Below, piece by piece: positions 1 to 64,000 of a DNA stretch of 64,000 nt. A program made the position numbers and the translations under genes. Within the stretch, counting starts at the first letter, position 1. Each line of letters starts with the position of its first letter. The stretch comes from Corynebacterium glyciniphilum AJ 3170 (lineage in GTDB: Bacteria > Actinomycetota > Actinomycetes > Mycobacteriales > Mycobacteriaceae): NCBI RefSeq assembly GCF_000626675.1, contig NZ_CP006842.1:2170001-2234000 (forward strand), in the 5' to 3' direction. The notes below the pieces were generated by a model, which did no database searches, was not told where the DNA came from, and saw only the letters and a program-made list of their open reading frames with translations.

Positions 1-582
1 ACGGTGCGCCTTGCCCACGTTCGGGATAACCAGGTCACCGTGCATGTGACGTCCGATGTCGTGTCCGCCATACTCGGCGTTCGGTCGAATGCCGTAATCT
101 TTCGCGACCTTACCGATCGCGTGAGAAATGTCGCCGAGCCGGTTTCCGGCCTTCGCCGCCGCTATACCGGCGTCCAGTGCGTCCCGGGTCGCCTCGATAA
201 GCCGTTCATCCTCTTCCCGGGGCGTGCCGCAGATGACGGAGACAGCGCTGTCACCGCACCAACCGTCGAGGCTGAGGGCGAGGTCGATGCTCAGCAGATC
301 ACCGTCGGCAAGGACGGTGGAGTGCGGCAGGCCGTGGAGGGCGCCGTCATTGAGGGACAGACAGACGGTGTTGCGGAACGGACCGTCACCGAAGTCGGGA
401 TCGTAGTCCCAATAGCAGGACACCGCCCCGGCGACCCTGATCATCTCACGGCAGCGGTACTCCAGGTCCATGAGGTTGACACCCGTTTCCACCATTCCAC
501 TCAGGTCATCGAGGATAGTGGCGACCAGTCGCCCAGCTTCCCGCATTTTCGCGATCTCTGCCGCAGTCTTGATGTCCACCAT
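1..582 (-). CDS. map: Methionine aminopeptidase type I (3' end outside window)
   Basis: Removes the initiator methionine from nascent proteins in the cytoplasm. The leftward frame is open for 194 codons and runs off the left edge. It shows the pita-bread peptidase signature: the substrate-binding His in LHGLPHS (about residue 83), metal-ligand Asp residues in SIDLALSLDGWCGDSA (about 100 and 111) and a metal-ligand His in GGHDIGRHMH (about 174). The last two Glu ligands would lie beyond the window. The usual HGIGR reads HDIGR here, a modest variant. The ATG start (MVDIKTAAEI) lacks a visible ribosome binding site. A TATTAT element 11 bases upstream would give an almost leaderless mRNA, which is common in corynebacteria. 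The gene is divergent from the XRE regulator at 621. Family call is firm; whether this is the main or a second map gene cannot be told. Confidence 0.9.
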   Translation of the reverse strand, partial: MVDIKTAAEIAKMREAGRLVATILDDLSGMVETGVNLMDLEYRCREMIRVAGAVSCYWDYDPDFGDGPFRNTVCLSLNDGALHGLPHSTVLADGDLLSIDLALSLDGWCGDSAVSVICGTPREEDERLIEATRDALDAGIAAAKAGNRLGDISHAIGKVAKDYGIRPNAEYGGHDIGRHMHGDLVIPNVGKAHR

Positions 583-585
583 GGA

Positions 586-601
586 CGGTACAATAATACC
601 G
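586..601. promoter_or_regulatory. Inverted repeat in the map/XRE divergent promoter region
   Basis: The sequence CGGTA-N6-TACCG forms a symmetric site in the 38-base gap between map and the XRE gene. It overlaps a TACAAT -10-like hexamer for the rightward gene (589-594) and a TATTAT -10-like hexamer for map (593-598). Its place and symmetry fit an operator for the XRE protein; that link is inference. Confidence 0.4.
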
Positions 602-620
602 GTAGACGAAAGGAGCAACC

Positions 621-896
621 GTGGTCAGGAATCCACTCACCGAGTCAGAGATCGAGGCGGGACGCCGCATCGGCCAGGTCCTGCGGGACGCCCGGAACCG
701 CGCCGACCGGACGCTCGCTGCGGTCGCGGCGAAGGCTGGCATCTCCGCTGAGACGTTGCGCAAAATCGAAACAGGACGACTCCCCTCCCCCGCCTTCGGC
801 ACGGTCGTGCGACTCTGCACCGCTCTTGAACTGGATGTCCGCGCCATGGCTGACGCCTGGGAGCGCCGCGCGGCAGGGGCCACTCCGGCAGTGTGA
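621..896 (+). CDS. XRE-family helix-turn-helix transcriptional regulator
   Basis: A 91-residue DNA-binding protein that is essentially one Cro/C1-type helix-turn-helix domain. Residues 31-60 carry the fold (TLAAVAAKAGISAETLRKIE then TGRLPSPAFG), followed by a helix (VVRLCTALELDV) typical of the family. The GTG start is preceded by AGGAG at a normal distance, which decides the start. There is no ligand-binding or sensor domain, so it probably binds as a dimer and responds to a partner or acts constitutively. It is divergent from map with only 38 bases between, so autoregulation and effects on map are plausible. Its target genes are unknown. Confidence 0.85.
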   Translation: MVRNPLTESEIEAGRRIGQVLRDARNRADRTLAAVAAKAGISAETLRKIETGRLPSPAFGTVVRLCTALELDVRAMADAWERRAAGATPAV

Positions 897-1072
897 CCCC
901 GCCACTCAGCATCTTCAGCCCGATAGAGCGAATGATCCCCGGATGACGTGCAGTCGCCGGCCTCGGCGATGGGGGAACATAATCTCCGCAGAACGTAGTC
1001 AAAAAGTAGTCACGGAGGCCGTTTCCGGCGGAGACCAGGTGTCCGACGTCATTTCCGTTGGCTGGTCAGTAG

Positions 1073-1148
1073 TGGTGCGCACTGACGGGTTCGAACCGCC
1101 GACCTGCTGGGTGTAAACCAGCTGCTCTTCCAGCTGAGCTAAATGCGC
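1073..1148 (-). tRNA. tRNA-Val (anticodon TAC)
   Basis: The minus strand folds as a full cloverleaf: acceptor GCGCATT pairing with AGTGCGC (one G-T), D arm GCTC..GAGC, anticodon stem GCTGG/CCAGC around loop TTTACAC, and T loop TTCGAAC. The anticodon TAC decodes GTA (Val). CCA is encoded at the 3' end (1073-1075). Confidence 0.95.
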
Positions 1149-1199
1149 GTCGTCCCCATGCGGTCTCAACAGGACCGCTCAACGGGAACCTCTAGAACT

Positions 1200-1721
1200 C
1201 TAGCGCTTTGTGCCGCCAGGTACCAGACAGGCCCCCTGCCAGCTACCGAGACGCGTCGATGTCGTCTGCACGAGTCCCGCAACCTGGGCGGATTCAGCGA
1301 TCTCACCGGGCTCTACCGTCCCGGGGGTACCCGCGGCCGGGGTCAGCAGCCAGATCCGACCGGAATCTCCGAGATTCCTTGTCGCGTCGACAAGCCCGTC
1401 GACGAGGTCACCGTCGCCGTGGCGCCACCACAGCAGGACAACGTCGACCATCTCATCGGTCTCTTCATCCAGAAGAGCTTCCCCGATGACCTCTTCGAGG
1501 CCCTCACTGATCGAGCTGTCAGCATCTTCGTCCCAACCGAGCTCCTGCACGATCTGGCCGTTGGTCACATCCAACATCTCTGCCCAGTCCTGTCCTTCGT
1601 GCACTGCTGCGCCGGAGGCGTCTCCCACTTGCGGTTCCCTGACCTTTCCTCTGATATTTCTGGTGCCATTACTTGTTGCACCCTCTGTGAGGGTACTTCG
1701 CGTAGATCTTCCGAGTGGCAT
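1200..1721 (-). CDS. DUF3052 family protein
   Basis: Cytoplasmic protein of unknown biochemical role, recognised by the DUF3052 core: GQIVQELGWDEDAD, then EEVIGEALLDEE, then VDVVLLWWRHGDGDLVDGL, then WLLTPAAG and a C-terminal Gln-Thr-rich stretch. The same family lies beside aceE in M. tuberculosis and C. glutamicum, and here it is divergent from aceE across about 260 bases. The N-terminal start is uncertain: the longest frame gives 173 residues, but the first about 40 residues are not typical of the family and have no clear ribosome binding site, so translation may begin at an internal start. The conserved pairing with aceE is suggestive, but no function can be assigned from sequence. Confidence 0.8.
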   Translation of the reverse strand: MPLGRSTRSTLTEGATSNGTRNIRGKVREPQVGDASGAAVHEGQDWAEMLDVTNGQIVQELGWDEDADSSISEGLEEVIGEALLDEETDEMVDVVLLWWRHGDGDLVDGLVDATRNLGDSGRIWLLTPAAGTPGTVEPGEIAESAQVAGLVQTTSTRLGSWQGACLVPGGTKR

Positions 1722-1980
1722 ATTTCACCATTCGTACGGAGCCTCGACACAGCGCGAGACGCGTCGAACGCGACACCCGCAGTTCAAGGCACCGATCTCC
1801 CCTGCATAGTAGGGGAAGTATCTGGTCATGGCTAGACGAGGAGCCAACTTCACCGCCATCGCACTGGAATTACCCGCCAGGGTCTTCCGTAGTATCGGAC
1901 AGTGACAGACCGTCGACAGGCACCGCAGTCGTAATCCTGAACTGCGGGGCACGTCCTTTCCCGTACCCAGGAGGAGCGTC

Positions 1981-4794
1981 ATGACAACTGCATCCAGCAG
2001 GTCACCCAAGTCCGACTCGTCGGACAGTAATTTCAGCAGTATCCGCGACGGCGTCGCATCATATCTCCGGGATTCCGACCCCGAGGAAACCAGGGAGTGG
2101 ATGGATTCGCTCGATGGGCTCCTCGGGGACGCCGGCCCCGAACGCGCCCGATACCTGATGCTGCGCCTGCTGGAGCGTGCCTCCGCCAAGCGCGTCCCGA
2201 TGCCGCCGCTGCTCTCGACGGATTACGTGAATACCATCCCCACGACCATGGAACCGGAGTTCCCCGGTGACGAGGACATGGAGAAGCGCTACCGTCGCTG
2301 GATCCGGTGGAACGCCGCGGTGATGGTTCACCGGGCACAGCGCCCCGGCATCGGTGTCGGCGGCCATATCTCGTCCTACGCCTCTGCCGCAGCACTCTAC
2401 GAGGTCGGTTTCAACCACTTCTTCCGCGGTAAGGACCACCCCGGCGGAGGCGACCACGTCTTCTTCCAGGGTCACGCCTCCCCCGGCGTCTACGCCCGTG
2501 CCTTCCTCGAAGGTCGGCTGTCCGAAGAGGAAATGGACGCTTTCCGCCAGGAGAAGAGCAAGCCCGGTAAGGGGATGCCCAGCTACCCGCACCCGCACGG
2601 CATGCCCGAGTTCTGGGAGTTCCCGACGGTCTCCATGGGCCTCGGCCCCATGAACGCGATCTACCAGGCGCGTTTCGACCGCTACCTGCACGACCGCGGC
2701 ATCAAGGACACCTCCGACCAGCACACGTGGGCCTTCCTCGGTGACGGCGAGATGGATGAGCCGGAGTCCCGCGGCCTTATCCAGCAGGCCTCACTGTATA
2801 ACCTGGACAACCTCACCTTCGTGGTCAACTGCAACCTGCAGCGCCTTGACGGACCTGTGCGCGGCAACACCAAGATCATCCAGGAGCTCGAGAGCTTCTT
2901 CCGCGGTGCCGGCTGGAACGTCATCAAGGTCGTCTGGGCGCGCGAGTGGGACGACCTGCTCGCCAAGGACAAGGACGGCGATCTCGTCAACGTCATGAAC
3001 TCCACGCCGGACGGCGACTACCAGACCTTCAAGGCCAAGGACGGCGCCTACGTCCGCAAGTACTTCTTCGAGAAGAACCCGGAGACCGCGAAGCTTGTCG
3101 AGGACATGACCGACGAGGAGATCTTCGCTCTCCGCCGCGGCGGGCACGACTACCGCAAGATCTACGCGGCCTACCAGCGTGCCCTGGAGACCAAGGATCA
3201 GCCGACGGTCATCCTCGCCCACACCATCAAGGGCTACGGCCTGGGCCACAACTTCGAGGGCCGCAACGCCACCCACCAGATGAAGAAGCTGGCGCTGGAG
3301 GACCTGAAGCAGTTCCGTGACAAGCAGGAGATCCCGATCTCCGACGAGGAGCTGGAGAAAGACCCCTACCTGCCCCCGTACTTCAACCCGGGACCCGACT
3401 CGCCGGAGGTGCGGTACATGCTCGAGCGCCGCGAGGAGCTCGGCGGGGCCGTCCCGGAGCGCCGGAACTCCTACACTCCGCTGCAGGTCCCCGAGGTCAA
3501 GGACGTCGCAAAGAGCGTGCTGAAGGGCTCCGGCAACCAGGAGGTCGCCACAACCATGGCACTGGTGCGCGCGCTCAAGGACCTGATGCGCGACCCGGAG
3601 ATCAAGAAGCGTCTCGTGCCGATCATTCCGGACGAGGCCCGCACCTTCGGCATGGACGCCTGGTTCCCGACGTTGAAGATCTACAACAACCACGGACAGA
3701 ACTACACGCCGGTGGACGCTGACCTGATGCTCTCCTACAAGGAAGCCACCACCGGACAGATCCTGCACGAAGGCATCAACGAGGCCGGCTCCGTCGCATC
3801 GTTCACCGCCGCGGCAACCTCCTACGCCACCCACGGCGAGCCGATGATCCCGCTGTACATCTTCTACGCGATGTTCGGGTTCCAGCGCACCGGCGACGGT
3901 ATCTGGGCCGCCGCCGACCAGATGGCCCGTGGCTTCCTCATCGGCGCCACAGCCGGACGCACCACCCTGACCGGTGAGGGGCTGCAGCACATGGACGGCC
4001 ACTCGCTGCTGCTGGCGGCCACCAACCCGGCAGTCGTCGCGTGGGACCCGGCCTTCGGTTACGAGATCGCCTACATTCTGCGGGACGGTATCCAGCGCAT
4101 GTACGGCGACGGTTCCGGCGAGGACAACCAGGGCGAGAACGTCATCTACTACCTCACCGCCTACAACGAGCCGGTCCATCAGCCGGCCGCGCCGGACGAC
4201 CTGGACGTGGAGGGTCTGCTCAAGGGCATCTACCTCTACTCCCCCGCCGACCGGCTGATCGGCACCGGGGCGAACTCGACCGGCGACGCAGGTGCGGCCC
4301 CGGAAACCGACCTGCACGCCAACATCCTGGCGTCCGGCGTCGGTGTCACCGAGGCCATCCGAGCCAAGGAGATGCTGCGGGAGAGCTACGACGTCAACGT
4401 CTCCCTGTACTCGGTGACATCCTGGACTGAACTCGCACGCGAAGGTGCAGCACTGTCCCGCGACGCCCTCCGCCACCCGAGCGCCGAGACCCGGACCCCG
4501 TACGTCACCGAACTGCTGAACAAGGCATCGGGCCCGTTCGTCGGCGTGTCGGACTTCGCCACGGACCTGCCGGAACAGATCCGCGCCTATGTCCCCGGCG
4601 ACTACTCGACGCTGGGCTGCGACGGCTTCGGCTTCGCCGACACCCGTGCCGCGGCGCGTCGGTTCTTCAACTCCGATGCCGAGTCCATCGTGGTTGCCGT
4701 GCTGTCCGCCCTCGCCCGTGAAGGCAAGGTCAGCTGGGATGATGTCAACGATGCCGCCGACGAGCTGAACCTGACGGACCCGACGAAGGCGTAG
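1981..4794 (+). CDS. aceE: Pyruvate dehydrogenase E1 component (homodimeric AceE)
   Basis: Thiamine-diphosphate enzyme that decarboxylates pyruvate and passes the acetyl group to the lipoyl domain of E2, feeding acetyl-CoA into the TCA cycle. At 937 residues it has the expected length for the single-chain bacterial E1. The N-terminal region after the Ser-rich leader has [15 protein letters not shown]; the TPP/Mg motif [10 protein letters not shown] lies near residue 254 and is followed by [10 protein letters not shown]. The C-terminal transketolase-like domain follows ([20 protein letters not shown]). AGGAG lies six bases before the ATG. In corynebacteria AceE works in a mixed supercomplex with SucA/OdhA-type E1o and shared E2; those partners are not in this window. 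The downstream gene is an acyl carrier protein. Confidence 0.98.
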
Positions 4795-4866
4795 CACCAG
4801 TCCTCGGGCCACCTGTTGGTAATGTGGTGCCCGACAGATACGGGACCACAGAACCCAGAAAGGTCG

Positions 4867-5250
4867 ATGTCCGTGGAAATCTCATCGGATGCCCGAGACA
4901 AGCTCGCCGAGAAACTCGGCGGTGACCCCGCCGCGTCCGGAGACGGGGCCGCCAAGGGGACGCGTCCGTCCCGCAACGCCCGCAGCGCCTCAGTCGACCC
5001 GGTGACACGGATCTCGATGATCATCGAGGACGCCACTGGCGTCGACGTCGACGAGATCAGCGCCGACAGCGACCTGACCGACGACCTGCACATCGACTCG
5101 GTCTCGCGCATCGACATCGCCATCCGCATCGAAGATGCTTTCGGCGTACGGGTCGAGGAGGAAGACCTGGACGCCGCACGCACCGTCCAGGACATCGTGC
5201 GGTTCGTCGAATCCCGTTCCCCCCGTACTGCCCAGACAGAAGAACCGTGA
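4867..5250 (+). CDS. Acyl carrier protein, AcpM-like
   Basis: Small acidic carrier that holds acyl chains on 4'-phosphopantetheine during fatty or mycolic acid synthesis. The 127-residue product has a basic/flexible N-terminal part (about 45 residues), then the four-helix carrier domain. The attachment Ser sits in DLHIDSVSRIDI near residue 78 (Asp-Ser-Val where Asp-Ser-Leu is usual), followed by EDAFGVRVEEEDLDAARTVQD. I chose the ATG at 4867 because it follows AGAAAGG and the carrier domain needs nothing further upstream. It lies 72 bases after aceE, matching the aceE-acpM neighbourhood of mycobacteria. The longer-than-minimal ACP with an N-terminal extension is unusual, and its exact pathway is inferred. 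Confidence 0.88.
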   Translation: MSVEISSDARDKLAEKLGGDPAASGDGAAKGTRPSRNARSASVDPVTRISMIIEDATGVDVDEISADSDLTDDLHIDSVSRIDIAIRIEDAFGVRVEEEDLDAARTVQDIVRFVESRSPRTAQTEEP

Positions 5251-5254
5251 CTGT

Positions 5255-6118
5255 ATGTCCGTGCAGGAGGCTCTCAGTGACGTCGACACCTGGCCGGCGG
5301 ACGCGGTAGCTGCGGGCGTTCTCAGCGATGGCGCCACATTGACACACGGGGACACCGCGAGAATGTTCCCCTTGGCCAGTGTCAGCAAGCTAATCACCGC
5401 CCACAGTGTTCTCATCGCCGTAGAAGAAGGCGCGTTCAGCCTGGACGGAACCGTCGCCGACATCAATTCAGAGTACGACGCCTCCGTCGCCGGCCCTGCG
5501 GACGCCACGGTACGCGACCTGCTCAGCCACGCCTCCGGTGTCGGGATGCAGTCGCGGCAGCGGGAGAAACCGGCCCGGTCACGGCGGATCTACTCCTCCG
5601 CCGGATACGAGATCCTCGCTGACCTCGTATCAGCCACAGGAATCCCGTTCACCGACTACACACGTGCAGCCCTGTGTGAGCCGCTGGGCATACCTGCAGA
5701 CACGCTGGATCTCTCCGGCTCTGCCGGCCACGGTTTCAGGGCCTCGCTCTCGGCCCTTCTCACTCTCGCAGCCGAGTTCCTCTCCCCCAGGCTGCTCTCC
5801 ACCCAGACCTGGGACGGTGCGCTGTCGGTGCAGTACAAGGAACTCGACGGCATCGTCCCGGGGTACGGACGCCAGCATCCCTGTCCCTGGGGGCTGGGGG
5901 CCGAGGTCCATGGCACCAAGTCGCCGCACTGGATGGGGCAGACGATGCCACGGGACGTCACCGGCCACTTCGGTCAGTCGGGAACGTTCCTGTGGTTTCA
6001 CCGCCCCACCGGTCGAGCTGCCGTCGTCCTGACCGACCATGATTTCGGCCCGTGGGCAAAAGAACGGTGGGACGGGTTCAACGACCGACTCTGGAATGAG
6101 CTTCAGCCGAGCAACTGA
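5255..6118 (+). CDS. Serine hydrolase, beta-lactamase class C/penicillin-binding-like family
   Basis: Family of serine beta-lactamases, esterases and D-peptidases using a Ser-x-x-Lys nucleophile. The 287-residue protein has SVSK at 42-45, a Tyr-containing second motif YSSAGY near 113 and HFGQSG near 248 as the third box. There is no signal peptide or membrane segment, so it is probably cytoplasmic, which argues against a classical beta-lactamase. The ATG at 5255 begins four bases after the ACP stop, suggesting coupled translation; no good ribosome binding site is present. The 3' end overlaps the convergent SRPBCC gene by 16 bases. The substrate is unknown. Confidence 0.85.
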   Translation: MSVQEALSDVDTWPADAVAAGVLSDGATLTHGDTARMFPLASVSKLITAHSVLIAVEEGAFSLDGTVADINSEYDASVAGPADATVRDLLSHASGVGMQSRQREKPARSRRIYSSAGYEILADLVSATGIPFTDYTRAALCEPLGIPADTLDLSGSAGHGFRASLSALLTLAAEFLSPRLLSTQTWDGALSVQYKELDGIVPGYGRQHPCPWGLGAEVHGTKSPHWMGQTMPRDVTGHFGQSGTFLWFHRPTGRAAVVLTDHDFGPWAKERWDGFNDRLWNELQPSN

Positions 6119-7104
6119 TCGAGCCTCGCGTAGCTCATCTCCATCCCGTCCACCATGCCGGTGCCGAGAATCATGTCGCGGGCGGCCACGCCCGGATAGG
6201 TGACAACCAATGTCAGCAACGTTCCGTTCGCCACCGGGGAGAACGTCACCTCATTGCGGGTCTCTGGTCCGTCCTCGACCGGTGTTCCGCCGCCGTCAGT
6301 CATCATCTCTGTGGTGACAATGCGGTAAGGCTCCTCGGACTCCAGAACTGTGCCGGTGAATCCGAACGCTTCTGCTTCCTGTCCATCCGCGGCCACATCC
6401 TGGACCCAGCCGAACCGATAAACTTCGCCGACCGTGGTAGTCACGTCGCATACCGGCATCGACCAACCGTCCGGACCGAGCTGCCAACGCCGCAGCACAT
6501 CAGCATCATGGTGCGCCCCCCACACCTCCTCCACAGTTCCAGGAAGTACGCGGTTGATCCTGACGAGGGTGTCTTCGAGGATCGTCAACTGAGTCTTGGA
6601 TCCGGGAGCGACGGGATCAGGGGCCGCAAGCACAGCGTCAAGCTGACTCAGCGCCGCCTCCATCCCTTCGGCCATACCCATCTCGACCATCTGCTGCATG
6701 TCCGAGTCACTGGCGAACGACGTCACCATGGTCATTGCCGACCCCTGGTCGGTGGTATCGAACTGGAAGGACATCGTCATCTCAGGTGTCTGCGGATTCG
6801 GCGTGCCGGACTCGTCGGCGAAGCCGTCCCGAACCGTGAACGAGTACGGTGCGTTTACGTCGGTGAAGGTCCAGTAGCCCGCCGACCGGTCGCCTTCTGG
6901 ACCTGTCATGAAGTAATGGGAGCGACCACCGACAGCGACATCGTGTCGGGGGAAGGTCGCGGGATAGGTCGGTGGTCCCCAGAAACGTTCCAGCTGATTC
7001 GGATCAGCGAAGGCGTTCCAGAGCCTACCCACCGAGACGGGGTAGTCGGCGACGATCTCGATGGTCGAGTCATCGGTGTTCTTGGTGACAGTACGCACAG
7101 GCAT
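6103..7104 (-). CDS. Tandem SRPBCC (AHSA1/START-like) domain protein
   Basis: Soluble protein of 333 residues made of two copies of the activator-of-Hsp90-like SRPBCC fold, which binds hydrophobic ligands in a helix-grip cavity. Copy one spans about 1-155 (VSVGRLWNAFADPNQLERFWG ... PYSFTVRDGFADE ... GMAEGMEAALSQLDAVL) and copy two about 160-333 (GTVEEVWGAHHDADVLRRWQLG ... PYRIVTTEMM ... GTGMVDGMEMSYARLDQLL). The repeats of the same end motif show internal duplication. Start ATG at 7104 follows GAAGGAGCG; the longer upstream frame is not needed. Ligand and role are unknown. It lies between the convergent serine hydrolase and tRNA-Asn. Confidence 0.82.
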   Translation of the reverse strand: MPVRTVTKNTDDSTIEIVADYPVSVGRLWNAFADPNQLERFWGPPTYPATFPRHDVAVGGRSHYFMTGPEGDRSAGYWTFTDVNAPYSFTVRDGFADESGTPNPQTPEMTMSFQFDTTDQGSAMTMVTSFASDSDMQQMVEMGMAEGMEAALSQLDAVLAAPDPVAPGSKTQLTILEDTLVRINRVLPGTVEEVWGAHHDADVLRRWQLGPDGWSMPVCDVTTTVGEVYRFGWVQDVAADGQEAEAFGFTGTVLESEEPYRIVTTEMMTDGGGTPVEDGPETRNEVTFSPVANGTLLTLVVTYPGVAARDMILGTGMVDGMEMSYARLDQLLG

Positions 7105-7265
7105 GGCGGGCGCTCCTTCAGCGGGAGATCCAGTATATGCACAGCGCACTGCACCTGAATAGGGCCAGTTCATGCCAATGTGTGCGCGGCTACCGGGATC
7201 ATCGTTACACGGCCAGCGTTCAGAGGGTTTCAGTACGCTTGCACTGACGAGCCCCCCTCCGAATC

Positions 7266-7297
7266 GAAAAACCGCCGACCACAATGTGGTCGGCGGT
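7266..7297 (-). terminator. Rho-independent terminator of tRNA-Asn
   Basis: On the minus strand a 12-13 bp perfect hairpin (ACCGCCGACCAC ... GTGGTCGGCGGT) is followed by TTTTT, ten bases past the tRNA-Asn 3' end. Confidence 0.85.
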
Positions 7298-7306
7298 GAG
7301 GTTCTG

Positions 7307-7378
7307 CTCCTCCAGCTGGACTCGAACCAGCAACCCTTCGATTAACAGTCGAATGCTCTGCCATTGAGCTATGGAGGA
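7307..7378 (-). tRNA. tRNA-Asn (anticodon GTT)
   Basis: Cloverleaf on the minus strand: acceptor TCCTCCA/TGGAGGA, D arm GCTC..GAGC, anticodon arm TTCGA-CTGTTAA-TCGAA, T arm GCTGG-TTCGAGT-CCAGC, discriminator G. CCA is not encoded. Confidence 0.95.
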
Positions 7379-7420
7379 ATACTGCGGCCGGGGATGTGCT
7401 CTCCCCTGCAACGGAATGGA

Positions 7421-7449
7421 ACTTTACAGAGCGCGGCGCAAAGGATCAA
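7421..7449 (-). promoter_or_regulatory. Likely sigma-70-type promoter of tRNA-Asn
   Basis: On the minus strand TTGATC (7444-7449), a 17-base spacer and TAAAGT (7421-7426) lie about 43 bases upstream of the tRNA 5' end. Spacing is ideal; hexamers are imperfect. Confidence 0.45.
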
Positions 7450-7585
7450 ATCACGGCCCCCACCTGCAGCTACACAGGACACGGACGGTCGCGGCAAATG
7501 AGGTGCCATCGGTAGTGACGGTACTCTCACTGATCAAGGGGCACCTGCCGGAAGCGATACCGGCCGTATGCTTAAATGTCGTAAC

Positions 7586-7659
7586 GGGGCTATAGCTCAG
7601 TTGGTTAGAGCCGCGGACTCATAATCCGCTGGTCGCGGGTTCAAGCCCCGCTGGCCCCA
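7586..7659 (+). tRNA. tRNA with CAT anticodon (elongator Met or Ile2)
   Basis: Cloverleaf with acceptor GGGGCTA/TGGCCCC, D arm GCTC..GAGC, anticodon arm GCGGA-CTCATAA-TCCGC and T arm GCGGG-TTCAAGC-CCCGC. The paired first base rules out initiator tRNA. The CAT anticodon may be elongator Met or lysidine-modified Ile2; the stem and variable-loop pattern GACTCATAATC..GGTCGC resembles known Ile2 species, but I leave both open. Confidence 0.92.
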
Positions 7660-7677
7660 CAGTGTGAACGGGCAGTG

Positions 7678-7717
7678 CTGAGAGGCTATCGTCCCCGCGC
7701 GGACGGTAGCCTCTCGG
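7678..7717. terminator. Bidirectional hairpin terminator
   Basis: A 17-bp stem (CTGAGAGGCTATCGTCC with CCGAGAGGCTACCGTCC in complement) around a CCGCGC loop lies between the convergent CAT tRNA and the response-regulator gene. No long U-tract follows. Confidence 0.6.
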
Positions 7718-7719
7718 CG

Positions 7720-8391
7720 TCAGCGCCCCGGGCCCGATCCTGGTGTTATCAATCCCGACTCGTAGGCCAGCACCACCAGCTGCGAACGATCGCGGGCATG
7801 CAGTTTAGACAGCAGTCTACTGACGTAGGTCCGCGCCGTCGCAGGGCTGATATGAAGACTCACCCCAATCTCCGCGTTCGATTCCCCGAGGCCGATTCTC
7901 GACAGGACTTCTCGCTCCCGATCCGTCAGACCAACGAGCAATTGCGGGCGAACCTGCTCATCACGCTCTGCTGCGAGTCTCTCCAGTACCTTGGTCGTCA
8001 CCGACGGTGACAATAACGACTCCCCCTGCGCGACAACCCGGATAGCTGCGCGCAGGTCGTCTGGTGTCACGTCCTTCAGCAGGTAGCCGGACGCTCCGGC
8101 GCGGATCGCGGCAGTGATGTCATCGTCCTCGTCAAAGGTCGTCAGGACGATCACACGGACACCCTCCAGGGTTGGGTCCGCAACGACCTGGGCCGTCGCA
8201 ATAATGCCGTCCATGCGCGGCATCCGAATGTCCATCAGCACGACGTCTGGCCGGTGCTGGCGGATGACCGCGAGCCCGGTTTCCCCGTCAGGTGCCTCGG
8301 CGACGACGGCAATGTCGCCCTCATGCTGTGACAGGGAGCGCAATCCGGTACGGACAAGTTCCTGGTCATCAACGAGCACGATCCGAATCAT
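7720..8391 (-). CDS. NarL/LuxR-family response regulator
   Basis: DNA-binding output protein of a two-component system, 223 residues. The receiver domain (1-120) has the acidic pair DD at 8-9, the phospho-acceptor Asp54 in VVLMDIRMP and the conserved Lys in LLKDVTP. The C-terminal LuxR helix-turn-helix (about 155-215) reads LTDREREVLSRIGLGESNAE then SPATARTYVSRLLSKL. Its ATG overlaps the kinase stop (ATGA), so the two proteins are made together. Signal and regulon cannot be read from the sequence; the divergent membrane protein at 9913 is a candidate target. Confidence 0.93.
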   Translation of the reverse strand: MIRIVLVDDQELVRTGLRSLSQHEGDIAVVAEAPDGETGLAVIRQHRPDVVLMDIRMPRMDGIIATAQVVADPTLEGVRVIVLTTFDEDDDITAAIRAGASGYLLKDVTPDDLRAAIRVVAQGESLLSPSVTTKVLERLAAERDEQVRPQLLVGLTDREREVLSRIGLGESNAEIGVSLHISPATARTYVSRLLSKLHARDRSQLVVLAYESGLITPGSGPGR

Positions 8392-9542
8392 GATTCCAAC
8401 CTTGTCGGAAGCGTCGCGGCGACGGTGAATCCACCGTGGGTCTGTGTGACCAGTCTGCCACCGAGGATCTTTACCCGCTCCTGCATACCGGTTAACCCGA
8501 GACCCCCGGGTCTGGTGCCGGAATCGGAGACGCCTTTCCCGTTGTCGGACACCCTAACGACCAGCATCGAGCCGTGGGCGGACACAGTGACCTCCACGGC
8601 GGAAGCTCCGGCATGCCGCAGTACATTGGTCAGCGACTCCTGAATGATCCGGTACGCCGTAGCATCCACAATCGGCGAAAGCTCATCTGCCGCGACGTCG
8701 ACGTGCGTCGTAACCTCCAGACCGCCGGCCCGGGCCTCCTCCAACAGCCCGCCGAGGTCCGCGAGGGAATGGACGCCCCGCGGATTAATGTCCGGTTCCG
8801 AACGCAGCAGCCGCAGCATCGTCCGCAGTTCGGTGAGTGTGGCCGAAGACTGCGCCCTGATCTGATCGACGGCGGCGGCAGCCGTCGGGTTCCCGTCACC
8901 GAGAGCGTCGCGTGCCACCCCGGCTTGCAACGAAATGACGGACAGGCCGTGCCCGACAGTGTCGTGTAGTTCACGGGAGATGTGCTCACGCTCCAGGACT
9001 TTGTTGAGACGAGCGATCTCCTCCTGCTGTGCGACGTACAACCGTCGGGCATGGAGTCCGTAGCCGAGAGAGACCGCGGCGGCGATCAACGCGAGAGTGG
9101 ATACGGATTCGGTTCCGAGGAGGTATCCAATCGGCTGCGGGTCGTCGCGTACCCGGAAAGCAAGAGACACGACGAAAACCACGCTGCCCCCAGCTACTGC
9201 CCACGTCACCAGACCCCGCTCCGCAGTGGAGAACAAGGCCGCAACAACTGGTAGCGCCACGCCGATGGGCGGGTACTCCAACGAGTAGTAGGCGAAGGTG
9301 CCCAGGATGCTCAGCCACAGCACGGTCAACGGAAAATGTCTGCGAATAAGGAGTACGCCCCCGAAGGCCGTGACAAAGATAAACGCTCCCAGATCCGGAC
9401 GATGATCCATACCCACCTGAGACAGCGCGACGACACTGACCAGCACCACGGCGACGACAACCGTCATGGCCGCATCCACCGCCCAGCCGGGGACATCTCT
9501 CCCGAGAGAGCGGTCGATTTCCTGGGCACTTTGAGCGCTCAC
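8388..9542 (-). CDS. Sensor histidine kinase (HisKA_3 type)
   Basis: Membrane kinase partner of the NarL regulator, about 384 residues. The N-terminal half holds about six hydrophobic segments (for example DAAMTVVVAVVLVSVVALSQ, LGAFIFVTAFGGVLLI, VSTLALIAAAVSLGYGL). The dimerisation/phospho-acceptor box SRELHDTVGHGLSV has His near residue 193. The ATPase domain has VRVSDNGKGV and GGLGLTGMQERV. There is no obvious extracellular sensor domain, so it may sense through its membrane part. The start is uncertain: I use GTG at 9542 (VSAQSAQEIDRS) because the extra 31 residues of the longest frame are polar and unlike the family; neither site has a strong ribosome binding site. Confidence 0.9.
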   Translation of the reverse strand: MSAQSAQEIDRSLGRDVPGWAVDAAMTVVVAVVLVSVVALSQVGMDHRPDLGAFIFVTAFGGVLLIRRHFPLTVLWLSILGTFAYYSLEYPPIGVALPVVAALFSTAERGLVTWAVAGGSVVFVVSLAFRVRDDPQPIGYLLGTESVSTLALIAAAVSLGYGLHARRLYVAQQEEIARLNKVLEREHISRELHDTVGHGLSVISLQAGVARDALGDGNPTAAAAVDQIRAQSSATLTELRTMLRLLRSEPDINPRGVHSLADLGGLLEEARAGGLEVTTHVDVAADELSPIVDATAYRIIQESLTNVLRHAGASAVEVTVSAHGSMLVVRVSDNGKGVSDSGTRPGGLGLTGMQERVKILGGRLVTQTHGGFTVAATLPTRLES

Positions 9543-9912
9543 ATGACCAACTCTATCGCGCCATCCAGTGGACTGACCTGGGCCACACACTCGCCTGGAC
9601 TTCGTAGGCCGCCACCCGGAAACGGTACCGGTCACCAGTGCAGTGAGAAAACGCGTCAGGAACCGTACAGGAACAGGAACGAGAATCCAGATGTCCGCAG
9701 CTGCTCCCGCCAGGCCCAGCCGGAACAGTAACGGATGTGGGGCCGATACGGCACCTATGTGCCGAAGAGGCCCGGCGAGGCTGTGACTTGCTCATGTGGG
9801 TCACGTTAGCGAGACGAATCCGCTGTGACATCCGCCTGAGGTCTCGGTCATTGTCGCTTTTCGACGTAGTCAGCTGTCACCCGACGACGACCGACGACGA
9901 GAGCGCAGTCCG
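9543..9912. other. Non-coding gap between histidine kinase and membrane protein
   Basis: About 370 bases between two divergent genes, presumably holding both promoters. The stretch 9876-9900 is a short run of CGACGA-type repeats. I see no convincing gene, RNA or operator here. Confidence 0.5.
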
Positions 9913-10356
9913 ATGACGGCGCCTCGGCGGAGCAATAGCGTTCAGAGCATGTCTTCCCTCTCGTCCCCTCGCCCGTCACTCAACTGGTTTCTGATCATCG
10001 TCCTCGGCGTCTTCGCACTAGTCAGACCGCTGGTGCGCATCATTGCCTCGCAGACAGGCACCGAGCTCCCCGCTATCATCCCTGTCGCTCTGACACTCGT
10101 CGTTACCGCCGGCTGGGTGGCTGCAGCCGTGGCAGCGTGTGTCGACTCCCCCGTTCTGACACTGACACTGGCGGGACTGACCTACGGGGTGCTCGCAATT
10201 CTCTTAAGTGCGGTCCTATCCCCGCTACTTGACGGTTCACTGGACGGCCCCCTTGCACAGCCGATAGCCATTGTCCCGGTTCTCCTGCTCAACGCCGCAT
10301 GGGGTGCGATTGCAGGCGGGTTGTCAGCACTGCTGCTGCGTCGGCGCCGCGACTGA
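9913..10356 (+). CDS. Hypothetical four-helix membrane protein
   Basis: Not recognised as a named family. The 147-residue product has four hydrophobic segments: WFLIIVLGVFALVRPLV, IPVALTLVVTAGWVAAAVAA, VLTLTLAGLTYGVLAILLSA and IAIVPVLLLNAAWGAIAGGL, and ends with RRRRD, suggesting a cytoplasmic C-terminus. A second ATG at 9949 (MSSLSSPRPS) is a possible start. It is divergent from the two-component system and ends 11 bases before the convergent csoR gene. Small membrane proteins beside NarL-type systems are sometimes their targets, but nothing here proves it. Confidence 0.7.
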   Translation: MTAPRRSNSVQSMSSLSSPRPSLNWFLIIVLGVFALVRPLVRIIASQTGTELPAIIPVALTLVVTAGWVAAAVAACVDSPVLTLTLAGLTYGVLAILLSAVLSPLLDGSLDGPLAQPIAIVPVLLLNAAWGAIAGGLSALLLRRRRD

Positions 10357-10367
10357 TCAGAGGACGC

Positions 10368-10751
10368 CTACTTCAGCAACCGACCGACCGCCGCCGAGAC
10401 CTCATCGAGCTTTTCCATGGCCTCGTCCTCACCCTGCTGTGCCGCGTGCAGCACACAGTGCTGCATGTGGTCATCCAGCAGAGCAAGTGCGACGCCCTTG
10501 AGCGCAGACTGAACAGCGGACACCTGGGTAAGCACGTCGATACAGTAGGTGTCCTCGTCGACCATGCGGTGCAGACCGCGGACCTGCCCCTCAATACGCT
10601 TCAGGCGGGCGAGGTAGCGCTTCTTGTCCGCGCTGTAACCGTGGGTCTCATCACCGTCACCAGATATGCTCGCATGCGGGTCGCAGCCGCACCCGGACGT
10701 TTCCACGGATGTTTCCACGGAAGTTTCCTCAGTGAGTAGATTGTCGGGCAC
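10368..10751 (-). CDS. csoR: CsoR-family metal-sensing repressor
   Basis: All-helical repressor that releases DNA on binding Cu(I). The core (about residues 45-125) carries the Cys-His-Cys copper triad: Cys70 in TYCIDV, and His95 and Cys99 in DHMQHC, as in copper CsoR; formaldehyde-sensing FrmR proteins lack the second Cys. A 40-residue N-terminal extension is unusual, with a TSVE/TSVE repeat and a GCGCDPH cluster that could bind metal. I start at GTG 10751 because AAGGAG lies six bases upstream; the longer frame from 10775 has none. A perfect operator sits in its promoter, so it is self-regulated. It follows the formaldehyde-detoxification pair on the same strand but has its own promoter. 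No copper exporter or chaperone gene is adjacent. Confidence 0.92.
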   Translation of the reverse strand: MPDNLLTEETSVETSVETSGCGCDPHASISGDGDETHGYSADKKRYLARLKRIEGQVRGLHRMVDEDTYCIDVLTQVSAVQSALKGVALALLDDHMQHCVLHAAQQGEDEAMEKLDEVSAAVGRLLK

Positions 10752-10787
10752 GTTCTCTCCTTCGTTCAGTCCCACTCAGTGGTACAC

Positions 10788-10816
10788 ACCATACCCCTAA
10801 GGGGTATTCCGATCAA
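10788..10816 (-). promoter_or_regulatory. csoR promoter with embedded CsoR operator
   Basis: On the minus strand TTGATC (10811-10816), 17-base spacer, TATGGT (10788-10793). The perfect palindrome ATACCCCTAAGGGGTAT (10791-10807) fills the spacer and touches the -10 box. It matches the known GC-rich CsoR operator type (TACCC...GGGTA), so bound repressor would block RNA polymerase. The -35 box overlaps the stop codon of the upstream MBL gene. Confidence 0.85.
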
Positions 10817-11520
10817 TAGCCTCGGGCGATCCACTCCTCCAAATGAGGCGCCTCATCACCAATCAACGTCGCATCACCATGCCCGGTATACACCTCCGTC
10901 TCCCCCGGCAACGTCAACACCTTCGACCGCAACGACTCAATAATCGTGTCGAAATCACTAAACGACCGCCCCGTCGCCCCCGGACCACCAGCAAACATCG
11001 TGTCCCCACTGAGCAACACCCTCGCCTCCGGCAGATACAAACAACACGACCCCGGCGAATGCCCCGGTGTATTAATCACCCGCAACCGCGTACCGGCGAT
11101 ATCAAACACCTGCCCATCCACCAGATCCTCATGCCCGACCCCCGGATGCGTCTGGTTCCACAACATCTGATCACCCGGATGCACATAGATCTGCGTATCC
11201 AACCGCTCCGCCAACTGCGGTGCGACGGTGATGTGATCATTATGCGCGTGGGTGCAGATCACCGACCGCACCGTCCGATCCCCCACCGCCGCCACGATGG
11301 CCTCGGCGTCATGGGCGGCGTCAACCACAATCACCTCATCATCATCACCGATGACCCAGATGTTGTTGTCGACCTCCCACTCACCGCCGTCCAGGGCGAA
11401 CACCCCGTGGGTCACGACCCGATCGATGCGCAGCCCCGACCCGGACACCCCGGAGAAACTCCGGCTGGCCCCCGCACCGGTCTGCGCATTGTTGCCCTCA
11501 CCGTTGCCCTGTGCCATCAC
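10813..11520 (-). CDS. MBL-fold metallo-hydrolase (mycothiol/formaldehyde pathway partner)
   Basis: Metallo-beta-lactamase-fold hydrolase of 235 residues. Zinc ligands appear in THAHNDH (His91, His93, Asp95, His96), [16 protein letters not shown] and the late TGHGD motif, the glyoxalase II-like pattern. The first about 30 residues are Gly/Ser-rich and probably unstructured. The gene starts inside the last bases of the dehydrogenase gene (overlap 11517-11520), as in mycobacteria where the homologue also follows the mycothiol-dependent dehydrogenase. The likely job is hydrolysis of the thioester product S-formylmycothiol, or of another mycothiol thioester; that substrate is inferred from context. 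Confidence 0.88.
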
Positions 11521-12635
11521 AGCTCCACCACCGAACGCAGCACCGAACCCTGCTTCATCTTCGCAAACGCAGACTCCACCGCATCGATACCGACCCGCTC
11601 ATCAACAAAATCCCCCAACGGGAACCGACCCTGCAGATACAACTCCGTATACATCGGGAAATCCCGCTCCGGCAGACAATCGCCGTACCACGACGACTTC
11701 ACCGCACCACCCCGCGAGAAGATATCCAAAAACGGCAACTCCAGGGTCATCTCCGGGGTCGGCACACCCACCAGCACCACCCGCCCGGCCAGATCACGCA
11801 TATAGAACGCCTGGGTAAACGTCGCCGGCAGACCGACAGCATCCACGACGACATCGGCACCGACACCACCGAGGATCTCGTGGACAGCCTGCACCACCGG
11901 CTGATCCTCACCACTCGCCCCAGCATCACCGCCGAGCGAACCCGGGTTGATCGTATGCGTCGCACCAAAACCCTTCGCCCGCTCAAGCTTGGCGTCCGAC
12001 AAGTCCACCGCGATGACCGTCGTCGCCCCGGCCAACCTCGCACCGGCGATCGCCGCCATCCCGACACCACCGCAGCCAATGACCGCCACAGTCTCACCAC
12101 GGGTAATCTCACCGGTGTTCACCGCCGCCCCCAGACCCGCCATCACACCACAGCCCAACAGACCCACCGCCGACGGATCAGCATCCGGATTCACCTTCGT
12201 GCACTGACCCTCATGCACCAACGTCTTCTCAGCGAACGCGCCGATACCCAACGCCGGCTCCAACTCCGTACCATCAGCCAAGGTCATCGACTTAGACGCA
12301 TTGAACGTATCAAAACAGTACTTCGGCTCACCCTTCTTACACGCCCGACACTCCCCGCACACCGCACGCCAGTTCAACACCACAAAGTCACCCTCAACGA
12401 CATGGGTGACCCGCTCACCGACAGACTCCACAACCCCGGCAGCCTCATGGCCCAACAGGAACGGGTAATCATCACTGATACCACCGTCGCGGTAGGCCAG
12501 GTCGGTGTGGCACACCCCGCAGGACTGGATCTTCACCACCACATCATTGACCCCCGGATCCGGCACGACAATATCGGTCAGTTCGACCTCGGCACCTTTA
12601 CCCCGGGCGATAACACCCTTGACCGTTGTACTCAT
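11517..12635 (-). CDS. mscR: S-(hydroxymethyl)mycothiol dehydrogenase (class III-type ADH)
   Basis: Zinc-dependent alcohol dehydrogenase of 372 residues that oxidises the formaldehyde-mycothiol adduct with NAD and, in mycobacteria, also reduces S-nitrosomycothiol. Visible motifs are the catalytic zinc ligand in [14 protein letters not shown] (near 39-50), the GHEAAGVVE zinc/His motif, the structural zinc Cys cluster [15 protein letters not shown] and the nucleotide-binding [13 protein letters not shown]-like AGAGGAAG lies upstream of the ATG. It forms a tight two-gene operon with the MBL hydrolase. C. glutamicum calls the homologue adhE or fadH; I use the mycobacterial symbol. Confidence 0.92.
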
Positions 12636-12800
12636 CTGTTGAATCTTCCTCTCATCGTGCAGACCTTCGTTCTTCCGTTCAGGATACGGATGATTTCCGT
12701 CGAGCGCGGTCGACTGTCAAGGTAGGCTGGTGCCCAGAGCGAACCCCAGAGTAAACCAGGCCTACACTCATCTCATTGAATCCCCAGGAGAGTATTTTTC

Positions 12801-13187
12801 ATGATCCAGCTGGTCATCGGAGCTGCCGCCGGTTACGTTTTCGGCACCAAGGCCGGACGACGCCGGTACGAGCAGATCCGGCGCGGCTATGAGGCTGCGG
12901 TCAACTCCCCCGCCACCCGGCGCGCGGTGCAGGCCGGACGTAAGGCCCTGGCTGACCGCCTCGACCCCGACCCACGCATGCGGGAACTCCGCGATCTCCG
13001 TGGTGCAGACGACCTCCACGGCGACGCCGTCCTGGAGAATGACGCTGTCGACCACGAAGAGGACGTCTACATCGAGGGCGAGCAGGCCCGCATGCGCGAC
13101 GGAAAGGGCCGCCGCGTCAGCGACCAGGACGGCACAGGGGGACCCGTCCAGAAGCGGTTCGACCGGTTTACCCGGCGCCGTTCCTGA
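12801..13187 (+). CDS. Conserved hypothetical protein, YtxH-like
   Basis: A 128-residue protein with one short N-terminal hydrophobic/Gly segment (MIQLVIGAAAGYVFGTKAGR) followed by a basic helix (RRRYEQIRRGYEAAVNSP) and an acidic then basic tail. The GAAAGYVFGTKAGRRRYE pattern is that of YtxH-like small envelope proteins. AGGAG precedes the ATG by about ten bases. A homologous small gene sits next to dnaG in M. tuberculosis, so the position is conserved. Function unknown; probably membrane-peripheral. Confidence 0.75.
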   Translation: MIQLVIGAAAGYVFGTKAGRRRYEQIRRGYEAAVNSPATRRAVQAGRKALADRLDPDPRMRELRDLRGADDLHGDAVLENDAVDHEEDVYIEGEQARMRDGKGRRVSDQDGTGGPVQKRFDRFTRRRS

Positions 13188-13199
13188 GACCGGAGCCTC

Positions 13200-15185
13200 T
13201 CAGCCGCGCAGATCGCCGTAGTTCTGCGCCTGTTCCTGCAGTGTGCGACGGTACTTCTCCAACGCCATCAGGTCAGCGAAGGTGTTGTTGTACTCCTGCT
13301 TCTTACGCCCGCCCTGGTCGGGACGCATACGCTGCATCCGTGACTTCAACTCGGCGATCTCCATGCCGACCCACCGTTCCTCCATCCGGGCGACCACCGC
13401 GCCAGCGTAGAACTCCAACCGATCTCGCTGGCACCGTGGTTCCTCCACCGCCAACTCGCTGATCACCGCCCGGCACATCACGTCGTCCGTGGCTGAACTG
13501 ACGGCATCCAACCACGCTGCCCCAGCGGCGTGCCCGTCCTCGGAACCGACCGAGCCGACGCCCCCCGCCGCCGCGATTGCCGTCGCTACAGCGACGTACG
13601 TCGGATGCTCGAAAGAATCAGGCAACAGACCGTCCGCGTCCGCCCCGACCATCTCCGGCTCCTGCAGCATCAGCTTGAGTACCTCGCGCGCCGGCTCCAG
13701 GTGGATGTCAGCAGGATCAGGACGACTGAGCATCGAGGTGACATTCGATCCGGAGGCTGCACCTGCCTTCTCCGCCTCTGCGGAACGCCGCGCCAGCCGT
13801 GCCACACCCTCCTTGAGCTCCGGCCCCTGGCTACCCCGCCGGCCCTTTGCTGCTTCGGCGCGGACCTGACTGACCACCTCGGTGGGGTCAGGCCAGCTCA
13901 ACCATCCGGCGGCCTGGCGTGCGTACTCGTCACGCAGTGCATCGTCCCTGATACCGGCGAGTACCGGGACGATCCGGCGCATTGCTTCCACGCGGCCGTC
14001 GATGTGGTGGGTGTCGTAACCGCGGATGACGGTCCGGATCACGAACTCGAACATCGGGATACGGTCGGCGACGATCTCCCGTACCGCGGCGTCACCTTTC
14101 TCCATCCGCACGTCACAGGGGTCCATCCCGTCCGGGGCGACGGAGACGTAACTGCGGCCGGTGAACTTCTGGTCCCCCTCGAAGGCACGCAGCGCAGCTT
14201 TCTGACCCGCTTCGTCGCCGTCGAAGGTGTAGATGATCTCGCCACGGAAGAACTGGTCGTCCACCATGAACCGACGCAGCAACTGGAGATGGTCCTCACC
14301 GAAGGCGGTCCCGCAGGCAGCCACAGCGGTCGGCACCCCGGCCGCATGCATCGCCATGACGTCCGTGTATCCCTCGACCACCACTGCCTGGTGGTCCGAC
14401 GCGATCGACTTCTTGGCCAGATCGATCCCGAACAGCACCTTCGACTTCTTGTAGAGCAGTGTCTCGGGGGTGTTCATGTACTTGCCGAGGTTGTCGTCGT
14501 CGAAGAGTTTGCGCGCGCCGAACCCGATGACGTCGCCCGCCACGGAACGGATCGGCCACAGGAGGCGACGGTGGAACCGGTCGATCGGCCCCCTGTTGCC
14601 CATCCTGCTCAGGCCGGCGTCCTCGAGCTCCTTGAACTCGAAACCACGACGCAACAGATGCTTGGTCAGGGTGTCCCACCCGGCCGGGGCATAACCGCAC
14701 CCGAACGTATCGACGATGTCCCCCTCGAATCCCCGGTCCCGGAGAAAGGCTCTCGCCGTCTCTGCGCCGGCGTCCTCCTCGTCGTGGAAGCGCTCCATGT
14801 AGAACTCGTGTGCGGCGCGGTTGGCCGCCACGAGCCGCTGTCGCGTCCCGGGTTCAACCCGGTTGACCGGCCCGCCACCCTCATAGTTGATGCGGAAACC
14901 GATGCGCTCGGCACACTGCTCCACCGCCTCGGGAAAACTGACGTGCTCCATCTTCATCAGGAAGCTGAAAACGTCTCCCCCCTCGCCGGTGGCGAAACAG
15001 TGGAAGTAGCCCTTGTTCGGCCGAACGTGGAACGACGGGGTCTTCTCGTCCTTGAATGGGCTGAGCCCCTTCATCGAGTCCACGCCACCCGGCGTGAGCT
15101 GGACATACTCGCCGACCACCTCCTCGATCGGGGTTTGCTCCCTGATCGCGGCGATGTCGGTGTCCGGAATCCGCCCTCGTGCCAT
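13200..15185 (-). CDS. dnaG: DNA primase DnaG (degenerate zinc ribbon)
   Basis: Makes RNA primers for replication. At 661 residues it has the N-terminal zinc-binding domain (1-95), the RNA-polymerase/Toprim core (GFGARKLFDDDN; VVVEGYTDVMAMH; FDGDEAGQ) and a C-terminal DnaB-binding region. The zinc ribbon is striking. Three of the four ligands (Cys-Pro-Phe-His ... Cys-Phe-x-Cys in most bacteria) are replaced: the positions read Ser42, Lys45, Cys63 and Thr66 (GLSPFKDEKTPS; FHCFATGEGG). I start at the ATG 15185 (MARGRIPDTD), aligning with known DnaG; an ATG three codons earlier is possible. The longest frame to 15560 is not needed and antisense-overlaps the next gene. Confidence 0.97.
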   Translation of the reverse strand: MARGRIPDTDIAAIREQTPIEEVVGEYVQLTPGGVDSMKGLSPFKDEKTPSFHVRPNKGYFHCFATGEGGDVFSFLMKMEHVSFPEAVEQCAERIGFRINYEGGGPVNRVEPGTRQRLVAANRAAHEFYMERFHDEEDAGAETARAFLRDRGFEGDIVDTFGCGYAPAGWDTLTKHLLRRGFEFKELEDAGLSRMGNRGPIDRFHRRLLWPIRSVAGDVIGFGARKLFDDDNLGKYMNTPETLLYKKSKVLFGIDLAKKSIASDHQAVVVEGYTDVMAMHAAGVPTAVAACGTAFGEDHLQLLRRFMVDDQFFRGEIIYTFDGDEAGQKAALRAFEGDQKFTGRSYVSVAPDGMDPCDVRMEKGDAAVREIVADRIPMFEFVIRTVIRGYDTHHIDGRVEAMRRIVPVLAGIRDDALRDEYARQAAGWLSWPDPTEVVSQVRAEAAKGRRGSQGPELKEGVARLARRSAEAEKAGAASGSNVTSMLSRPDPADIHLEPAREVLKLMLQEPEMVGADADGLLPDSFEHPTYVAVATAIAAAGGVGSVGSEDGHAAGAAWLDAVSSATDDVMCRAVISELAVEEPRCQRDRLEFYAGAVVARMEERWVGMEIAELKSRMQRMRPDQGGRKKQEYNNTFADLMALEKYRRTLQEQAQNYGDLRG

Positions 15186-15350
15186 GTCGACCATGATAGC
15201 CACCGTCCCGACGAAGTCCCCGATTCGCCTGAACTCGCCCTCACGGCGTCCTAGGATGGCTCCTATCTGTTGCAAAACAGTATCGACGACTACCGCACAC
15301 CGTTCCGGGGTGACTACCGGACCGCGGTGTGGAGAGAAGAGCAGTGCACC

Positions 15351-17165
15351 ATGAGCAACACCCACTATGACGTCCTGATCGTCGGGTCCGGATTCGGCGG
15401 ATCCGTGACCGCACTCCGTCTGACTGAAAAAGGGTACAAGGTCGGCATCATCGAGGCCGGGCGTCGCTTCGCCGACCATGAATTCGCCAAGAACAGCTGG
15501 CATCTCAAAGAGTTCCTCTGGGCGCCGAAGCTCGGCTTCTACGGTATCCAGCGGGTCCACCTGCTGAAGGATGCCATGATCCTCGCAGGTGCCGGCGTCG
15601 GCGGTGGTTCACTGAACTACGCCAACACCCTCTACAAACCCGGTGAAGACTACTTCCACAGCCCCGCCTGGGACCACATCACCGACTGGGAGGACGAGCT
15701 CTCCCCCTACTACGACCAGGCCCGGCGCATGCTCGGAGTGGTGACGAATCCGACGGTCACCCCGGCTGACCGTCTGTCGAAGAAAGTCGCCGACGAGATG
15801 GGGGTCGGCGACACCTTCCGGATGACCCCGGTCGGGGTGTTCTTCGGCAAGAAAGTAGGACTGGAGGGCGAAGAAGGCGAAACCGTCGCAGACCCCTATT
15901 TCGGTGGAGTCGGGCCGGACCGGACGGCGTGCACGGAATGCGGCGAGTGCATGACCGGTTGCCGACACGGCGCGAAGAACACGCTGTTGAAGAATTACCT
16001 CTATCTCGCCGAGCAAGGAGGCGCAACGGTCCACGATCGGTCCACCGTCACCGGTATCTCCAAGGTCGGCGCGGACGAGGACACCGGATGGACGGTCACC
16101 ACCGAAACCACCGCCCCGTTCTTCGGCAAGAAGAAGCGTCGGACGTTCACCAGCGACTACGTGGTCATGGCCGCCGGAACCTGGGGCACTCAGAACCTGC
16201 TCCACCGTGGAAAAGAAGACGGCACTCTCCCCCGGATCTCCGACCACCTCGGGCAACTCACCCGAACAAACTCGGAGGCACTACTGGGCGTCGGTTTGGA
16301 CAAGCCCGACCCCGACCACGACTTCTCCCGCGGTGTGGCGATTACCTCCAGTTACTGGCCTGCCCCGGACACCCACATCGAACCCGTGCGGTACGGCAAG
16401 GGTTCGAATGCGATGGGCCTGCTCCAGACGCTGGTCACCGACGGGGACACGACGTGGCCGCGCTGGGTCGAGTTCCTCCGCCAGTTGGCGAAGAATCCGT
16501 CTGCCGTCAAGCTGGTCCTGGATCTGCGGGGCTGGTCAGAGCGAACGATGATCAACCTGGTGATGCAGGCACGTGACAACTCCCTAACCACGAGTCTGAA
16601 GACTTTCGGACCTGTCCGCTTCCTTACCAGCAGGCAGGGAGAAGGCGATCCGAACCCGACCTGGATCCCTGAGGGTAACGACGCCACCCGCCGTGGTGCG
16701 GCGCACTTCCCCAAGGCGGTCGCCGGCGGAGTGTGGTCAGAGGTCTTCAATATCCCGTTGACCGCACACTTCCTCGGCGGGTGCACTATTGCGGACTCGC
16801 CCGAAGACGGCGTTGTCGACCCCTATCACCGTGTGTGGGGGTACCCCTCGATGTTCGTCACCGACGGGGCGTCGATCACGGCGAACCCGGGGGTCAACCC
16901 GTCACTGTCGATCTCGGCGAATGCGGAACGGGCAGCCGCGCTCTGGCCCAACAAGGGCGACAGCGACCCCCGTCCGCAGCAGCGTCAGTCTGTGAATTCC
17001 TACGAGCGGATCACACCGGTTCGTCCCGACAAACCGGTCGTCCCCGACAGTGCCCCCGCCGCGTTACGACTGCCGATCACCCCAGTGTCCTCCAGCCGGT
17101 CGAATACCGTGCCGAAGATCGAGCCGGAGGCCACTCCTGCGGTCACACCGGACGTGAACATCTAG
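15351..17165 (+). CDS. GMC-family FAD oxidoreductase (cholesterol oxidase-like)
   Basis: Flavoprotein of about 604 residues. The N-terminal FAD-binding motif is DVLIVGSGFGGSVTALRL (about 7-24) with the acidic end IIEAGRR; the GMC signature GAGVGGGSLNYANTL follows. A Cys-rich insert CTECGECMTGC resembles the ferredoxin-like cluster seen in ChoD-type proteins, and the C-terminal HFLGGCTIA and NPGVNPSLS are the GMC active-site region. The homologue in mycobacteria is called ChoD, but substrate specificity is unproven; sterol oxidation should not be assumed. ATG 15351 is the natural start. It is divergent from dnaG. Confidence 0.88.
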   Translation: MSNTHYDVLIVGSGFGGSVTALRLTEKGYKVGIIEAGRRFADHEFAKNSWHLKEFLWAPKLGFYGIQRVHLLKDAMILAGAGVGGGSLNYANTLYKPGEDYFHSPAWDHITDWEDELSPYYDQARRMLGVVTNPTVTPADRLSKKVADEMGVGDTFRMTPVGVFFGKKVGLEGEEGETVADPYFGGVGPDRTACTECGECMTGCRHGAKNTLLKNYLYLAEQGGATVHDRSTVTGISKVGADEDTGWTVTTETTAPFFGKKKRRTFTSDYVVMAAGTWGTQNLLHRGKEDGTLPRISDHLGQLTRTNSEALLGVGLDKPDPDHDFSRGVAITSSYWPAPDTHIEPVRYGKGSNAMGLLQTLVTDGDTTWPRWVEFLRQLAKNPSAVKLVLDLRGWSERTMINLVMQARDNSLTTSLKTFGPVRFLTSRQGEGDPNPTWIPEGNDATRRGAAHFPKAVAGGVWSEVFNIPLTAHFLGGCTIADSPEDGVVDPYHRVWGYPSMFVTDGASITANPGVNPSLSISANAERAAALWPNKGDSDPRPQQRQSVNSYERITPVRPDKPVVPDSAPAALRLPITPVSSSRSNTVPKIEPEATPAVTPDVNI

Positions 17166-17190
17166 GCGACGTGTGATGTACTGACGTGCT

Positions 17191-17616
17191 GTGAGCACTC
17201 GGAACAACAAACTGACCGGCGGGTTGGCCGGTGCCGCCGGCGCGGCAGTGATCCTCGTCGCAGGGTACTTCGGGCTCGATGCCGTCACCGGTGACGGTGA
17301 CCCCGGTGCTACCGGGGACACCTGCTCCGTCGCGTCGCTCCCAGGCCAGGCGGACGAGGTCATCGACTCCATTCTCGGCGACGGTGACTTCGACCATCCT
17401 GACCACGACGGCAAGCACTTCGGTAACTACGAAGGACGGCTTCCCGACGAACCCGGCAGCTACTACCGGGAGTACACCGTCTCAACACCGGGGCTCGACC
17501 ACCGTGGAGCACGCCGGATCGTCGTCGGTGGCGGAACCGACACCAATCCCGATGTCTGGTACTACACCGCGGACCACTACGAATCTTTCTGCTCGATCCC
17601 GGACGCGGAGGACTGA
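17191..17616 (+). CDS. Secreted guanyl-specific ribonuclease, RNase Sa/barnase family
   Basis: Small extracellular or membrane-tethered RNase cleaving after guanosine. Residues 9-33 form a hydrophobic Ala/Gly/Val segment (signal peptide or anchor). The mature part matches Streptomyces RNase Sa: TCSVASLPGQA, HFGNYEGRLP, SYYREYTVSTPG, RGARRIVVGG and ADHYESF. Catalytic residues are all present: Glu94, Arg105/Arg109 and His129; Cys45 and Cys134 could form the disulphide. Start is GTG with a poor ribosome binding site. No barstar-type inhibitor gene is nearby, consistent with export before folding. It is convergent with dgt. Confidence 0.9.
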   Translation: MSTRNNKLTGGLAGAAGAAVILVAGYFGLDAVTGDGDPGATGDTCSVASLPGQADEVIDSILGDGDFDHPDHDGKHFGNYEGRLPDEPGSYYREYTVSTPGLDHRGARRIVVGGGTDTNPDVWYYTADHYESFCSIPDAED

Positions 17617-17620
17617 ACTG

Positions 17621-18925
17621 TCAGCCCCAGGCTGCACTGATCGCCGACGCAGAGCGATCCAGTCGTTCGAGCCGCGCCTCCGTGAGTGACGCGACCTGGT
17701 CAATAACCACCCGCATTTTGGCTGCATCGGTCGTAGCCGCCTCCCACCACGGGCGGAACAACAGGTCGAGGCTGCCTGGTGCGCCCTGGGCAAGATAGTT
17801 CGTGACGCGGAAGATCCGGTCCCGCTGACGTTCCTGGTCCGCGAGATGACGGTGCTCGTCCATCACATACAGCACAGCCAGTGACTTCAGCAGCACCACC
17901 TCGGCCTTGACCTCAGCAGGAATGACCAGGTCCGCAGCATAGCGCCCCAGAGGAACGCGTTGATCGCCCTCACTGGACAGGTTGAGATGCGATTCACGCG
18001 TGGCTGTGACCGACGCGGTGACGAAGCGGCTGACCAGCTCACTGGTCAGCCCTTTCAAAGCGGCAAGGTCCTGGAGGGTGCCGTGGAAGTCGGCTGCACG
18101 GGCGACCGGGGGCATCCGTCGGAGCCGGTCCGCGGCATCGAGCAGTTCCTCGGGGTCACCTCCGAAAGCCCGGGCGCCTTTCTCCGCCAGTGTCGCGAGC
18201 TCCACAAGATCCCACAGCACGTTCATGCTGATCCGCCCGGAGACGATGCCGTCCTCGACATCGTGCACCGAATAAGCGACGTCGTCCGACCAGTCCATGA
18301 TCTGCGCCTCGAGGCATTTGCGTCCGTCCGGCGCACCGTCCCGTATCCACGTGAGGATGTCCAGGTCGTCGGCGTAGCAGGAGTACTTCATACGGGGTGC
18401 GCCGTCGGGCGCCGTCGGGCCCCACGGGTATTTGCAGGCGGCGTCGAGGGATGCCCGGGTCAGGTTCAGCCCGTAACTCTGGCCGTCCGGACCAACGGTC
18501 TTTGGTTCAAGCCGCACCAGGATGCGCAGCGTCTGTGCATTCCCCTCGAAACCGCCGCACGACGCGGCGGCTTCATCCAGGGCACGCTCGCCGTTGTGCC
18601 CGTACGGCGGGTGACCGATGTCGTGGGTCAGACCGGCGAGGTCGGCGAGGTCCGGGTCCACACCGAGGGTCTTGCCGATGCCGCGGGAAATCTGTCCGAC
18701 CTCGAGAGAGTGGGTCAGGCGGGTACGTGGGGTGTCGCCCGATCCGGGTCCGACAACCTGGGTCTTGTCTGCGAGACGGCGCAGCGCCGCGCTGTGGAGC
18801 ACCCGGGCGCGGTCGCGGTCGAAATCGTCGCGGGCGTCGGGCACTGCACCGTCGACTCCGAGTGATTTCCCGGGCACACTGATGATGCGCTCCAGGTCGT
18901 GGGCGGTGTAGCCGTACCGTTGCAC
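17621..18925 (-). CDS. dgt: Deoxyguanosinetriphosphate triphosphohydrolase-like protein
   Basis: HD-domain enzyme that hydrolyses dNTPs to nucleoside and triphosphate, controlling dNTP pools. The 434-residue protein has the metal motif: His in LTHSLEVGQIS, the HD pair in LTHDIGHPPYGHNGERAL (near 113-118) and a distal Asp in MDWSDDVAYSVHD. The GTG start follows AGGAGA. It is 15 bases downstream of the DUF218 gene on the same strand, and the dnaG-dgt neighbourhood is conserved in Corynebacteriales. Whether it prefers dGTP is not visible from sequence. Confidence 0.94.
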   Translation of the reverse strand: MQRYGYTAHDLERIISVPGKSLGVDGAVPDARDDFDRDRARVLHSAALRRLADKTQVVGPGSGDTPRTRLTHSLEVGQISRGIGKTLGVDPDLADLAGLTHDIGHPPYGHNGERALDEAAASCGGFEGNAQTLRILVRLEPKTVGPDGQSYGLNLTRASLDAACKYPWGPTAPDGAPRMKYSCYADDLDILTWIRDGAPDGRKCLEAQIMDWSDDVAYSVHDVEDGIVSGRISMNVLWDLVELATLAEKGARAFGGDPEELLDAADRLRRMPPVARAADFHGTLQDLAALKGLTSELVSRFVTASVTATRESHLNLSSEGDQRVPLGRYAADLVIPAEVKAEVVLLKSLAVLYVMDEHRHLADQERQRDRIFRVTNYLAQGAPGSLDLLFRPWWEAATTDAAKMRVVIDQVASLTEARLERLDRSASAISAAWG

Positions 18926-18940
18926 CGTGATCTGTCTCCT

Positions 18941-19609
18941 CTAGCTCTCGTCGACGGTGTAGTCACCGCCGCCTTCCTCCGTCGCACGGTAGTACAGCAG
19001 GCCACCGGTCTCGTGGATGATGGCGTCAAGTTGCTCCTTCCGGCTCGACACCGCCGGCCCCTGCCTCGTCGGCGAAGCGTGTGCATCCACGCCCTGGTCC
19101 CCGACCATATTCGTCGCGCGCAGAGAATGGTTGGGATCGGTGACGACGAGAACCCGTTCCCAGCCGTTGTCCTCGGCCACCGGCGCAAACGCCTCTGCCG
19201 AGCCGAGCGTGTCCATCCCCTCGTTGACCTCGGTGATCGCCTCGTCGGGGACCCCCTTGTCCCGAAGGTAGATCGCACCAGCCTCTGCCTCAGTGTAGGC
19301 GTCTCCCTCAAGCTTTCCGCCGATGGTGGTGATGTGTGAGGACACTCCCTCTTCATAGAGCTCCACCGCATGATCGAGACGCGCGGCGAACCACTGCGAC
19401 GGCGTGCCATTGTACTGGGCAGCACCCAGCACCAGGATGGTGTCCGCGCCGGCGCGGTCGTCCTGGCGGGCATAGGCCCAGACGTGTGCAGCTGTGGCGA
19501 GGGTGATGACCAGGCCGATGACGACGGTGCCGATGATCATGTAGATCAGTCCACGAATACCCGCACCGACCGTTCGTCCCGCGGTGCTGCCAATGGTTCT
19601 GCCGTTCAT
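18941..19609 (-). CDS. DUF218/YdcF-family membrane-anchored protein
   Basis: About 222 residues with one N-terminal membrane segment (GLIYMIIGTVVIGLVITLATAA) and an extracytoplasmic YdcF-like domain: DTILVLGAAQYNGTPSQWFAARLD, GGKLEGDAYTEAEAGAIYL and VVTDPNHSLRA. Family members such as SanA and ElyC take part in envelope or peptidoglycan-lipid metabolism, with an Asn/Asp/His polar pocket. Start at ATG 19609 is preferred over the ATG six codons earlier because the short form fits the family better. It is upstream of dgt in the same operon and divergent from the TPM gene. Confidence 0.86.
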   Translation of the reverse strand: MNGRTIGSTAGRTVGAGIRGLIYMIIGTVVIGLVITLATAAHVWAYARQDDRAGADTILVLGAAQYNGTPSQWFAARLDHAVELYEEGVSSHITTIGGKLEGDAYTEAEAGAIYLRDKGVPDEAITEVNEGMDTLGSAEAFAPVAEDNGWERVLVVTDPNHSLRATNMVGDQGVDAHASPTRQGPAVSSRKEQLDAIIHETGGLLYYRATEEGGGDYTVDES

Positions 19610-19659
19610 GCGACTAAGACTACGCACCCGAGTTCGGGGATTTCGTTATTGTGGGATGC

Positions 19660-21735
19660 ATGTATGCTGCGAATCACCCCAGGCCCGCCTCCCGTATCCG
19701 ACTCCGACGGTTCGCCGCCTCCGTCGCCGTCGCCGGAGTGGCTGGTCTCGGCGTCGGTGCCGGCGCCGCTCTGGGGTTCGGGACGGCAGCTGCGGAGCCC
19801 TCACCCCCTGCCGCTGAGGCAACTGTCCTCGCACAGGGGGCGGCGACAGACACCGATTCCACCACCGACATCACCCTGGATTCCCAAGTTGTCGACCAGG
19901 CAGGCGTGCTGTCGGACTCCGAGCGCAGCTCCATCGAGGAGACGCTGGAGAAGGGGCCGTCCGAAACCGGCGTGAAAGGGTACCTGGTGTACGTGGACAA
20001 CTACTCAGGGGACCTGGAAGCCCTTGCCGGGGAGCTGAGGACCCAGGACCCTGCCAACAATGTTCTCGTCACCGTTGTCAACGTTAAATCTGAAACGAAT
20101 GGACAGATTGTCACCAGTCCTGGCAGCCGTGTCCCGACCTCCGTGTCGAGCGATGTTTATTCAGCAGGTATGGACAACCTAACAGGTGGTAACTGGGCTT
20201 CCGGTGGTCAAGCGATCGCCGATGTCGTAGCCGACGTCACTCCGGCTTCCACCTACGCATGGGGTGGCGCCGCAGCAATTGTCGTCGTCGGCGGCGCAGG
20301 TGGCGCGATCTGGTACACGCGGAAGAAGAAGCGCGAGAACGAAGCAGAGCAGCTCGAATCCGCTCGCACCATCACGCCGGAAAACACTGACGACCTCTCC
20401 CAGCAGCCCACCCACGTGCTGCGCACCCTGGCCAGCGAGGAACTGCACAGCACCGACGAATCGATCCGCAAGGGCCACCAGGAACTCGATACCGCCGAGG
20501 CAGAATTCGGGGAGGAACGGACCCGCGACCTCCGCAAGGCCCTGGACGTCTCAAAGAAGGCCCTGGCGAAGGCCTATGACACCCACCAGCGTCTGCAGAA
20601 TGGTCTGGTTAGCGGCGAGCACGAAGAACGCGCACAGTTGATCGACATGATCTCCTCGTGCGGGACAGCAGAGCAGAATCTGCGGGATCAGGCTGAGCGG
20701 TTCGCTACTCTGCGCGAGAAGCTGATCGACGCTCCTGAAATCGTCGACAAGTTCTTCCAGCAGACAGTAGAGTTGCGCTCGCGTATCCCCCGGTCCCGCG
20801 AAATCCTGGACAACCTGGCCAGCAAGGTGGATCCCGAACTACTTGACTCTGTTTCCGACAATCCCGACATTGCCAAAGCAGAGATCACTGAAGCCGAGGC
20901 AGCCATATCACGTGCTCGCGAGCTGCTGAACCTGCCTGCTGGCCAGCAGGGGGAGCTCATCGATGCGGCCAGTGCCGCGCACCTGGCCATCAGCCAGGCT
21001 GACAGTCAGCTGTCCGCTGTGGAGCATGCGGAGTCGCAGCTCCAGGAGGCACAGAAGAACCTCGATTCACTGATCCAGGAGGTCGACGAGGAGATCACGG
21101 AAGCCACCCATCTCGCAGCCAGCAACGCTGAGATTGACCGCGCTGAACTGGGGAAAGCGGTTGAACGTGCCAAGAACGCACTCGATGCAGCCAGGGAAAA
21201 GGGCGACAGGGACCCGCTGGGAACCTACTCAGAGCTCCTTGACGCCGACGGTGAACTCGATATCCAGCTGGATGAGGCCCGCGGTGCTGAGAACAACTAC
21301 CAACGTACGTTGGGAATGGTGGACCGCACCATCGCAGAGGCGACGAACCACCTGCGGGCGGTCGAGGACACGATCCACACCCGCGGGCGCATGATCGGCG
21401 TTGAAGCCAGGTCCTCCGCCCAGTCAGCAGCTCAGGCCCTCGATGCCGCGCATAAGCAACGGGACACCCAACCACGTGCGGCATTCACGGCCGCACAGCA
21501 GGCGAACGCTCTGGCACGCCAGGCATCGCAGATGGCTCGCCGAGACATCGACGACTACAACCGCCGCAACAACCACTACGGCGGAGGCGGTGGCGGCGGA
21601 AACCTCGTCGCCGGTATGCTCCTCGGTTCGCTCCTCAGCGGGAACGGCGGTTTCGGTGGGGGCGGATTCGGCGGAGGATTCGGCGGCGGGGGCGGCGGGG
21701 ACTTCGGTGGTGGTGGCGACTTCGGCAGCTTCTAG
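19660..21735 (+). CDS. TPM-domain envelope protein with long coiled coil and Gly-rich tail
   Basis: Large exported protein of about 691 residues. An N-terminal signal region (IRLRRFAASVAVAGVAGLG) leads to a TPM domain (about 60-185: VVDQAGVLSDSERSSIEE; SPGSRVPTSVSSDVYSAGM), then one membrane helix (WGGAAAIVVVGGAGGAIWY) and basic KKKRE. About 400 residues of Ala/Glu/Gln-rich helical coiled coil follow, and then a glycine tail with [23 protein letters not shown] proteins elsewhere act in photosystem repair or as acid phosphatases; in actinobacteria the role is unknown. The GTG three codons upstream is an alternative start. M. tuberculosis has the same gene beside dgt. The membrane helix puts the coiled coil and tail on the other face from the TPM domain. 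Confidence 0.85.
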   Translation: MYAANHPRPASRIRLRRFAASVAVAGVAGLGVGAGAALGFGTAAAEPSPPAAEATVLAQGAATDTDSTTDITLDSQVVDQAGVLSDSERSSIEETLEKGPSETGVKGYLVYVDNYSGDLEALAGELRTQDPANNVLVTVVNVKSETNGQIVTSPGSRVPTSVSSDVYSAGMDNLTGGNWASGGQAIADVVADVTPASTYAWGGAAAIVVVGGAGGAIWYTRKKKRENEAEQLESARTITPENTDDLSQQPTHVLRTLASEELHSTDESIRKGHQELDTAEAEFGEERTRDLRKALDVSKKALAKAYDTHQRLQNGLVSGEHEERAQLIDMISSCGTAEQNLRDQAERFATLREKLIDAPEIVDKFFQQTVELRSRIPRSREILDNLASKVDPELLDSVSDNPDIAKAEITEAEAAISRARELLNLPAGQQGELIDAASAAHLAISQADSQLSAVEHAESQLQEAQKNLDSLIQEVDEEITEATHLAASNAEIDRAELGKAVERAKNALDAAREKGDRDPLGTYSELLDADGELDIQLDEARGAENNYQRTLGMVDRTIAEATNHLRAVEDTIHTRGRMIGVEARSSAQSAAQALDAAHKQRDTQPRAAFTAAQQANALARQASQMARRDIDDYNRRNNHYGGGGGGGNLVAGMLLGSLLSGNGGFGGGGFGGGFGGGGGGDFGGGGDFGSF

Positions 21736-21891
21736 GCTCCCGACTCCTGTCACGGATTACGTCTCCCACCTCCGGCGACCTGGGGTTATTCTGGATCACC
21801 GCCGCACTCGGGCGTAATCGGCAACTTGAGGTGACGCAGGAGCAGGCTGGCTAGCTCTCCCACCGAGGCAAAAGTCGCTAGCCTGGCCCAC

Positions 21892-22413
21892 ATGACGACC
21901 CACTACTTCACCGCGTCCAGTCTCGACGGGTTCATCGCCACGACCGACCATTCACTCGACTGGCTGACCTCCCAGGACTTCGACTGGGACGGGCCGATGT
22001 CCCCTACCAGCTTCGTCGAGGGTGTCGGTGCCATAGCGATGGGCGCCACCACCTATGAATGGATCCTGGCGAATGATGACGGGTGGAGCTACAACGTTCC
22101 CGCCTGGGTATTCACTCATCGTGACCTTCCCACCGTCGACGGCGCAGACGTCCGCTTCACATCGGCATCCGTCACCGATGTGCACGCACAGATGGCGGAA
22201 GCCGCCGGGGAGAAGAACATCTGGATCGTCGGCGGAGGGGACCTGGCGGGTCAGTTCGCTGACGCCGGGCTTCTCGACGAGGTGTGGATCCAGTACGCGC
22301 CTGTCACCCTCGGAGACGGCGCACCGCTACTCCCCCGTCCCCTCAGCATGGAGCTCCTGGAGACAGTGAGAAACCGGGCGCTAGTGTGCGCCCGGTTCGA
22401 AGTCGTTAAGTGA
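21892..22413 (+). CDS. RibD C-terminal/dihydrofolate reductase-family protein
   Basis: A 173-residue single-domain reductase of the RibD-C superfamily, NADPH-dependent by analogy. Visible elements are the N-terminal strand HYFTASSLDGFIATTD, the MGATTYEWIL loop, and the nucleotide-binding IWIVGGGDLAGQFADAGLLD. Members are often general reductases of small molecules and only rarely true DHFR or riboflavin enzymes, so no specific substrate is claimed. It stands alone: convergent with the next gene across a terminator hairpin and unlinked to folate or riboflavin genes here. Confidence 0.88.
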   Translation: MTTHYFTASSLDGFIATTDHSLDWLTSQDFDWDGPMSPTSFVEGVGAIAMGATTYEWILANDDGWSYNVPAWVFTHRDLPTVDGADVRFTSASVTDVHAQMAEAAGEKNIWIVGGGDLAGQFADAGLLDEVWIQYAPVTLGDGAPLLPRPLSMELLETVRNRALVCARFEVVK

Positions 22414-22415
22414 CT

Positions 22416-22440
22416 TCCCCACCTAATCCTCTGGTGGGGA
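22416..22440. terminator. Bidirectional terminator hairpin
   Basis: TCCCCACC and GGTGGGGA pair as an 8-bp stem around a nine-base loop between two convergent genes. Confidence 0.65.
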
Positions 22441-22447
22441 GAGCCGC

Positions 22448-23041
22448 TCAGAGGAAACCGAGGAAGTACAGGATCAGGAACGGCACCAGGATGATCAGGA
22501 AGATCGACAGGCGCCAGGTCGCGGACAGTACCCGTGTCTCCATGGCGTGACGGGCCACCCATGACAGGAACACCTGGACATCCAACGGCAGCTTCTCACC
22601 CTCCCCCTCGAAGGAGACATGGACGTTCTTGAGACCACCGTTCTCTGAACTGAACTGACCGATCTTCTCCGCCTTGCTGAGATCCAATGGTGCATCCTGC
22701 TCGGAAGGAGCCCTGAACAGAACGAAATCTTTCTTGTTCTCGGCGTGGATCAGGACCCGGTGCCGGTCGGCGGTGCAGCTGATGTTCTTGGAGGCACCGA
22801 AGGTCTTCGCATCGCCGACGGCGGTGAACACCTGCGAGCCCGTGGCTTCACCGGTCGTCGCCGTCATCGCCGGGCCTTTATCCGCATCGAGCTGCCAGGT
22901 GTCTCCACCGAAGCGGATCGTGGCGACTTCCCGTTCCACGGAATACTCCCCCACCCGGTCCATGTCGCTGGGCAGGCCTGCGTAGATCGGGAAGGTGTGT
23001 CCGTCGGAGGGAACCGTCCAACGGATGTCAGGGTTCGGCAT
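22448..23041 (-). CDS. Conserved hypothetical protein with C-terminal membrane anchor
   Basis: Not recognised as a named family. The 197-residue product has a soluble N-terminal domain rich in beta-strand patterns (EVATIRFGGDTWQLDADKG; HRVLIHAENKKDFVLFRAPS; GLKNVHVSFEGEGEKLPLDV) and one hydrophobic helix at the extreme C-terminus (LSIFLIILVPFLILYFLGFL), so it looks tail-anchored with the bulk in the cytoplasm. The beta pattern recalls tubby/LURP-like scramblase-related folds, but this is weak. It begins 18 bases after glyS on the same strand and is probably co-transcribed. Confidence 0.65.
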   Translation of the reverse strand: MPNPDIRWTVPSDGHTFPIYAGLPSDMDRVGEYSVEREVATIRFGGDTWQLDADKGPAMTATTGEATGSQVFTAVGDAKTFGASKNISCTADRHRVLIHAENKKDFVLFRAPSEQDAPLDLSKAEKIGQFSSENGGLKNVHVSFEGEGEKLPLDVQVFLSWVARHAMETRVLSATWRLSIFLIILVPFLILYFLGFL

Positions 23042-23059
23042 GTCTCAGTTCCGTTCTGC

Positions 23060-24442
23060 CTAGCAGCCCGCGAGTCGTTCGGCGAGGTAGCCCTGCAGCT
23101 TATCCAGGCTGACCCGCTCCTGGGACATGGTGTCGCGCTCACGCACAGTGACCGCGTTGTCCTCCAGGGTGTCGAAGTCGACGGTGACGCAGAACGGCGT
23201 GCCGATCTCGTCCTGGCGACGGTACCGGCGACCGATGGCACCGGACACGTCGTAGTCGACATTCCAGAGACCGCGGAGCTCCTCGGCCACCTTCTCCGCA
23301 GTGGGAGTGAGAGTCTCCTTCTTCGACAGCGGCAGAACAGCCACCTTGACCGGTGCGAGACGACGGTCCAGACGCAGGACGGTGCGCTTGTCGACTCCAC
23401 CCTTGGTGTTGGGCGCCTCGTCTTCGAAGTACGCGTCCACCAGGAAGGCCATCATCGCGCGGCCGAGACCGGCGGCCGGCTCGATGCAGTACGGGATCCA
23501 CCGCTCGCCGGTCTCCTGGTCAAAGAAGCTGAGATCTTCGCCGGAGTGCTCAGCATGGGTCTTCAGGTCGTAGTCCGTACGGTTGGCGACGCCCTCGAGC
23601 TCGCCCCACTTCGAACCGGCGAAGTTGAAGGCGTACTCCACGTCCACGGTGCGCTTGGAGTAGTGGGAGAGCTTCTCCTGCGGGTGCTCATACAACCGCA
23701 GGTTCTCCGGATCGATACCGAGGTTGACGTACCAGTTGAAACGGTCGTCGATCCACGTCTGGTGCCATTCCTCGTCCTCGCCCGGCTTGACGAAGAACTC
23801 CATCTCCATCTGCTCGAACTCACGGGTGCGGAAGATGAAGTTACCCGGGGTGATCTCGTTACGGAAGGACTTTCCGGTGTTCGCGATGCCGAAGGGCGGC
23901 TTCTGACGGGCCGATCCCATCACATTCTTGAAGTTGATGAAAATACCCTGTGCGGTCTCCGGACGCAGATAGTGCAGGCCCTCCTTGTCATCCACCGGGC
24001 CAAGGTAGGTCTTCAGAAGACCGGAGAACTCGCGCGGCTCCGTCCACTTTCCGGGCTGGCCGGTCACCGGATCGTTGATGTCGGCGAGACCTTTCGGCGC
24101 CTCGTGACCGTGCTTCTCCTCGTACGCCTCCAGAAGGTGATCGGCACGGTACCGCTTGTGGGTGTACAGCGATTCCACCAGCGGATCCGTGAACACCTCG
24201 ACGTGACCGGACGCTTCCCAGACCTGCGTCGGCTGGATGATCGAGGTGTCCACACCCACGACGTCCTTACGGGAGGTGACCATGTGACGCCACCACTGGC
24301 GTTTGATGTTCTCCTTGAGCTCGACGCCCAGCGGACCGTAGTCCCAGGCGGAGCGCGTGCCGCCGTAAATTTCACCTGCAGGGAACACCAGTCCCCTGCG
24401 CTTGCAGAGGTTGACGACGGTCTCGATGTTACTTGCGGCCAT
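23060..24442 (-). CDS. glyS: Glycyl-tRNA synthetase (single-chain type)
   Basis: Charges tRNA-Gly. The 460-residue alpha2-type class II synthetase shows motif 2 ([20 protein letters not shown]) and motif 3 ([19 protein letters not shown]), plus a C-terminal anticodon-binding domain ([20 protein letters not shown]). AGGAG lies about 12 bases before the ATG. Upstream on the same strand is the 6C RNA and its terminator, 128 bases before the start codon; a TATCAT element between them may be the glyS promoter. No T-box was seen. Confidence 0.97.
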
Positions 24443-24569
24443 GGGCTCGGGGCACTCCTCGTTGACGGTGGGGTTGACGGTCGTTCAGACAATCACGCCC
24501 ATGATACCGGGACAACTACGGCGGGGCACCCCCGGGTCACGCACCCCGACCCGGCTCCTCAGAAAGCAT

Positions 24570-24697
24570 AAAAAAGGACCCGCGAAAGGGGGGGTTATCG
24601 CGGGTCCCGGCCACGCTGTCCTCCGAAGAGGATGGGGCCTTGTTCCCCGTTTGATGGGATGGACTTAGGGGGGGGACAAGCCATCCCTGGGGAACTG
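24570..24697 (-). ncRNA. 6C-type small RNA
   Basis: Actinobacterial small RNA defined by two hairpins whose loops carry six or more cytosines. On the minus strand, hairpin one pairs GGGATGG with CCATCCC (24656-24687) around a loop with eight C (24668-24675). Hairpin two pairs GGACCCGCGA with TCGCGGGTCC (24576-24608) around a loop with seven C (24588-24594) and is followed by six T, so it doubles as the terminator. A strong promoter lies just upstream. From the literature, 6C RNAs in mycobacteria and C. glutamicum affect cell-division and related mRNAs by pairing through the C-rich loops. Confidence 0.9.
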
Positions 24698-24702
24698 GCA
24701 CT

Positions 24703-24732
24703 AATTTACGGCGGCTCTGCCACCCCTGTCAA
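24703..24732 (-). promoter_or_regulatory. Promoter of the 6C RNA
   Basis: Minus strand TTGACA (24727-24732), 18-base spacer, TAAATT (24703-24708). The predicted start near 24697 gives a transcript of about 128 bases ending at the T-run. Confidence 0.8.
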
Positions 24733-24875
24733 GTCCGCCGATCCTACCTCGAATAAGCCACTCTCACCTGCGCATTCCGGGGCCCAGGAAGGGTTCCGGA
24801 AAACACCTTCCCGACCGACGTCCGAATGCCGTTCCGTTCCCTCCGCGCGCGCGAACGGTTAGGGTGGAGAGCACG

Positions 24876-25292
24876 ATGAACACTCCCCGGATCGGACAGC
24901 GAAACACCCGCCAGCGTGCGGCAGTGGTCGACACGCTCGAAGGGATGACCACCTTCGCCAGTGCGCAGGACATCCACGCCACCCTCAGCGAACGTGGCCA
25001 CAAGGTCGGTTTGACGACGGTGTACCGCACCCTCCAACAACTGAACACCCAGGGGATGATCGACACGCTGCAGGACGACAGCGGTGAAATGCTCTACCGG
25101 AGCTGCAGCTCCGTGCATCACCACCATCACCTGGTGTGCACGTCGTGCAGAAAAGCGGTGGAGATCGACGGAGGTCCGGTGGAACGGTGGGCCACGGATG
25201 TCGCCCGTCAGCACGGCTTCGTGATGACCGGACACACGGCCGACGTCTTCGGACTCTGCACCGACTGTGCCCGCAAGCAACGCCTAAACTGA
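24876..25292 (+). CDS. zur: Zinc uptake regulator, Fur family
   Basis: Zinc-responsive repressor of zinc-uptake and ribosomal-paralogue genes. The 138-residue protein has an N-terminal winged helix (RNTRQRAAVVDTLEGMTTFA; GLTTVYRTLQQLNTQGMID), the His-rich regulatory site SSVHHHHHLVC and two structural CxxC pairs (CTSC, CTDC). I choose ATG 24876, preceded by GGAGAG, over the upstream GTG. Assignment to Zur rather than Fur rests on the position beside glyS, as in C. glutamicum and M. tuberculosis. In those genomes a SmtB/Znr (ArsR-type) gene sits next to zur; none is present here. Confidence 0.88.
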   Translation: MNTPRIGQRNTRQRAAVVDTLEGMTTFASAQDIHATLSERGHKVGLTTVYRTLQQLNTQGMIDTLQDDSGEMLYRSCSSVHHHHHLVCTSCRKAVEIDGGPVERWATDVARQHGFVMTGHTADVFGLCTDCARKQRLN

Positions 25293-25311
25293 GCGTCGCC
25301 TGGAGCTCTCC

Positions 25312-26460
25312 CTATGCTGCGGCAACGTCGAACAAACTTCCCAGGGCAAATGTCACGGCTGCCGCGCCGAAACCGATCGCCAGCTGTCGCAATGCCCGTT
25401 TCCAGGGAGACATCCCCGACAGCAGTCCCACCAAGGCACCGGTAACGAGAAGGACCACTCCCACCAGCACGCAGGACAGGACGATCGCCGGTAAGCCCAC
25501 CAACCCGAGTATCAACGGAATCACCGGGACCAGCGCACCGACCCCGAAACACAGAAAGCTCGAGACGGCCGCCGACATGCCGGAGCCACCGTCCTCGGCG
25601 GTCTCCGCAACCTCAGCATCCTCAGTGATGTCGCCCTCCGCGGCGGAACCTAATCCACCGGCGAGCTCAGGATCAGCGTCCAGGCCGTCAGTGGCATCCT
25701 TGATCTCCTTGAGCCTGGACAATTCGGCGAATACGTGCCGCGCTTTACGTCCGGCCGACTCCGGGTCCATCCCACGGGCCCGGTAGACCAGCTCGAGTTC
25801 ATTCCGGTCCACATCCAGCTTCGGCACCGCCGTGCTGGCATTCGGGTCCGGGGTCGATGCTTCCAGCAGTTCCTTCTGGCTCGTCACCGATACGTACTCG
25901 CCGGCAGCCATCGACAGCGCGCCAGACAGCAGGCCGGCGATACCGGCGGTCAGCATCGTCGCCTGCCCGGCGCCGGCACCGAACATCCCCAGTAGGAGAG
26001 CCAGGTTCGACACCAGTCCGTCGTTGGCACCGAAGATCGCTGCCCGGAAATCCCCGGACATCTTCGCTCTGCCCCGTGCCGCCAGTCCCCGGACGATCTC
26101 GGCGTGGATCGCCTCATCCGCCGCCATCTGTTCGGTAGCGTCCTTGTCGGACAAGTAGTGGTTGCGCGACTCCGCGGACTGAAGCAGTGCCAGAACGAAC
26201 ACCGACCCGAACCTACGCGCCATCCACGCCATCAGTCTGGTGTTCAGACCGGCCTTGCGCGGCAACCCGACCTCATCCCCCAGTCGTGCCCGCCAGTACT
26301 CCTCATGGCGGGACTCTGCTTCGGCGATTCCCAGCAGGATCTCGCGTTCCTCACCGGTGCGTTTACGGGCGAGCTCCCGGTACACCGCCCCTTCCGCCCG
26401 CTCATCAGCCAGGTAGCGCCGCCACCGGTTGAGTTGGCGACGGGTCGGTTCGTCGTTCAT
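25312..26460 (-). CDS. Ferritin-like/VIT1 fusion iron transporter (MbfA-like)
   Basis: A 382-residue fusion. The N-terminal rubrerythrin/ferritin-like domain (about 1-140) shows iron-ligand patterns [21 protein letters not shown] and [10 protein letters not shown]. The C-terminal VIT1/CCC1 domain has membrane segments including [55 protein letters not shown] and [19 protein letters not shown]. Proteins of this design export iron or manganese or store it across membranes; MbfA in Bradyrhizobium is an iron exporter. It overlaps uppS by 4 bases (ATGA) at the end of the long leftward operon. Direction of transport is inferred. Confidence 0.87.
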
Positions 26461-27191
26461 TTCACACCGCCGAACCGTCGGTCCCGTTTCGCATACTCCA
26501 GTACCGCTTTCTGCAGATGATCCGGGGTGAAATCAGGGAACAGGACGTCCTGGTAGACCATCTCGGCATAGACCGACTGCCATGGCAGGAAGTTCGAGGT
26601 CCGCTGCTCACCGGATGGGCGTAGGAACAGGTCCACGTCCGGCATACCGGGATCGTTCATGAAGGCCGACACGGTTTTCTCGGTGATCTCGCGGGGCTTC
26701 AGTCTCCCCGCAGCGACTTCAGCGGCGATCGCGCGCGTGGCGTCGGTGATCTCCGCCCGCCCTCCGTAGTTCACGCACATGACCAGGGTCATCCTGGTGT
26801 TGTGTCGGGTCTGTTCCTCAGCTTTCTGCAGTTCCGAGATCACCGACCTCCACAGCCGCGGGCGCCGTCCCGCCCAGACGACGCGCACACCCTTCGCATC
26901 GAGTTCATCGCGTCGCCGCCGCAGCACATCGCGGTTGAACCCCATGAGGAAACGTACTTCATCGGTGCTCCTGCGCCAGTTCTCCGTAGAGAAGGCGTAC
27001 GCAGAGAGGTAGTCGATCCCGAGTTCCAGGCATTCGTCGATGATGTCCATGAGGACACCTTCGCCACGCTTGTGCCCCTCCGTGCGTGCCAGCCCCCGGT
27101 CCTGCGCCCAACGGCCGTTGCCGTCCATCACGATCGCAACGTGGCGGGGAATGAACTCAGCGGGGATCTCGGGTCTACTCACGCCCAACAT
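26457..27191 (-). CDS. uppS: Polyprenyl diphosphate synthase, cis-prenyltransferase (UppS)
   Basis: Makes the long-chain Z-polyprenyl diphosphate carrier of cell-wall synthesis by adding isopentenyl units. The 244-residue protein has the catalytic Asp motif [18 protein letters not shown] (near 18-35), the hydrophobic tunnel segment [18 protein letters not shown] and the C-terminal [20 protein letters not shown] and VLFPDF blocks. It corresponds in position to the decaprenyl-diphosphate synthase of mycobacteria; chain length cannot be told from sequence. It lies 16 bases after recO, on the same strand. Confidence 0.95.
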
Positions 27192-27207
27192 TGTGCCAGA
27201 CGGTGCG

Positions 27208-28020
27208 TCACAGAGATGAGAATGCCCGACACGGAGATTCCGTCTGGTTCTTCACATGAGCGAGAAGAAGCTCGTGGGCGATACTCAGCACCCGGGTGCC
27301 GTCCGCCCCGTCGGCGACGGCGCCTACTGCTGCGAGGTCGCCAGACCGCCCCCGGGACAGCAGCCAGAGAACCCTGACGGATTGTGCGGGAGGGGTGAAC
27401 GCCCCCGGCGGGCGGCACGTCGTGCACACTGCCCCACCGGCCAGCGGGTGGAAGGCAGAATGTGGGCCGACCCGTCCGCACTGTGCACAATCCACCAGAC
27501 TGGGCGCCCAGCCTGCCATCCCCAACGACTGCAGGACGAACCGGTCCGCCTGAGTGCGCGGAGGAAGCCCCGATCCGGAAAGGCCCGTGTCCCGTACCGC
27601 CGGCGACGCCAGTGTTGCAAGCGCCTCGTCGAGCCCGTCGAACACGTGACCCGCTTCTTCACCGGACCCCTGGACGGTCAGTTCCGCAATCTCCAGCATC
27701 GCCACACCGGCGTAGTACCGGTCGACGTCGGTACTGATCTGGGGTGCGAATGTGTGAACGGTGACAGCATCGGTGACATTGGCCAGACCACCGTCCGGCT
27801 TCGAGCGGTTCCGTCCCGGGTAGATCTGGACATTCACACGACAGAAGCGGTCGAGACGGGCACCGAAGCGTGACTTGGACCGGCGGATCCCTTTCGCGAC
27901 GGCGCGGACCAGTCCGTGTTCCCGGGTGAGCAGTACGACAATGAGGTCGGCCTCGCCGAGTTTGTGGGTACGGACGACAAAAGCCTCGTCCCGGTACTGG
28001 GGACGAGGGCTTCTGGACAT
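27208..28020 (-). CDS. recO: DNA repair protein RecO
   Basis: Recombination mediator that loads RecA onto SSB-coated DNA with RecR. The 270-residue protein starts with the OB-fold ([20 protein letters not shown]) and carries the zinc finger [19 protein letters not shown] then CTTC. The ATG at 28020 is chosen because the upstream 23 codons fall outside the RecO family and have no ribosome binding site. It belongs to the era-recO-uppS block conserved in actinobacteria. Confidence 0.96.
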
Positions 28021-28066
28021 GGTGACCAGTGTACGACCGGAGTCCGTGTACTGGTCGCGCGAGGTG

Positions 28067-28585
28067 TCAGTACCGTCCGGTCTGGCCACCCGGGCGCTCG
28101 AGCAGTCGCTGGTCGATCGACTGCGCGGACTGCGCGATCCGGATGTTGGAAAGGTAGAACTCCAGCATCATCCGCAGCGACATCAGCATGAACAGCATGC
28201 CGATCGTGAGGATGACGACACCGAACAGCCCGAGAACGAAGCCACCGACACCGAATTCGCTGGCGGGTGCAATGAGGGCAAAGAGCACATAGCCGACCCA
28301 CAGTAGCGCAATGAAAGCGAAACCCAGGGCGTAGGCGAACTTGATGATTGACGGCGTGGCGTACCGGGTGAAGCTGAAGTCGAACAGAGCGGAGAAGAAC
28401 GAGTCCTGGTTCGCTCCCCCGTCCGGCGCAGTGGGGTATGCGCCGGGACCGGGCTGCGGCTGAGCGCCGAAAGACGGGTAGCCTGCCCCTTGGTTCGCCG
28501 CATCACCGGAGGGATTACTCCAACGGTTGGCGCGGTACTCGCCGTTGGTGCTGTTGTCGCTGTTGTTGTCGCCGGGGGCGCTCAT
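28067..28585 (-). CDS. DUF4282 membrane protein
   Basis: A 172-residue protein with a disordered Asn/Gly/Pro-rich N-terminal half (1-65) and two membrane helices: IIKFAYALGFAFIALLWVGY and GGFVLGLFGVVILTIGMLFM, followed by EFYLSNIRIAQSAQSIDQ. This is the DUF4282 pattern; function is unknown. It sits between era and recO in the leftward operon, 46 bases upstream of recO. GGAG lies before the ATG. Confidence 0.82.
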   Translation of the reverse strand: MSAPGDNNSDNSTNGEYRANRWSNPSGDAANQGAGYPSFGAQPQPGPGAYPTAPDGGANQDSFFSALFDFSFTRYATPSIIKFAYALGFAFIALLWVGYVLFALIAPASEFGVGGFVLGLFGVVILTIGMLFMLMSLRMMLEFYLSNIRIAQSAQSIDQRLLERPGGQTGRY

Positions 28586-28643
28586 GAAAGTCTCCTGGAA
28601 GCGTCGGGGGAGGTTAGATCACGCCGACATTATCACCGTGGGC

Positions 28644-29630
28644 TCAGAACCCCAGGCGTCCCAGTTGCTTGGGGTCGGACTGCCAGTTCTTCGCGACCTT
28701 CATCCGCAGATCCAGGTACACATTCTGCCCCAGCAGGTCCATCAGGCTCTGCCGGGAGTTGTGGATGATCCGTCCCCACCGGCGGTTGTCCTTGCCCCGC
28801 AGGATACGCTTCTGCCCCTCACGTTCCAGGAAGATCACGGCGTGGACGTCCAGGACCCCTTCACGGTCCTCTGACGGCAGCACTTCGTCGATCTGGACGG
28901 CGACCGAGTGCGGCAGTTCGTCGTGCAGGCCGGACAGCGCTGCTTCCCTGATCAGTTCCGACATCCGGGTATCCCTGTCATCATCGGTGACATGGTCGTC
29001 CGGGTAGAGCTTCGGCCCCTCCGGCAGTAGACCGCTGACGACGTCGAGCAGGACATCCAGCTGCACTTCACCGGTGGCGGAGACAGGGATGACCTCTCCC
29101 CCGTCCAACAGGTCGTGCAGAGCCATCAACTGTGCGCCGACCTGGTCCTTGGACGCCTTGTCGAGCTTCGTGACGATGCCGACGACCGGGGTCTTCGGCG
29201 CAGCCTTCCGCACTGCGTCCAGTATCCACCGGTCGCCGGGGCCGATCTTCTCGTCGGCCGGGATGCACAACCCGATGACGTCTACGTCGGCGTACGTCTC
29301 TTTGACGACCTCATTGAGCCGCTCGCCCAACAGGGTGCGTGGACGGTGCAACCCGGGGGTATCGACGACGATGATCTGGGATTCCGGACGATGTACGATC
29401 CCACGGATCGGGTGCCGTGTCGTCTCCGGCTGGTCAGCGGTGATCGCGATCTTCTCGCCGACCAGGGCGTTGGTCAAGGTCGATTTTCCGGTGTTGGGGC
29501 GACCGACGAAGCTGACGAATCCGCTACGGAAGCCCTCCGGCGCGCTGAAGTCGATGGCTGGTGCTGCGACAGCGTCGGACGGCAGGTCTGTCTCATCGGG
29601 GAAGTCGGGAAAATCCGGGGTGTCACTCAT
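28644..29630 (-). CDS. era: GTPase Era
   Basis: Ribosome-assembly GTPase that binds 16S rRNA. About 328 residues: an N-terminal Asp/Pro-rich extension (about 30 residues), the G domain with GRPNTGKST, switch RHPIRG, DTPGLHRP and TKLD, then the C-terminal KH domain (LPHSVAVQIDEV; IIHNSRQSLMDLLGQNVYLDL). The ATG at 29630 overlaps the stop of the CBS-domain gene by 8 bases, which decides the start. It lies next to ybeY and recO, as usual in actinobacteria. Confidence 0.97.
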   Translation of the reverse strand: MSDTPDFPDFPDETDLPSDAVAAPAIDFSAPEGFRSGFVSFVGRPNTGKSTLTNALVGEKIAITADQPETTRHPIRGIVHRPESQIIVVDTPGLHRPRTLLGERLNEVVKETYADVDVIGLCIPADEKIGPGDRWILDAVRKAAPKTPVVGIVTKLDKASKDQVGAQLMALHDLLDGGEVIPVSATGEVQLDVLLDVVSGLLPEGPKLYPDDHVTDDDRDTRMSELIREAALSGLHDELPHSVAVQIDEVLPSEDREGVLDVHAVIFLEREGQKRILRGKDNRRWGRIIHNSRQSLMDLLGQNVYLDLRMKVAKNWQSDPKQLGRLGF

Positions 29631-31029
29631 GGTCGATCCTGTCTCTGGTGTTGTCCGGCACGTCAGTGTCCGGTGTGTGTTCCGATCCCGTGTCGGGATC
29701 GTCGTGCAGTTCATCGTCTCCGTGGGCAGGCTTCGTCGGTCCGGAGACCACCACGGTGCGCACCTTGATCCGGCCGCGTCGGTCGCGTCCACCCTCGCAG
29801 GTCAGGTGGAGGCCCGCGACGTCGAGTTCGGCGCCCGGCAGCGGGACCTTACCGAGTTCGAATGCGGCCAGCCCGGCGACGGTGTCGACCTCGTCCTGGA
29901 TCTCGTCGGAGAACTCCAGACCGACATCCTCGTAGAGTTCGGCGAGGTCACTGAGGCTCATCCACGCCTCCACGCGGTAGACCCCGTCGGTGATCTTCTC
30001 CACTGGCACATCGTCACCGTCATCGTATTCATCACTGATCTCACCGACGATCTCCTCCAGGATATCCTCGATGCTGACCAGGCCCGCCGTTCCGCCGTAC
30101 TCGTCGACCAGCACAGCGATGTGCACCTGGTCGCGTTGCATGTCCTCGAGGAGGTCATCGAGGTTGCGGGAGTCCGGGACGAAGACCGGCTCCCGCATCA
30201 TGTCGTGGACGGGCACTGCACGGTCGGCGGTGGAGGCATCGTACGTGGCGGCCACAAGGTCCTTGAGATACACCACGCCGACGATGTCGTCGACGCTCTC
30301 ACCGACCACGGGGACCCGGGACAACCCGGACCGAACGCACAACCGCACCGCCTGCGCGGCGGTCTTGTCATCCTCGATCCACAGAATCTCCGGTCGTGGC
30401 ACCATGATCTCCCGGGCAGTGGTGTCCGCCAGATCGAAGACCGACTGGATCATCCGTCTCTCATCGATCTCGACAACGCCACGCTCCTGGGCGATATCGA
30501 CCATCTCCCGCAGTTCGATCTCCGTGGCGAAGGGACCTGCACGCAGCCCGCGTCCGGGGGTGACCACACCACCGAGCCAGACCAGGACCCTGGACAACGG
30601 TCCGAGGATCTTGCGCACCACCACGAGCAGTGTCGCCGAACGCAACGAGACGCTGTACGGGTTGCGCCGACCCATGGTCCGGGAGACAACGCCCACGACG
30701 ACATAGATCAGAAGCGTGACCACGATGATCGACACGGCGATCGACCAGCTACGCTCCCCCACCATGTCCAGCGCGACGACCGTGACGAGGACGGCCGCCG
30801 AGGCCTCACAGACCGTACGGAGCAGGACCAGAAGGTTGATGTAGTCCGGCCTGTCACGCACCACCTGCAGCAAACGGGACGCCCCCGGCCGGTCATCCTT
30901 GACCAGCGATTCCACCCGTGCCAGCGACAGTGAGCTCAACGCGGTCTCTGTCGAGGACAGCACTCCCGCCAGGGGCAGGATGACAAGCAACGCCACGACC
31001 GCGGAGAGAATAACGGGTAGATCAGGCAT
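29623..31029 (-). CDS. CNNM/CorC-type transporter with DUF21 and CBS domains
   Basis: A 468-residue membrane protein related to HlyC/CorC and CNNM magnesium-handling proteins. The N-terminal DUF21 domain has three to four hydrophobic segments ([53 protein letters not shown]). The CBS pair (about 200-320) carries IMVPRPEI and [20 protein letters not shown]; the C-terminal transporter-associated domain is about 340-430. It overlaps ybeY and era by 8 bases. Magnesium or cobalt efflux is the family role, not shown here. Confidence 0.9.
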
Positions 31030-31615
31030 CGGCGGGAGGCTCGCTGTACGGCGGAGGGACCGGGTTCACCCACCGGTCCGTCCCGGCGTCGGAGGCGCTG
31101 GGAAAGGCCGCCGCACCGCTGGGCTTCGGTCCGTAGGAGATGCCCCGCTCCGCCTGGGAGTCGTACCAATTGACCAGGATCTCGTTCTGCAGCGCGAACA
31201 TCCGCTGCTCCTCCTCCGGCACGACATGGTCGAAACCGAGCAGGTGGAGCACGCCGTGGACCGTCAGCAGGTCGAGTTCGTGGGCCAACCCGTGGCCGGC
31301 GCGTTCTGCCTGACCCCGTGCGAACTCCGGGCACAGCATGATGTCGCCGAGAACGCCCGGTCCCGGCGGCGGTCCGTCCTTGCGGCCCCACCCCGGTGTC
31401 AGTTCATCCATCGGGAAGCTCATCACGTCTGTGGGCCCGGGGAGGTCCAGCCACCGTACATGCAGGTCGGCGATGGTCTCCAGATCCACGATATGGATGG
31501 ACAGCTCCGCCGACGAGTGCACGTCGAGACTCCACAAGGCGAAGCGCGCGACGTCGATCAACTCCTCCTCGTTGACCTCTCCGAAACCCGACTCATTGAA
31601 TACCTCGATACTCAC
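31022..31615 (-). CDS. ybeY: Endoribonuclease YbeY (16S rRNA maturation)
   Basis: Zinc-dependent single-strand RNase acting in rRNA 3'-end processing and ribosome quality control. The 197-residue protein carries the H3xH5xH zinc signature in [20 protein letters not shown], and the upstream YbeY core [19 protein letters not shown]. It has a longer C-terminal tail than E. coli YbeY. It overlaps phoH by 4 bases (ATGA) and the CBS gene by 8, so translation is coupled. Confidence 0.95.
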
Positions 31616-32688
31616 CGGTTTCTCCTCTCCTCGCGGTCCTGACGCGCCAGTTCCGCTTCCGCAGCCTGATCAGACTCATAACGTTCATAGGCCTGGATGA
31701 TCCGTCCGACAAGGTGGTGACGGACCACGTCGGTGGTGTCGAATTCGGTGACCGTCACCCCGTCCACGCCAGAGAGGATCCGATGCGCCACGCTGAGGCC
31801 GCTGGCCTGGTGGTTCGGCAGGTCGACCTGGGTGAGATCGCCGGTGACCACGATCTTGGTCCCGAAGCCCAGACGGGTCAGGAACATCTTCATCTGGGCG
31901 GGAGTGGTGTTCTGTGCCTCGTCGAGGATCACGAACGCCCCGTTGAGTGTGCGGCCACGCATGTAGGCCAGCGGAGCGACCTCGATGACACCGGACTCGA
32001 TGAGCCGCGGGATGGTCTCGGGCTCCAGCATGTCCCGGAGCGCATCGTAGAGAGGTCGCAGATACGGGTCGATCTTCTCACCGAGTGTCCCCGGAAGGAA
32101 TCCGAGCTTTTCACCCGCCTCCACGGCGGGACGGGTCAGGATGATCCTGTTGACCTCACGCTTCTGCAGCGCCTGCACCGCCTTGGCGACGGCAAGATAG
32201 GTCTTGCCGGTGCCGGCCGGTCCGGTGCCCACCACCACGGTGGAGGCATCGATGGCATCAACGTAGCTGCGCTGCCCCACCGTCTTGGGACGGATGACCT
32301 TGCCCCGGTGCTCGACGATGACCTCGCCGGTCACCGAGGCCATACCGGCAGAACCCGCGGCCCCGTCCGTCGGCAGCGACTCCCGCGCCTCCACGTCGGC
32401 CCGACGGTCCGTCTCGTCGACGAGGTCTATGGTGCGGCGGGTGAGGTCCGGGGTCACCTCAGAGCCGCGAACCGCCATGGCTTCGAGCTCGCGCAGGACA
32501 CGACGGGCGCGGGCAACCTGGGACGCCTCGCCACGCAAGGTGACATGATTCCCCCTGCTGAGCAGGTCAGCGTCGATGTGGTCCTCGATAATGCGGAAGT
32601 TCTCGTCGGCGAGACCCGAGACCGTCTGTGCGGTGTCCGGATCGAGTTCGACAGAGGTGGAGGCGATACGCCTTGGTGGTTGCTTCAA
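31612..32688 (-). CDS. phoH: PhoH-family ATPase
   Basis: A PhoH/YbeZ-like ATPase usually encoded with YbeY and thought to act with it on RNA. About 358 residues: a small N-terminal KH-like part, then the ATPase with Walker [17 protein letters not shown], Walker [12 protein letters not shown], and [17 protein letters not shown]. The start is the weakest point. No ATG fits, and I use TTG at 32688 ([10 protein letters not shown]), just downstream of GGAAG; an ATT directly before it would also fit. Longer readings upstream run into the rsmE region and are unlike the family. Confidence 0.92.
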
Positions 32689-32749
32689 AATGCTTCCGGG
32701 TTCTCCTGTGAATATGTGGAACACGTGGCCACGTGTTGATACATGAAGC

Positions 32750-33559
32750 TTAGCGTGACCACCGTGTGGTGAGCACGCCGATGGCGCCCAGTGCAACGGC
32801 AGCGGCCGTCGCGGTACGCAGCACCTCCGGGCCGAGTACGACCGACTGGCCGGCCTCCCGTCCGTCGTGGGCTGAGGTGACAGCGTTGATCTCACGGTCG
32901 CTGATGCCACCCTCCGGGCCGATGACAAGAACCACTTCGTCGACGTCGAGGTCGACCTGGGCCAGCGGTGTGGCCGCTTCCTCGTGGAGGACCAGGACAC
33001 GGACCGTCGGCGGGTCGGCGCCCTCGGATACGTCCCAGGGCCGTGACGCGAGGTGCTCCTGGAGATGGCCGATGTCGGTGAGCAGGTCTCCGACATGAGC
33101 CCCGGACAGGCGACGCGACTGCTTCATAGCCGCGACCGCCGTCGCGGACCACCGTGCGTGGGCCTTGGCGGACTTGTCCGATTTTCCTCCCTTGCCCCCG
33201 GTCCACCGCGACACGCACCTGTCCGCCTGCCACGGAATGATCCTGTCCGCCCCCGCCTGTACCGCGAGGTCGACGGCGAGCTCTGCTCGCTCGGACTTCG
33301 GAATCGCCTGCACAACCGTGACCCGCGGGCGGGGATCACGCCCGGCGATCCGGTGTCCACCGGCGACGGTGCCGTCACCGGTCCAGTGACCTGCCACCCC
33401 GACCCCCGAACCGTCGGTCAACACCACGGGCTCGCCCTGGCGCATCCGCTTCACCGAGGCATGTCGAGCCTCGGCGTCCGGGAGGGTGAACGCGCCGCTC
33501 TCCCCCACCCGGGCCAACTGGCTCACAAGGTCGGGGACGACGAAGACAGGATCGGTCAC
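32750..33559 (-). CDS. rsmE: 16S rRNA (uracil-1498-N3)-methyltransferase
   Basis: SPOUT methyltransferase that makes m3U1498 in 16S rRNA. The 269-residue protein has the N-terminal PUA-like part (ARHASVKRMRQGEPVVLTDG) and the knotted SAM-binding region VLVIGPEGGISDREI with VLRTATAAAVALG at the end. The GTG start (33559) lies 15 bases after the dnaJ stop. The dnaJ-rsmE-phoH order is common in actinobacteria. Confidence 0.94.
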   Translation of the reverse strand: MTDPVFVVPDLVSQLARVGESGAFTLPDAEARHASVKRMRQGEPVVLTDGSGVGVAGHWTGDGTVAGGHRIAGRDPRPRVTVVQAIPKSERAELAVDLAVQAGADRIIPWQADRCVSRWTGGKGGKSDKSAKAHARWSATAVAAMKQSRRLSGAHVGDLLTDIGHLQEHLASRPWDVSEGADPPTVRVLVLHEEAATPLAQVDLDVDEVVLVIGPEGGISDREINAVTSAHDGREAGQSVVLGPEVLRTATAAAVALGAIGVLTTRWSR

Positions 33560-33573
33560 CGCACTGCCACCCG

Positions 33574-34722
33574 TTACCGGCCGAACTTCTGGCGCAGCCG
33601 GGAGAACAGCCCACCAGAGTGCTCGTCCTCACTGGACTGCACTCCTGCGACGTGCTTGGACGTGCCGCGGAACTGCTCGAGCAGTTCCCGCTGTTTCTTG
33701 TCGAGGTCGGACGGAACGGTGACATCGACGTGGGCGATGAGGCTGCCGTACCCCTCGCGCCGCAGATGCGGCATTCCTCTGCCCTTCACCCGCACAATCG
33801 CCTCCGGCTGGGTACCGGGCTCGACGGCGACGGTGGCCACCGAATCGTCGAGCAACGGAACGTCCACGGACGTTCCCAGGGCGGCGTCGACCATGGGCAC
33901 GTTCACGGTGACGTGCAGATCGTCAGCGTCGCGAAGGAAGTACGGGTGCTCCTTGACCTGTACCTCCACGTACAGGTCACCGGCGGGACCGCCACCGGGG
34001 CCGACCTCGCCCTCCCCGGACATACGGATGCGCATCCCGTCGCGGATGCCGGCGGGAATCTTCACCTCGATGTCACGACGGGCGCGCACGCGTCCGTCGC
34101 CGGCGCACTCCTGACACGGGTCCTCGATGATCTCACCCACGCCCTGGCACCGAGGGCAGGCGCGAGCGACCTGGACACGCCCCAGAATCGACTGCTGGAT
34201 CTCCATGACCTGGCCCTGCCCGTGACACGTCGGGCAGGTGACCGGGTCCGACTTGGACTCGGAGCCGCTGCCGTCACACACCTCGCACAGGACGGCAGTA
34301 TCCACGGTGACGTCCTTCGTGACACCGGCGAAACAGTCGTCGAGGGTCAGCTGAAGCCGCAGGAGGGCGTCGTTGCCCGGGCGCACACGGGAGACCCGCG
34401 GCCCTCCGCCTGCACCACCGGCGCCACCACCGAAGAATGCGTCGAAGATGTCACCGAATCCGCCGCCGCCGAACCCGCCGGGACCACCGCCGCCACCGGG
34501 GCCCTGCTCCTCAGGGTCTCCGCCCGCGTCGACAATCCGACGCTTCTGCGGGTCGGTCAGTACTTCCTGTGCCAGGGACGCCTCACGGAACTTCTCCGCG
34601 GCCTCGTCGGACGGGTTGACGTCCGGGTGGTACTTGCGGGCCAGGCGTCGGTAGGCCTTCTTGATCTCGGCGTCCGACGCATCACTGCTGACGCCGAGAA
34701 TTCCGTAGTAGTCACGTGCCAA
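33574..34722 (-). CDS. dnaJ: Chaperone DnaJ (DnaJ2-type, with hrcA)
   Basis: Hsp40 co-chaperone of DnaK. About 382 residues: J domain (1-70) with the HPD motif in KYHPDVNPS, Gly/Phe-rich region with [17 protein letters not shown], four zinc-finger repeats ([32 protein letters not shown]) and C-terminal substrate-binding domain. The start is TTG at 34722, reading [11 protein letters not shown], with AAGGA about ten bases before; the longer 5' extension is not DnaJ-like. It follows hrcA and is likely under heat-shock control. Confidence 0.95.
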
Positions 34723-34842
34723 GGTGGCTGATTCCTTCTCACCGTAATTGGGGTCTGTCCTGTGTCCGGCACGGATACGTTCCATGCGGACGTCCAGGGC
34801 TCAGGCGAGCCCCGGAAAACACCCCGACAAGTGTAGTACGTC

Positions 34843-35877
34843 CTACTCGCCGGCGAGAATGCGGGAGACATAGTGGCCCACCGCCTGCACTGAACTGATC
34901 GTCCCGGGGTAGTCCAGATACGTCGGTCCGAGCACTCCCATGCCGCCCATCACCCCTTCACGGGTGCCGTAACCGGTCGAGACCACGGCGGCGGACTGCA
35001 GTTCAGCGGTACCGTTCTCCTCACCGATCGTCACACTGACACCGTGGTCCCGGGCTGCGGAGAGCAACCGCAGGACCACGACTTGTTCCTCCAGCGCCTC
35101 CAGCACACTTTCCAGCTCTCCCGCCCGGACCAGGTTCGGGGTGCCTGCCAGAATCAGCCGGTCCGTCGGACGCTCCAGCATTGTCTCCACCAGGACGGTC
35201 GCACAGGTCAGGGCGGGGCCGCGGAGTTGCGGCGATACTCTGTCATCGTCCCCCGCCGCCATCTCGGCGATGGCCGCAGACGCATCGTCGAGGGTGTGCC
35301 CGACCAGCGTCTCATTGATCAGCTGACGCAACTTCGGAAGATCCTCCGCAGCCAGCGGTTCGCTGAGGTCCACATTGCGCTGCTCCACCTGACCGGCATC
35401 CGTGATCAGCACGAGCAGCAGCCTGGTGTTCGCGAGCTGCACGATCTCGCAGTGTTTCACCCGTCCGCGCCGTAGGTCCGGGATCTGCACCACGGCGACC
35501 TGGCGGGTCAGCTGAGCAAGCAGCTGCACGCTGCGACGCAGGACGTCTTCCATGTCGACCCCGTCCTCCAGGAACCCCAGGATCGCGCGACGCTCCGGTC
35601 GGCTCAGCGGTTTGATCTGCGCAATCCCGTCCACGAACGTACGGTAGGCCTTCTCCGTGGGGATCCGTCCCGAACTGGTGTGCTGCTGGACGATGTAGCC
35701 CTCGGACTCCAGGACCGCCATGTCATTGCGGATCGTCGCCGATGAAACGCCCAGACTGTGCCGCTCCACCAGCGCCTTCGACCCGACCGGCTCATGCGTG
35801 GAGATGAAATCGGCGACAATGGCGCGCAATACCTCGGAACGTCGCTGTTCCGTACCGGTCATAGCCCTAGCCGCCAT
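34843..35877 (-). CDS. hrcA: Heat-inducible transcription repressor HrcA
   Basis: Represses groES/groEL and related genes by binding CIRCE, an inverted repeat. About 344 residues: an N-terminal winged helix ([35 protein letters not shown] segment [15 protein letters not shown]) and the GAF-like dimerisation domain ([20 protein letters not shown]). The ATG at 35877 is preceded by AGGGAG. No CIRCE sequence (TTAGCACTC-N9-GAGTGCTAA) is seen in front of this gene, so its targets lie elsewhere. Confidence 0.96.
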
Positions 35878-35948
35878 CAGGTTCACTCCCTTTCTACTGA
35901 TCTCAGTATGCCAGCTGACCCTCATTGTCCCACGGACACCGTCGCTCG

Positions 35949-37193
35949 TCAGGCCTCCTCGGCAAGCAGGATGTCGGTGATGATCCCGTCAGCCAGCAGG
36001 CGCCCCCGGTCGGTCAACCGTGTCCGTCCGTTGTCCCGCTCCAGCAGCCCCAACCCGACATGATGGTCCACGGCGCGTCCCGCCGCCGCGAGCACCTCGT
36101 CCGGCAACCCTTCGCGAAGCCGCATCCCCAACATGACCCGCTCCGTGTGCAGGTCGTCGGTTCCCAGCGGTTCGACGGTCGTGACCGGACTCGCTCCCCG
36201 ACCGATCGCTTCTGCGTAACGCCGGGGCAGCTTCGCGTTGACCAGACGCGTCACACCGCTCTCAGCTGCTCCAGCGGAGGTCGGCGAGACGGTATCCGAA
36301 ACCGGAGTCACGCCCCGCCCACTGACCGGATCAGTCACCAGCCGCACACACCCGTGGGCCCCGGGGCCTGCGCCCCACCACTGCCCCGAACGCCAGTAGA
36401 CCATGTTGTGACGACACTCGCCCCCGGGTCGCGACCAGTTCGACACCTCGTACCACTGCATTCCCGCAGCCCGAAGCGCCGAGTCGATCATCTCGTAGCG
36501 GTCCGCGTAGACGTCCTCGTCTGGCTGGGGCAGCAGCCCCTTCCGCACCTTCCGTGCCATGGCGGTACCGTCTTCGACGATCAAGGAGTAGGCGGAAACG
36601 TGATCCACGCCTGTGGACAGGACCTGGTCCAGGGTGAGCCGGAGGTCATCGTCGGTCTCGGTGGGGGTGCCGTAGATCAGATCCAGATTCACATGCTCGA
36701 ATCCTGCCGCGAGGGCTTCCCGGGCGGCCTCAGTGGCCCGCCCCGGCGTGTGTGTGCGATCCAGGACCTTCAGCACGTGACCGGCTGCCGACTGCATCCC
36801 CAGGGAAATCCGGGTGTAGCCGGCCTCAAGAAGAGTGTCGAAGAACTCCGGTGAGGTCGACTCAGGGTTCGACTCGGTGGTCACCTCCGCCCTCGGTGCC
36901 AGGCCGAGACTTCGCTTTACCGCGGCCAGAACACGCGCCAGGCCGTCCGCCCCCAGCAGCGACGGAGTCCCTCCCCCGAGGAAGACGGTGGACGGCGGAC
37001 CTGTGCGGTCCCAGTCCGCCGCGGCGAGGTCCAGTTCGGCCTCCAGCGAGTTCAGGTACGTCGACATCGACGAAGAACCTGACTCACCCGGTGTGTAGGT
37101 GTTGAAGTCACAGTAACCGCACCTGGTACTGCAGAACGGCACATGGATGTACAGGCCGTACCGGTCATCAGGAATGGAGGTCATTGGGTCCAT
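35949..37193 (-). CDS. hemW: Radical SAM heme chaperone HemW
   Basis: Radical SAM protein that binds heme and delivers it to haem proteins; formerly annotated as HemN-like coproporphyrinogen oxidase. About 414 residues with the cluster motif [17 protein letters not shown] (CxxxCxxC near residues 21-28), [19 protein letters not shown] and [11 protein letters not shown]. The C-terminal HemW domain ([20 protein letters not shown]) is present. ATG 37193 (MDPMTS) or ATG 37184 could start it; both fit. It is the first gene of the block that continues with hrcA. Confidence 0.94.
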
Positions 37194-37251
37194 GCTATCT
37201 GTCCGGTTCCACACCACCGAACCGGTAAGCGGGCGGAGCCCCTGTGAGAAC

Positions 37252-37917
37252 TCAGCCGGCAGCGACGCGGCGTGACCGGATCTTGGAAAGCACCTGTTCC
37301 ACCCGGGCACGTTCCGCAAGAAAGCGTGGGGGGGCTTCACCGCGCAGTTCCGCCACCAGCGCGGGGTGTTCGCCGATGACCGCGGTCTTCCACCGCACGA
37401 CGACCTCATGGGCGTGCTTCTCCGCACGCGCCAAGGCCTGCGGCAGCAGGACGCTCTGCTCCTCCACCGCCAGACGGGTCTGCTCAACCGTCCACTCGGC
37501 CAGGTCTTCGAGCATGTCCGTGAGTTCGGCATTGCGCCGTCGCAGGTTCACCCGCAGTGTCGCAGTACTGACCATCGGAGACGGCGTCGCCTCCACCGGT
37601 GTGACCGCATGGTCCCGCAGGAAAGACAGCGTGCGTCCCGGGTGATTGTCGACGACGGTCGTCGCCGACAGTGATCCGGAACGGATACCCGAGACGAATG
37701 CCTGGCGGAGACCGTTGAGTTCGGCCAGCGCAGAACGGACCTCCGCCCTCCCCTGCGCCACCGCCTCGGCGAGCTCCAGCAGGCAGTCATCCACCAGTTC
37801 CTCGTCCCAGTCCGCCAGTGACTCGGCGAGATTCTCGATGAGTTCAGCCACCTCGTCGCCGATGTCGTAGACACCCTGGGTGAGCTCGCGCAGTCGCAGG
37901 CGGGCGGCGTCGTGCAC
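37252..37917 (-). CDS. Hypothetical coiled-coil protein
   Basis: Not recognised. The 221-residue soluble protein is mostly helical: LADWDEELVDDCLLELAEAV and RRRNAELTDMLEDLAEWTVE look like amphipathic or coiled-coil helices, with no signal or membrane segment. The GTG start has a modest upstream AGGAG. It ends 58 bases before hemW on the same strand and the hemW neighbourhood is conserved in corynebacteria, but no function follows. Confidence 0.6.
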   Translation of the reverse strand: MHDAARLRLRELTQGVYDIGDEVAELIENLAESLADWDEELVDDCLLELAEAVAQGRAEVRSALAELNGLRQAFVSGIRSGSLSATTVVDNHPGRTLSFLRDHAVTPVEATPSPMVSTATLRVNLRRRNAELTDMLEDLAEWTVEQTRLAVEEQSVLLPQALARAEKHAHEVVVRWKTAVIGEHPALVAELRGEAPPRFLAERARVEQVLSKIRSRRVAAG

Positions 37918-38000
37918 GGATAGCTCCTCTCAGCAAGGTCAGAAGTCGTCGGCGGATCGTCAAGGGGTTGCGACTGAAAGACAGTGTAGGACATGGACAA

Positions 38001-38027
38001 CCCCGGCCCAGGGAGGCTGGGCCGGGG
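38001..38027 (-). terminator. Hairpin downstream of the acyl-CoA ligase gene
   Basis: CCCCGGCCCAG pairs with CTGGGCCGGGG (11 bp) around a five-base loop, 45 bases past the ligase stop. No strong U-tract. Confidence 0.6.
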
Positions 38028-38071
38028 TGATGCCGTTAATTGGAAGGGTGCGGGACACTCCCTGGTCGGGC

Positions 38072-39898
38072 CTACTTCGAGGTGTAGATCCAGGCGATGT
38101 CGTCGGCGAAGTTCTTCGACACGGCGTGCCGCTTCACCTTCATCGACGGGGTCACTTCGCCGTCATCCTCGGTGAAGTCGCGGGCACAGATCCGGAACTT
38201 CTTGATGCCCTCCGAGTGAGAGACCGTGTCATTGGCCTCGTTGATCGCATCCTGGATCTCCGTGCGCAGAACAGGGTTCCTGGCCAGCTCCTTGACCGGA
38301 GTGTCGGCGTTGATGCCGTTCCGCTTGCGCCACCCGACGAGGGCTTCCTCATCGAGAGTGATCAGCGTGCCGATGAACTTCTCGTTGTCGCCGACAACCA
38401 TAGCCTGGGAGATCAGCGGCGCTGAGCGCAGGATGTCCTCCAGCGGGCCGGGAGACACGTTCTTGCCGCCGGCGGTGACGATGATCTCCTTCTTTCGTCC
38501 GGTGATCTTCAGGTGTCCGGTGGGCAGGAGTTCACCCAGGTCACCGGAGATCACGAAACCGTCCTCCGTGAACGACTCCTTGGTCGCCGTCTCATTCTTC
38601 CAGTACCCGTCAAAGACGACGGTGCCCTTCATGAGGATCTCACCGTCATCGGCGATCCGGATGGTGTTGCCACCGACCGGTTTCCCCACCGTGCCGATGA
38701 TGTTGTCCGGCTCGAAGTTCACGGCGATCGCCGCCGTGGTCTCGGTCATCCCGTAGCCCTCGTAGATACGCACCCCGATCCCCCGGAAGAAGTGCATCAA
38801 CTCCGGATTGAGCGCAGAGCCGCCGGAGATGCAGTACTGCAGTTCCCCACCCATCGCAGCCTTGACCTTGCCGTAGACCAGCTTGTCGAAGACCGTACGC
38901 TTGATCTTCTGCCCCACGGTGGGACCCGACGCCGTGTCGAGGGCCTTGGAGTACTCCACAGCGGTCTTCTCAGCCAGGGGGAAGATCTTGGCGCCGAGGC
39001 CGCCACCTTCGGTGGCTTTGGTCTTGACACCGGCGTGAACCTTCTCGAAGACCCGCGGCACCCCCAGAATCAGCTGGGGCTGTGAGCGCTGGAATTCCGG
39101 GACGAGAGTCGACATGTCCGCCCAGTGAGACTGTGTGGCGCCGCCGAGTGTCGCCGCCAACGACACAGCTCGGGAAAGCACATGCGCCAACGGCAGGAAC
39201 GTCAGGGTCCGGTTGCCCTCCACTGCGATCCCACCGATCGGGTGGGTCAGGATAGCCCGGGCCTCCCCCAGCCAGTTGGAGTGCAGCAGCCTGCAGCCCT
39301 TCGGCCGCCCGGTCGTCCCGGAGGTGTACACCAGGGACGCCAGGTCAGAGGATTTCGTGTTCGCGATGCGCTCTTCGACGACATCATCAGAAACGTCCTT
39401 CCCCTCGGCGATCAGGGTATCGACGGCACCCTCACTGAAGGACAGAACGCGGTTGAGGTGGGCGGTTCCCTCAACAGACTCGCCGTCCTTGACGAACGTC
39501 CTTAATCGGGTCGCATGGCCGGACTTCTCGGCGATGCCGAACTTCGCACCCGAATCCTCGACGATCCATTCACACTGCGAGGTCGACGATGACGGATAGA
39601 TCGGCACAGAGACCGCGCCCGCAGCCATGATCGCAAAGTCCAGCAGCGACCACTCGTAGCGCGTGTCCGACATCAGTGCGACGCGGTCACCGGGTTCGAC
39701 GCCGTTGGCGACCAGGCCCTTGGCAACGTCGTAAACCTCCCGGAGAAACTCGTCCGCACGCACGTCGACCCACTCGAACTTCCGGGGGCGGCTGTACAGG
39801 ATCGTCTGCGGACGCTTCAGAGTGTTCTCCCTGAGCACGGTCAGACAGGTCTCGTTCTCGCCGATGGTGTACAGCGCCTCCGAGGAGTACTCCTGCAT
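38072..39898 (-). CDS. Long-chain-fatty-acid--CoA ligase (FadD15-like)
   Basis: ATP-dependent acyl-CoA synthetase of 608 residues. The AMP-binding P-loop motif SLVYTSGTTGRPKGC lies near 190-205; GYGMTETTA and SGDLGELLPTGHLKITGRKKEII are the adenylate-forming and hinge motifs. The C-terminal SMKVKRHAV block ends the protein. Close relatives include FadD15 of mycobacteria. It has no signal peptide and probably acts at the inner face of the membrane. RBS-like GGAGA lies before the ATG. Chain-length preference is not visible. Confidence 0.94.
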   Translation of the reverse strand: MQEYSSEALYTIGENETCLTVLRENTLKRPQTILYSRPRKFEWVDVRADEFLREVYDVAKGLVANGVEPGDRVALMSDTRYEWSLLDFAIMAAGAVSVPIYPSSSTSQCEWIVEDSGAKFGIAEKSGHATRLRTFVKDGESVEGTAHLNRVLSFSEGAVDTLIAEGKDVSDDVVEERIANTKSSDLASLVYTSGTTGRPKGCRLLHSNWLGEARAILTHPIGGIAVEGNRTLTFLPLAHVLSRAVSLAATLGGATQSHWADMSTLVPEFQRSQPQLILGVPRVFEKVHAGVKTKATEGGGLGAKIFPLAEKTAVEYSKALDTASGPTVGQKIKRTVFDKLVYGKVKAAMGGELQYCISGGSALNPELMHFFRGIGVRIYEGYGMTETTAAIAVNFEPDNIIGTVGKPVGGNTIRIADDGEILMKGTVVFDGYWKNETATKESFTEDGFVISGDLGELLPTGHLKITGRKKEIIVTAGGKNVSPGPLEDILRSAPLISQAMVVGDNEKFIGTLITLDEEALVGWRKRNGINADTPVKELARNPVLRTEIQDAINEANDTVSHSEGIKKFRICARDFTEDDGEVTPSMKVKRHAVSKNFADDIAWIYTSK

Positions 39899-40068
39899 GT
39901 CTCTCCAATCACAGTCTTGTCAAGGGGTAGCCCGGCTCACACACGGGAACCCGGTGTGTTCCGGTGCATTATCCTAGCCGATCCCTGTATCGGCATAAGC
40001 GAAAACGGAATTACAAGGGAACTCCGACAATTGTCGATGTCTTAGTACATATTTATTTCAGGGTTTAC

Positions 40069-40155
40069 TCAGAAGAGGGAGGTAAGCAGCCACACCACGA
40101 CGAGTAGGACGATCAGCAGAATGAGAGCCTGCCTGACCCTGGAATGGTGTTTCAC
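40069..40155 (-). CDS. 28-residue membrane microprotein
   Basis: Tiny open frame starting GTG at 40155, reading MKHHSRVRQALILLIVLLVV then VWLLTSLF and TGA: a basic N-terminus and one hydrophobic helix. AAGGAG lies seven bases upstream, and the start overlaps the stop of the 71-residue gene (GTGA), so translation is coupled. It is too short for most gene callers. Function unknown; conservation has not been checked. Confidence 0.62.
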   Translation of the reverse strand: MKHHSRVRQALILLIVLLVVVWLLTSLF

Positions 40156-40367
40156 CGGTTGTCTCCTTCTTCATGGGACGGATCGTCCACGGACGCAAAC
40201 GCCCGTTCCTCGTCCTCAGTCACGGGCAGCACGCCGAATGCCACCTTGATCATCACTACGGCCGCAAGCGAGGCCAGCAGTACCAGAACGACCAGTGTCA
40301 ACGGGGTCTGCAGCCAGAGAGGCAGGTCGAGGACCCATTGTTCAATGCCGTCAGTCACAACAGACAA
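40152..40367 (-). CDS. 71-residue single-pass membrane protein
   Basis: Small protein not recognised as a named family. It has one strong membrane helix (TPLTLVVLVLLASLAAVVMI) after a short amphipathic N-terminus and ends in an acidic cytoplasmic-looking tail (EDEERAFASVDDPSHEEGDNR; 21-residue end abbreviated to motifs EDEERAF and DDPSHEEG). The TTG start (40367) has GGAAGG five bases upstream; GTG at 40358 is the alternative. It begins 18 bases after the M3 peptidase stop and is followed by the overlapping 28-residue peptide, so the three form an operon. Confidence 0.65.
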   Translation of the reverse strand: MSVVTDGIEQWVLDLPLWLQTPLTLVVLVLLASLAAVVMIKVAFGVLPVTEDEERAFASVDDPSHEEGDNR

Positions 40368-40385
40368 GTTTACCTTCCCCGTGAA

Positions 40386-42551
40386 CTACCGGCCTAGTCC
40401 ATCGACGTCCATCGACCCCGCCAATCCCCGACGGTGCAACAGCGGTGCCACGCTGCGCTGCTTCCCCCGGAACATCCAGAAAGCATCATCGTAATCGATG
40501 GTCGCACCTCGGGACAGGATCATCCGTCGAAACCGGTCACCAGCGAAACGGACGTCGTCCGGATCAATCTCAACGACGGCTCCGGGACGGCCGCCCCCTT
40601 CATCACCGCGCGCGGCGTCGGTGTCGACAAACCCCTGGAAACCGTCAGCGTCGAGAACCTCCGCCCAGAGGTAGCTCCAGTAGTCCGCAGAATATCCTCC
40701 AGCGAAAATATGGTTGAAATAGGTCGAGGAATACCGGGGTGACAGCGCCGGCAGTACGTCTGCCCCGAATCCTGCAGACTCCAGGGCATCCTTCTCGAAT
40801 GCCGCGACATCGGTGACTGCCGCGGCCTCCCGGGCACTGAGACGGTGCCACGCCAGATCCAGCCAACAGGCCGCCAGGTACTCGGACGTGGCAAACCCCT
40901 GACCCCAGGCGGCCTGTGCCCGCACCGCGTCCACCATCCGCCGGGGCAACTGCTCACCGGTGTCCACGTGCCGGGCATAGTTGGCGAGGATCTCCGGTTC
41001 CAGAGCCCAGTTCTCGTTGATCTGGCTGGGAAACTCGACGAAGTCCCGCGGCACGTTGGTGCCGGACAGGCTCGGGTACCGAACGTCAGAGAGCAGCCCG
41101 TGAAGCGCATGCCCGAACTCGTGGAAGACGGTGGCCACTTCGTCCGGGGTGAGCAGCGCCTGTTCACCCTCCGCGGGTTTCGCGATATTAAGGACATTCA
41201 CTATCACGGGCATCTGCCCCAACAGGTTGTTCTGTTCGACGAAGCTGCTCATCCACGCGCCACCCCGCTTGCTCGGTCGTGCGTACATGTCGGTGAGGAG
41301 AAGACCGATCGGCACGCCAGGGCGCACCGGGTCGTCCTCAGCCTCCCGGACTTCCCAGACCTGCACGTCGGGATGATAACCGTCGAGGTCACGACGTCGC
41401 TCGACCGTGATGCCGTACAGGCGGCGAGCGGCAAAGAACGCACCGTCGCGCAGCACGCGCTCCAGGGGGAAGTACTTCTTCAACTCCGCTTCATCGACAT
41501 CGAGGTCCTCGGCCCGGAGTTTGGCGGCCCAGTACGGCCAGTCTGATCCGGCCACACCACTCGCGGCGCCAGCTGAATCATCCGAACCTGCCTTGTCCAC
41601 CGCCTTCTTGTACTCCCCCGCAGCGTTCGCAACGGCGGCCGGAGTCAGCTTCCCCAGCAGGTCATCGACCTCGACGAGCGAACCGGCGGTCTCCTCTTCC
41701 GCAATGAACTCCGCGTGGTTTGCGTATCCCAGCAGTTCGGCACGGCGAGCCCGCAACCGGACAATCTCGAGCAGGACCTCGGTGTTGTCCGCATCACCCC
41801 CGGATCCACGGCGCAGGGATGCTTCGTGGACGCGCGCACGGGCAGCGGGATCATCGAGCTCCTCGACCACCGGTTGCACGCTCGGCAACCCCAGCCGGAC
41901 GAGCCAGCCGTCCTGTCCTGCCGCCGCCGCATCCTCCGCCAGGCGGGACTTGTGCGAGTCACTCAGCCCGGCAAGGTCGCCTTCCTCAGTGAACAGGACG
42001 GCGCCAGCTTCGGTGGCCGCGACGAGGTTACGGCCGAACCGGGTCGAAAGCTCCGCCAGCCGTGCGTCGATGGAACTCAGCTCGGTCCGCCCGGCGTCAT
42101 CAAGTGCCGCTCCACCGCGCCGGAACCGTCGCAACCAGTAGGTCAGCAGTGCCTCGTTCTCACTGCCCTCCGGCTGCGGAGGGAGCGAGCTCACCCTAGC
42201 GAACAGGCCGGGGTTGAGATTGACACTGCTGATGTGCGCGGCGAGCTCGGGGGCGACAGTCTCTTCGGCGGCAACAATGTCGTCACTGGCGTCCGTTCCC
42301 GAGTAGTTGAAGATAATGGCGAGGACGCGATCCAGTAACTGTCCGCTGGCCTCGAGTGCATCCATCGTATTCTCCCAGGTGGGCTCCTCCGGGTTGGCGA
42401 CGATGGCCGCTATCTCTGCGCTGTGATCGACAACCCCGGTCCGGAAGGTCGGGACAAGATCTTCGACAGAGATCGCGGCGAAGTCAGGAAGTTCATGGTC
42501 GAGTTCAGAGGGGGCGAGCAGCGGGTTCTGCTGAGTATTGTGACCGGTCAT
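40386..42551 (-). CDS. M3-family zinc metallopeptidase (oligopeptidase/Dcp type)
   Basis: Cytoplasmic peptidase that degrades short peptides; 721 residues, typical of peptidyl-dipeptidase Dcp or oligopeptidase A. The zinc site HEFGHALHGLLSDV lies near residue 465-478, with the third ligand Glu in FVEFPSQINENW; the C-terminal FNHIFAGGYSADYWSYLWAEVL motif is characteristic. No signal peptide is seen. It is divergent from the TetR gene, sharing an 81-base gap, and is followed by two tiny membrane proteins. Confidence 0.94.
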   Translation of the reverse strand: MTGHNTQQNPLLAPSELDHELPDFAAISVEDLVPTFRTGVVDHSAEIAAIVANPEEPTWENTMDALEASGQLLDRVLAIIFNYSGTDASDDIVAAEETVAPELAAHISSVNLNPGLFARVSSLPPQPEGSENEALLTYWLRRFRRGGAALDDAGRTELSSIDARLAELSTRFGRNLVAATEAGAVLFTEEGDLAGLSDSHKSRLAEDAAAAGQDGWLVRLGLPSVQPVVEELDDPAARARVHEASLRRGSGGDADNTEVLLEIVRLRARRAELLGYANHAEFIAEEETAGSLVEVDDLLGKLTPAAVANAAGEYKKAVDKAGSDDSAGAASGVAGSDWPYWAAKLRAEDLDVDEAELKKYFPLERVLRDGAFFAARRLYGITVERRRDLDGYHPDVQVWEVREAEDDPVRPGVPIGLLLTDMYARPSKRGGAWMSSFVEQNNLLGQMPVIVNVLNIAKPAEGEQALLTPDEVATVFHEFGHALHGLLSDVRYPSLSGTNVPRDFVEFPSQINENWALEPEILANYARHVDTGEQLPRRMVDAVRAQAAWGQGFATSEYLAACWLDLAWHRLSAREAAAVTDVAAFEKDALESAGFGADVLPALSPRYSSTYFNHIFAGGYSADYWSYLWAEVLDADGFQGFVDTDAARGDEGGGRPGAVVEIDPDDVRFAGDRFRRMILSRGATIDYDDAFWMFRGKQRSVAPLLHRRGLAGSMDVDGLGR

Positions 42552-42632
42552 GCACGCCAGCTTAACGCCGTGCAGTTGGCGGGACCGGGGCCGGATACAC
42601 CACAGGTAGTTATTTTCAGTAGGATATTCACC

Positions 42633-43328
42633 ATGTCAGCCCCGGTAGAACTCAGCACGACCACTGCTCCTCACAACACCCCCCAGGACGACGCGACGGC
42701 CAAGCCCGCCCCGAAGCGCCGTGCCCGGAATCGGCGCGCCGACGGCGAGCGGTCCCGCCAACGCATCCTGGACGCCGCCACCAGCATCGCCACCGAGCGA
42801 GGGTACGACGGGACCAGTATCGCGGAGATCTGCCGGGAATGCGGATTACCGGCCAGCTCCCTCTACTGGCACTTCGAAGACAAGGACGACCTGATGTCCC
42901 AGGTCATCGGCAAAAGCTTCGATGCCTGGAACGCTGCCTGGAACATCCCTGAGGACGAGGACATCCTCCAGCACCTGCCGCAGATCGCCGAGCAGCTCCT
43001 CGATGCCCTGGAGAACCACCCGGAGTTCATCCGGTTGTGCCTGCCACTGGCGCTACAGAAGCGGAGCGATGACCCCGGACCCCGGCGCATGTACCTGGAG
43101 ATGCGCGCCGATGTGATTCGTCGCCTCTCGGACATCGGTGCGACGCACTTCGGCTACGTGCCGGAGGCCCGCCGTACCGCCATCGTGACCTACATGGTGT
43201 CCGGTGTAGAGGGGCTCTTCGTTGACCACGAAATGAACCCCGCCTCCGACCTGCGTGAACAACTGGATCTGCACGCGATGGGTGTGATCGCCATCATCCT
43301 GCAGGAAGCCAGCCAGCACCCCTCCTGA
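42633..43328 (+). CDS. TetR-family transcriptional regulator
   Basis: Repressor of about 231 residues. The N-terminal helix-turn-helix (about 30-80) shows ERSRQRILDAATSIATERGY then IAEICRECGLPASSLYWHFE. A 25-residue Thr/Pro/Lys/Arg-rich leader precedes it. The C-terminal ligand domain is unassigned. ATG 42633 follows AGGAT by nine bases; the longer frame overlaps the divergent M3 gene and is not needed. It is four bases upstream of the esterase gene, so it probably regulates that operon or responds to its substrate. Confidence 0.92.
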   Translation: MSAPVELSTTTAPHNTPQDDATAKPAPKRRARNRRADGERSRQRILDAATSIATERGYDGTSIAEICRECGLPASSLYWHFEDKDDLMSQVIGKSFDAWNAAWNIPEDEDILQHLPQIAEQLLDALENHPEFIRLCLPLALQKRSDDPGPRRMYLEMRADVIRRLSDIGATHFGYVPEARRTAIVTYMVSGVEGLFVDHEMNPASDLREQLDLHAMGVIAIILQEASQHPS

Positions 43329-43332
43329 TCCC

Positions 43333-44844
43333 GTGAGAACTGATCCCGTCACCGGCGCCCCTCTGTTTCGCACGCCCTCCGGGGACGTTTCCGGATCATG
43401 GCGACGCACCCGCGACGGGGACACGGTCGCTGTCTTTCGTGCCGTGCCCGTCGCAGTACCCCATGCCGAGGGGCCCACGGCCTTCGCTCCAGCCCGCCCG
43501 GCGCCTGCCTGGTCAGGGACGGTGGATTGCGCGGACACGGCGGAACGGCGCGGCATGCGAGCCACTCACACCGCCACGGTGACGTGTCCGGCGGAGGTCA
43601 CCGACCACAGTCATCCGGTCATGGTGTGGGTCCACGGCGGACGGTTCGAGACCGGCCACGCCGATGAACCGTGGTACGACGGCGCGGCACTCGCACGGGA
43701 GGGCTGTGTGGTGGTGTCACTGAACTACCGCAAACGTTTCGAGGGCTTCCTCCCGCTTGACAGTCTCGACGATAACGACGTCGCCAGCACTGGAGGTCAC
43801 CGTACACCGGACTTTCGCGGTGTCGGGGATCTCCTCCTCGGCCTGCGCTGGGTCCGCGACGGCATCGCCGATGTCGGCGGAGACCCCGGCCAGGTCACGT
43901 TGGCCGGGCAGTCCGCTGGCGGAGCACTCGTCGCATGGCTGCTGACCGATCAGCGGGCGGCCGGCCTCTTCCACCGTGCCGTGATGATGTCGCCCGGCGC
44001 GCCACGCAGGGGGTGGACGCGCCGTCATCTCACGACCCGACTGGCACTGCGGTCACGTCGCCGCCCCACTGCTGAACGGATGGGAGCACTCTCCTCCGAG
44101 GAGCTCACGTCCGCATATCGACGTTTCGCCCGGCTGCATGCCGCGGACTGTGCTGTGGGGGTGTATCCGTTCTCGCTCGCCCAGATGCGGCCGGTGCCTG
44201 TCATTGTCGGCACGATGCACGATGAGTTCGTGCGCTTCCCCGGGGTCCGCCAGGTTGATACGGTACTGCGCCGGACGGTGGGCCGTCTCGGGCTCCCGCG
44301 GGTGGTCGAGGCCTGGCTCGTCGCCCCGGCGATGACGGGCCTTGGAGTTCCTCTGCGACACCTCGCGGCATGGTGTCGCTACGTTGCGTCCACGCCGCCG
44401 GTCCGACCGTTGGGCCGCACCGTCGGTGACCGTACTATCCGACGCTGGGCCTCCGCGTTCGCCGAGGCACTCGCCGATGCGGGAGCACCGGTCTGGGCCT
44501 ATGAATTCCGGGGTGGCGACCACCTCGCCCAGCACTGCGCTGAGCTTCCGCTGCTCTTCGACACCCTGACGGCCGGACGGGCTGAGGTTGAGGAGACGTG
44601 TGGTCCCGATGCGGAGCACCGCCTTGGCGGCTCTGACGGCGTCGGCGCACAGTTCCGTTCCGCCATCGTCGCTTTCGTCCACGGAGGTCGACCGGACTGG
44701 GACCGCTTCCGGGGTCCGACGCGGCTCGCACGGATATTCGACATGTCCGGTGCGGCGGACTCCTCTCCGTGCACCCGTCAGTCCGAGGACCCGTGGCGGG
44801 CGGTCCGGACTCTGCTTGGACCGCTCTACGCCGGACGGCCGTAG
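43333..44844 (+). CDS. Type-B carboxylesterase/lipase family hydrolase
   Basis: Alpha/beta-hydrolase of 503 residues that cleaves carboxyl esters. The oxyanion region PVMVWVHGGRFETGHAD, nucleophile elbow GQSAGGALVAWLL (GxSxG, Ser near residue 197) and late His in GGDHLAQHCAELPLLF match the type-B family; the acidic member is probably the Glu in GTMHDEFVRF. No signal peptide is present. The GTG start has no strong ribosome binding site; coupling to tetR, four bases upstream, is likely. Natural substrate unknown. Confidence 0.88.
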   Translation: MRTDPVTGAPLFRTPSGDVSGSWRRTRDGDTVAVFRAVPVAVPHAEGPTAFAPARPAPAWSGTVDCADTAERRGMRATHTATVTCPAEVTDHSHPVMVWVHGGRFETGHADEPWYDGAALAREGCVVVSLNYRKRFEGFLPLDSLDDNDVASTGGHRTPDFRGVGDLLLGLRWVRDGIADVGGDPGQVTLAGQSAGGALVAWLLTDQRAAGLFHRAVMMSPGAPRRGWTRRHLTTRLALRSRRRPTAERMGALSSEELTSAYRRFARLHAADCAVGVYPFSLAQMRPVPVIVGTMHDEFVRFPGVRQVDTVLRRTVGRLGLPRVVEAWLVAPAMTGLGVPLRHLAAWCRYVASTPPVRPLGRTVGDRTIRRWASAFAEALADAGAPVWAYEFRGGDHLAQHCAELPLLFDTLTAGRAEVEETCGPDAEHRLGGSDGVGAQFRSAIVAFVHGGRPDWDRFRGPTRLARIFDMSGAADSSPCTRQSEDPWRAVRTLLGPLYAGRP

Positions 44845-44890
44845 AAGCCTGCGCAAGCCCGGGTCGTGGCAGGAGGTTAGAGTTGTCCCC

Positions 44891-46105
44891 ATGGCTCTCA
44901 CCTTTCCCGACCTCAATACCTTGCGCGCCCGCCGCACCATGAAATGGACGGCCTATGAGCCCGATGTGCTGCCACTATGGGTGGCTGAGACCGACTTCGA
45001 CACCTGCCCTCCGGTAGCGACCGCCATTCGCGACGCGGTCGATCGTGAGTACTTCGGTTATCCCGAGCTGGGCGCAGGTTCGCGTCATCTCGCCGAGGCC
45101 CTGGCGTCTTTCTCTGCGGCACGGCACGGTTGGACGATCGACCCGGCGAATGTGACGGTTGTACCGGACGTTGTCAAGGGGATCGTCGTGGCCGTCGACA
45201 ATCTCACCGCTCCCGGGTCGTCGATCGTTATCCCCCTTCCCGCCTATCCCCCGTTCCAGAAGGTGCCCGCCGCGACACGGCGTCCGGCGACATATGTCCC
45301 TATGGGGTCCGGTGCAGACGGCGGAGCCGTGTTTGACCTCGATGCATTGGAGCGTGCGTTCACCTCGACGGACAATCCGAACGGGGTAGGCAGCATGATC
45401 CTGTGCAACCCCTTCAACCCGCTCGGGCGTGCCTTCACTGCCGCCGAGTTGCGCGACGTCACAGACCTGGCCGCGAAACACAATGTGCGGGTGATCTCCG
45501 ACGAAATCCACGCGCCCCTGGTGTACTCGGGCAACCACGTCCCCACGGCCACAGTGTCGGAGACCGCTGCCGCGATCACGATCACTGTCACCGCCACCTC
45601 GAAGGGATGGAATACCGCCGGGTTGAAGTGCGCCCAGATCATCAGCACCAACACAGAGGATTCCCGCGAGATCGGACGGCTGTCGAATCTCGTCACCGGT
45701 GAGGCCTCCACGATCGGGCTAGCCGCAGCCACCGCCGCTTACACCGACGGACGCGAGTGGTTGGCGGAAGAGGTCGACTACCTCTCCGGCAACTGGAGTT
45801 ATCTTGCCGAACGCCTGCCCGAGGTTCTCCCCGGGATCAGGCTTCCGAAGGAGGAGGCGACGTTCCTGGCCTGGCTGGATGTATCCGAGGTCGACCGTCT
45901 GCGTGGGCAGGACGGGTCAGTCACCGCCCCCGCCGCGCGGTTGCGCACCCTCGCCAGGGTCGGCCTGAATGAAGGTACGGACTTCGGTCCGACAGGCACC
46001 GGCCACGTTCGGCTGAACTTCGGTACATCCCGCGACATCCTGGACGAGGCCCTTGACCGCATCGCCGAGACCGACCTGCGGAGCGGAGACGCGTGCGAAG
46101 TCTGA
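44891..46105 (+). CDS. PLP-dependent C-S lyase, MalY/PatB (AecD) family
   Basis: Fold-type I aminotransferase-like enzyme, about 404 residues, that cleaves C-S bonds of cystathionine, S-substituted cysteines and related compounds. PLP Lys lies in TATSKGWNTAGLK, with WVAETDFDT at the N-terminus, NPFNPLGRAFT and the Asp-Glu-Ile motif VISDEIHAPLVY. C. glutamicum AecD is the known homologue, and hence beta-cystathionase activity is likely. The ATG at 44891 is used although AGGAGG lies 14 bases upstream, farther than ideal. The next gene, an ABC exporter, begins inside its last 13 bases. Confidence 0.9.
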   Translation: MALTFPDLNTLRARRTMKWTAYEPDVLPLWVAETDFDTCPPVATAIRDAVDREYFGYPELGAGSRHLAEALASFSAARHGWTIDPANVTVVPDVVKGIVVAVDNLTAPGSSIVIPLPAYPPFQKVPAATRRPATYVPMGSGADGGAVFDLDALERAFTSTDNPNGVGSMILCNPFNPLGRAFTAAELRDVTDLAAKHNVRVISDEIHAPLVYSGNHVPTATVSETAAAITITVTATSKGWNTAGLKCAQIISTNTEDSREIGRLSNLVTGEASTIGLAAATAAYTDGREWLAEEVDYLSGNWSYLAERLPEVLPGIRLPKEEATFLAWLDVSEVDRLRGQDGSVTAPAARLRTLARVGLNEGTDFGPTGTGHVRLNFGTSRDILDEALDRIAETDLRSGDACEV

Positions 46106-48018
46106 CCCGCATTGTCAGCTCCATGAAGGAGCTCTGGCCGTACTACACAATGGTCATCGTGGCGGCACTGGCGACAGTGCTGCTCTCACTGGCGTCACCG
46201 TTCCTGATCAGCCATGCCACCGACACGATCGTGTCGACGGTGAACGGTTCGACCCCGATGGAGACCGCGACCCGCACCGTCATCGCCGTCGCGCTCGGAC
46301 TGCTTGCCGCCGAACTGGCCCACACGGTGATCCACAACATCGGCGGCTGGTTCGGCGACGTCATGGGCATGCGGATGCGGCAGATCCTGTCCAACCGGTA
46401 CTTCGCCAAACTGTTGTCTCTGCCGCAGAGTTACTTCGACCGGCAGATCACGGGCACAGTCATCTCCCGGCTGGACCGGTCGATCATGGGGTTGACCCAG
46501 TTCCTCCAGGCGTTCGCCAACAACTTCTTTTCGATGATCCTCACTGTCATCGTGGTGCTGGGCATCTCCGCCTGGTATTACTGGCCGCTGGCCCTGTTGC
46601 TGGTGATCATCTTCCCGATGTACCTGTGGCTCACTGCGTTGACCAGTAGACGCTGGATGCGGTGGGAGAAAACCAAGAACGAGCACATCGACACCGCCCA
46701 GGGAAGGTTCGCCGAGGTTGTCGGTCAGGTCAAGGTCGTGAAGTCTTTCGTCTCCGAACTCCGCGAGCTGCGGCTGTTCCAGACGCACTTCGCCGAGACC
46801 GTCGATGTGACGAAACGTCAGTCGCGTTGGTGGCACATGATGGACATCTTCCGGATGGCCGGCATGAACCTGGTCTTCTTCGCGATCTACCTGGTCCTCT
46901 TTCTCCGTACGCTCAACGGGTCATTCACCATCGGCGAACTGGTCCTGCTGGTCCAGCTGGTGGCGATGGCGAAACAACCCGCGACGATGATGAGCTGGAT
47001 GGTCGACTCCGCACAGCGGGCGGCTGCCGGCTCCCGGGAGTACTTCGAGGCCATGGACGAGCTTGAGGAACCGACGACTTCTCCGGTGCTGCTCACCGCC
47101 TCACGCGAGTACGGCCCGTCCGTCGTGGACGAGCGAGAGGTAAGGGACGCGGTTCCGTCCCCGCCGGCCATCGTCCAGGAGGACGGTCGCCCCGGGGAAA
47201 CCCCGGTGTTCGAATTCGACGATGTGACCTTCGGCTACGACCCGGGCGATCCAGTCATCCACCACGTCAGTTTCGCCGCGGGAAACAACGAGAAAGTCGC
47301 CCTGGTCGGCGAGTCCGGTGGCGGAAAATCCACCCTTGTCAATCTGTTACTGGGGCTGTACCGCCCCACAGGGGGCACGTTGAAGGTCTGCGGCCACGAC
47401 ATCCGTGAGCTCTCCGCCGCTCAGTTGCGGGGCATGGTGGGCGTCGTATTCCAGGATGCCTCCCTGTTTTCCGGGACCATCCGCGAGAACATCGCCTACG
47501 GACGCCCTGGCGCCACCGATGAGGAGATCCTTCAGGTGGCTGAGCGTGCCAACGCTGATGCCTTCATCCGGAACTTCACCGCCGGCTACGACACCCTGAT
47601 CGGGGAGCGTGGCCTGCGACTGTCCGGCGGGCAGAAGCAGCGTATCGCCGTGGCACGTGCCATGTTGAAGGACGCCCCGATCCTGGTGCTGGACGAAGCC
47701 ACGTCCGCACTGGACACCCGTGCCGAGCGGGCGGTCCAGGCCGGACTGGAGGAACTCATGGTCGGGCGGACCACCCTGGTGATTGCTCACCGTCTCTCCA
47801 CGATCGCGACGGTGGACACCATCGTGACCCTGGACTCAGGACGCGTCGACGAGATCGGTTCCCCCGCTGAACTGGCGACCAGTGGCGGCATCTACGGCGA
47901 ACTCCTGCGCCTCACAGCCAGTTCCTCCGAGGAGGACCGTGCCCGGCTGCGCAGGTTCGGTTTCCACAGCGACGGAGGCTCTGAGGGGGACGACATCGAC
48001 ACCGGCCCCGAGGCATAG
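46093..48018 (+). CDS. ABC transporter, fused permease and ATPase
   Basis: Half-transporter of 641 residues with an exporter-type membrane domain (about 1-330; for example MVIVAALATVLLSLASPFLI) and a C-terminal ATPase: Walker A GESGGGKST, Q-loop VVFQDASLF, signature LSGGQKQRIAVARAML, Walker B ILVLDEATSALD, H-loop VIAHRLST. It probably works as a homodimer. GTG at 46093 overlaps the C-S lyase gene, so the two are translated together. Cargo is unknown; the pairing hints at export of an amino-acid or sulphur compound, which is inference. Confidence 0.93.
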   Translation: MRSLTRIVSSMKELWPYYTMVIVAALATVLLSLASPFLISHATDTIVSTVNGSTPMETATRTVIAVALGLLAAELAHTVIHNIGGWFGDVMGMRMRQILSNRYFAKLLSLPQSYFDRQITGTVISRLDRSIMGLTQFLQAFANNFFSMILTVIVVLGISAWYYWPLALLLVIIFPMYLWLTALTSRRWMRWEKTKNEHIDTAQGRFAEVVGQVKVVKSFVSELRELRLFQTHFAETVDVTKRQSRWWHMMDIFRMAGMNLVFFAIYLVLFLRTLNGSFTIGELVLLVQLVAMAKQPATMMSWMVDSAQRAAAGSREYFEAMDELEEPTTSPVLLTASREYGPSVVDEREVRDAVPSPPAIVQEDGRPGETPVFEFDDVTFGYDPGDPVIHHVSFAAGNNEKVALVGESGGGKSTLVNLLLGLYRPTGGTLKVCGHDIRELSAAQLRGMVGVVFQDASLFSGTIRENIAYGRPGATDEEILQVAERANADAFIRNFTAGYDTLIGERGLRLSGGQKQRIAVARAMLKDAPILVLDEATSALDTRAERAVQAGLEELMVGRTTLVIAHRLSTIATVDTIVTLDSGRVDEIGSPAELATSGGIYGELLRLTASSSEEDRARLRRFGFHSDGGSEGDDIDTGPEA

Positions 48019-48106
48019 CGCCTGGGGTCGCTGTCCGCTTGGTCTCACCATGCCAACGGGCGCCGCTCACCCGCCGAGGCGACCGAGAAGACCGTGCTGA
48101 CACAAC

Positions 48107-48142
48107 AAGAACCCCACCCCCGGATCCGGGGGTGGGGTTCTT
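48107..48142. terminator. Bidirectional terminator
   Basis: A perfect 36-base palindrome (18-bp half AAGAACCCCACCCCCGGA) lies between the convergent ABC transporter and csbD genes. Confidence 0.85.
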
Positions 48143-48163
48143 CATCTCAGCTGGAGACTGCGA

Positions 48164-48373
48164 TCAGTTGTCCTTGAACTTTCCGATGACTTCGTTCGCC
48201 TTGTCGGTGGCCTTGTCCTTGACGTCCTCGAACTTCTGCTTCGCGTCCGACTTGACCTGGTCGGCCTTGCCTTCGTTCTTCAGATCGTCATTGCCTGCGG
48301 CGTCACCGGCGGCTTCCTTCGCCTGACCGGCGGCGTCCTCTGCCTTGTTCTTGATGTCGTCGAACCCTGACAT
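48164..48373 (-). CDS. CsbD-family stress protein
   Basis: Small hydrophilic general-stress protein of 69 residues: MSGFDDIKNKAEDAAGQAKE, then Ala/Lys/Asp-rich amphipathic helix to EVIGKFKDN. The family is induced by stress and stationary phase in many bacteria, with unknown molecular role. GGAGAG precedes the ATG at 48373, which decides the start against a longer frame. It is alone and convergent with the ABC transporter across a terminator. Confidence 0.88.
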   Translation of the reverse strand: MSGFDDIKNKAEDAAGQAKEAAGDAAGNDDLKNEGKADQVKSDAKQKFEDVKDKATDKANEVIGKFKDN

Positions 48374-48450
48374 TAAAGCTCTCCTTCGCTGTTGACGTAA
48401 AAAGGCTTGCACCGACGACTGTAGTGAAACATCGACCGGTGTGCAGGAAT

Positions 48451-49305
48451 CTATGCGTAGTCGTAGAAACCCTTGCCGGACTTACGTCCCAGGTGCCCTG
48501 CCTGGACCATACGACGCAGCAGCGGCGGGCACGCGTAGGCCGGGTCACCGAACTCTTCGAGCATGACATCCGCGATGAACGCGCACGTGTCGAGACCGAC
48601 CATGTCCGCCAGGGTCAGCGGCCCCATGGGATGGCTGGCACCGAGCTTCATACCGGTGTCGATGTCTTCCTTGGTGGCAACCCCCTGCTCGACCATGCGC
48701 ACCGCCGACAGCAGGTACGGCACCAGGAGGAAGTTCACGATGAAACCGGACCTGTCCTTGGCCTGGATGGCGGTCTTGCCCAAGACCTCGGTGGCATAGG
48801 TACGGGCGGTGTCCACAGTCGCCTCATCCGTGGTCAGGGCAGGGATGACCTCGACCAGCGGAAGCACCGGCACCGGGTTGAAGAAGTGCAGACCGATCAC
48901 CCGGCCAGGATTCTCGGTGGCCGAGGCGATCGCCTGGATCGGCAGCGAGGAAGTGTTCGAGCACAGCGGTGCCGTCTTGTCCTCGACGATGGCATCCAAC
49001 TGAGCGAAGACATCCTTCTTGATCTTCTCGTTCTCGATGATCGCCTCCATGACCAGTTCACGGTCGGCGAAATCCTCGAGCGAGGTAGTGAACCTCAGAC
49101 GCGCCAGTGCCGCGTCACGGTCCTCGTCACTGAGCTTTCCACGCTCCACTGCCTTGGCCAGCGACTTCTCGATCTTCGTCTTGCCGAAGTCCAGAGCGTC
49201 CTGCGTGGCTTCCCACACCAGGACATCACTGCCGGACTTGGCCGCCACCTCTGCGATGCCGCCACCCATCTGGCCTGCCCCGATCACGCCTACCCGCTGA
49301 ACCAT
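48451..49305 (-). CDS. 3-hydroxybutyryl-CoA dehydrogenase
   Basis: NAD-dependent oxidation of 3-hydroxyacyl-CoA, 284 residues. The Rossmann motif GVIGAGQMGGGIAEVAAKSG is at residues 5-24; the catalytic and signature parts follow (SNTSSLPIQ; GLHFFNPVPVLPLVEVI; FIVNFLLVPYLLSAVRM). Homologue of FadB2/Hbd. It stands as a single gene, upstream of csbD on the same strand. The reaction may run in either direction, in fatty-acid breakdown or polyhydroxybutyrate-type metabolism. Confidence 0.93.
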   Translation of the reverse strand: MVQRVGVIGAGQMGGGIAEVAAKSGSDVLVWEATQDALDFGKTKIEKSLAKAVERGKLSDEDRDAALARLRFTTSLEDFADRELVMEAIIENEKIKKDVFAQLDAIVEDKTAPLCSNTSSLPIQAIASATENPGRVIGLHFFNPVPVLPLVEVIPALTTDEATVDTARTYATEVLGKTAIQAKDRSGFIVNFLLVPYLLSAVRMVEQGVATKEDIDTGMKLGASHPMGPLTLADMVGLDTCAFIADVMLEEFGDPAYACPPLLRRMVQAGHLGRKSGKGFYDYA

Positions 49306-49397
49306 GTGAACTCCTTAGTTTTCCGTAACATGCCAGGGCATGCTCAGTCATGCCCTGGCGACCAGCTTTCCTACATTGCCAGCCTATCCCCGCCGCC

Positions 49398-51251
49398 TTA
49401 CCCTGACCGGTTTTCGTCCGGATCGGTGGCACCAGACTCCTCGGTGTCACCGAAATGCGCAGGATCTGCCTTTCCGACGCTGCCGACGACCCCGAGATCA
49501 CCCGCCACATACGTGTTGCCCGGCACGATGAAATTGCCCTCCTCGTCGTACGTCGCCACGGGGAGTTCGTCACCGGATTCGTCATAGCCGGGGGCGGGTC
49601 GGCGCTCGTTCTCTTCCAGTGCTTCGGGGCTGTCCGTCTTCTCCCACTGCCTGGTCTTGGGCTCCGGCCTGGCGTGGTAGTCATTGTTCATTCCCTTGAG
49701 GATCGAATACATCATCACGAAGAACATGAGGAAGAACGGCAGCCCGATGATGATCGCCACCTCCTGCAGGGCTTCTATGCCGGCTTCAGGTGACATCACC
49801 AGAATCGCCGCAGCAACAGCGCCGATGGACACCGCCCACAGGACGCGCTGATACGTGGGGGTGACGTTCTCCTCACCGACCGCGAACATGTCGGTCACCA
49901 GCGCTGATGAATCAATGGACGTCACGAAGAATATCGCCACCACGATCAGGGCGAACCCGCTGACCACGGTGCTCCACGGCATCGTGTCGAGAAGGATGAA
50001 CAGTGACGATGCAGCGTCCCCGTCCTCGACGACGGGGCCGGACACGCTTCCCGGGTTCTGCCGTTCGGCATTCAGTCCTGCGTAACCGAACACGGCGAAC
50101 CACACCAGGATGAACAGCGCCGGCAGCGCCAGCACGCCGCCGACGAACTCACGGACAGTACGTCCCTTGGAGATTCGCGCCACGAACATACCGATGAACG
50201 GCGACCAGCAGATCGTCCAGGCCCAGTAGAAGACCGTCCACGTGCCCTGCCACCCTTCCGTCGTTATCTCGTCGGCGTCGGACCAGAACATCAGTTTCGG
50301 CAGCCACTCCGCATACAGGGACGCCGTGTCCATCGTGCCGCGCAGCAACATCAGCGTCGGCCCGGCGAGAAGGACGAACAACATCAGCATGACGGCCATG
50401 ACGATGTTGATATTCGAGAGTTTCTTGATGCCTTTGTCCAGCCCGGCAGCAACCGACCAGCTTGCCGCTGCAACGATGACCACGATAATTCCCACCAGGA
50501 GGAGGGTCGAGTTGTCGATACCGAACACTGTCCCCAGTCCGGACTCAATCTGCAGGGTCCCGAGGCCGAGGGAGACGGCGATACCGAACACCGTGCCGAT
50601 GATGGACAGGGCGTCAATGAGTTTTCCGGGCCAGGAGTAGATGGCCCCGCCCAGGATCGGGGCGAAGATCGAGGACACCCGTGGTGGCAGGTTGCGCTTG
50701 TAGATGAAGTACCCGAGTGCAAGGCCCGGCAACGCAAAGATGACCCACATATGGATACCGAAGTGGTACATCGTGAACCCCATCGCCTGGTTGACGGCCT
50801 CATGGGACATGGGGGCCTCATTCTGCATGGGGACATTCACCGCGTGATTGATCGGCTCCGCGACACCCCAGAACATCAGCACACTGCCCAAGCCTCCGGC
50901 GAACAGCATGGCGAACCAGCTCTTCAAGGAGTACTCGGGCTTCTCTCCGTCCGGGCCCAGCCTCATCCGCCCGAAATGACTGAAAGCCAGAGCGACGAGG
51001 AACAGCAGCGCGATAGTCACGCCACCGACGTAAAGCCAGTTCAGGTTCGTCATCAACCAACCGGAGACAGTGGAGAATGAATCCCGTGCATTGTCGCCGA
51101 AGATCACACAGACCGCGACGAAAAGGACGATGAAACCGGCGGACACCCAGAGGATGAGCCGGTCCGGTCCTCGCTTTGTCACCTCCTCCCCTGTGTCGCG
51201 GCTGGCCACCGTTTCGCGGGCGACAGGTAAGCGGTCAGGCGAAGAAGTCAC
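49398..51251 (-). CDS. BCCT-family transporter
   Basis: Betaine/choline/carnitine-type carrier with about 12 membrane helices, near 617 residues. Family signs: the TM3-TM4 stretch MLFAGGLGSVLMFWGVAEPI and the TM8 motif FYWAWTICWSPFIGMFVARI, then GRTVREF. Compared with BetP (GMGIG in the same place), the glycine stretch reads GLGSV, and one of the tandem Trp of the substrate box is Thr. A long acidic C-terminal tail (about 90 residues) may regulate activity. The start is uncertain: GTG 51251 with GGAGG 12 bases before; the TTG at 51314 is the longer option. Substrate is not assigned. Confidence 0.9.
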   Translation of the reverse strand: MTSSPDRLPVARETVASRDTGEEVTKRGPDRLILWVSAGFIVLFVAVCVIFGDNARDSFSTVSGWLMTNLNWLYVGGVTIALLFLVALAFSHFGRMRLGPDGEKPEYSLKSWFAMLFAGGLGSVLMFWGVAEPINHAVNVPMQNEAPMSHEAVNQAMGFTMYHFGIHMWVIFALPGLALGYFIYKRNLPPRVSSIFAPILGGAIYSWPGKLIDALSIIGTVFGIAVSLGLGTLQIESGLGTVFGIDNSTLLLVGIIVVIVAAASWSVAAGLDKGIKKLSNINIVMAVMLMLFVLLAGPTLMLLRGTMDTASLYAEWLPKLMFWSDADEITTEGWQGTWTVFYWAWTICWSPFIGMFVARISKGRTVREFVGGVLALPALFILVWFAVFGYAGLNAERQNPGSVSGPVVEDGDAASSLFILLDTMPWSTVVSGFALIVVAIFFVTSIDSSALVTDMFAVGEENVTPTYQRVLWAVSIGAVAAAILVMSPEAGIEALQEVAIIIGLPFFLMFFVMMYSILKGMNNDYHARPEPKTRQWEKTDSPEALEENERRPAPGYDESGDELPVATYDEEGNFIVPGNTYVAGDLGVVGSVGKADPAHFGDTEESGATDPDENRSG

Positions 51252-51602
51252 ATCATATCCGGTTCCTCCGGACTGCGACCGAACGTAGCGTCGCACCCGG
51301 ATGGTTGAGGTCAAGTGGACAACTGTTCTCCGAGTCTACAGAGAAATCTCAGGCTCATCACCAGTCTCTCGCAGACACAAGTCACCCCCGGCTCCTGACG
51401 AACCGGGGGTGACTTGCTGACGTTTCAAGAGGAGAATGCTCAGCTGCCGTATACGGGTCCTTTCGGGACGACCATCCTGGATATCACCTCAGCACCTGAA
51501 GTGGCGATGGTTTCGACACTACGACGGTGACGTTGGAGAACCCTGACAGGCCGCTGGAATGTCTGTCGGAGCTGACGTGGACCTCTGGATACGCTACATC
51601 CG
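51252..51602. other. Gap between protease and BCCT genes
   Basis: About 350 bases with the terminator hairpin at 51378-51416. The remaining sequence has no gene I can support. Beyond the protease stop, a different frame stays open (to 51484), but it looks like chance. Confidence 0.5.
51378..51416. terminator. Hairpin terminator
   Basis: CAAGTCACCCCCGG pairs with CCGGGGGTGACTTG (14 bp) around an eleven-base loop, between the protease (upstream) and BCCT gene on the same strand. No U-tract. Confidence 0.65.
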
Positions 51603-52406
51603 CTAGATGCGGTCGAGGTGTTCGCGCGTCCCGTCGAAGGTGTTGAACAGGACCGGAGTTCCGTTGGACAACGTGCCCACGATGTGACGCTTCCCGTCTT
51701 GACCGGCGACGTGCAGCGGGCTTCCCGAGTCGCCTCCGATCGCCGGGATCAGCGCCGTGATCTCCTGGGTTTGAGCATTGACCGCGAGCACGGGGCCACA
51801 GGTGCGACCCGACATCGTGCCGTCCTTGCAGACGATGCTGCCCACCAGGTTCTGACTCACCGGAACCGGGTCGCCCAGCGGCTGGCTCGTGCCACGCAGG
51901 ACGTCGTCGAGCACCGGGATACCGGTGTCGGCGGTGCTGGACACCTGGCCCGGGTTCGGAGTCACCGAGTCGTCGAGACGGAACCATGAGAAGTCGTCGA
52001 GCCCGGCGAACGGTTCGAAGGGGTTCGCGGTGCCTCCCCGAATCACTCCACCAGCGGCGACGTCCTCATTGTCCGCCAGCAGGCGACCGTCCTTGGTGGA
52101 AATCTTCACCACCGGTGAGCCGATCTCCTCCTGGTTGAGACAGTGCCCGGCAGTGACACCGTAGAAGGTGCCGTCTCGCTCAGCGACCGAATTCAACGTA
52201 CAGATCGACTCCCGTCCGTCAGCTGTGGTGATGATGATGCCGTCACCAGCATGAGTCGACGTCTCGGCCGCTGCGGTGGCTGGCAGTGCCAGGGCAGATC
52301 CACCAGTCACGAGTGCGACGGCCATCGCTCCCGCGGACAGGATTCTGCCGATCGAGCGCCGAGGACGGCGGCCGGAGCGTTCGGCTGTCACGGTTGTTCT
52401 ACGCAT
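51603..52406 (-). CDS. Secreted trypsin-like (S1) serine protease
   Basis: Exported chymotrypsin-fold protease, about 267 residues. The N-terminus is a signal peptide: basic RRPRRS, then ILSAGAMAVALVTGGSALAL and a PATAAAE cleavage region. Catalytic residues are visible: His in VTAGHCL, Asp in DFSWFRLDD and Ser in GGDSGSP. Cys pairs at ICTLN/GHC and VCK/RTC suggest disulphides. GAAGGAAC precedes the ATG. A TACAAT element about 40 bases upstream may be its -10 box. Natural substrate unknown. Confidence 0.9.
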   Translation of the reverse strand: MRRTTVTAERSGRRPRRSIGRILSAGAMAVALVTGGSALALPATAAAETSTHAGDGIIITTADGRESICTLNSVAERDGTFYGVTAGHCLNQEEIGSPVVKISTKDGRLLADNEDVAAGGVIRGGTANPFEPFAGLDDFSWFRLDDSVTPNPGQVSSTADTGIPVLDDVLRGTSQPLGDPVPVSQNLVGSIVCKDGTMSGRTCGPVLAVNAQTQEITALIPAIGGDSGSPLHVAGQDGKRHIVGTLSNGTPVLFNTFDGTREHLDRI

Positions 52407-52530
52407 AGTGCTGTTCCTTCGCTGAGCCGGGAGCGGTACGTAGGGGATTGTAGCGTGTCGCGGATACACATGCTCTCAGAGCAGAAAGTAACAGGGCCCG
52501 GTGACGGACGGTACCGGTAGCCTTGTTCCC

Positions 52531-53133
52531 ATGTCACTTCGCCGTCCGTCCTCCCCGCCGAAACCCCCGGATCGTCCTCAGACCGAACGTGACCTGACTT
52601 ATCCGTCGGACTTGACCGGGCTGTCCGCGTCGATCCAGGACATTGACGACTACCCTGCGATCGCTGAACGGCTCTACAGAGAAGGGTTCCACCACCTCAG
52701 CCACAGCCGCGTCATCGGACACGGGGCAGCCGACCGCGACCGGGCACTGACAAACCTGTTCTCCGGGCGGGCGCATCATGTCGCCGGTGCACCATTGCAC
52801 CGTGGTGGGCCTCCCCTGTCCCCGGACGCGCCGGTTGCCGTGGGCGAGGTCGTCACCGTCACCCCCGGCCGGGGTCTGCTGACCCCACTGGACTCGCCCT
52901 GTCTGATCCTGACGGCAGGTCCGTCCTCGATGGTCTACGGGACACTGCCGGGCCACGTCGAATGCGGCGAAGAGTACTTCGGGGTGTCGCTCAACGATGA
53001 CGGGACGGTCACCGCGACGGTCAGCGCCTTCTCCCGCCCGGGACGCCTGATCACCCGGCTCGGCGGCGCGCTCGGCCGTCGCATCCAGGCCAGGATGGCA
53101 TCCGCCTACATCAGGGGCATTGCCGCGTCCTGA
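52531..53133 (+). CDS. DUF1990 family protein
   Basis: Cytoplasmic protein of about 200 residues. The DUF1990 pattern is present: an N-terminal DLTYPSDLTGL, GFHHLSHSRVIGHGAADRDR, and later YGTLPGHVECGEEYFGVSL followed by SRPGRLITRLGGALGRRIQ. Biochemical function is not known. The ATG at 52531 is preferred over the GTG at 52501. It is divergent from the protease and convergent with the 2-hydroxyacid dehydrogenase. Confidence 0.85.
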   Translation: MSLRRPSSPPKPPDRPQTERDLTYPSDLTGLSASIQDIDDYPAIAERLYREGFHHLSHSRVIGHGAADRDRALTNLFSGRAHHVAGAPLHRGGPPLSPDAPVAVGEVVTVTPGRGLLTPLDSPCLILTAGPSSMVYGTLPGHVECGEEYFGVSLNDDGTVTATVSAFSRPGRLITRLGGALGRRIQARMASAYIRGIAAS

Positions 53134-53163
53134 GCATCCCCTCTGGTTCCGCGGTTTTCAGTC

Positions 53164-54111
53164 TCAGTAGCCTTTGGCCGGATCCAGTTCTGTCGGCATA
53201 CGCTCACCGGCGAGGAATGCCTTGTAGTTTTCGGTAACCGGCCCAGCCAACTGGGCGTCCATCGATGCCCGGGTGTTCGCCGAATGAGTGGTGATAGTGA
53301 CATTGTCCCTGTCCCACAGTGTATGACCGTCGGGGAGGGGTTCGGGGTCGGTCACGTCAAGACCCGCCCCGCCGAGCTGACCTGAATCCAGAGCAGCGAC
53401 AAGGTCCTCGGTCACCACGACGGGGCCCCGGGCGACATTGATCACCGTGGCTCCGGGCCGGAACGCCGAGAAGAGACCCGCGTCGAACAGGCCCCGCGTC
53501 TCGTCCGTCAGAGGCACGGCGATCACCGTGTGGTCGGCCGCGGCGACAGCATCCTTGAGGTTGTCGATCGAGACGGTCCGTACGGCACCCTCCACCGGGT
53601 GCCCGGTGCGGTTGACAGCGAGAACGTCGGCTCCGAAGGGGGCGAGCATCTCGATGAGGTGGCGGCCGATCCCTCCGGCGCCGACGACCGCGACGGTCGC
53701 GCCGTGCAGCCAACGGGTGTTCTCGTCGACATCACGCCACACGGACCAGCTGGCCGCACGGGCGATCTTCTTGTGCATGTGGGTGACGGACAGCAGCAAC
53801 GCGACGGCGCTCTCCGCGACCTGACGTCCGTAGACCCCCGAGGCGTTGGACCACCGACGGTCCCCCTCTTGGCCGGCTGTGATGACTCCCTCCGCGAAAA
53901 AACCCTCGATGCCCGCCTGGCACAGCTGGACCCATTTCACCCGATCGGGGAGTTCCGGAAAATCTGCCGGAGCGACTCCATGGCAGATGAACGCATCTGC
54001 CTCTGCGAGATCGTCGACGAGTACGGCTCCGGCGTTCTCCAACGCAGCCCGTGTCTCGGGCAGGGGGAACCTGGAGGTGAAGATGTTCAGGGGCGTTGTT
54101 TCTCGGGTCAT
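53164..54111 (-). CDS. D-isomer-specific 2-hydroxyacid dehydrogenase family protein
   Basis: NAD(P)-dependent reductase of 2-oxoacids, about 315 residues. The Rossmann motif VVGAGGIGRHLIEMLAPFGA lies near 140; the catalytic Arg is in NVARGPVVVTEDL, the Glu in DPEPLPDGHTLW and the His in TTHSANT. Related enzymes make D-lactate, glyoxylate or phosphoglycerate intermediates; specificity is open. The start is ambiguous: ATG 54111 (MTRETTPLN) or ATG 54123 four codons earlier. Confidence 0.9.
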   Translation of the reverse strand: MTRETTPLNIFTSRFPLPETRAALENAGAVLVDDLAEADAFICHGVAPADFPELPDRVKWVQLCQAGIEGFFAEGVITAGQEGDRRWSNASGVYGRQVAESAVALLLSVTHMHKKIARAASWSVWRDVDENTRWLHGATVAVVGAGGIGRHLIEMLAPFGADVLAVNRTGHPVEGAVRTVSIDNLKDAVAAADHTVIAVPLTDETRGLFDAGLFSAFRPGATVINVARGPVVVTEDLVAALDSGQLGGAGLDVTDPEPLPDGHTLWDRDNVTITTHSANTRASMDAQLAGPVTENYKAFLAGERMPTELDPAKGY

Positions 54112-54198
54112 ACATCCAGTCATACCTTCTGCCCCGTTACGACCGCCCCGGCACCCCCGAACGCACCCCTGAACATCCGGTGTCGCCGTCCGTTATGG

Positions 54199-54951
54199 TC
54201 AGCCGAGTCGCTCACGAAGTTGATCGAGGGTGTCATTGAGCTGGTCTTCAAGGCCTGGGTCGAGAGTCGGAAGGTCAGGAAGATTGCTGGGCAGATCCTC
54301 CAGCTCTGACGGGATTTCGATGTCACTGGGCAGCTCGAACGGAGGAGCCGCCGGATCATCATCGGTCGTCTCCTGGGGAGCCTGCTCCTGGGTGGTTTGC
54401 GGGGCCGGCTGCGTCGTCGGACCTGGAGCGGTACTGCTCTCGTCGTCCCCACCGAACACAAAGATAACCAGGATGAGTGCGACGGCGACCAGTGCGGCGA
54501 GGACCAACAGGATCACAGCCAGAACACCTCTGCGCTTCTTTCCCCCCTGAGGACCGCCCTGCGCGGCACCGAACTCCGGCTGACCGTACTGCGGCGCCGC
54601 ATTCGGATCGTCGTACGGCTGCTGGTAGTACGGCTGCTGACCATAGGCCCCCTGGTCGTAGGGTTGTTGGTCGTACGGTTGCTGGTCGTACGGTTGCTGG
54701 TCGTACGGCTGGGCAGGCGGGATCACCTGCGTTTCATCGGCGTTGCCGTGACGGTACTGCGGTGGCTCCGGTGACGGCGGTTGAGTGCCACCAGACCACA
54801 CCGTTGTCGGGTTCTCGTCGGGAGGGACGTCACCCGACCCTTCCCTCCTGGGGCCTTGTGCCGAGCCCGAACGGTCCCACGCCGTTGTCGGAGTCTCGTC
54901 CTCCGGGCGCTCGCCGTCCCCCTGCGTACCCCACCGACCGTTCGGGCTCAT
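54199..54951 (-). CDS. Membrane protein with QQPYD repeats
   Basis: Protein of about 250 residues with three parts: a polar N-terminal cytoplasmic region, one membrane helix (RGVLAVILLVLAALVAVALI) and a Pro/Glu/Asp-rich outer region (PSDIEIPSELEDLPSNLPDL). The N-terminal region holds three related acidic Thr motifs (DETPTTAW, DENPTTVW, DETQVI) and tandem QQPYD units. AAAGGA precedes the ATG at 54951. The layout, acidic Thr motifs plus single helix, resembles targets of actinobacterial Ser/Thr kinases, but no kinase is nearby. Family not recognised. Confidence 0.68.
   Translation of the reverse strand: MSPNGRWGTQGDGERPEDETPTTAWDRSGSAQGPRREGSGDVPPDENPTTVWSGGTQPPSPEPPQYRHGNADETQVIPPAQPYDQQPYDQQPYDQQPYDQGAYGQQPYYQQPYDDPNAAPQYGQPEFGAAQGGPQGGKKRRGVLAVILLVLAALVAVALILVIFVFGGDDESSTAPGPTTQPAPQTTQEQAPQETTDDDPAAPPFELPSDIEIPSELEDLPSNLPDLPTLDPGLEDQLNDTLDQLRERLG
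54651..54711. repeat. 15-base tandem repeat encoding QQPYD
   Basis: About four copies of a 15-base unit (core TGGTCGTACGGTTGC on the plus strand) lie inside the membrane-protein gene. Length variation by slippage is possible. Confidence 0.85.
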
Positions 54952-55331
54952 CGCCACGTCCTTTCCGTCTGGGTACGGCCATCGCCACCGTGCCCGGTCC
55001 ACGAAAAGACTACCTCACCGCCCTACTGGTCAGCGTGACGACGGACCACCCCACGGATCCGCCGTCGCCATGGGAAGATGCGCCATGATGTCACCGGTCT
55101 ACTCTCCTGCCATACCGTCGCCGGGTGCAGCGGGTCGCCAGCCCCGTCCGACACACCGTCCGGGGCACGTCAGATACTGTCCGGGGCGTCCAGGCACCCC
55201 ATGTTATCCGTATCCGGGGTTGCCCATGTACCAACCCGCAGGTCTGACCCACTATGCTCAATGGCGAGTACATACGGGAGGACGTGACTACCTCCTGCTG
55301 ATCCACTGCTGACTCACTCAGGAGAGATGAG
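54952..55331. other. Intergenic stretch before the lipoprotein gene
   Basis: About 380 bases between divergent genes. A TATGCT element near 55253 and GGAGAGAT just before the lipoprotein ATG may be regulatory. Short open frames here look like chance. No RNA structure was identified. Confidence 0.45.
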
Positions 55332-55619
55332 ATGACCCGCACCCGCCGGACCACTGCCCTACTCGCTGCCGCTGTTCTGGCGCTGGGGGCGACCGCCTGC
55401 CAGCCGCCCAGCGAGAATGACAGCGAGCGAACCGCTCCGTCGACCGAGGTCACCCCGGACAGCGGCTACGAGGGTGCGGGTGCTCCGACGAGTTCATCCG
55501 CCAGCGAGTCCGCTGATCCCTCTGAAACAGATAGCATTTCCGGCGCCGACGGAGCGCCCGACACTGTCGGCGACACCGAACCCTATGCGCCGGGGGCTCA
55601 GACGTCGCCCGTCTCATAG
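55332..55619 (+). CDS. Small secreted lipoprotein
   Basis: A 95-residue protein with a lipoprotein signal: RTRRTTALLAAAVLALG then the lipobox-like ATAC (Cys23), followed by a low-complexity Ser/Thr/Glu/Pro region of about 70 residues with no recognisable domain. The lipobox has Ala in place of Leu at the -3 position, so lipidation is likely but not certain. GGAGAGATG gives the ribosome binding site. The acetyltransferase gene begins six bases after its stop. Function unknown. Confidence 0.75.
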   Translation: MTRTRRTTALLAAAVLALGATACQPPSENDSERTAPSTEVTPDSGYEGAGAPTSSSASESADPSETDSISGADGAPDTVGDTEPYAPGAQTSPVS

Positions 55620-55624
55620 ACGCG

Positions 55625-56176
55625 TTGGCCGTGTCATTCTCCCCGGAGGACGATCTCGGCCCTGCCCGTATCGCCGCTGCCTCCGACATTCCGGCTATCC
55701 AGGAACTGGAACGAGAAGCCGGCGAACCCTTTCGATCGGTCGGGCTCGACACCATAGCAGATGACGAGCCACCAACTACGGCCGAACTCACCACCGCTGT
55801 CGCCGAGGGGCGTGTGCTGGTCATCGACAGCGCCGGGACGCCCGCCTCGGGTCGTCTCGCTGCATGGCTCTGGGTAGGAATCGCGGACGGCGACGTCCTG
55901 ATCGAACAGGTGTCAGTGGATCCGGCTTGCCGTGGACAGAGATTCGGGACCCGGTTACTCTCCGTCGCCCTGGAGAAGGCACGTGTCCAGGGCTTCCCTG
56001 CGGTATCTCTGACAACATTCGTCGACGTTCCGTGGAACGGCCCCTTGTATCGCCGACTCGGTTTTATTCCGCTCGCCGACGACGAACTGGGGCCCGACCT
56101 CACGGCGATCCGGGAGGCCGAACGGGCGGCAGGACTGGACGTCGCGCTGCGCCAGGCCTACCGCCGGGTAGTCTGA
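55625..56176 (+). CDS. GNAT-family N-acetyltransferase
   Basis: Acetyl-CoA-dependent acetyltransferase, 183 residues. The fold is shown by IAAASDIPAIQELEREAGEP, the acetyl-CoA motif LIEQVSVDPACRGQRFGTRL (V-x-P-x-x-R-G-x-G/A pattern) and FVDVPWNGPLYRRLGFIPL. Start is TTG 55625 or GTG 55631 with no strong ribosome binding site; it is close behind the lipoprotein gene. Its 3' end overlaps the convergent CoA-transferase by 19 bases. Substrate unknown. Confidence 0.88.
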   Translation: MAVSFSPEDDLGPARIAAASDIPAIQELEREAGEPFRSVGLDTIADDEPPTTAELTTAVAEGRVLVIDSAGTPASGRLAAWLWVGIADGDVLIEQVSVDPACRGQRFGTRLLSVALEKARVQGFPAVSLTTFVDVPWNGPLYRRLGFIPLADDELGPDLTAIREAERAAGLDVALRQAYRRVV

Positions 56177-57045
56177 CCGTCGCCGGTCTGTCCGTCCCGG
56201 ACGCCGGTGACCGGCAGTTCGTGTTCCAGCGCCCATCTGGACCAGTAGTCCACGGAATGTTCGCGGAAGAAGTCCGTCAACTGATCGACAGTCACCTCCA
56301 GTGGAGACTCCAGTCCCATCGCTTCAGCGAGTGCGACAGCGAAGTGCGGTTCGATGGCGGCGACCGCGATGTACCCGTCCCGGGCCGGGTACATGCCGTA
56401 AAGGGGGAAGCCTCCTCCAAGCACCGCCCCGGAGCCGGAGAGCCCGAACCTCGTCGACGCCGCGAAGTCATCCACAACCTGGGCCAGGCCGGTTTCACGG
56501 AACTGTCCCTCCCCCGACATTCTCGCGCGGAACAAGGCAGCGAGACCGTCAGCGACGGCGCGCTCTGCGCCGCCAAGATCGGCCACCGGCAAAATCGGCA
56601 TCACCGGCACTCCCCCGGACACCGCGATTGTCCCGGCCTGGGCCTGATAGGTCAGATCATGACCCGGTGTGTCAGCGTCATTGCCCTCACTGCCGACGAT
56701 GGCCACCTGTGACAGCTGCGGGTACCGCACGTGCAGGGTGTCCCAGTCGAGACCGAGCCCGGCCAACGCACGCGGACGATGCGAGGTGATCAACAGGTCC
56801 GCATTCCTGAGATACCCGTCGAGCTCTCGCCGTCCTGCTTCGTCCTTGAGGTTCAGCGTCACGGTCTGCTGGCCGTCCGTGAAATGGGCATAATACCCGG
56901 GTGCCGCGAGAGCCAACGGATCCCCGGAAGGCGGCTCCACTTTCGTCACCGAAGCCCCCAACCGGTGAAATCGGTGGGCAGCAGCCGGTCCCGGCAGGTT
57001 CACAGCCAGCGAGACGACGGTCACACCAGTCAGGGGTCGATCCAT
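56158..57045 (-). CDS. Class III CoA-transferase (CaiB/BaiF family)
   Basis: About 295 residues, shorter than the usual 380-420 residues of family III CoA-transferases. It begins with VVSLAVNLPGPAAAHRFHRLGASVTKVEPP, the family N-terminal motif, and includes LNLKDEAGRRELDGYL, then the GHDLTYQAQAG region expected to hold the catalytic Asp, and FAASTRFGLSG. The C-terminal portion is cut short relative to the family, so it may be a compact variant. The start at ATG 57045 follows family alignment; longer readings are unlikely. Confidence 0.82.
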   Translation of the reverse strand: MDRPLTGVTVVSLAVNLPGPAAAHRFHRLGASVTKVEPPSGDPLALAAPGYYAHFTDGQQTVTLNLKDEAGRRELDGYLRNADLLITSHRPRALAGLGLDWDTLHVRYPQLSQVAIVGSEGNDADTPGHDLTYQAQAGTIAVSGGVPVMPILPVADLGGAERAVADGLAALFRARMSGEGQFRETGLAQVVDDFAASTRFGLSGSGAVLGGGFPLYGMYPARDGYIAVAAIEPHFAVALAEAMGLESPLEVTVDQLTDFFREHSVDYWSRWALEHELPVTGVRDGQTGDGQTTRR

Positions 57046-57070
57046 GGTCAAGATGCTACGCGGTCCGGGC

Positions 57071-57589
57071 TCACGCCACCGTCGTTTCCGGAAGAAGAAT
57101 GGATCCGGCCATCGCCACGAAGAACGCGGCGATAATGACCACTGCAACGGTCTTCCAACGCCGCAGCGGCAGCACCGGAAGCTCCTCGGGGGGAGCGAAC
57201 ATCGCCTGCTCATCGCGAGCGAGAAGCTCCCAGTTCGCCTGATACGCCTGGTGGGACACCATCCATTCAGACAGTGTCTTCGAATCCCTCCCGTTGCACA
57301 CCAGCCAGTAGGCGCCCGGAATGAACATCATCGCACCGAAACCGATACTCAGTAGTGCGTCGGCCACGAGGCTGCCTGTGTCTGCGGACAACAGCGACAG
57401 GACCATGAGCACCCCCAGGACAACACCTGCCCATGCGAAACACTTTTTGACCATGGTCGGCCGGTACTTCCGTAACCGTTCCCGTGGGTCCATGGCGGTG
57501 GTGCTCACGTACGACGTCACGTCCTCCGGGATTCCCTGCCCCGGTTGGCCATACGGGTTCTGCGTTGAATAGCGACGCTCTCGATCCAC
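57071..57589 (-). CDS. Hypothetical membrane protein
   Basis: A 172-residue protein with three hydrophobic segments: KCFAWAGVVLGVLMVLSLL, DALLSIGFGAMMFIPGAYWL and the C-terminal VAVVIIAAFFVAMAGSILL. The N-terminus is polar and Pro/Gly-rich (NPYGQPGQGIPE), and a cytoplasmic linker connects helices two and three. GAGGAGG precedes the GTG start. Not recognised. It is divergent from the PTS genes and ends 25 bases before the CoA-transferase on the same strand. Confidence 0.68.
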   Translation of the reverse strand: MDRERRYSTQNPYGQPGQGIPEDVTSYVSTTAMDPRERLRKYRPTMVKKCFAWAGVVLGVLMVLSLLSADTGSLVADALLSIGFGAMMFIPGAYWLVCNGRDSKTLSEWMVSHQAYQANWELLARDEQAMFAPPEELPVLPLRRWKTVAVVIIAAFFVAMAGSILLPETTVA

Positions 57590-57691
57590 TGCACTTCCTC
57601 CTCGAACGGTGTTGTCCCTCCGAGACTACGACACACCATGGACATGGCCCGAGCCTTCCCGACTCTGTTCACCACCGATAGTATGTGCCCC

Positions 57692-58513
57692 ATGAGCACC
57701 CTCACCTCACTCCTGTCCGAGAACCGGATTGCCCTGGATGTCGATGCCGTCGACTGGAAAGCCGCCGTCTCCTGCTCCGGGAAGCTCCTGGAGGACACTG
57801 ACTCCATTGACCACGCCTACACCCAGGCAATGATCGATTCCGTGGTGGACAACGGGCCGTACATCGTCGTGGCCCCTGGGTTCGCCTTCGCCCACGCCCG
57901 TCCCAGCGACGCCGTCCACGAGACCGCCCTGAGCTGGGTGCGACTGGCTGAACCGGTCGCTTTCGGACATGAGAAGAACGACCCGGTCACTCTGGTGGTC
58001 GCACTGGCGGCGACTGACGCGACCACGCACACCAGTGCCATGGCACAACTGGCCAGAGTCGTCGGACGGACCGCGACCCGCACGAAGCTGGATGCGGCGC
58101 AGAGTCCCGCGGAGATCCTCGCCATCCTCGACGGACGGGACGGACAGGACGGACAGGACGGACAGGACGAGAAACCCGAGACGTCCTCCTCCGTCGCAGA
58201 AGGGGGACGGTATCCCGGGGGCAACTCACGCAACCACATCCTCACTGTCTGCGGGAACGGGCTGGGCACCAGCCTGTTCCTGAAGAACACCACCGAGGAC
58301 GTCCTCAAACGGTGGGGATGGGATGCGCTGATCTCGGTGGAGGCCACGGACACCATCTCCGCGAAAGGTAAGGCGAAGGATGCCGACCTGATCCTCACCT
58401 CCGGTGAAATCGCGAAGACGCTGGGTGACCCCGGCATACCGGTCCGGGTCGTGGAGAACTTCACCAGCACCCGCGACGTCGATGCAGCGCTGCGTGCGCT
58501 CTACGCACTGTAA
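57692..58513 (+). CDS. Ascorbate-type PTS, fused IIA-IIB
   Basis: Phosphotransferase components of the ascorbate (Ula/Sga) family. The N-terminal IIA domain (about 1-145) has the active-site His68 in FAFAHARP; the C-terminal IIB domain (about 183-273) has the phospho-Cys187 in LTVCGNGLGTSLF. A linker of DGRDGQDGQDGQDEK, coded by a 9-base repeat, joins them. In E. coli these are separate proteins UlaC and UlaB. ATG 57692 is used; the upstream 18 codons are not IIA-like. It is followed 12 bases later by IIC. Transported sugar acid is not proven to be ascorbate. Confidence 0.9.
   Translation: MSTLTSLLSENRIALDVDAVDWKAAVSCSGKLLEDTDSIDHAYTQAMIDSVVDNGPYIVVAPGFAFAHARPSDAVHETALSWVRLAEPVAFGHEKNDPVTLVVALAATDATTHTSAMAQLARVVGRTATRTKLDAAQSPAEILAILDGRDGQDGQDGQDEKPETSSSVAEGGRYPGGNSRNHILTVCGNGLGTSLFLKNTTEDVLKRWGWDALISVEATDTISAKGKAKDADLILTSGEIAKTLGDPGIPVRVVENFTSTRDVDAALRALYAL
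58141..58167. repeat. 9-base tandem repeat in the IIA-IIB linker
   Basis: Three copies of CGGACAGGA, encoding GQD units of the interdomain linker. Confidence 0.85.
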
Positions 58514-58525
58514 AGGAGAACCACC

Positions 58526-60130
58526 ATGGACTGGTTACTCGCCATCCCGCAGTTCCTCGTCAACGAGATCCTCGCTGTCCCGGCGTTCCTCATCGGTATC
58601 TTCACCGCCATTGGCTTGATCGCCATGCGGCGCAGTGCCGGACAGGTCGCCGGAGGTGCCATCAAAGCGGTGCTGGGATTCCTGCTCATCGGCGCCGGGG
58701 CCACCCTGGTCACCGCCTCACTCGACCCGCTCGGCGTGATGATCGAGGGGGCCACCGGCATGCACGGCGTGGTCCCCACCAACGAAGCCATCGCCGGGAT
58801 CGCACAGGAGGAGTTCGGCTCCCAGGTCGCCTGGCTGATGATCCTCGGCTACGTGGTCAGCCTGCTGTTCGCGCGATTCACCCCGCTGCGGTACGTCTTC
58901 CTCACCGGGCATCATGTGCTGTTCATGGCGACGATGATCACCATCATCCTGGTCACTGCGGACTACGCGGACTGGATCGTGGTCGGTCTGGGCGCGGTCC
59001 TGCTCGGCGTCCTCATGGTCTCTCTCCCCGCCCTGGCCCACCCCTGGACCCGGAAGGTGACCGGAGACGACTCAGTCGCGATCGGACACTTCGGCACCGC
59101 CGGCTACATCGCCGCCGGCGCAGTCGGCAAGGCCGTCAGTGGAAAGGGAACCAAAGCGTCGCCGTCCGCCGAGGACCTCAAAGTCCCGGAGGGCCTCAGG
59201 TTCCTGCGGGATTCCATGGTGGCCACTGCCCTGTCCATGGTGCTGATGTACCTCGTCCTGGCTATCCTGTACGTGGTTCGCGCCGGTCAGGACGAGGCGT
59301 TCACGGCCTTCGGTGACGACTCGGTCGCCACCGACATGGGGAACTACCTGATGCAGGCCGTCACCCAGGGCCTGCAGTTCGGTGTGGCTGTGGCCGTCAT
59401 CCTCTTCGGTGTCCGCACGATCCTCGGCGAGCTGGTCCCCGCGTTCCAGGGCATCGCCGCCAAGGTCGTCCCCGGTGCCATTCCTGCCCTGGACGCCCCG
59501 ATCGTGTTCCCCTACGCCCAGAACGCTGTGCTGATCGGTTTCATCTCCAGCTTCTCTGGTGGCCTGGTGGCGCTCGTCATTCTGTCGACGTGGCTGAACC
59601 CGGCGTTCGGCGCGGCCCTGATCCTCCCCGGCCTGGTTCCGCACTTCTTCACCGGCGGCGCTGCCGGTGTCTACGGCAATGCGACAGGTGGGCGCCGGGG
59701 AGCGGTCGCCGGTGCCTTCGTCAACGGCGTGATCATCACCATCCTGCCAGCGTTCCTGATCAACGTACTCGGTGACCTCTCGGGAGAGAACACCACATTC
59801 GGCGACGCCGACTTCGGATGGTTCGGTCTGCTCATCGGCAATGCCCCTGCAGGTGCGTGGGGTCTAGTCGTCATCGTCGTCGTGGCTGCCGCGGTGTTTG
59901 TGGCTGCGTTGTTTGTCCAGAAGAAGCTCGTGGACGGACACTGGGATGCCGCGCCCGGGCGGTCCGGCGGAAGCTGGATCGGTGAGGGGACGGGGACGGG
60001 GACGGGCTCCGACAGCTCCTCAGACTCAGTCAGCGAGGCCACGCCAGCCGGACCGGCTGACGGAACCTCGTACCCGAAGATCGCACCGCCGAAGGGCGCC
60101 CCGGTCCCTCCCCCGCCGCCCGGGGCATGA
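58526..60130 (+). CDS. Ascorbate-type PTS permease subunit IIC
   Basis: Membrane channel of the ascorbate-family PTS, 534 residues with about 10-11 helices: for example WLLAIPQFLVNEILAVPAFL, VLGFLLIGAGATLVTASLDP and LVPHFFTGGAAGVYGNATGG. It is longer than UlaA (about 465) owing to a C-terminal Gly/Thr/Ser/Pro-rich tail ending APPKGAPVPPPPPGA. It forms an operon with the IIA-IIB fusion, preceded by AAAGGAG. It should take up its substrate with phosphorylation from HPr. Confidence 0.92.
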   Translation: MDWLLAIPQFLVNEILAVPAFLIGIFTAIGLIAMRRSAGQVAGGAIKAVLGFLLIGAGATLVTASLDPLGVMIEGATGMHGVVPTNEAIAGIAQEEFGSQVAWLMILGYVVSLLFARFTPLRYVFLTGHHVLFMATMITIILVTADYADWIVVGLGAVLLGVLMVSLPALAHPWTRKVTGDDSVAIGHFGTAGYIAAGAVGKAVSGKGTKASPSAEDLKVPEGLRFLRDSMVATALSMVLMYLVLAILYVVRAGQDEAFTAFGDDSVATDMGNYLMQAVTQGLQFGVAVAVILFGVRTILGELVPAFQGIAAKVVPGAIPALDAPIVFPYAQNAVLIGFISSFSGGLVALVILSTWLNPAFGAALILPGLVPHFFTGGAAGVYGNATGGRRGAVAGAFVNGVIITILPAFLINVLGDLSGENTTFGDADFGWFGLLIGNAPAGAWGLVVIVVVAAAVFVAALFVQKKLVDGHWDAAPGRSGGSWIGEGTGTGTGSDSSSDSVSEATPAGPADGTSYPKIAPPKGAPVPPPPPGA

Positions 60131-60156
60131 CAGGCGTACGCCATGGCAGGCGTACG
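60131..60156. repeat. Direct repeat CAGGCGTACG before the dehydrogenase gene
   Basis: Two copies (60131-60140 and 60147-60156) with a 16-base period; the inner GGCGTACGCC is a palindrome. It lies between the IIC stop and the ATG at 60166. It may be a regulatory site or chance. Confidence 0.45.
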
Positions 60157-60165
60157 TTGGCGGGC

Positions 60166-61098
60166 ATGAGTGAAAACACCATTGGCAACAACCAGGACCT
60201 CAACAATGTCACTGTCCTGGGAACCGGCGTCCTCGGTTCGCAGATCGTGATGCAGGCCGCTTACGCAGGAAAGAACGTCGTCGCCTACGACATCGGCCAA
60301 GAGCCTCTTGACAAGCTCCCCGACCGGTGGGAATGGATGCGCGGATATTACACGACCGACGTCGCCGACTACACTCCCGAACTCTTCGACGCAGCGATCG
60401 ACCGGATCCGTACATCCACTGACCTCACCGACGCCGTCAGCGACGCTGACGTCGTCATTGAGGCGGTTCCCGAGAATCTCGGGTTGAAGAAGAAAGTCTG
60501 GTCGCAGGTCGGACAAGCTGTTCCCGACCACACCATCCTGCTGACCAACTCTTCTTCACTGCGTCCCTCTGACTTCGCCGACGCCACGGGGCATCCGGGC
60601 CGTTTCCTGGCGCTGCACTTCGCCAACCTCGTCTGGAAGTACAACACCGGTGAGGTGATGGCGACCCCGAACACGGACCATGCCGTGTTCGACCGCACCG
60701 TAGCATTCGCCGAGGAGATCAACCTCGACGCCATTCCGATCCGCAAGGAGATCCCCGGCTACCTGCTCAACAGCCTCCTGATCCCGTGGCTGAATGCTGC
60801 AGCGGGACTCTATGTCGCTGAAGCCGCCAATCCTGCCGACATCGACCGTGACTGGAAGATCGCCACCGGAGCACCGACCGGTCCCTTCGAAGTCTTCGAC
60901 ACCGTCGGTTTCAACGTCTCGGTGAACATCACCCGTGGAAACCCCGATGCCACTGAAGCGGAGAAGGCCTTCAGCGACCTTCTCCAGGAACGTGGGATCG
61001 ACAAGGGCAAAGCAGGGCTCGGGGACGGCGTGGGATTCTACGAGTACGACGCCGAGGGAGAGATCGTCCGCCCGAATCCGGACTGGGAGATTTACTGA
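60166..61098 (+). CDS. 3-hydroxyacyl-CoA dehydrogenase-family enzyme
   Basis: NAD-binding dehydrogenase of about 310 residues. The Rossmann motif TVLGTGVLGSQIVMQAAYAG lies at residues 16-35; DADVVIEAVPENLGLKKKVW, NSSSLRPSDF and LHFANLVWKYNTGEVM resemble the family, with IPGYLLNSLLIPWLNAAAGL later. The His-Phe-Ala-Asn in place of HFFNP suggests a substrate other than classical fatty acyl-CoA. The family also includes gulonate 3-dehydrogenase, and this gene directly follows the sugar-acid-type PTS. ATG 60166 is used. Confidence 0.85.
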   Translation: MSENTIGNNQDLNNVTVLGTGVLGSQIVMQAAYAGKNVVAYDIGQEPLDKLPDRWEWMRGYYTTDVADYTPELFDAAIDRIRTSTDLTDAVSDADVVIEAVPENLGLKKKVWSQVGQAVPDHTILLTNSSSLRPSDFADATGHPGRFLALHFANLVWKYNTGEVMATPNTDHAVFDRTVAFAEEINLDAIPIRKEIPGYLLNSLLIPWLNAAAGLYVAEAANPADIDRDWKIATGAPTGPFEVFDTVGFNVSVNITRGNPDATEAEKAFSDLLQERGIDKGKAGLGDGVGFYEYDAEGEIVRPNPDWEIY

Positions 61099-61105
61099 GC
61101 CCGTC

Positions 61106-61769
61106 TTACCGATCCGACTGCCGTGACACCATCTCGGCGATCCATGCCGAGGCGTACGGGGACGTGCAGTTCTCCGGCGTCGGATAATCCTTGAGGACGC
61201 CGAGACGCTCACCGATCGACACGGCACGGTCCCGGAACTCCGGGTAGTGGATGCCGATCTGAGCGAGACACTCGTTCGGCGCCCACTGCAGTCGTTCCTC
61301 ACTGTCGGCCATGGTGCTCTCAATAGTGTCGAACAGACCGTCAATCTCCGCTGAGGACACTTCGCCCCTCACGCTTGACCAGCCTCTGCATCGTCACCGC
61401 CCACCCGGCGGAGGCGACCGTCGGATCAGGGTCGTCGAACCACCGTGCCGGGAGCGCTCATCGGTACGTCCACTCTCCATCACCACGTAGCTCAGCGACC
61501 AGGTGTGGACTTTCGGGATTCGGGCATCGCGCAGCATCTCGTCCATGGTGTCGGCGTCCAGCACTTTCGGACGCACCAGGAGGGCCGCGGCCAGTCTGCA
61601 TTTGGAACCGCTAGTCTGCCACAACGCCATACCGATGTCGTGTTTCACCGCAGGCGGGCGACCGGTGCCTGTCTCTTTCGCCACCGTGACGACGATTGAC
61701 CTTCAGGATGTCCGCGCCGGCCAGGCGGGACAAGGTGCCCCGGACCTCGGCGACAGCGCTGTCGACCAC
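61106..61769 (-). pseudogene. Decayed AlkD-like DNA alkylation-repair gene
   Basis: Pieces of a HEAT-repeat DNA alkylation-repair protein appear in more than one frame. From the GTG at 61769 a frame reads VVDSAVAEVRGTLSRLAG then ADILKVNRRHG; near 61690 homology moves to GMALWQTSGSKCRLAAALL and VLDADTMDEMLRDARIPKVH; near 61455 to WFDDPDPTVASAGWAVTMQR; near 61385 to LQWAPNECLAQIGIHYPEFR then YPTPENCTSPYASAWIAEM. At least three frameshifts and in-frame stops separate them. Sequencing errors could mimic this, but neighbours read cleanly. It is convergent with the dehydrogenase, seven bases away. Confidence 0.75.
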
Positions 61770-61812
61770 CGACCCGGGAGTGGGGTTGGTGTCTGGCCTG
61801 CCGCCATCCTAA

Positions 61813-63597
61813 TCACGCCGGGGTGTAGACCGTCCGGGACCGGTCGAGTTCTTGTCCGGCAGGACGAACCCCGGGGTCATCCGCGAACGTCTGCCGGCTC
61901 GTCGTGTACGTGACCGGGGCTGACGGGCCGAGGACGTCGCCGTGGTACCAGTCCACCTGGGTCCGTGACGGGTCCACATCGACCACCATCATTCCGTGTC
62001 GGCTCAGGTCGACGTACTTGTACCAATGGTCCACATCCATGAGCAACCCTTCCCCCAGCCGCAGAGCCTCCCTGACCGCAGGTGCCGCGGCACTGGTCGG
62101 AACAATCGAATCGAAGGCGCTCGCAGCGGTCACCGACGGGACGATGAACTCCGCGGCCGCCACGGTCGTGTCCCGGCCCAGCCGATACTCTCCGGCCTGC
62201 GCGGGGATATCTGCAGCCCACGAGGAGTGGATGTCACCGGTGAGGAAGACCACGTTCATTCCACGACCGTGAGGCCCGGACCCCCTGTTCATGATGACGT
62301 CGATGATGCGCTGGCGTTCCACCATGTACCCGTCCCACTGGTCCGTATTCAGTGCAATTCCGTCCGGCGGCAGGCCGATCTTGTCGACCAACCAGTCATG
62401 CAACCGTGGATCCAGTGAGTGAGGCAAAGTCATCGGAGCGAACATCACCGAGTTCCCGACCAGTTGCCAGGTGGTCGTCGAGGTCGTCAGGACGCCCGCG
62501 AACCAGTCGAACTGGTTCTGTCCCATCATCGTGCGGCCGTCCGCGGCAGCGGTGGCCGGGGAGCTCTGCATGTCGCGGTAAGTGCGAAGGTCGGGGAGGA
62601 TGAGCTCTGCGAGCGTACCGTAGCGTAGGTGCCGGTAGAGATGACGTCCACCGTCCGTGCCGAACCCCTCTCCCGCACGAACCGGCATCCATTCGTAGTA
62701 GGCCTCGGTCGCAGCCTGCCTCACCGCCGCGTACTCCTGCGCCCCGCCGTAGTCGGAATCCCCGGTGGCACCGTCACGCCACGCATTGTCGAAAAACTCG
62801 TGGTCATCCCAGATGCAGATCATCGGCTTAGCGGCATGCAGGTCTGCGAGGTCAGGGTCTCGGTGGTAGTGCCCCTGTCGGATCCGGTAACCGACGAGTG
62901 TGCGGGTACGTTCGCGCGGTTCCACGGTCCGTACTGTTGTGCCGTAGGCCGCGCCGTATTCCCCGGACTCGTATTCATAGGTGTAGTCGCCGAGATGCAG
63001 GACGAACTCAACGTCGTCGCGGTCAGCAAGCTCACGGTAGGCACGGAAGTGTCCTGCCTCGTAGTTCGAACACGAACACACCCCGAAGCGGAGGTGGTCC
63101 GGTGCGGCGTCGTCCGCCGGCGTCGTCCGCGTTCGACCCGTGCGGGATACCTCACCTGCGGACGGACCGTCCACCACCGTGAACCGGTAATAGTAGGTGG
63201 TGGACGGGGCAAGTCCCGTGACATTGATTTTCACGGTGTGGTCGCGGTCCGCTTCGGTGGTCATTTCCCCAGCTGCGGTGGCTACGTCAAAGCTGGCGTC
63301 TGTGGACACCTCCCAGTACACACGGGTCGGATCCCCCGCACCGGAACCCGGCGTGGCCTGAGATACCGGCGTCACCCGGGTCCAGATGACGACGCTGTCG
63401 GGCCAGGGATCTCCGGAAGCGACGGAATGCAGGAAGGCTCTGCTACCAGGTGCCCCGCCATTGGCAGTGGCAGTCGCCGCGGACCACCGGGACATAGTAT
63501 CTCCGACAGCGAGCCCGGCACTGGCAACCACGGCACCGGTGAGGAAACGCCGTCTCGTCACGCCCGTCCCGACAGTCGCAGGTGGTGTCGTTGTCAT
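61813..63597 (-). CDS. phoD: Alkaline phosphatase D (PhoD), Tat-exported
   Basis: Secreted phosphodiesterase/phosphatase of about 594 residues that releases phosphate from organic esters. The twin-arginine signal TRRRFLTGAVVASAGLAV is at about residues 14-31. The PhoD pattern follows: FLHSVASGDPWPDSVVIWTR, RFGVCSCSNYEAGHFRAYRE, LHLGDYTYEY, CIWDDHEFFDNAWRDG and FLTGDIHSSWAADI. ATG 63597 is used in preference to an ATG five codons earlier. In C. glutamicum-type bacteria such enzymes are induced by phosphate starvation; a promoter of that kind was not identified with confidence. It is divergent from the BASS gene. Confidence 0.93.
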   Translation of the reverse strand: MTTTPPATVGTGVTRRRFLTGAVVASAGLAVGDTMSRWSAATATANGGAPGSRAFLHSVASGDPWPDSVVIWTRVTPVSQATPGSGAGDPTRVYWEVSTDASFDVATAAGEMTTEADRDHTVKINVTGLAPSTTYYYRFTVVDGPSAGEVSRTGRTRTTPADDAAPDHLRFGVCSCSNYEAGHFRAYRELADRDDVEFVLHLGDYTYEYESGEYGAAYGTTVRTVEPRERTRTLVGYRIRQGHYHRDPDLADLHAAKPMICIWDDHEFFDNAWRDGATGDSDYGGAQEYAAVRQAATEAYYEWMPVRAGEGFGTDGGRHLYRHLRYGTLAELILPDLRTYRDMQSSPATAAADGRTMMGQNQFDWFAGVLTTSTTTWQLVGNSVMFAPMTLPHSLDPRLHDWLVDKIGLPPDGIALNTDQWDGYMVERQRIIDVIMNRGSGPHGRGMNVVFLTGDIHSSWAADIPAQAGEYRLGRDTTVAAAEFIVPSVTAASAFDSIVPTSAAAPAVREALRLGEGLLMDVDHWYKYVDLSRHGMMVVDVDPSRTQVDWYHGDVLGPSAPVTYTTSRQTFADDPGVRPAGQELDRSRTVYTPA

Positions 63598-63846
63598 TGG
63601 CCACATCGGCACAGTGTGATTCTCCGTCTCTGATCCGGGTCACCGGACGGCCTCCGGTCACCTCGACGGAGGTTCACAGTAATGGCATCTCGACGTTTCT
63701 GCTGTTCAGAACCATATTCTTTTGCCGACTGTTGGCCAGATATTCATCCGCGATTCAGTTATGCCACCAGACACACTTCTCGCTGTATGAGATTATGTCA
63801 TTCATATTTTGGGAAACTGCATGATCTACCATTAGATTCGGACACC

Positions 63847-64000
63847 ATGACGAATCAGGACTCCCTTCCCGCCTCGGAGGATCGTTCGGCAGCTGTCGCC
63901 GTCACGGCCTTCCCTCTGTTCATCCTCGCCGGCACCGTCATCGCGTTCTTCGCTCCGGATCCGTTCCTCCCACTGACGGACTACATCAACCTCTTCCTCA
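63847..64000 (+). CDS. Bile acid:sodium symporter-family transporter (5' part)
   Basis: Begins at ATG 63847 (MTNQDSLPASEDRSA) and runs off the right edge after 51 codons. The visible part has one hydrophobic segment AVTAFPLFILAGTVIAFFAP then DPFLPLTDYINLFL, which matches the start of BASS/YocS-type symporters. Only the N-terminus is visible, so family assignment is moderate. The 250-base gap to phoD is clearly AT-richer than the rest of the window. Confidence 0.65.
   Translation, partial: MTNQDSLPASEDRSAAVAVTAFPLFILAGTVIAFFAPDPFLPLTDYINLFL

Follow-up and report, generated by a model that had tools for sequence, protein, structure and literature searches.

The interval between a FUR-family regulatory gene and glyS in Corynebacterium glyciniphilum AJ 3170 holds what a preliminary description, made from the sequence, took to be the actinobacterial 6C RNA, which raises the question of what this RNA is, where it came from, and whether it acts in trans, on the adjacent glyS gene, or in connection with its regulatory neighbour. 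We analysed a window of 64,000 nucleotides around it (i.e., positions 2,170,001 to 2,234,000 of contig NZ_CP006842.1), in which the Rfam matches at cut-off are three tRNA genes only, at 1076-1148 (minus strand), 7307-7378 (minus) and 7586-7659 (plus). Everything claimed for 24570-24732 of the minus strand, namely TTGACA-N18-TAAATT, one hairpin with a C8 loop, another with a C7 loop, and a T-run, is present, and the locus reads as follows:

24727..24732, minus strand: -35 box TTGACA (window sequence and promoter scan).
24703..24708, minus strand: -10 box TAAATT, after an 18-nt spacer (window sequence and promoter scan).
24570..24696, minus strand: predicted small RNA of about 127 nt (covariance-model match and covariation).
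24642..24695, minus strand: domain 1, a clamp helix and C-hairpin 1 (sequence, fold, covariation helices 1 and 2).
24695-24689 with 24648-24642, minus strand: the clamp helix, GUUCCCC pairing with GGGGAAC and enclosing C-hairpin 1.
24687-24656, minus strand: C-hairpin 1, with its C8 loop at 24675-24668.
24609..24639, minus strand: domain 2, GGCCCC-A-UCCUC-UUCG-GAGGA-CA-G-C-G-U-GGCC, a bulged helix common to the 5' domain of Corynebacterium 6C.
24570..24608, minus strand: domain 3, the terminator hairpin GGGACCCGCGA..UCGCGGGUCC (sequence, fold, covariation helix 4), with its C7 loop at 24594-24588 and then T6 at 24575-24570.
24501..24506, minus strand: TATCAT, a -10-like box assigned to glyS, lying past the end of the small RNA (window sequence).
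23060..24442, minus strand: glyS (glycyl-tRNA synthetase), a separate downstream gene (open reading frame and Pfam).
24864..25292, plus strand: FUR-family regulator, earlier named zur, the divergent neighbour (open reading frame and Pfam FUR domain).

The promoter of this RNA, termed here the FUR/glyS RNA, is the sole sigma-70-like site that a promoter scan returned between 24000 and 25200 (one found versus 0.2 expected in shuffles), and the 5' end at 24696 is deduced from the position of its -10 box. All 25 orthologues have TTGACA or TTGACT as the -35 box, and by pattern matching the spacer measures 17-18 nt in 24 of them, with 6 nt between the -10 box and AGUUCC; the exception (L125) went unmatched by the pattern and has a spacer of 16 nt by eye. 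At the opposite end, a T-run follows the second C-hairpin in all 25 aligned sequences. The terminator scan does not list this terminator, whose loop of 12 nt compares with a tool range of 3-8, and the single terminator that it does list lies on the opposite strand. The claim that the RNA possesses its own promoter and terminator is borne out by the sequence, with the promoter kept across orthologues, and the FUR/glyS RNA looks like a free-standing unit.

A blastn search found the FUR/glyS RNA in 21 of 151 Corynebacterium genomes, themselves a sample of a larger group, and a covariance model built from 20 of those 21 genomes (R1) matched 25 of the 151 at E ≤ 0.001, 23 of them at E < 1e-15; these E-values, like those of the 6C model below, are rough, and searches of more than 40 genomes ran under the stricter filters of Infernal. 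The two weak matches, in G105 (E 2.1e-4) and G050 (E 5.5e-4), are real 6C loci. In the window, R1 matches 24566-24700 with 140.7 bits, and across the family it matches 8 of 301 genomes, all Corynebacterium (one of 31 genera), which added two carriers. Among 25 aligned sequences, 94.2% of cells form standard pairs versus 87.2% in shuffles, and both partners vary in 16 of 36 pairs (68 cells), counts that lean towards the proposed structure because the alignment was fitted to it. None of 500 shuffles scored as high on four of five measures and 12 of 500 did so on the fifth; when the pairing was slid out of register as a control, it fell to 45-61%. The clamp is the weakest helix (85.5% of cells paired), because seven to nine sequences have one additional A for which the alignment makes no room. 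Helix 2 is paired in 84.4% of cells, and each of its seven pairs changes on both sides in some sequence; the terminator helix is paired in 100% of cells, with both-side changes in 6 of 11 pairs. The GGCC helix, likewise 100% paired, is invariant in 8 of 11 pairs and so contributes no covariation. Each of the 25 orthologues contains exactly two runs of six or more C (runs of 7-10 C), which together with the covarying structure place the observation beyond chance: the FUR/glyS RNA is confirmed as a real, conserved structured RNA.

Its single-sequence fold has a free energy of -60.3 kcal/mol (z -4.1), equalled in stability by one of 200 shuffles. All 25 aligned sequences show three domains in the order C-domain-C (i.e., a C-hairpin, the GGCC domain, a second C-hairpin); the earlier account of two hairpins was right about the C-hairpins but omitted both the clamp helix and the bulged domain at 24609-24639. 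This middle domain (GGCCCC...GYGYGGCC), whose helix carries two single-nucleotide bulges, is the most conserved part of the RNA. When a slightly longer piece is folded, the minimum-free-energy structure gives up the GGCC helix for pairing with the flanks; the case for domain 2 is therefore its conservation and the consensus fold, as single-sequence folds do not all show it. The C-runs are exposed throughout, with a mean predicted unpaired probability of 0.996 versus 0.21 for other C across the 25 orthologues.

The preliminary description had proposed the Rfam 6C covariance model as a check and named the absence of a hit as one refuting outcome, which is the outcome obtained here. When the Rfam model (RF01066) was run, the window RNA scored 19.5 bits (E 2.7) against a gathering cut-off of 47, which excludes literal membership, and the model gave no match at E ≤ 0.001 in the whole genome. 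None of 15 further FUR/glyS RNA loci reached the cut-off, whereas three of four genuine 6C loci in the same run did, the exception being L252; over the 151 genomes, RF01066 matched 72 at E ≤ 0.001, of which 23 exceeded the cut-off. A 6C covariance model specific to Corynebacterium (R2) identified 6C in 90 of the 151 genomes at E ≤ 0.001 per genome, including none of the 23 FUR/glyS RNA carriers. Applied to the window RNA, R2 gave 22 bits (E 0.257) in the search of its own genome, where it ranked the FUR/glyS RNA first, and 22.8 bits over 501 bases. We also considered a second, divergent 6C elsewhere in this genome and found none: the runner-up R2 match, scoring hardly less than the FUR/glyS RNA at 20.9 bits, lies inside an apparent long open frame and looks coding. 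The RF01066 family has two loops of some six or more C and a T-run after the second hairpin, both present in the FUR/glyS RNA, and also adjacent C-hairpins, where 25 of 25 FUR/glyS RNAs have the GGCC domain in between. The FUR/glyS RNA is not a member of RF01066 as defined, and Rfam 15 does not list it. What stands of the 6C identity is the architecture and the 5' domain of Corynebacterium 6C; what does not is the Rfam score, the locus and the order of parts.

The relationship to 6C is nevertheless visible within the genus. Corynebacterium 6C (RF01066; cgb_03605 of C. glutamicum), like the FUR/glyS RNA, has two C-loop hairpins, the second being the terminator, and is of the same size class (about 100 nt by Northern in the available part of PMC4046766). 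It also opens with GGCCCC...GYGYGGCC carrying the same two single-nucleotide bulges, in the order domain-C-C, in 46 of 47 distinct loci (57 of 58 in an earlier count with duplicates); the exception, L255, reads GGUCCC...GACC, its outer pairing kept by compensating changes as judged by eye. Unlike the present RNA, it sits at a serB-like/ssd-like locus instead of beside the FUR gene and glyS, and it differs from the C-domain-C order, the clamp helix around the first C-hairpin, the consensus -35 box and the sub-cut-off Rfam score found here. As far as the available text of PMC4046766 goes, C. glutamicum 6C has a 27-nt 5' extension past the Rfam model that is seemingly conserved in Corynebacterium, and we take this extension to be the GGCC domain. 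The domain is absent from all 15 6C loci examined in other genera, including the mycobacterial B11/6C type, which has a 5' hairpin of other sequence. Elsewhere in the family, 6C loci outside Corynebacterium (L259-L273) have a different 5' hairpin, e.g., CACCUGGAC..GUCCAGG, ahead of the two C-hairpins and beyond the 75-position Rfam model.

An unrelated small RNA could instead have converged on two C-loops and a similar GGCC helix, giving 6C-like action without descent, an origin that we consider unlikely. It would accommodate the different locus and order, the low cross-score of 22 bits, the invariant GGCC helix with no covariation of its own, and the existence of C-loop small RNAs in unrelated bacteria: BjrC80, sX13 and ar7 combine C-rich loops with a terminator and match the window RNA sub-threshold, although at 19.9, 18.9 and 15.5 bits they come nowhere near the respective cut-offs of 80, 50 and 60, belong to other phyla by their family names, and show no common domain. 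Against convergence, the domain has its sequence, both bulges and spacing in common with Corynebacterium 6C (46 of 47 distinct loci) and with none of the 15 6C loci from other genera. A strict pattern for the GGCC domain matches 22 of 25 FUR/glyS RNAs versus 2 of 100,000 dinucleotide shuffles, and a loose pattern 25 of 25 versus 204 of 100,000. Because the pattern also matches many unrelated, apparently coding places elsewhere (one of its two matches in the own genome is such), it is by itself no proof of an RNA. There is, in addition, a bridging form: L252, a 6C by position and order, reads GGCCCCG-GUAUC-UUCG-GAUAC-GCUGUGUGGCC and so holds a UUCG-capped stem, as in the FUR/glyS RNA. The FUR/glyS model, for its part, picks up the two real 6C loci mentioned above (E 2e-4 and 6e-4). 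Derivation of the FUR/glyS RNA from 6C is therefore, on these sequence comparisons, the probable origin.

The two RNAs do not overlap in distribution. Among the 151 Corynebacterium genomes, 23 carry the FUR/glyS RNA, 90 carry 6C, none carries both and 38 carry neither; the last figure is an upper bound, since at least one of them, L229, still has a degenerate stretch resembling 6C in the original place (GGCCCCUUAAUUUGUGUGGCC, with short C-runs), and five of the 38 (G074, G081, G091, G107 and G118) were classified by model searches only. Fisher's test gives P 4e-11 for this exclusivity when relatedness is ignored, yet the pattern amounts to one deep split and has the weight of about one event, without independent replicates. 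On a tree of the serB-like gene (109 rows; 49 of 58 6C loci had a long enough serB-like match, and the 39 distinct ones entered the tree), one side of a branch with 100/100 support holds 22 carriers together with four genomes that have neither RNA; G024 is missing, several deep forks are unsettled and long branches are flagged. Twelve regions of the carrier side retain the neighbour at the serB-like locus, most with an ssd-like match, and R2 found no 6C at that locus in any of them or in the own genome.

The four carrier-lineage genomes with neither RNA (L301-L304) have a short interval between the FUR gene and glyS, with no pair of C-runs and no domain; the RNA seems to have been lost by deletion, and these four members show the FUR/glyS RNA to be dispensable. 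On the 6C side, 29 genomes with neither RNA (L202-L230) keep the locus, with 6C gone or degenerate, and many 6C-side Corynebacterium genomes seem to have lost 6C without replacement. Because R2 finds 6C widely in the family (173 of 301 genomes, 21 of 31 genera), 6C is the older arrangement and the FUR/glyS RNA most likely the derived one, a direction read from this distribution.

The reading that we favour, and hold to be somewhat better than an even bet, is that the FUR/glyS RNA is a relocated, domain-permuted small RNA of the 6C type whose C-loops act in trans by covering G-rich ribosome-binding sites. It would be transcribed from its own near-consensus promoter and end at its own terminator, giving about 127 nt; two rigid hairpins would display the unpaired C-runs, which may base-pair with G-rich tracts in the ribosome-binding sites of a number of mRNAs and prevent their translation, and the middle GGCCCC...GYGYGGCC domain would probably contribute stability or dock a partner protein. 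In one deep Corynebacterium lineage, the FUR/glyS RNA may stand in for 6C. The nearest functional parallel is the mycobacterial B11/6C small RNA, whose two C-rich loops pair with G-rich ribosome-binding sites: in the accessible portion of the study of M. abscessus B11, either C-loop suffices to repress a reporter with a G6 5' UTR, and repression is lost only with both C-loops mutated (PMC10470900). By analogy, the FUR/glyS RNA should mask G-rich ribosome-binding sites, and it likely works like 6C; direct support for the predicted masking consists of the exposed, conserved C-runs. A crude count of G7 tracts 3-9 nt before ATG in the own genome gave four, versus three in a reversed control. Just one of these sits ahead of a long open frame, of 472 aa (L310; G000:C1:938920-938936, minus strand), where an 8-G run lies a few bases before the ATG as a candidate C-loop target; the first 80 residues of this frame have no Pfam match.

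This lack of enrichment would also suit a decoy for a protein that binds C-rich RNA (e.g., Rho or a cold-shock protein) in place of an antisense RNA. Rho binds C-rich RNA, and both the long unpaired C-runs and a conserved bulged helix of the protein-bound kind fit such a role. We regard it as improbable, as the 6C-type RNAs studied so far, within the scope of the available text of PMC10470900, pair with G tracts via their loops. As for when such RNAs are expressed, mitomycin C roughly doubles the level of 6C in C. glutamicum (as cited in the accessible part of PMC6789036), and the consulted portion of another study reports no change under its stresses (PMC4046766).

The trans-acting, 6C-type reading has a bolder version, which we put forward tentatively, as something that could well prove wrong: a natural permutation in which 6C was rebuilt at a new locus with its parts reordered and then displaced the original copy, the GGCC helix being a separable docking module, such that only the C-loops and this module matter, not their order. 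If true, it would make the GGCC helix a separable module and the order of parts irrelevant. Two natural arrangements of the same parts make it possible to ask which parts of 6C are needed and what the GGCC domain binds, and the comparison could show whether targets were kept after the move and reordering; other work connects 6C with the SOS response and with G-rich ribosome-binding sites. Under the Rfam model, genomes of the carrier lineage count as lacking 6C, yet they hold a conserved RNA of the same build, and the FUR/glyS RNA would supply Rfam with a missing family or clan member. The literature searched contains no mention of the FUR/glyS RNA, no work joining 6C RNA with jeikeium, and no paper joining small RNA, glyS, Corynebacterium and RNA-seq. 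The accessible part of a database paper gives 27 predicted small RNAs for C. jeikeium K411 (PMC8247434), one of which may be the FUR/glyS RNA.

A role as glyS leader or attenuator, with the terminator hairpin controlling read-through into the synthetase gene, is far less probable still. It draws on position: the glyS product has a class II tRNA-synthetase core and an anticodon domain (Pfam), its start at 24442 lies on the same strand 127 nt past the T-run, and glyS is found downstream in 22 of 25 loci. The distance, however, ranges from 109 to 787 nt, four loci keep the FUR/glyS RNA with glyS 528-787 nt away, and glyS was not found within 1.5 kb at two loci (L131 and L134), the contig ending at a third (L130). 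Moreover, a -10-like box of its own (TAGGAT or TATCAT) precedes glyS by no more than 160 nt at 16 of the 22 loci versus 3% in base shuffles, a count over all loci with glyS (an earlier hand count had given 12 of 13). This box and the variable or absent adjacency indicate that glyS most likely has its own transcription start. Read-through, which the preliminary description had raised, is made unlikely by the terminator, by the -10-like box and by the persistence of the RNA at loci with a distant glyS.

Least probable of all is a response to zinc, with the RNA regulated jointly with the divergent FUR-family gene: that gene is the neighbour in 25 of 25 loci, but it lies anywhere between 65 and 643 nt away, and a Zur-like palindrome, perhaps not the true Zur box of the genus, matches nothing near 24690-24870. 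Its sole match in the window lies at 63219. The zinc-regulator neighbour had been singled out as notable; its conservation holds, but we found nothing tying the RNA to zinc, and FUR-family membership is what Pfam supports for the gene previously called zur. One 6C-carrying genome (L308) has an ArsR-family frame between the FUR gene and glyS. Beside the FUR-family gene, the frame at 25312-26460 (minus strand) looks by eye like one for a membrane protein with a rubrerythrin-like N-terminal part; it may be VIT1/CCC1-like, and so a possible metal transporter next to a metal regulator.
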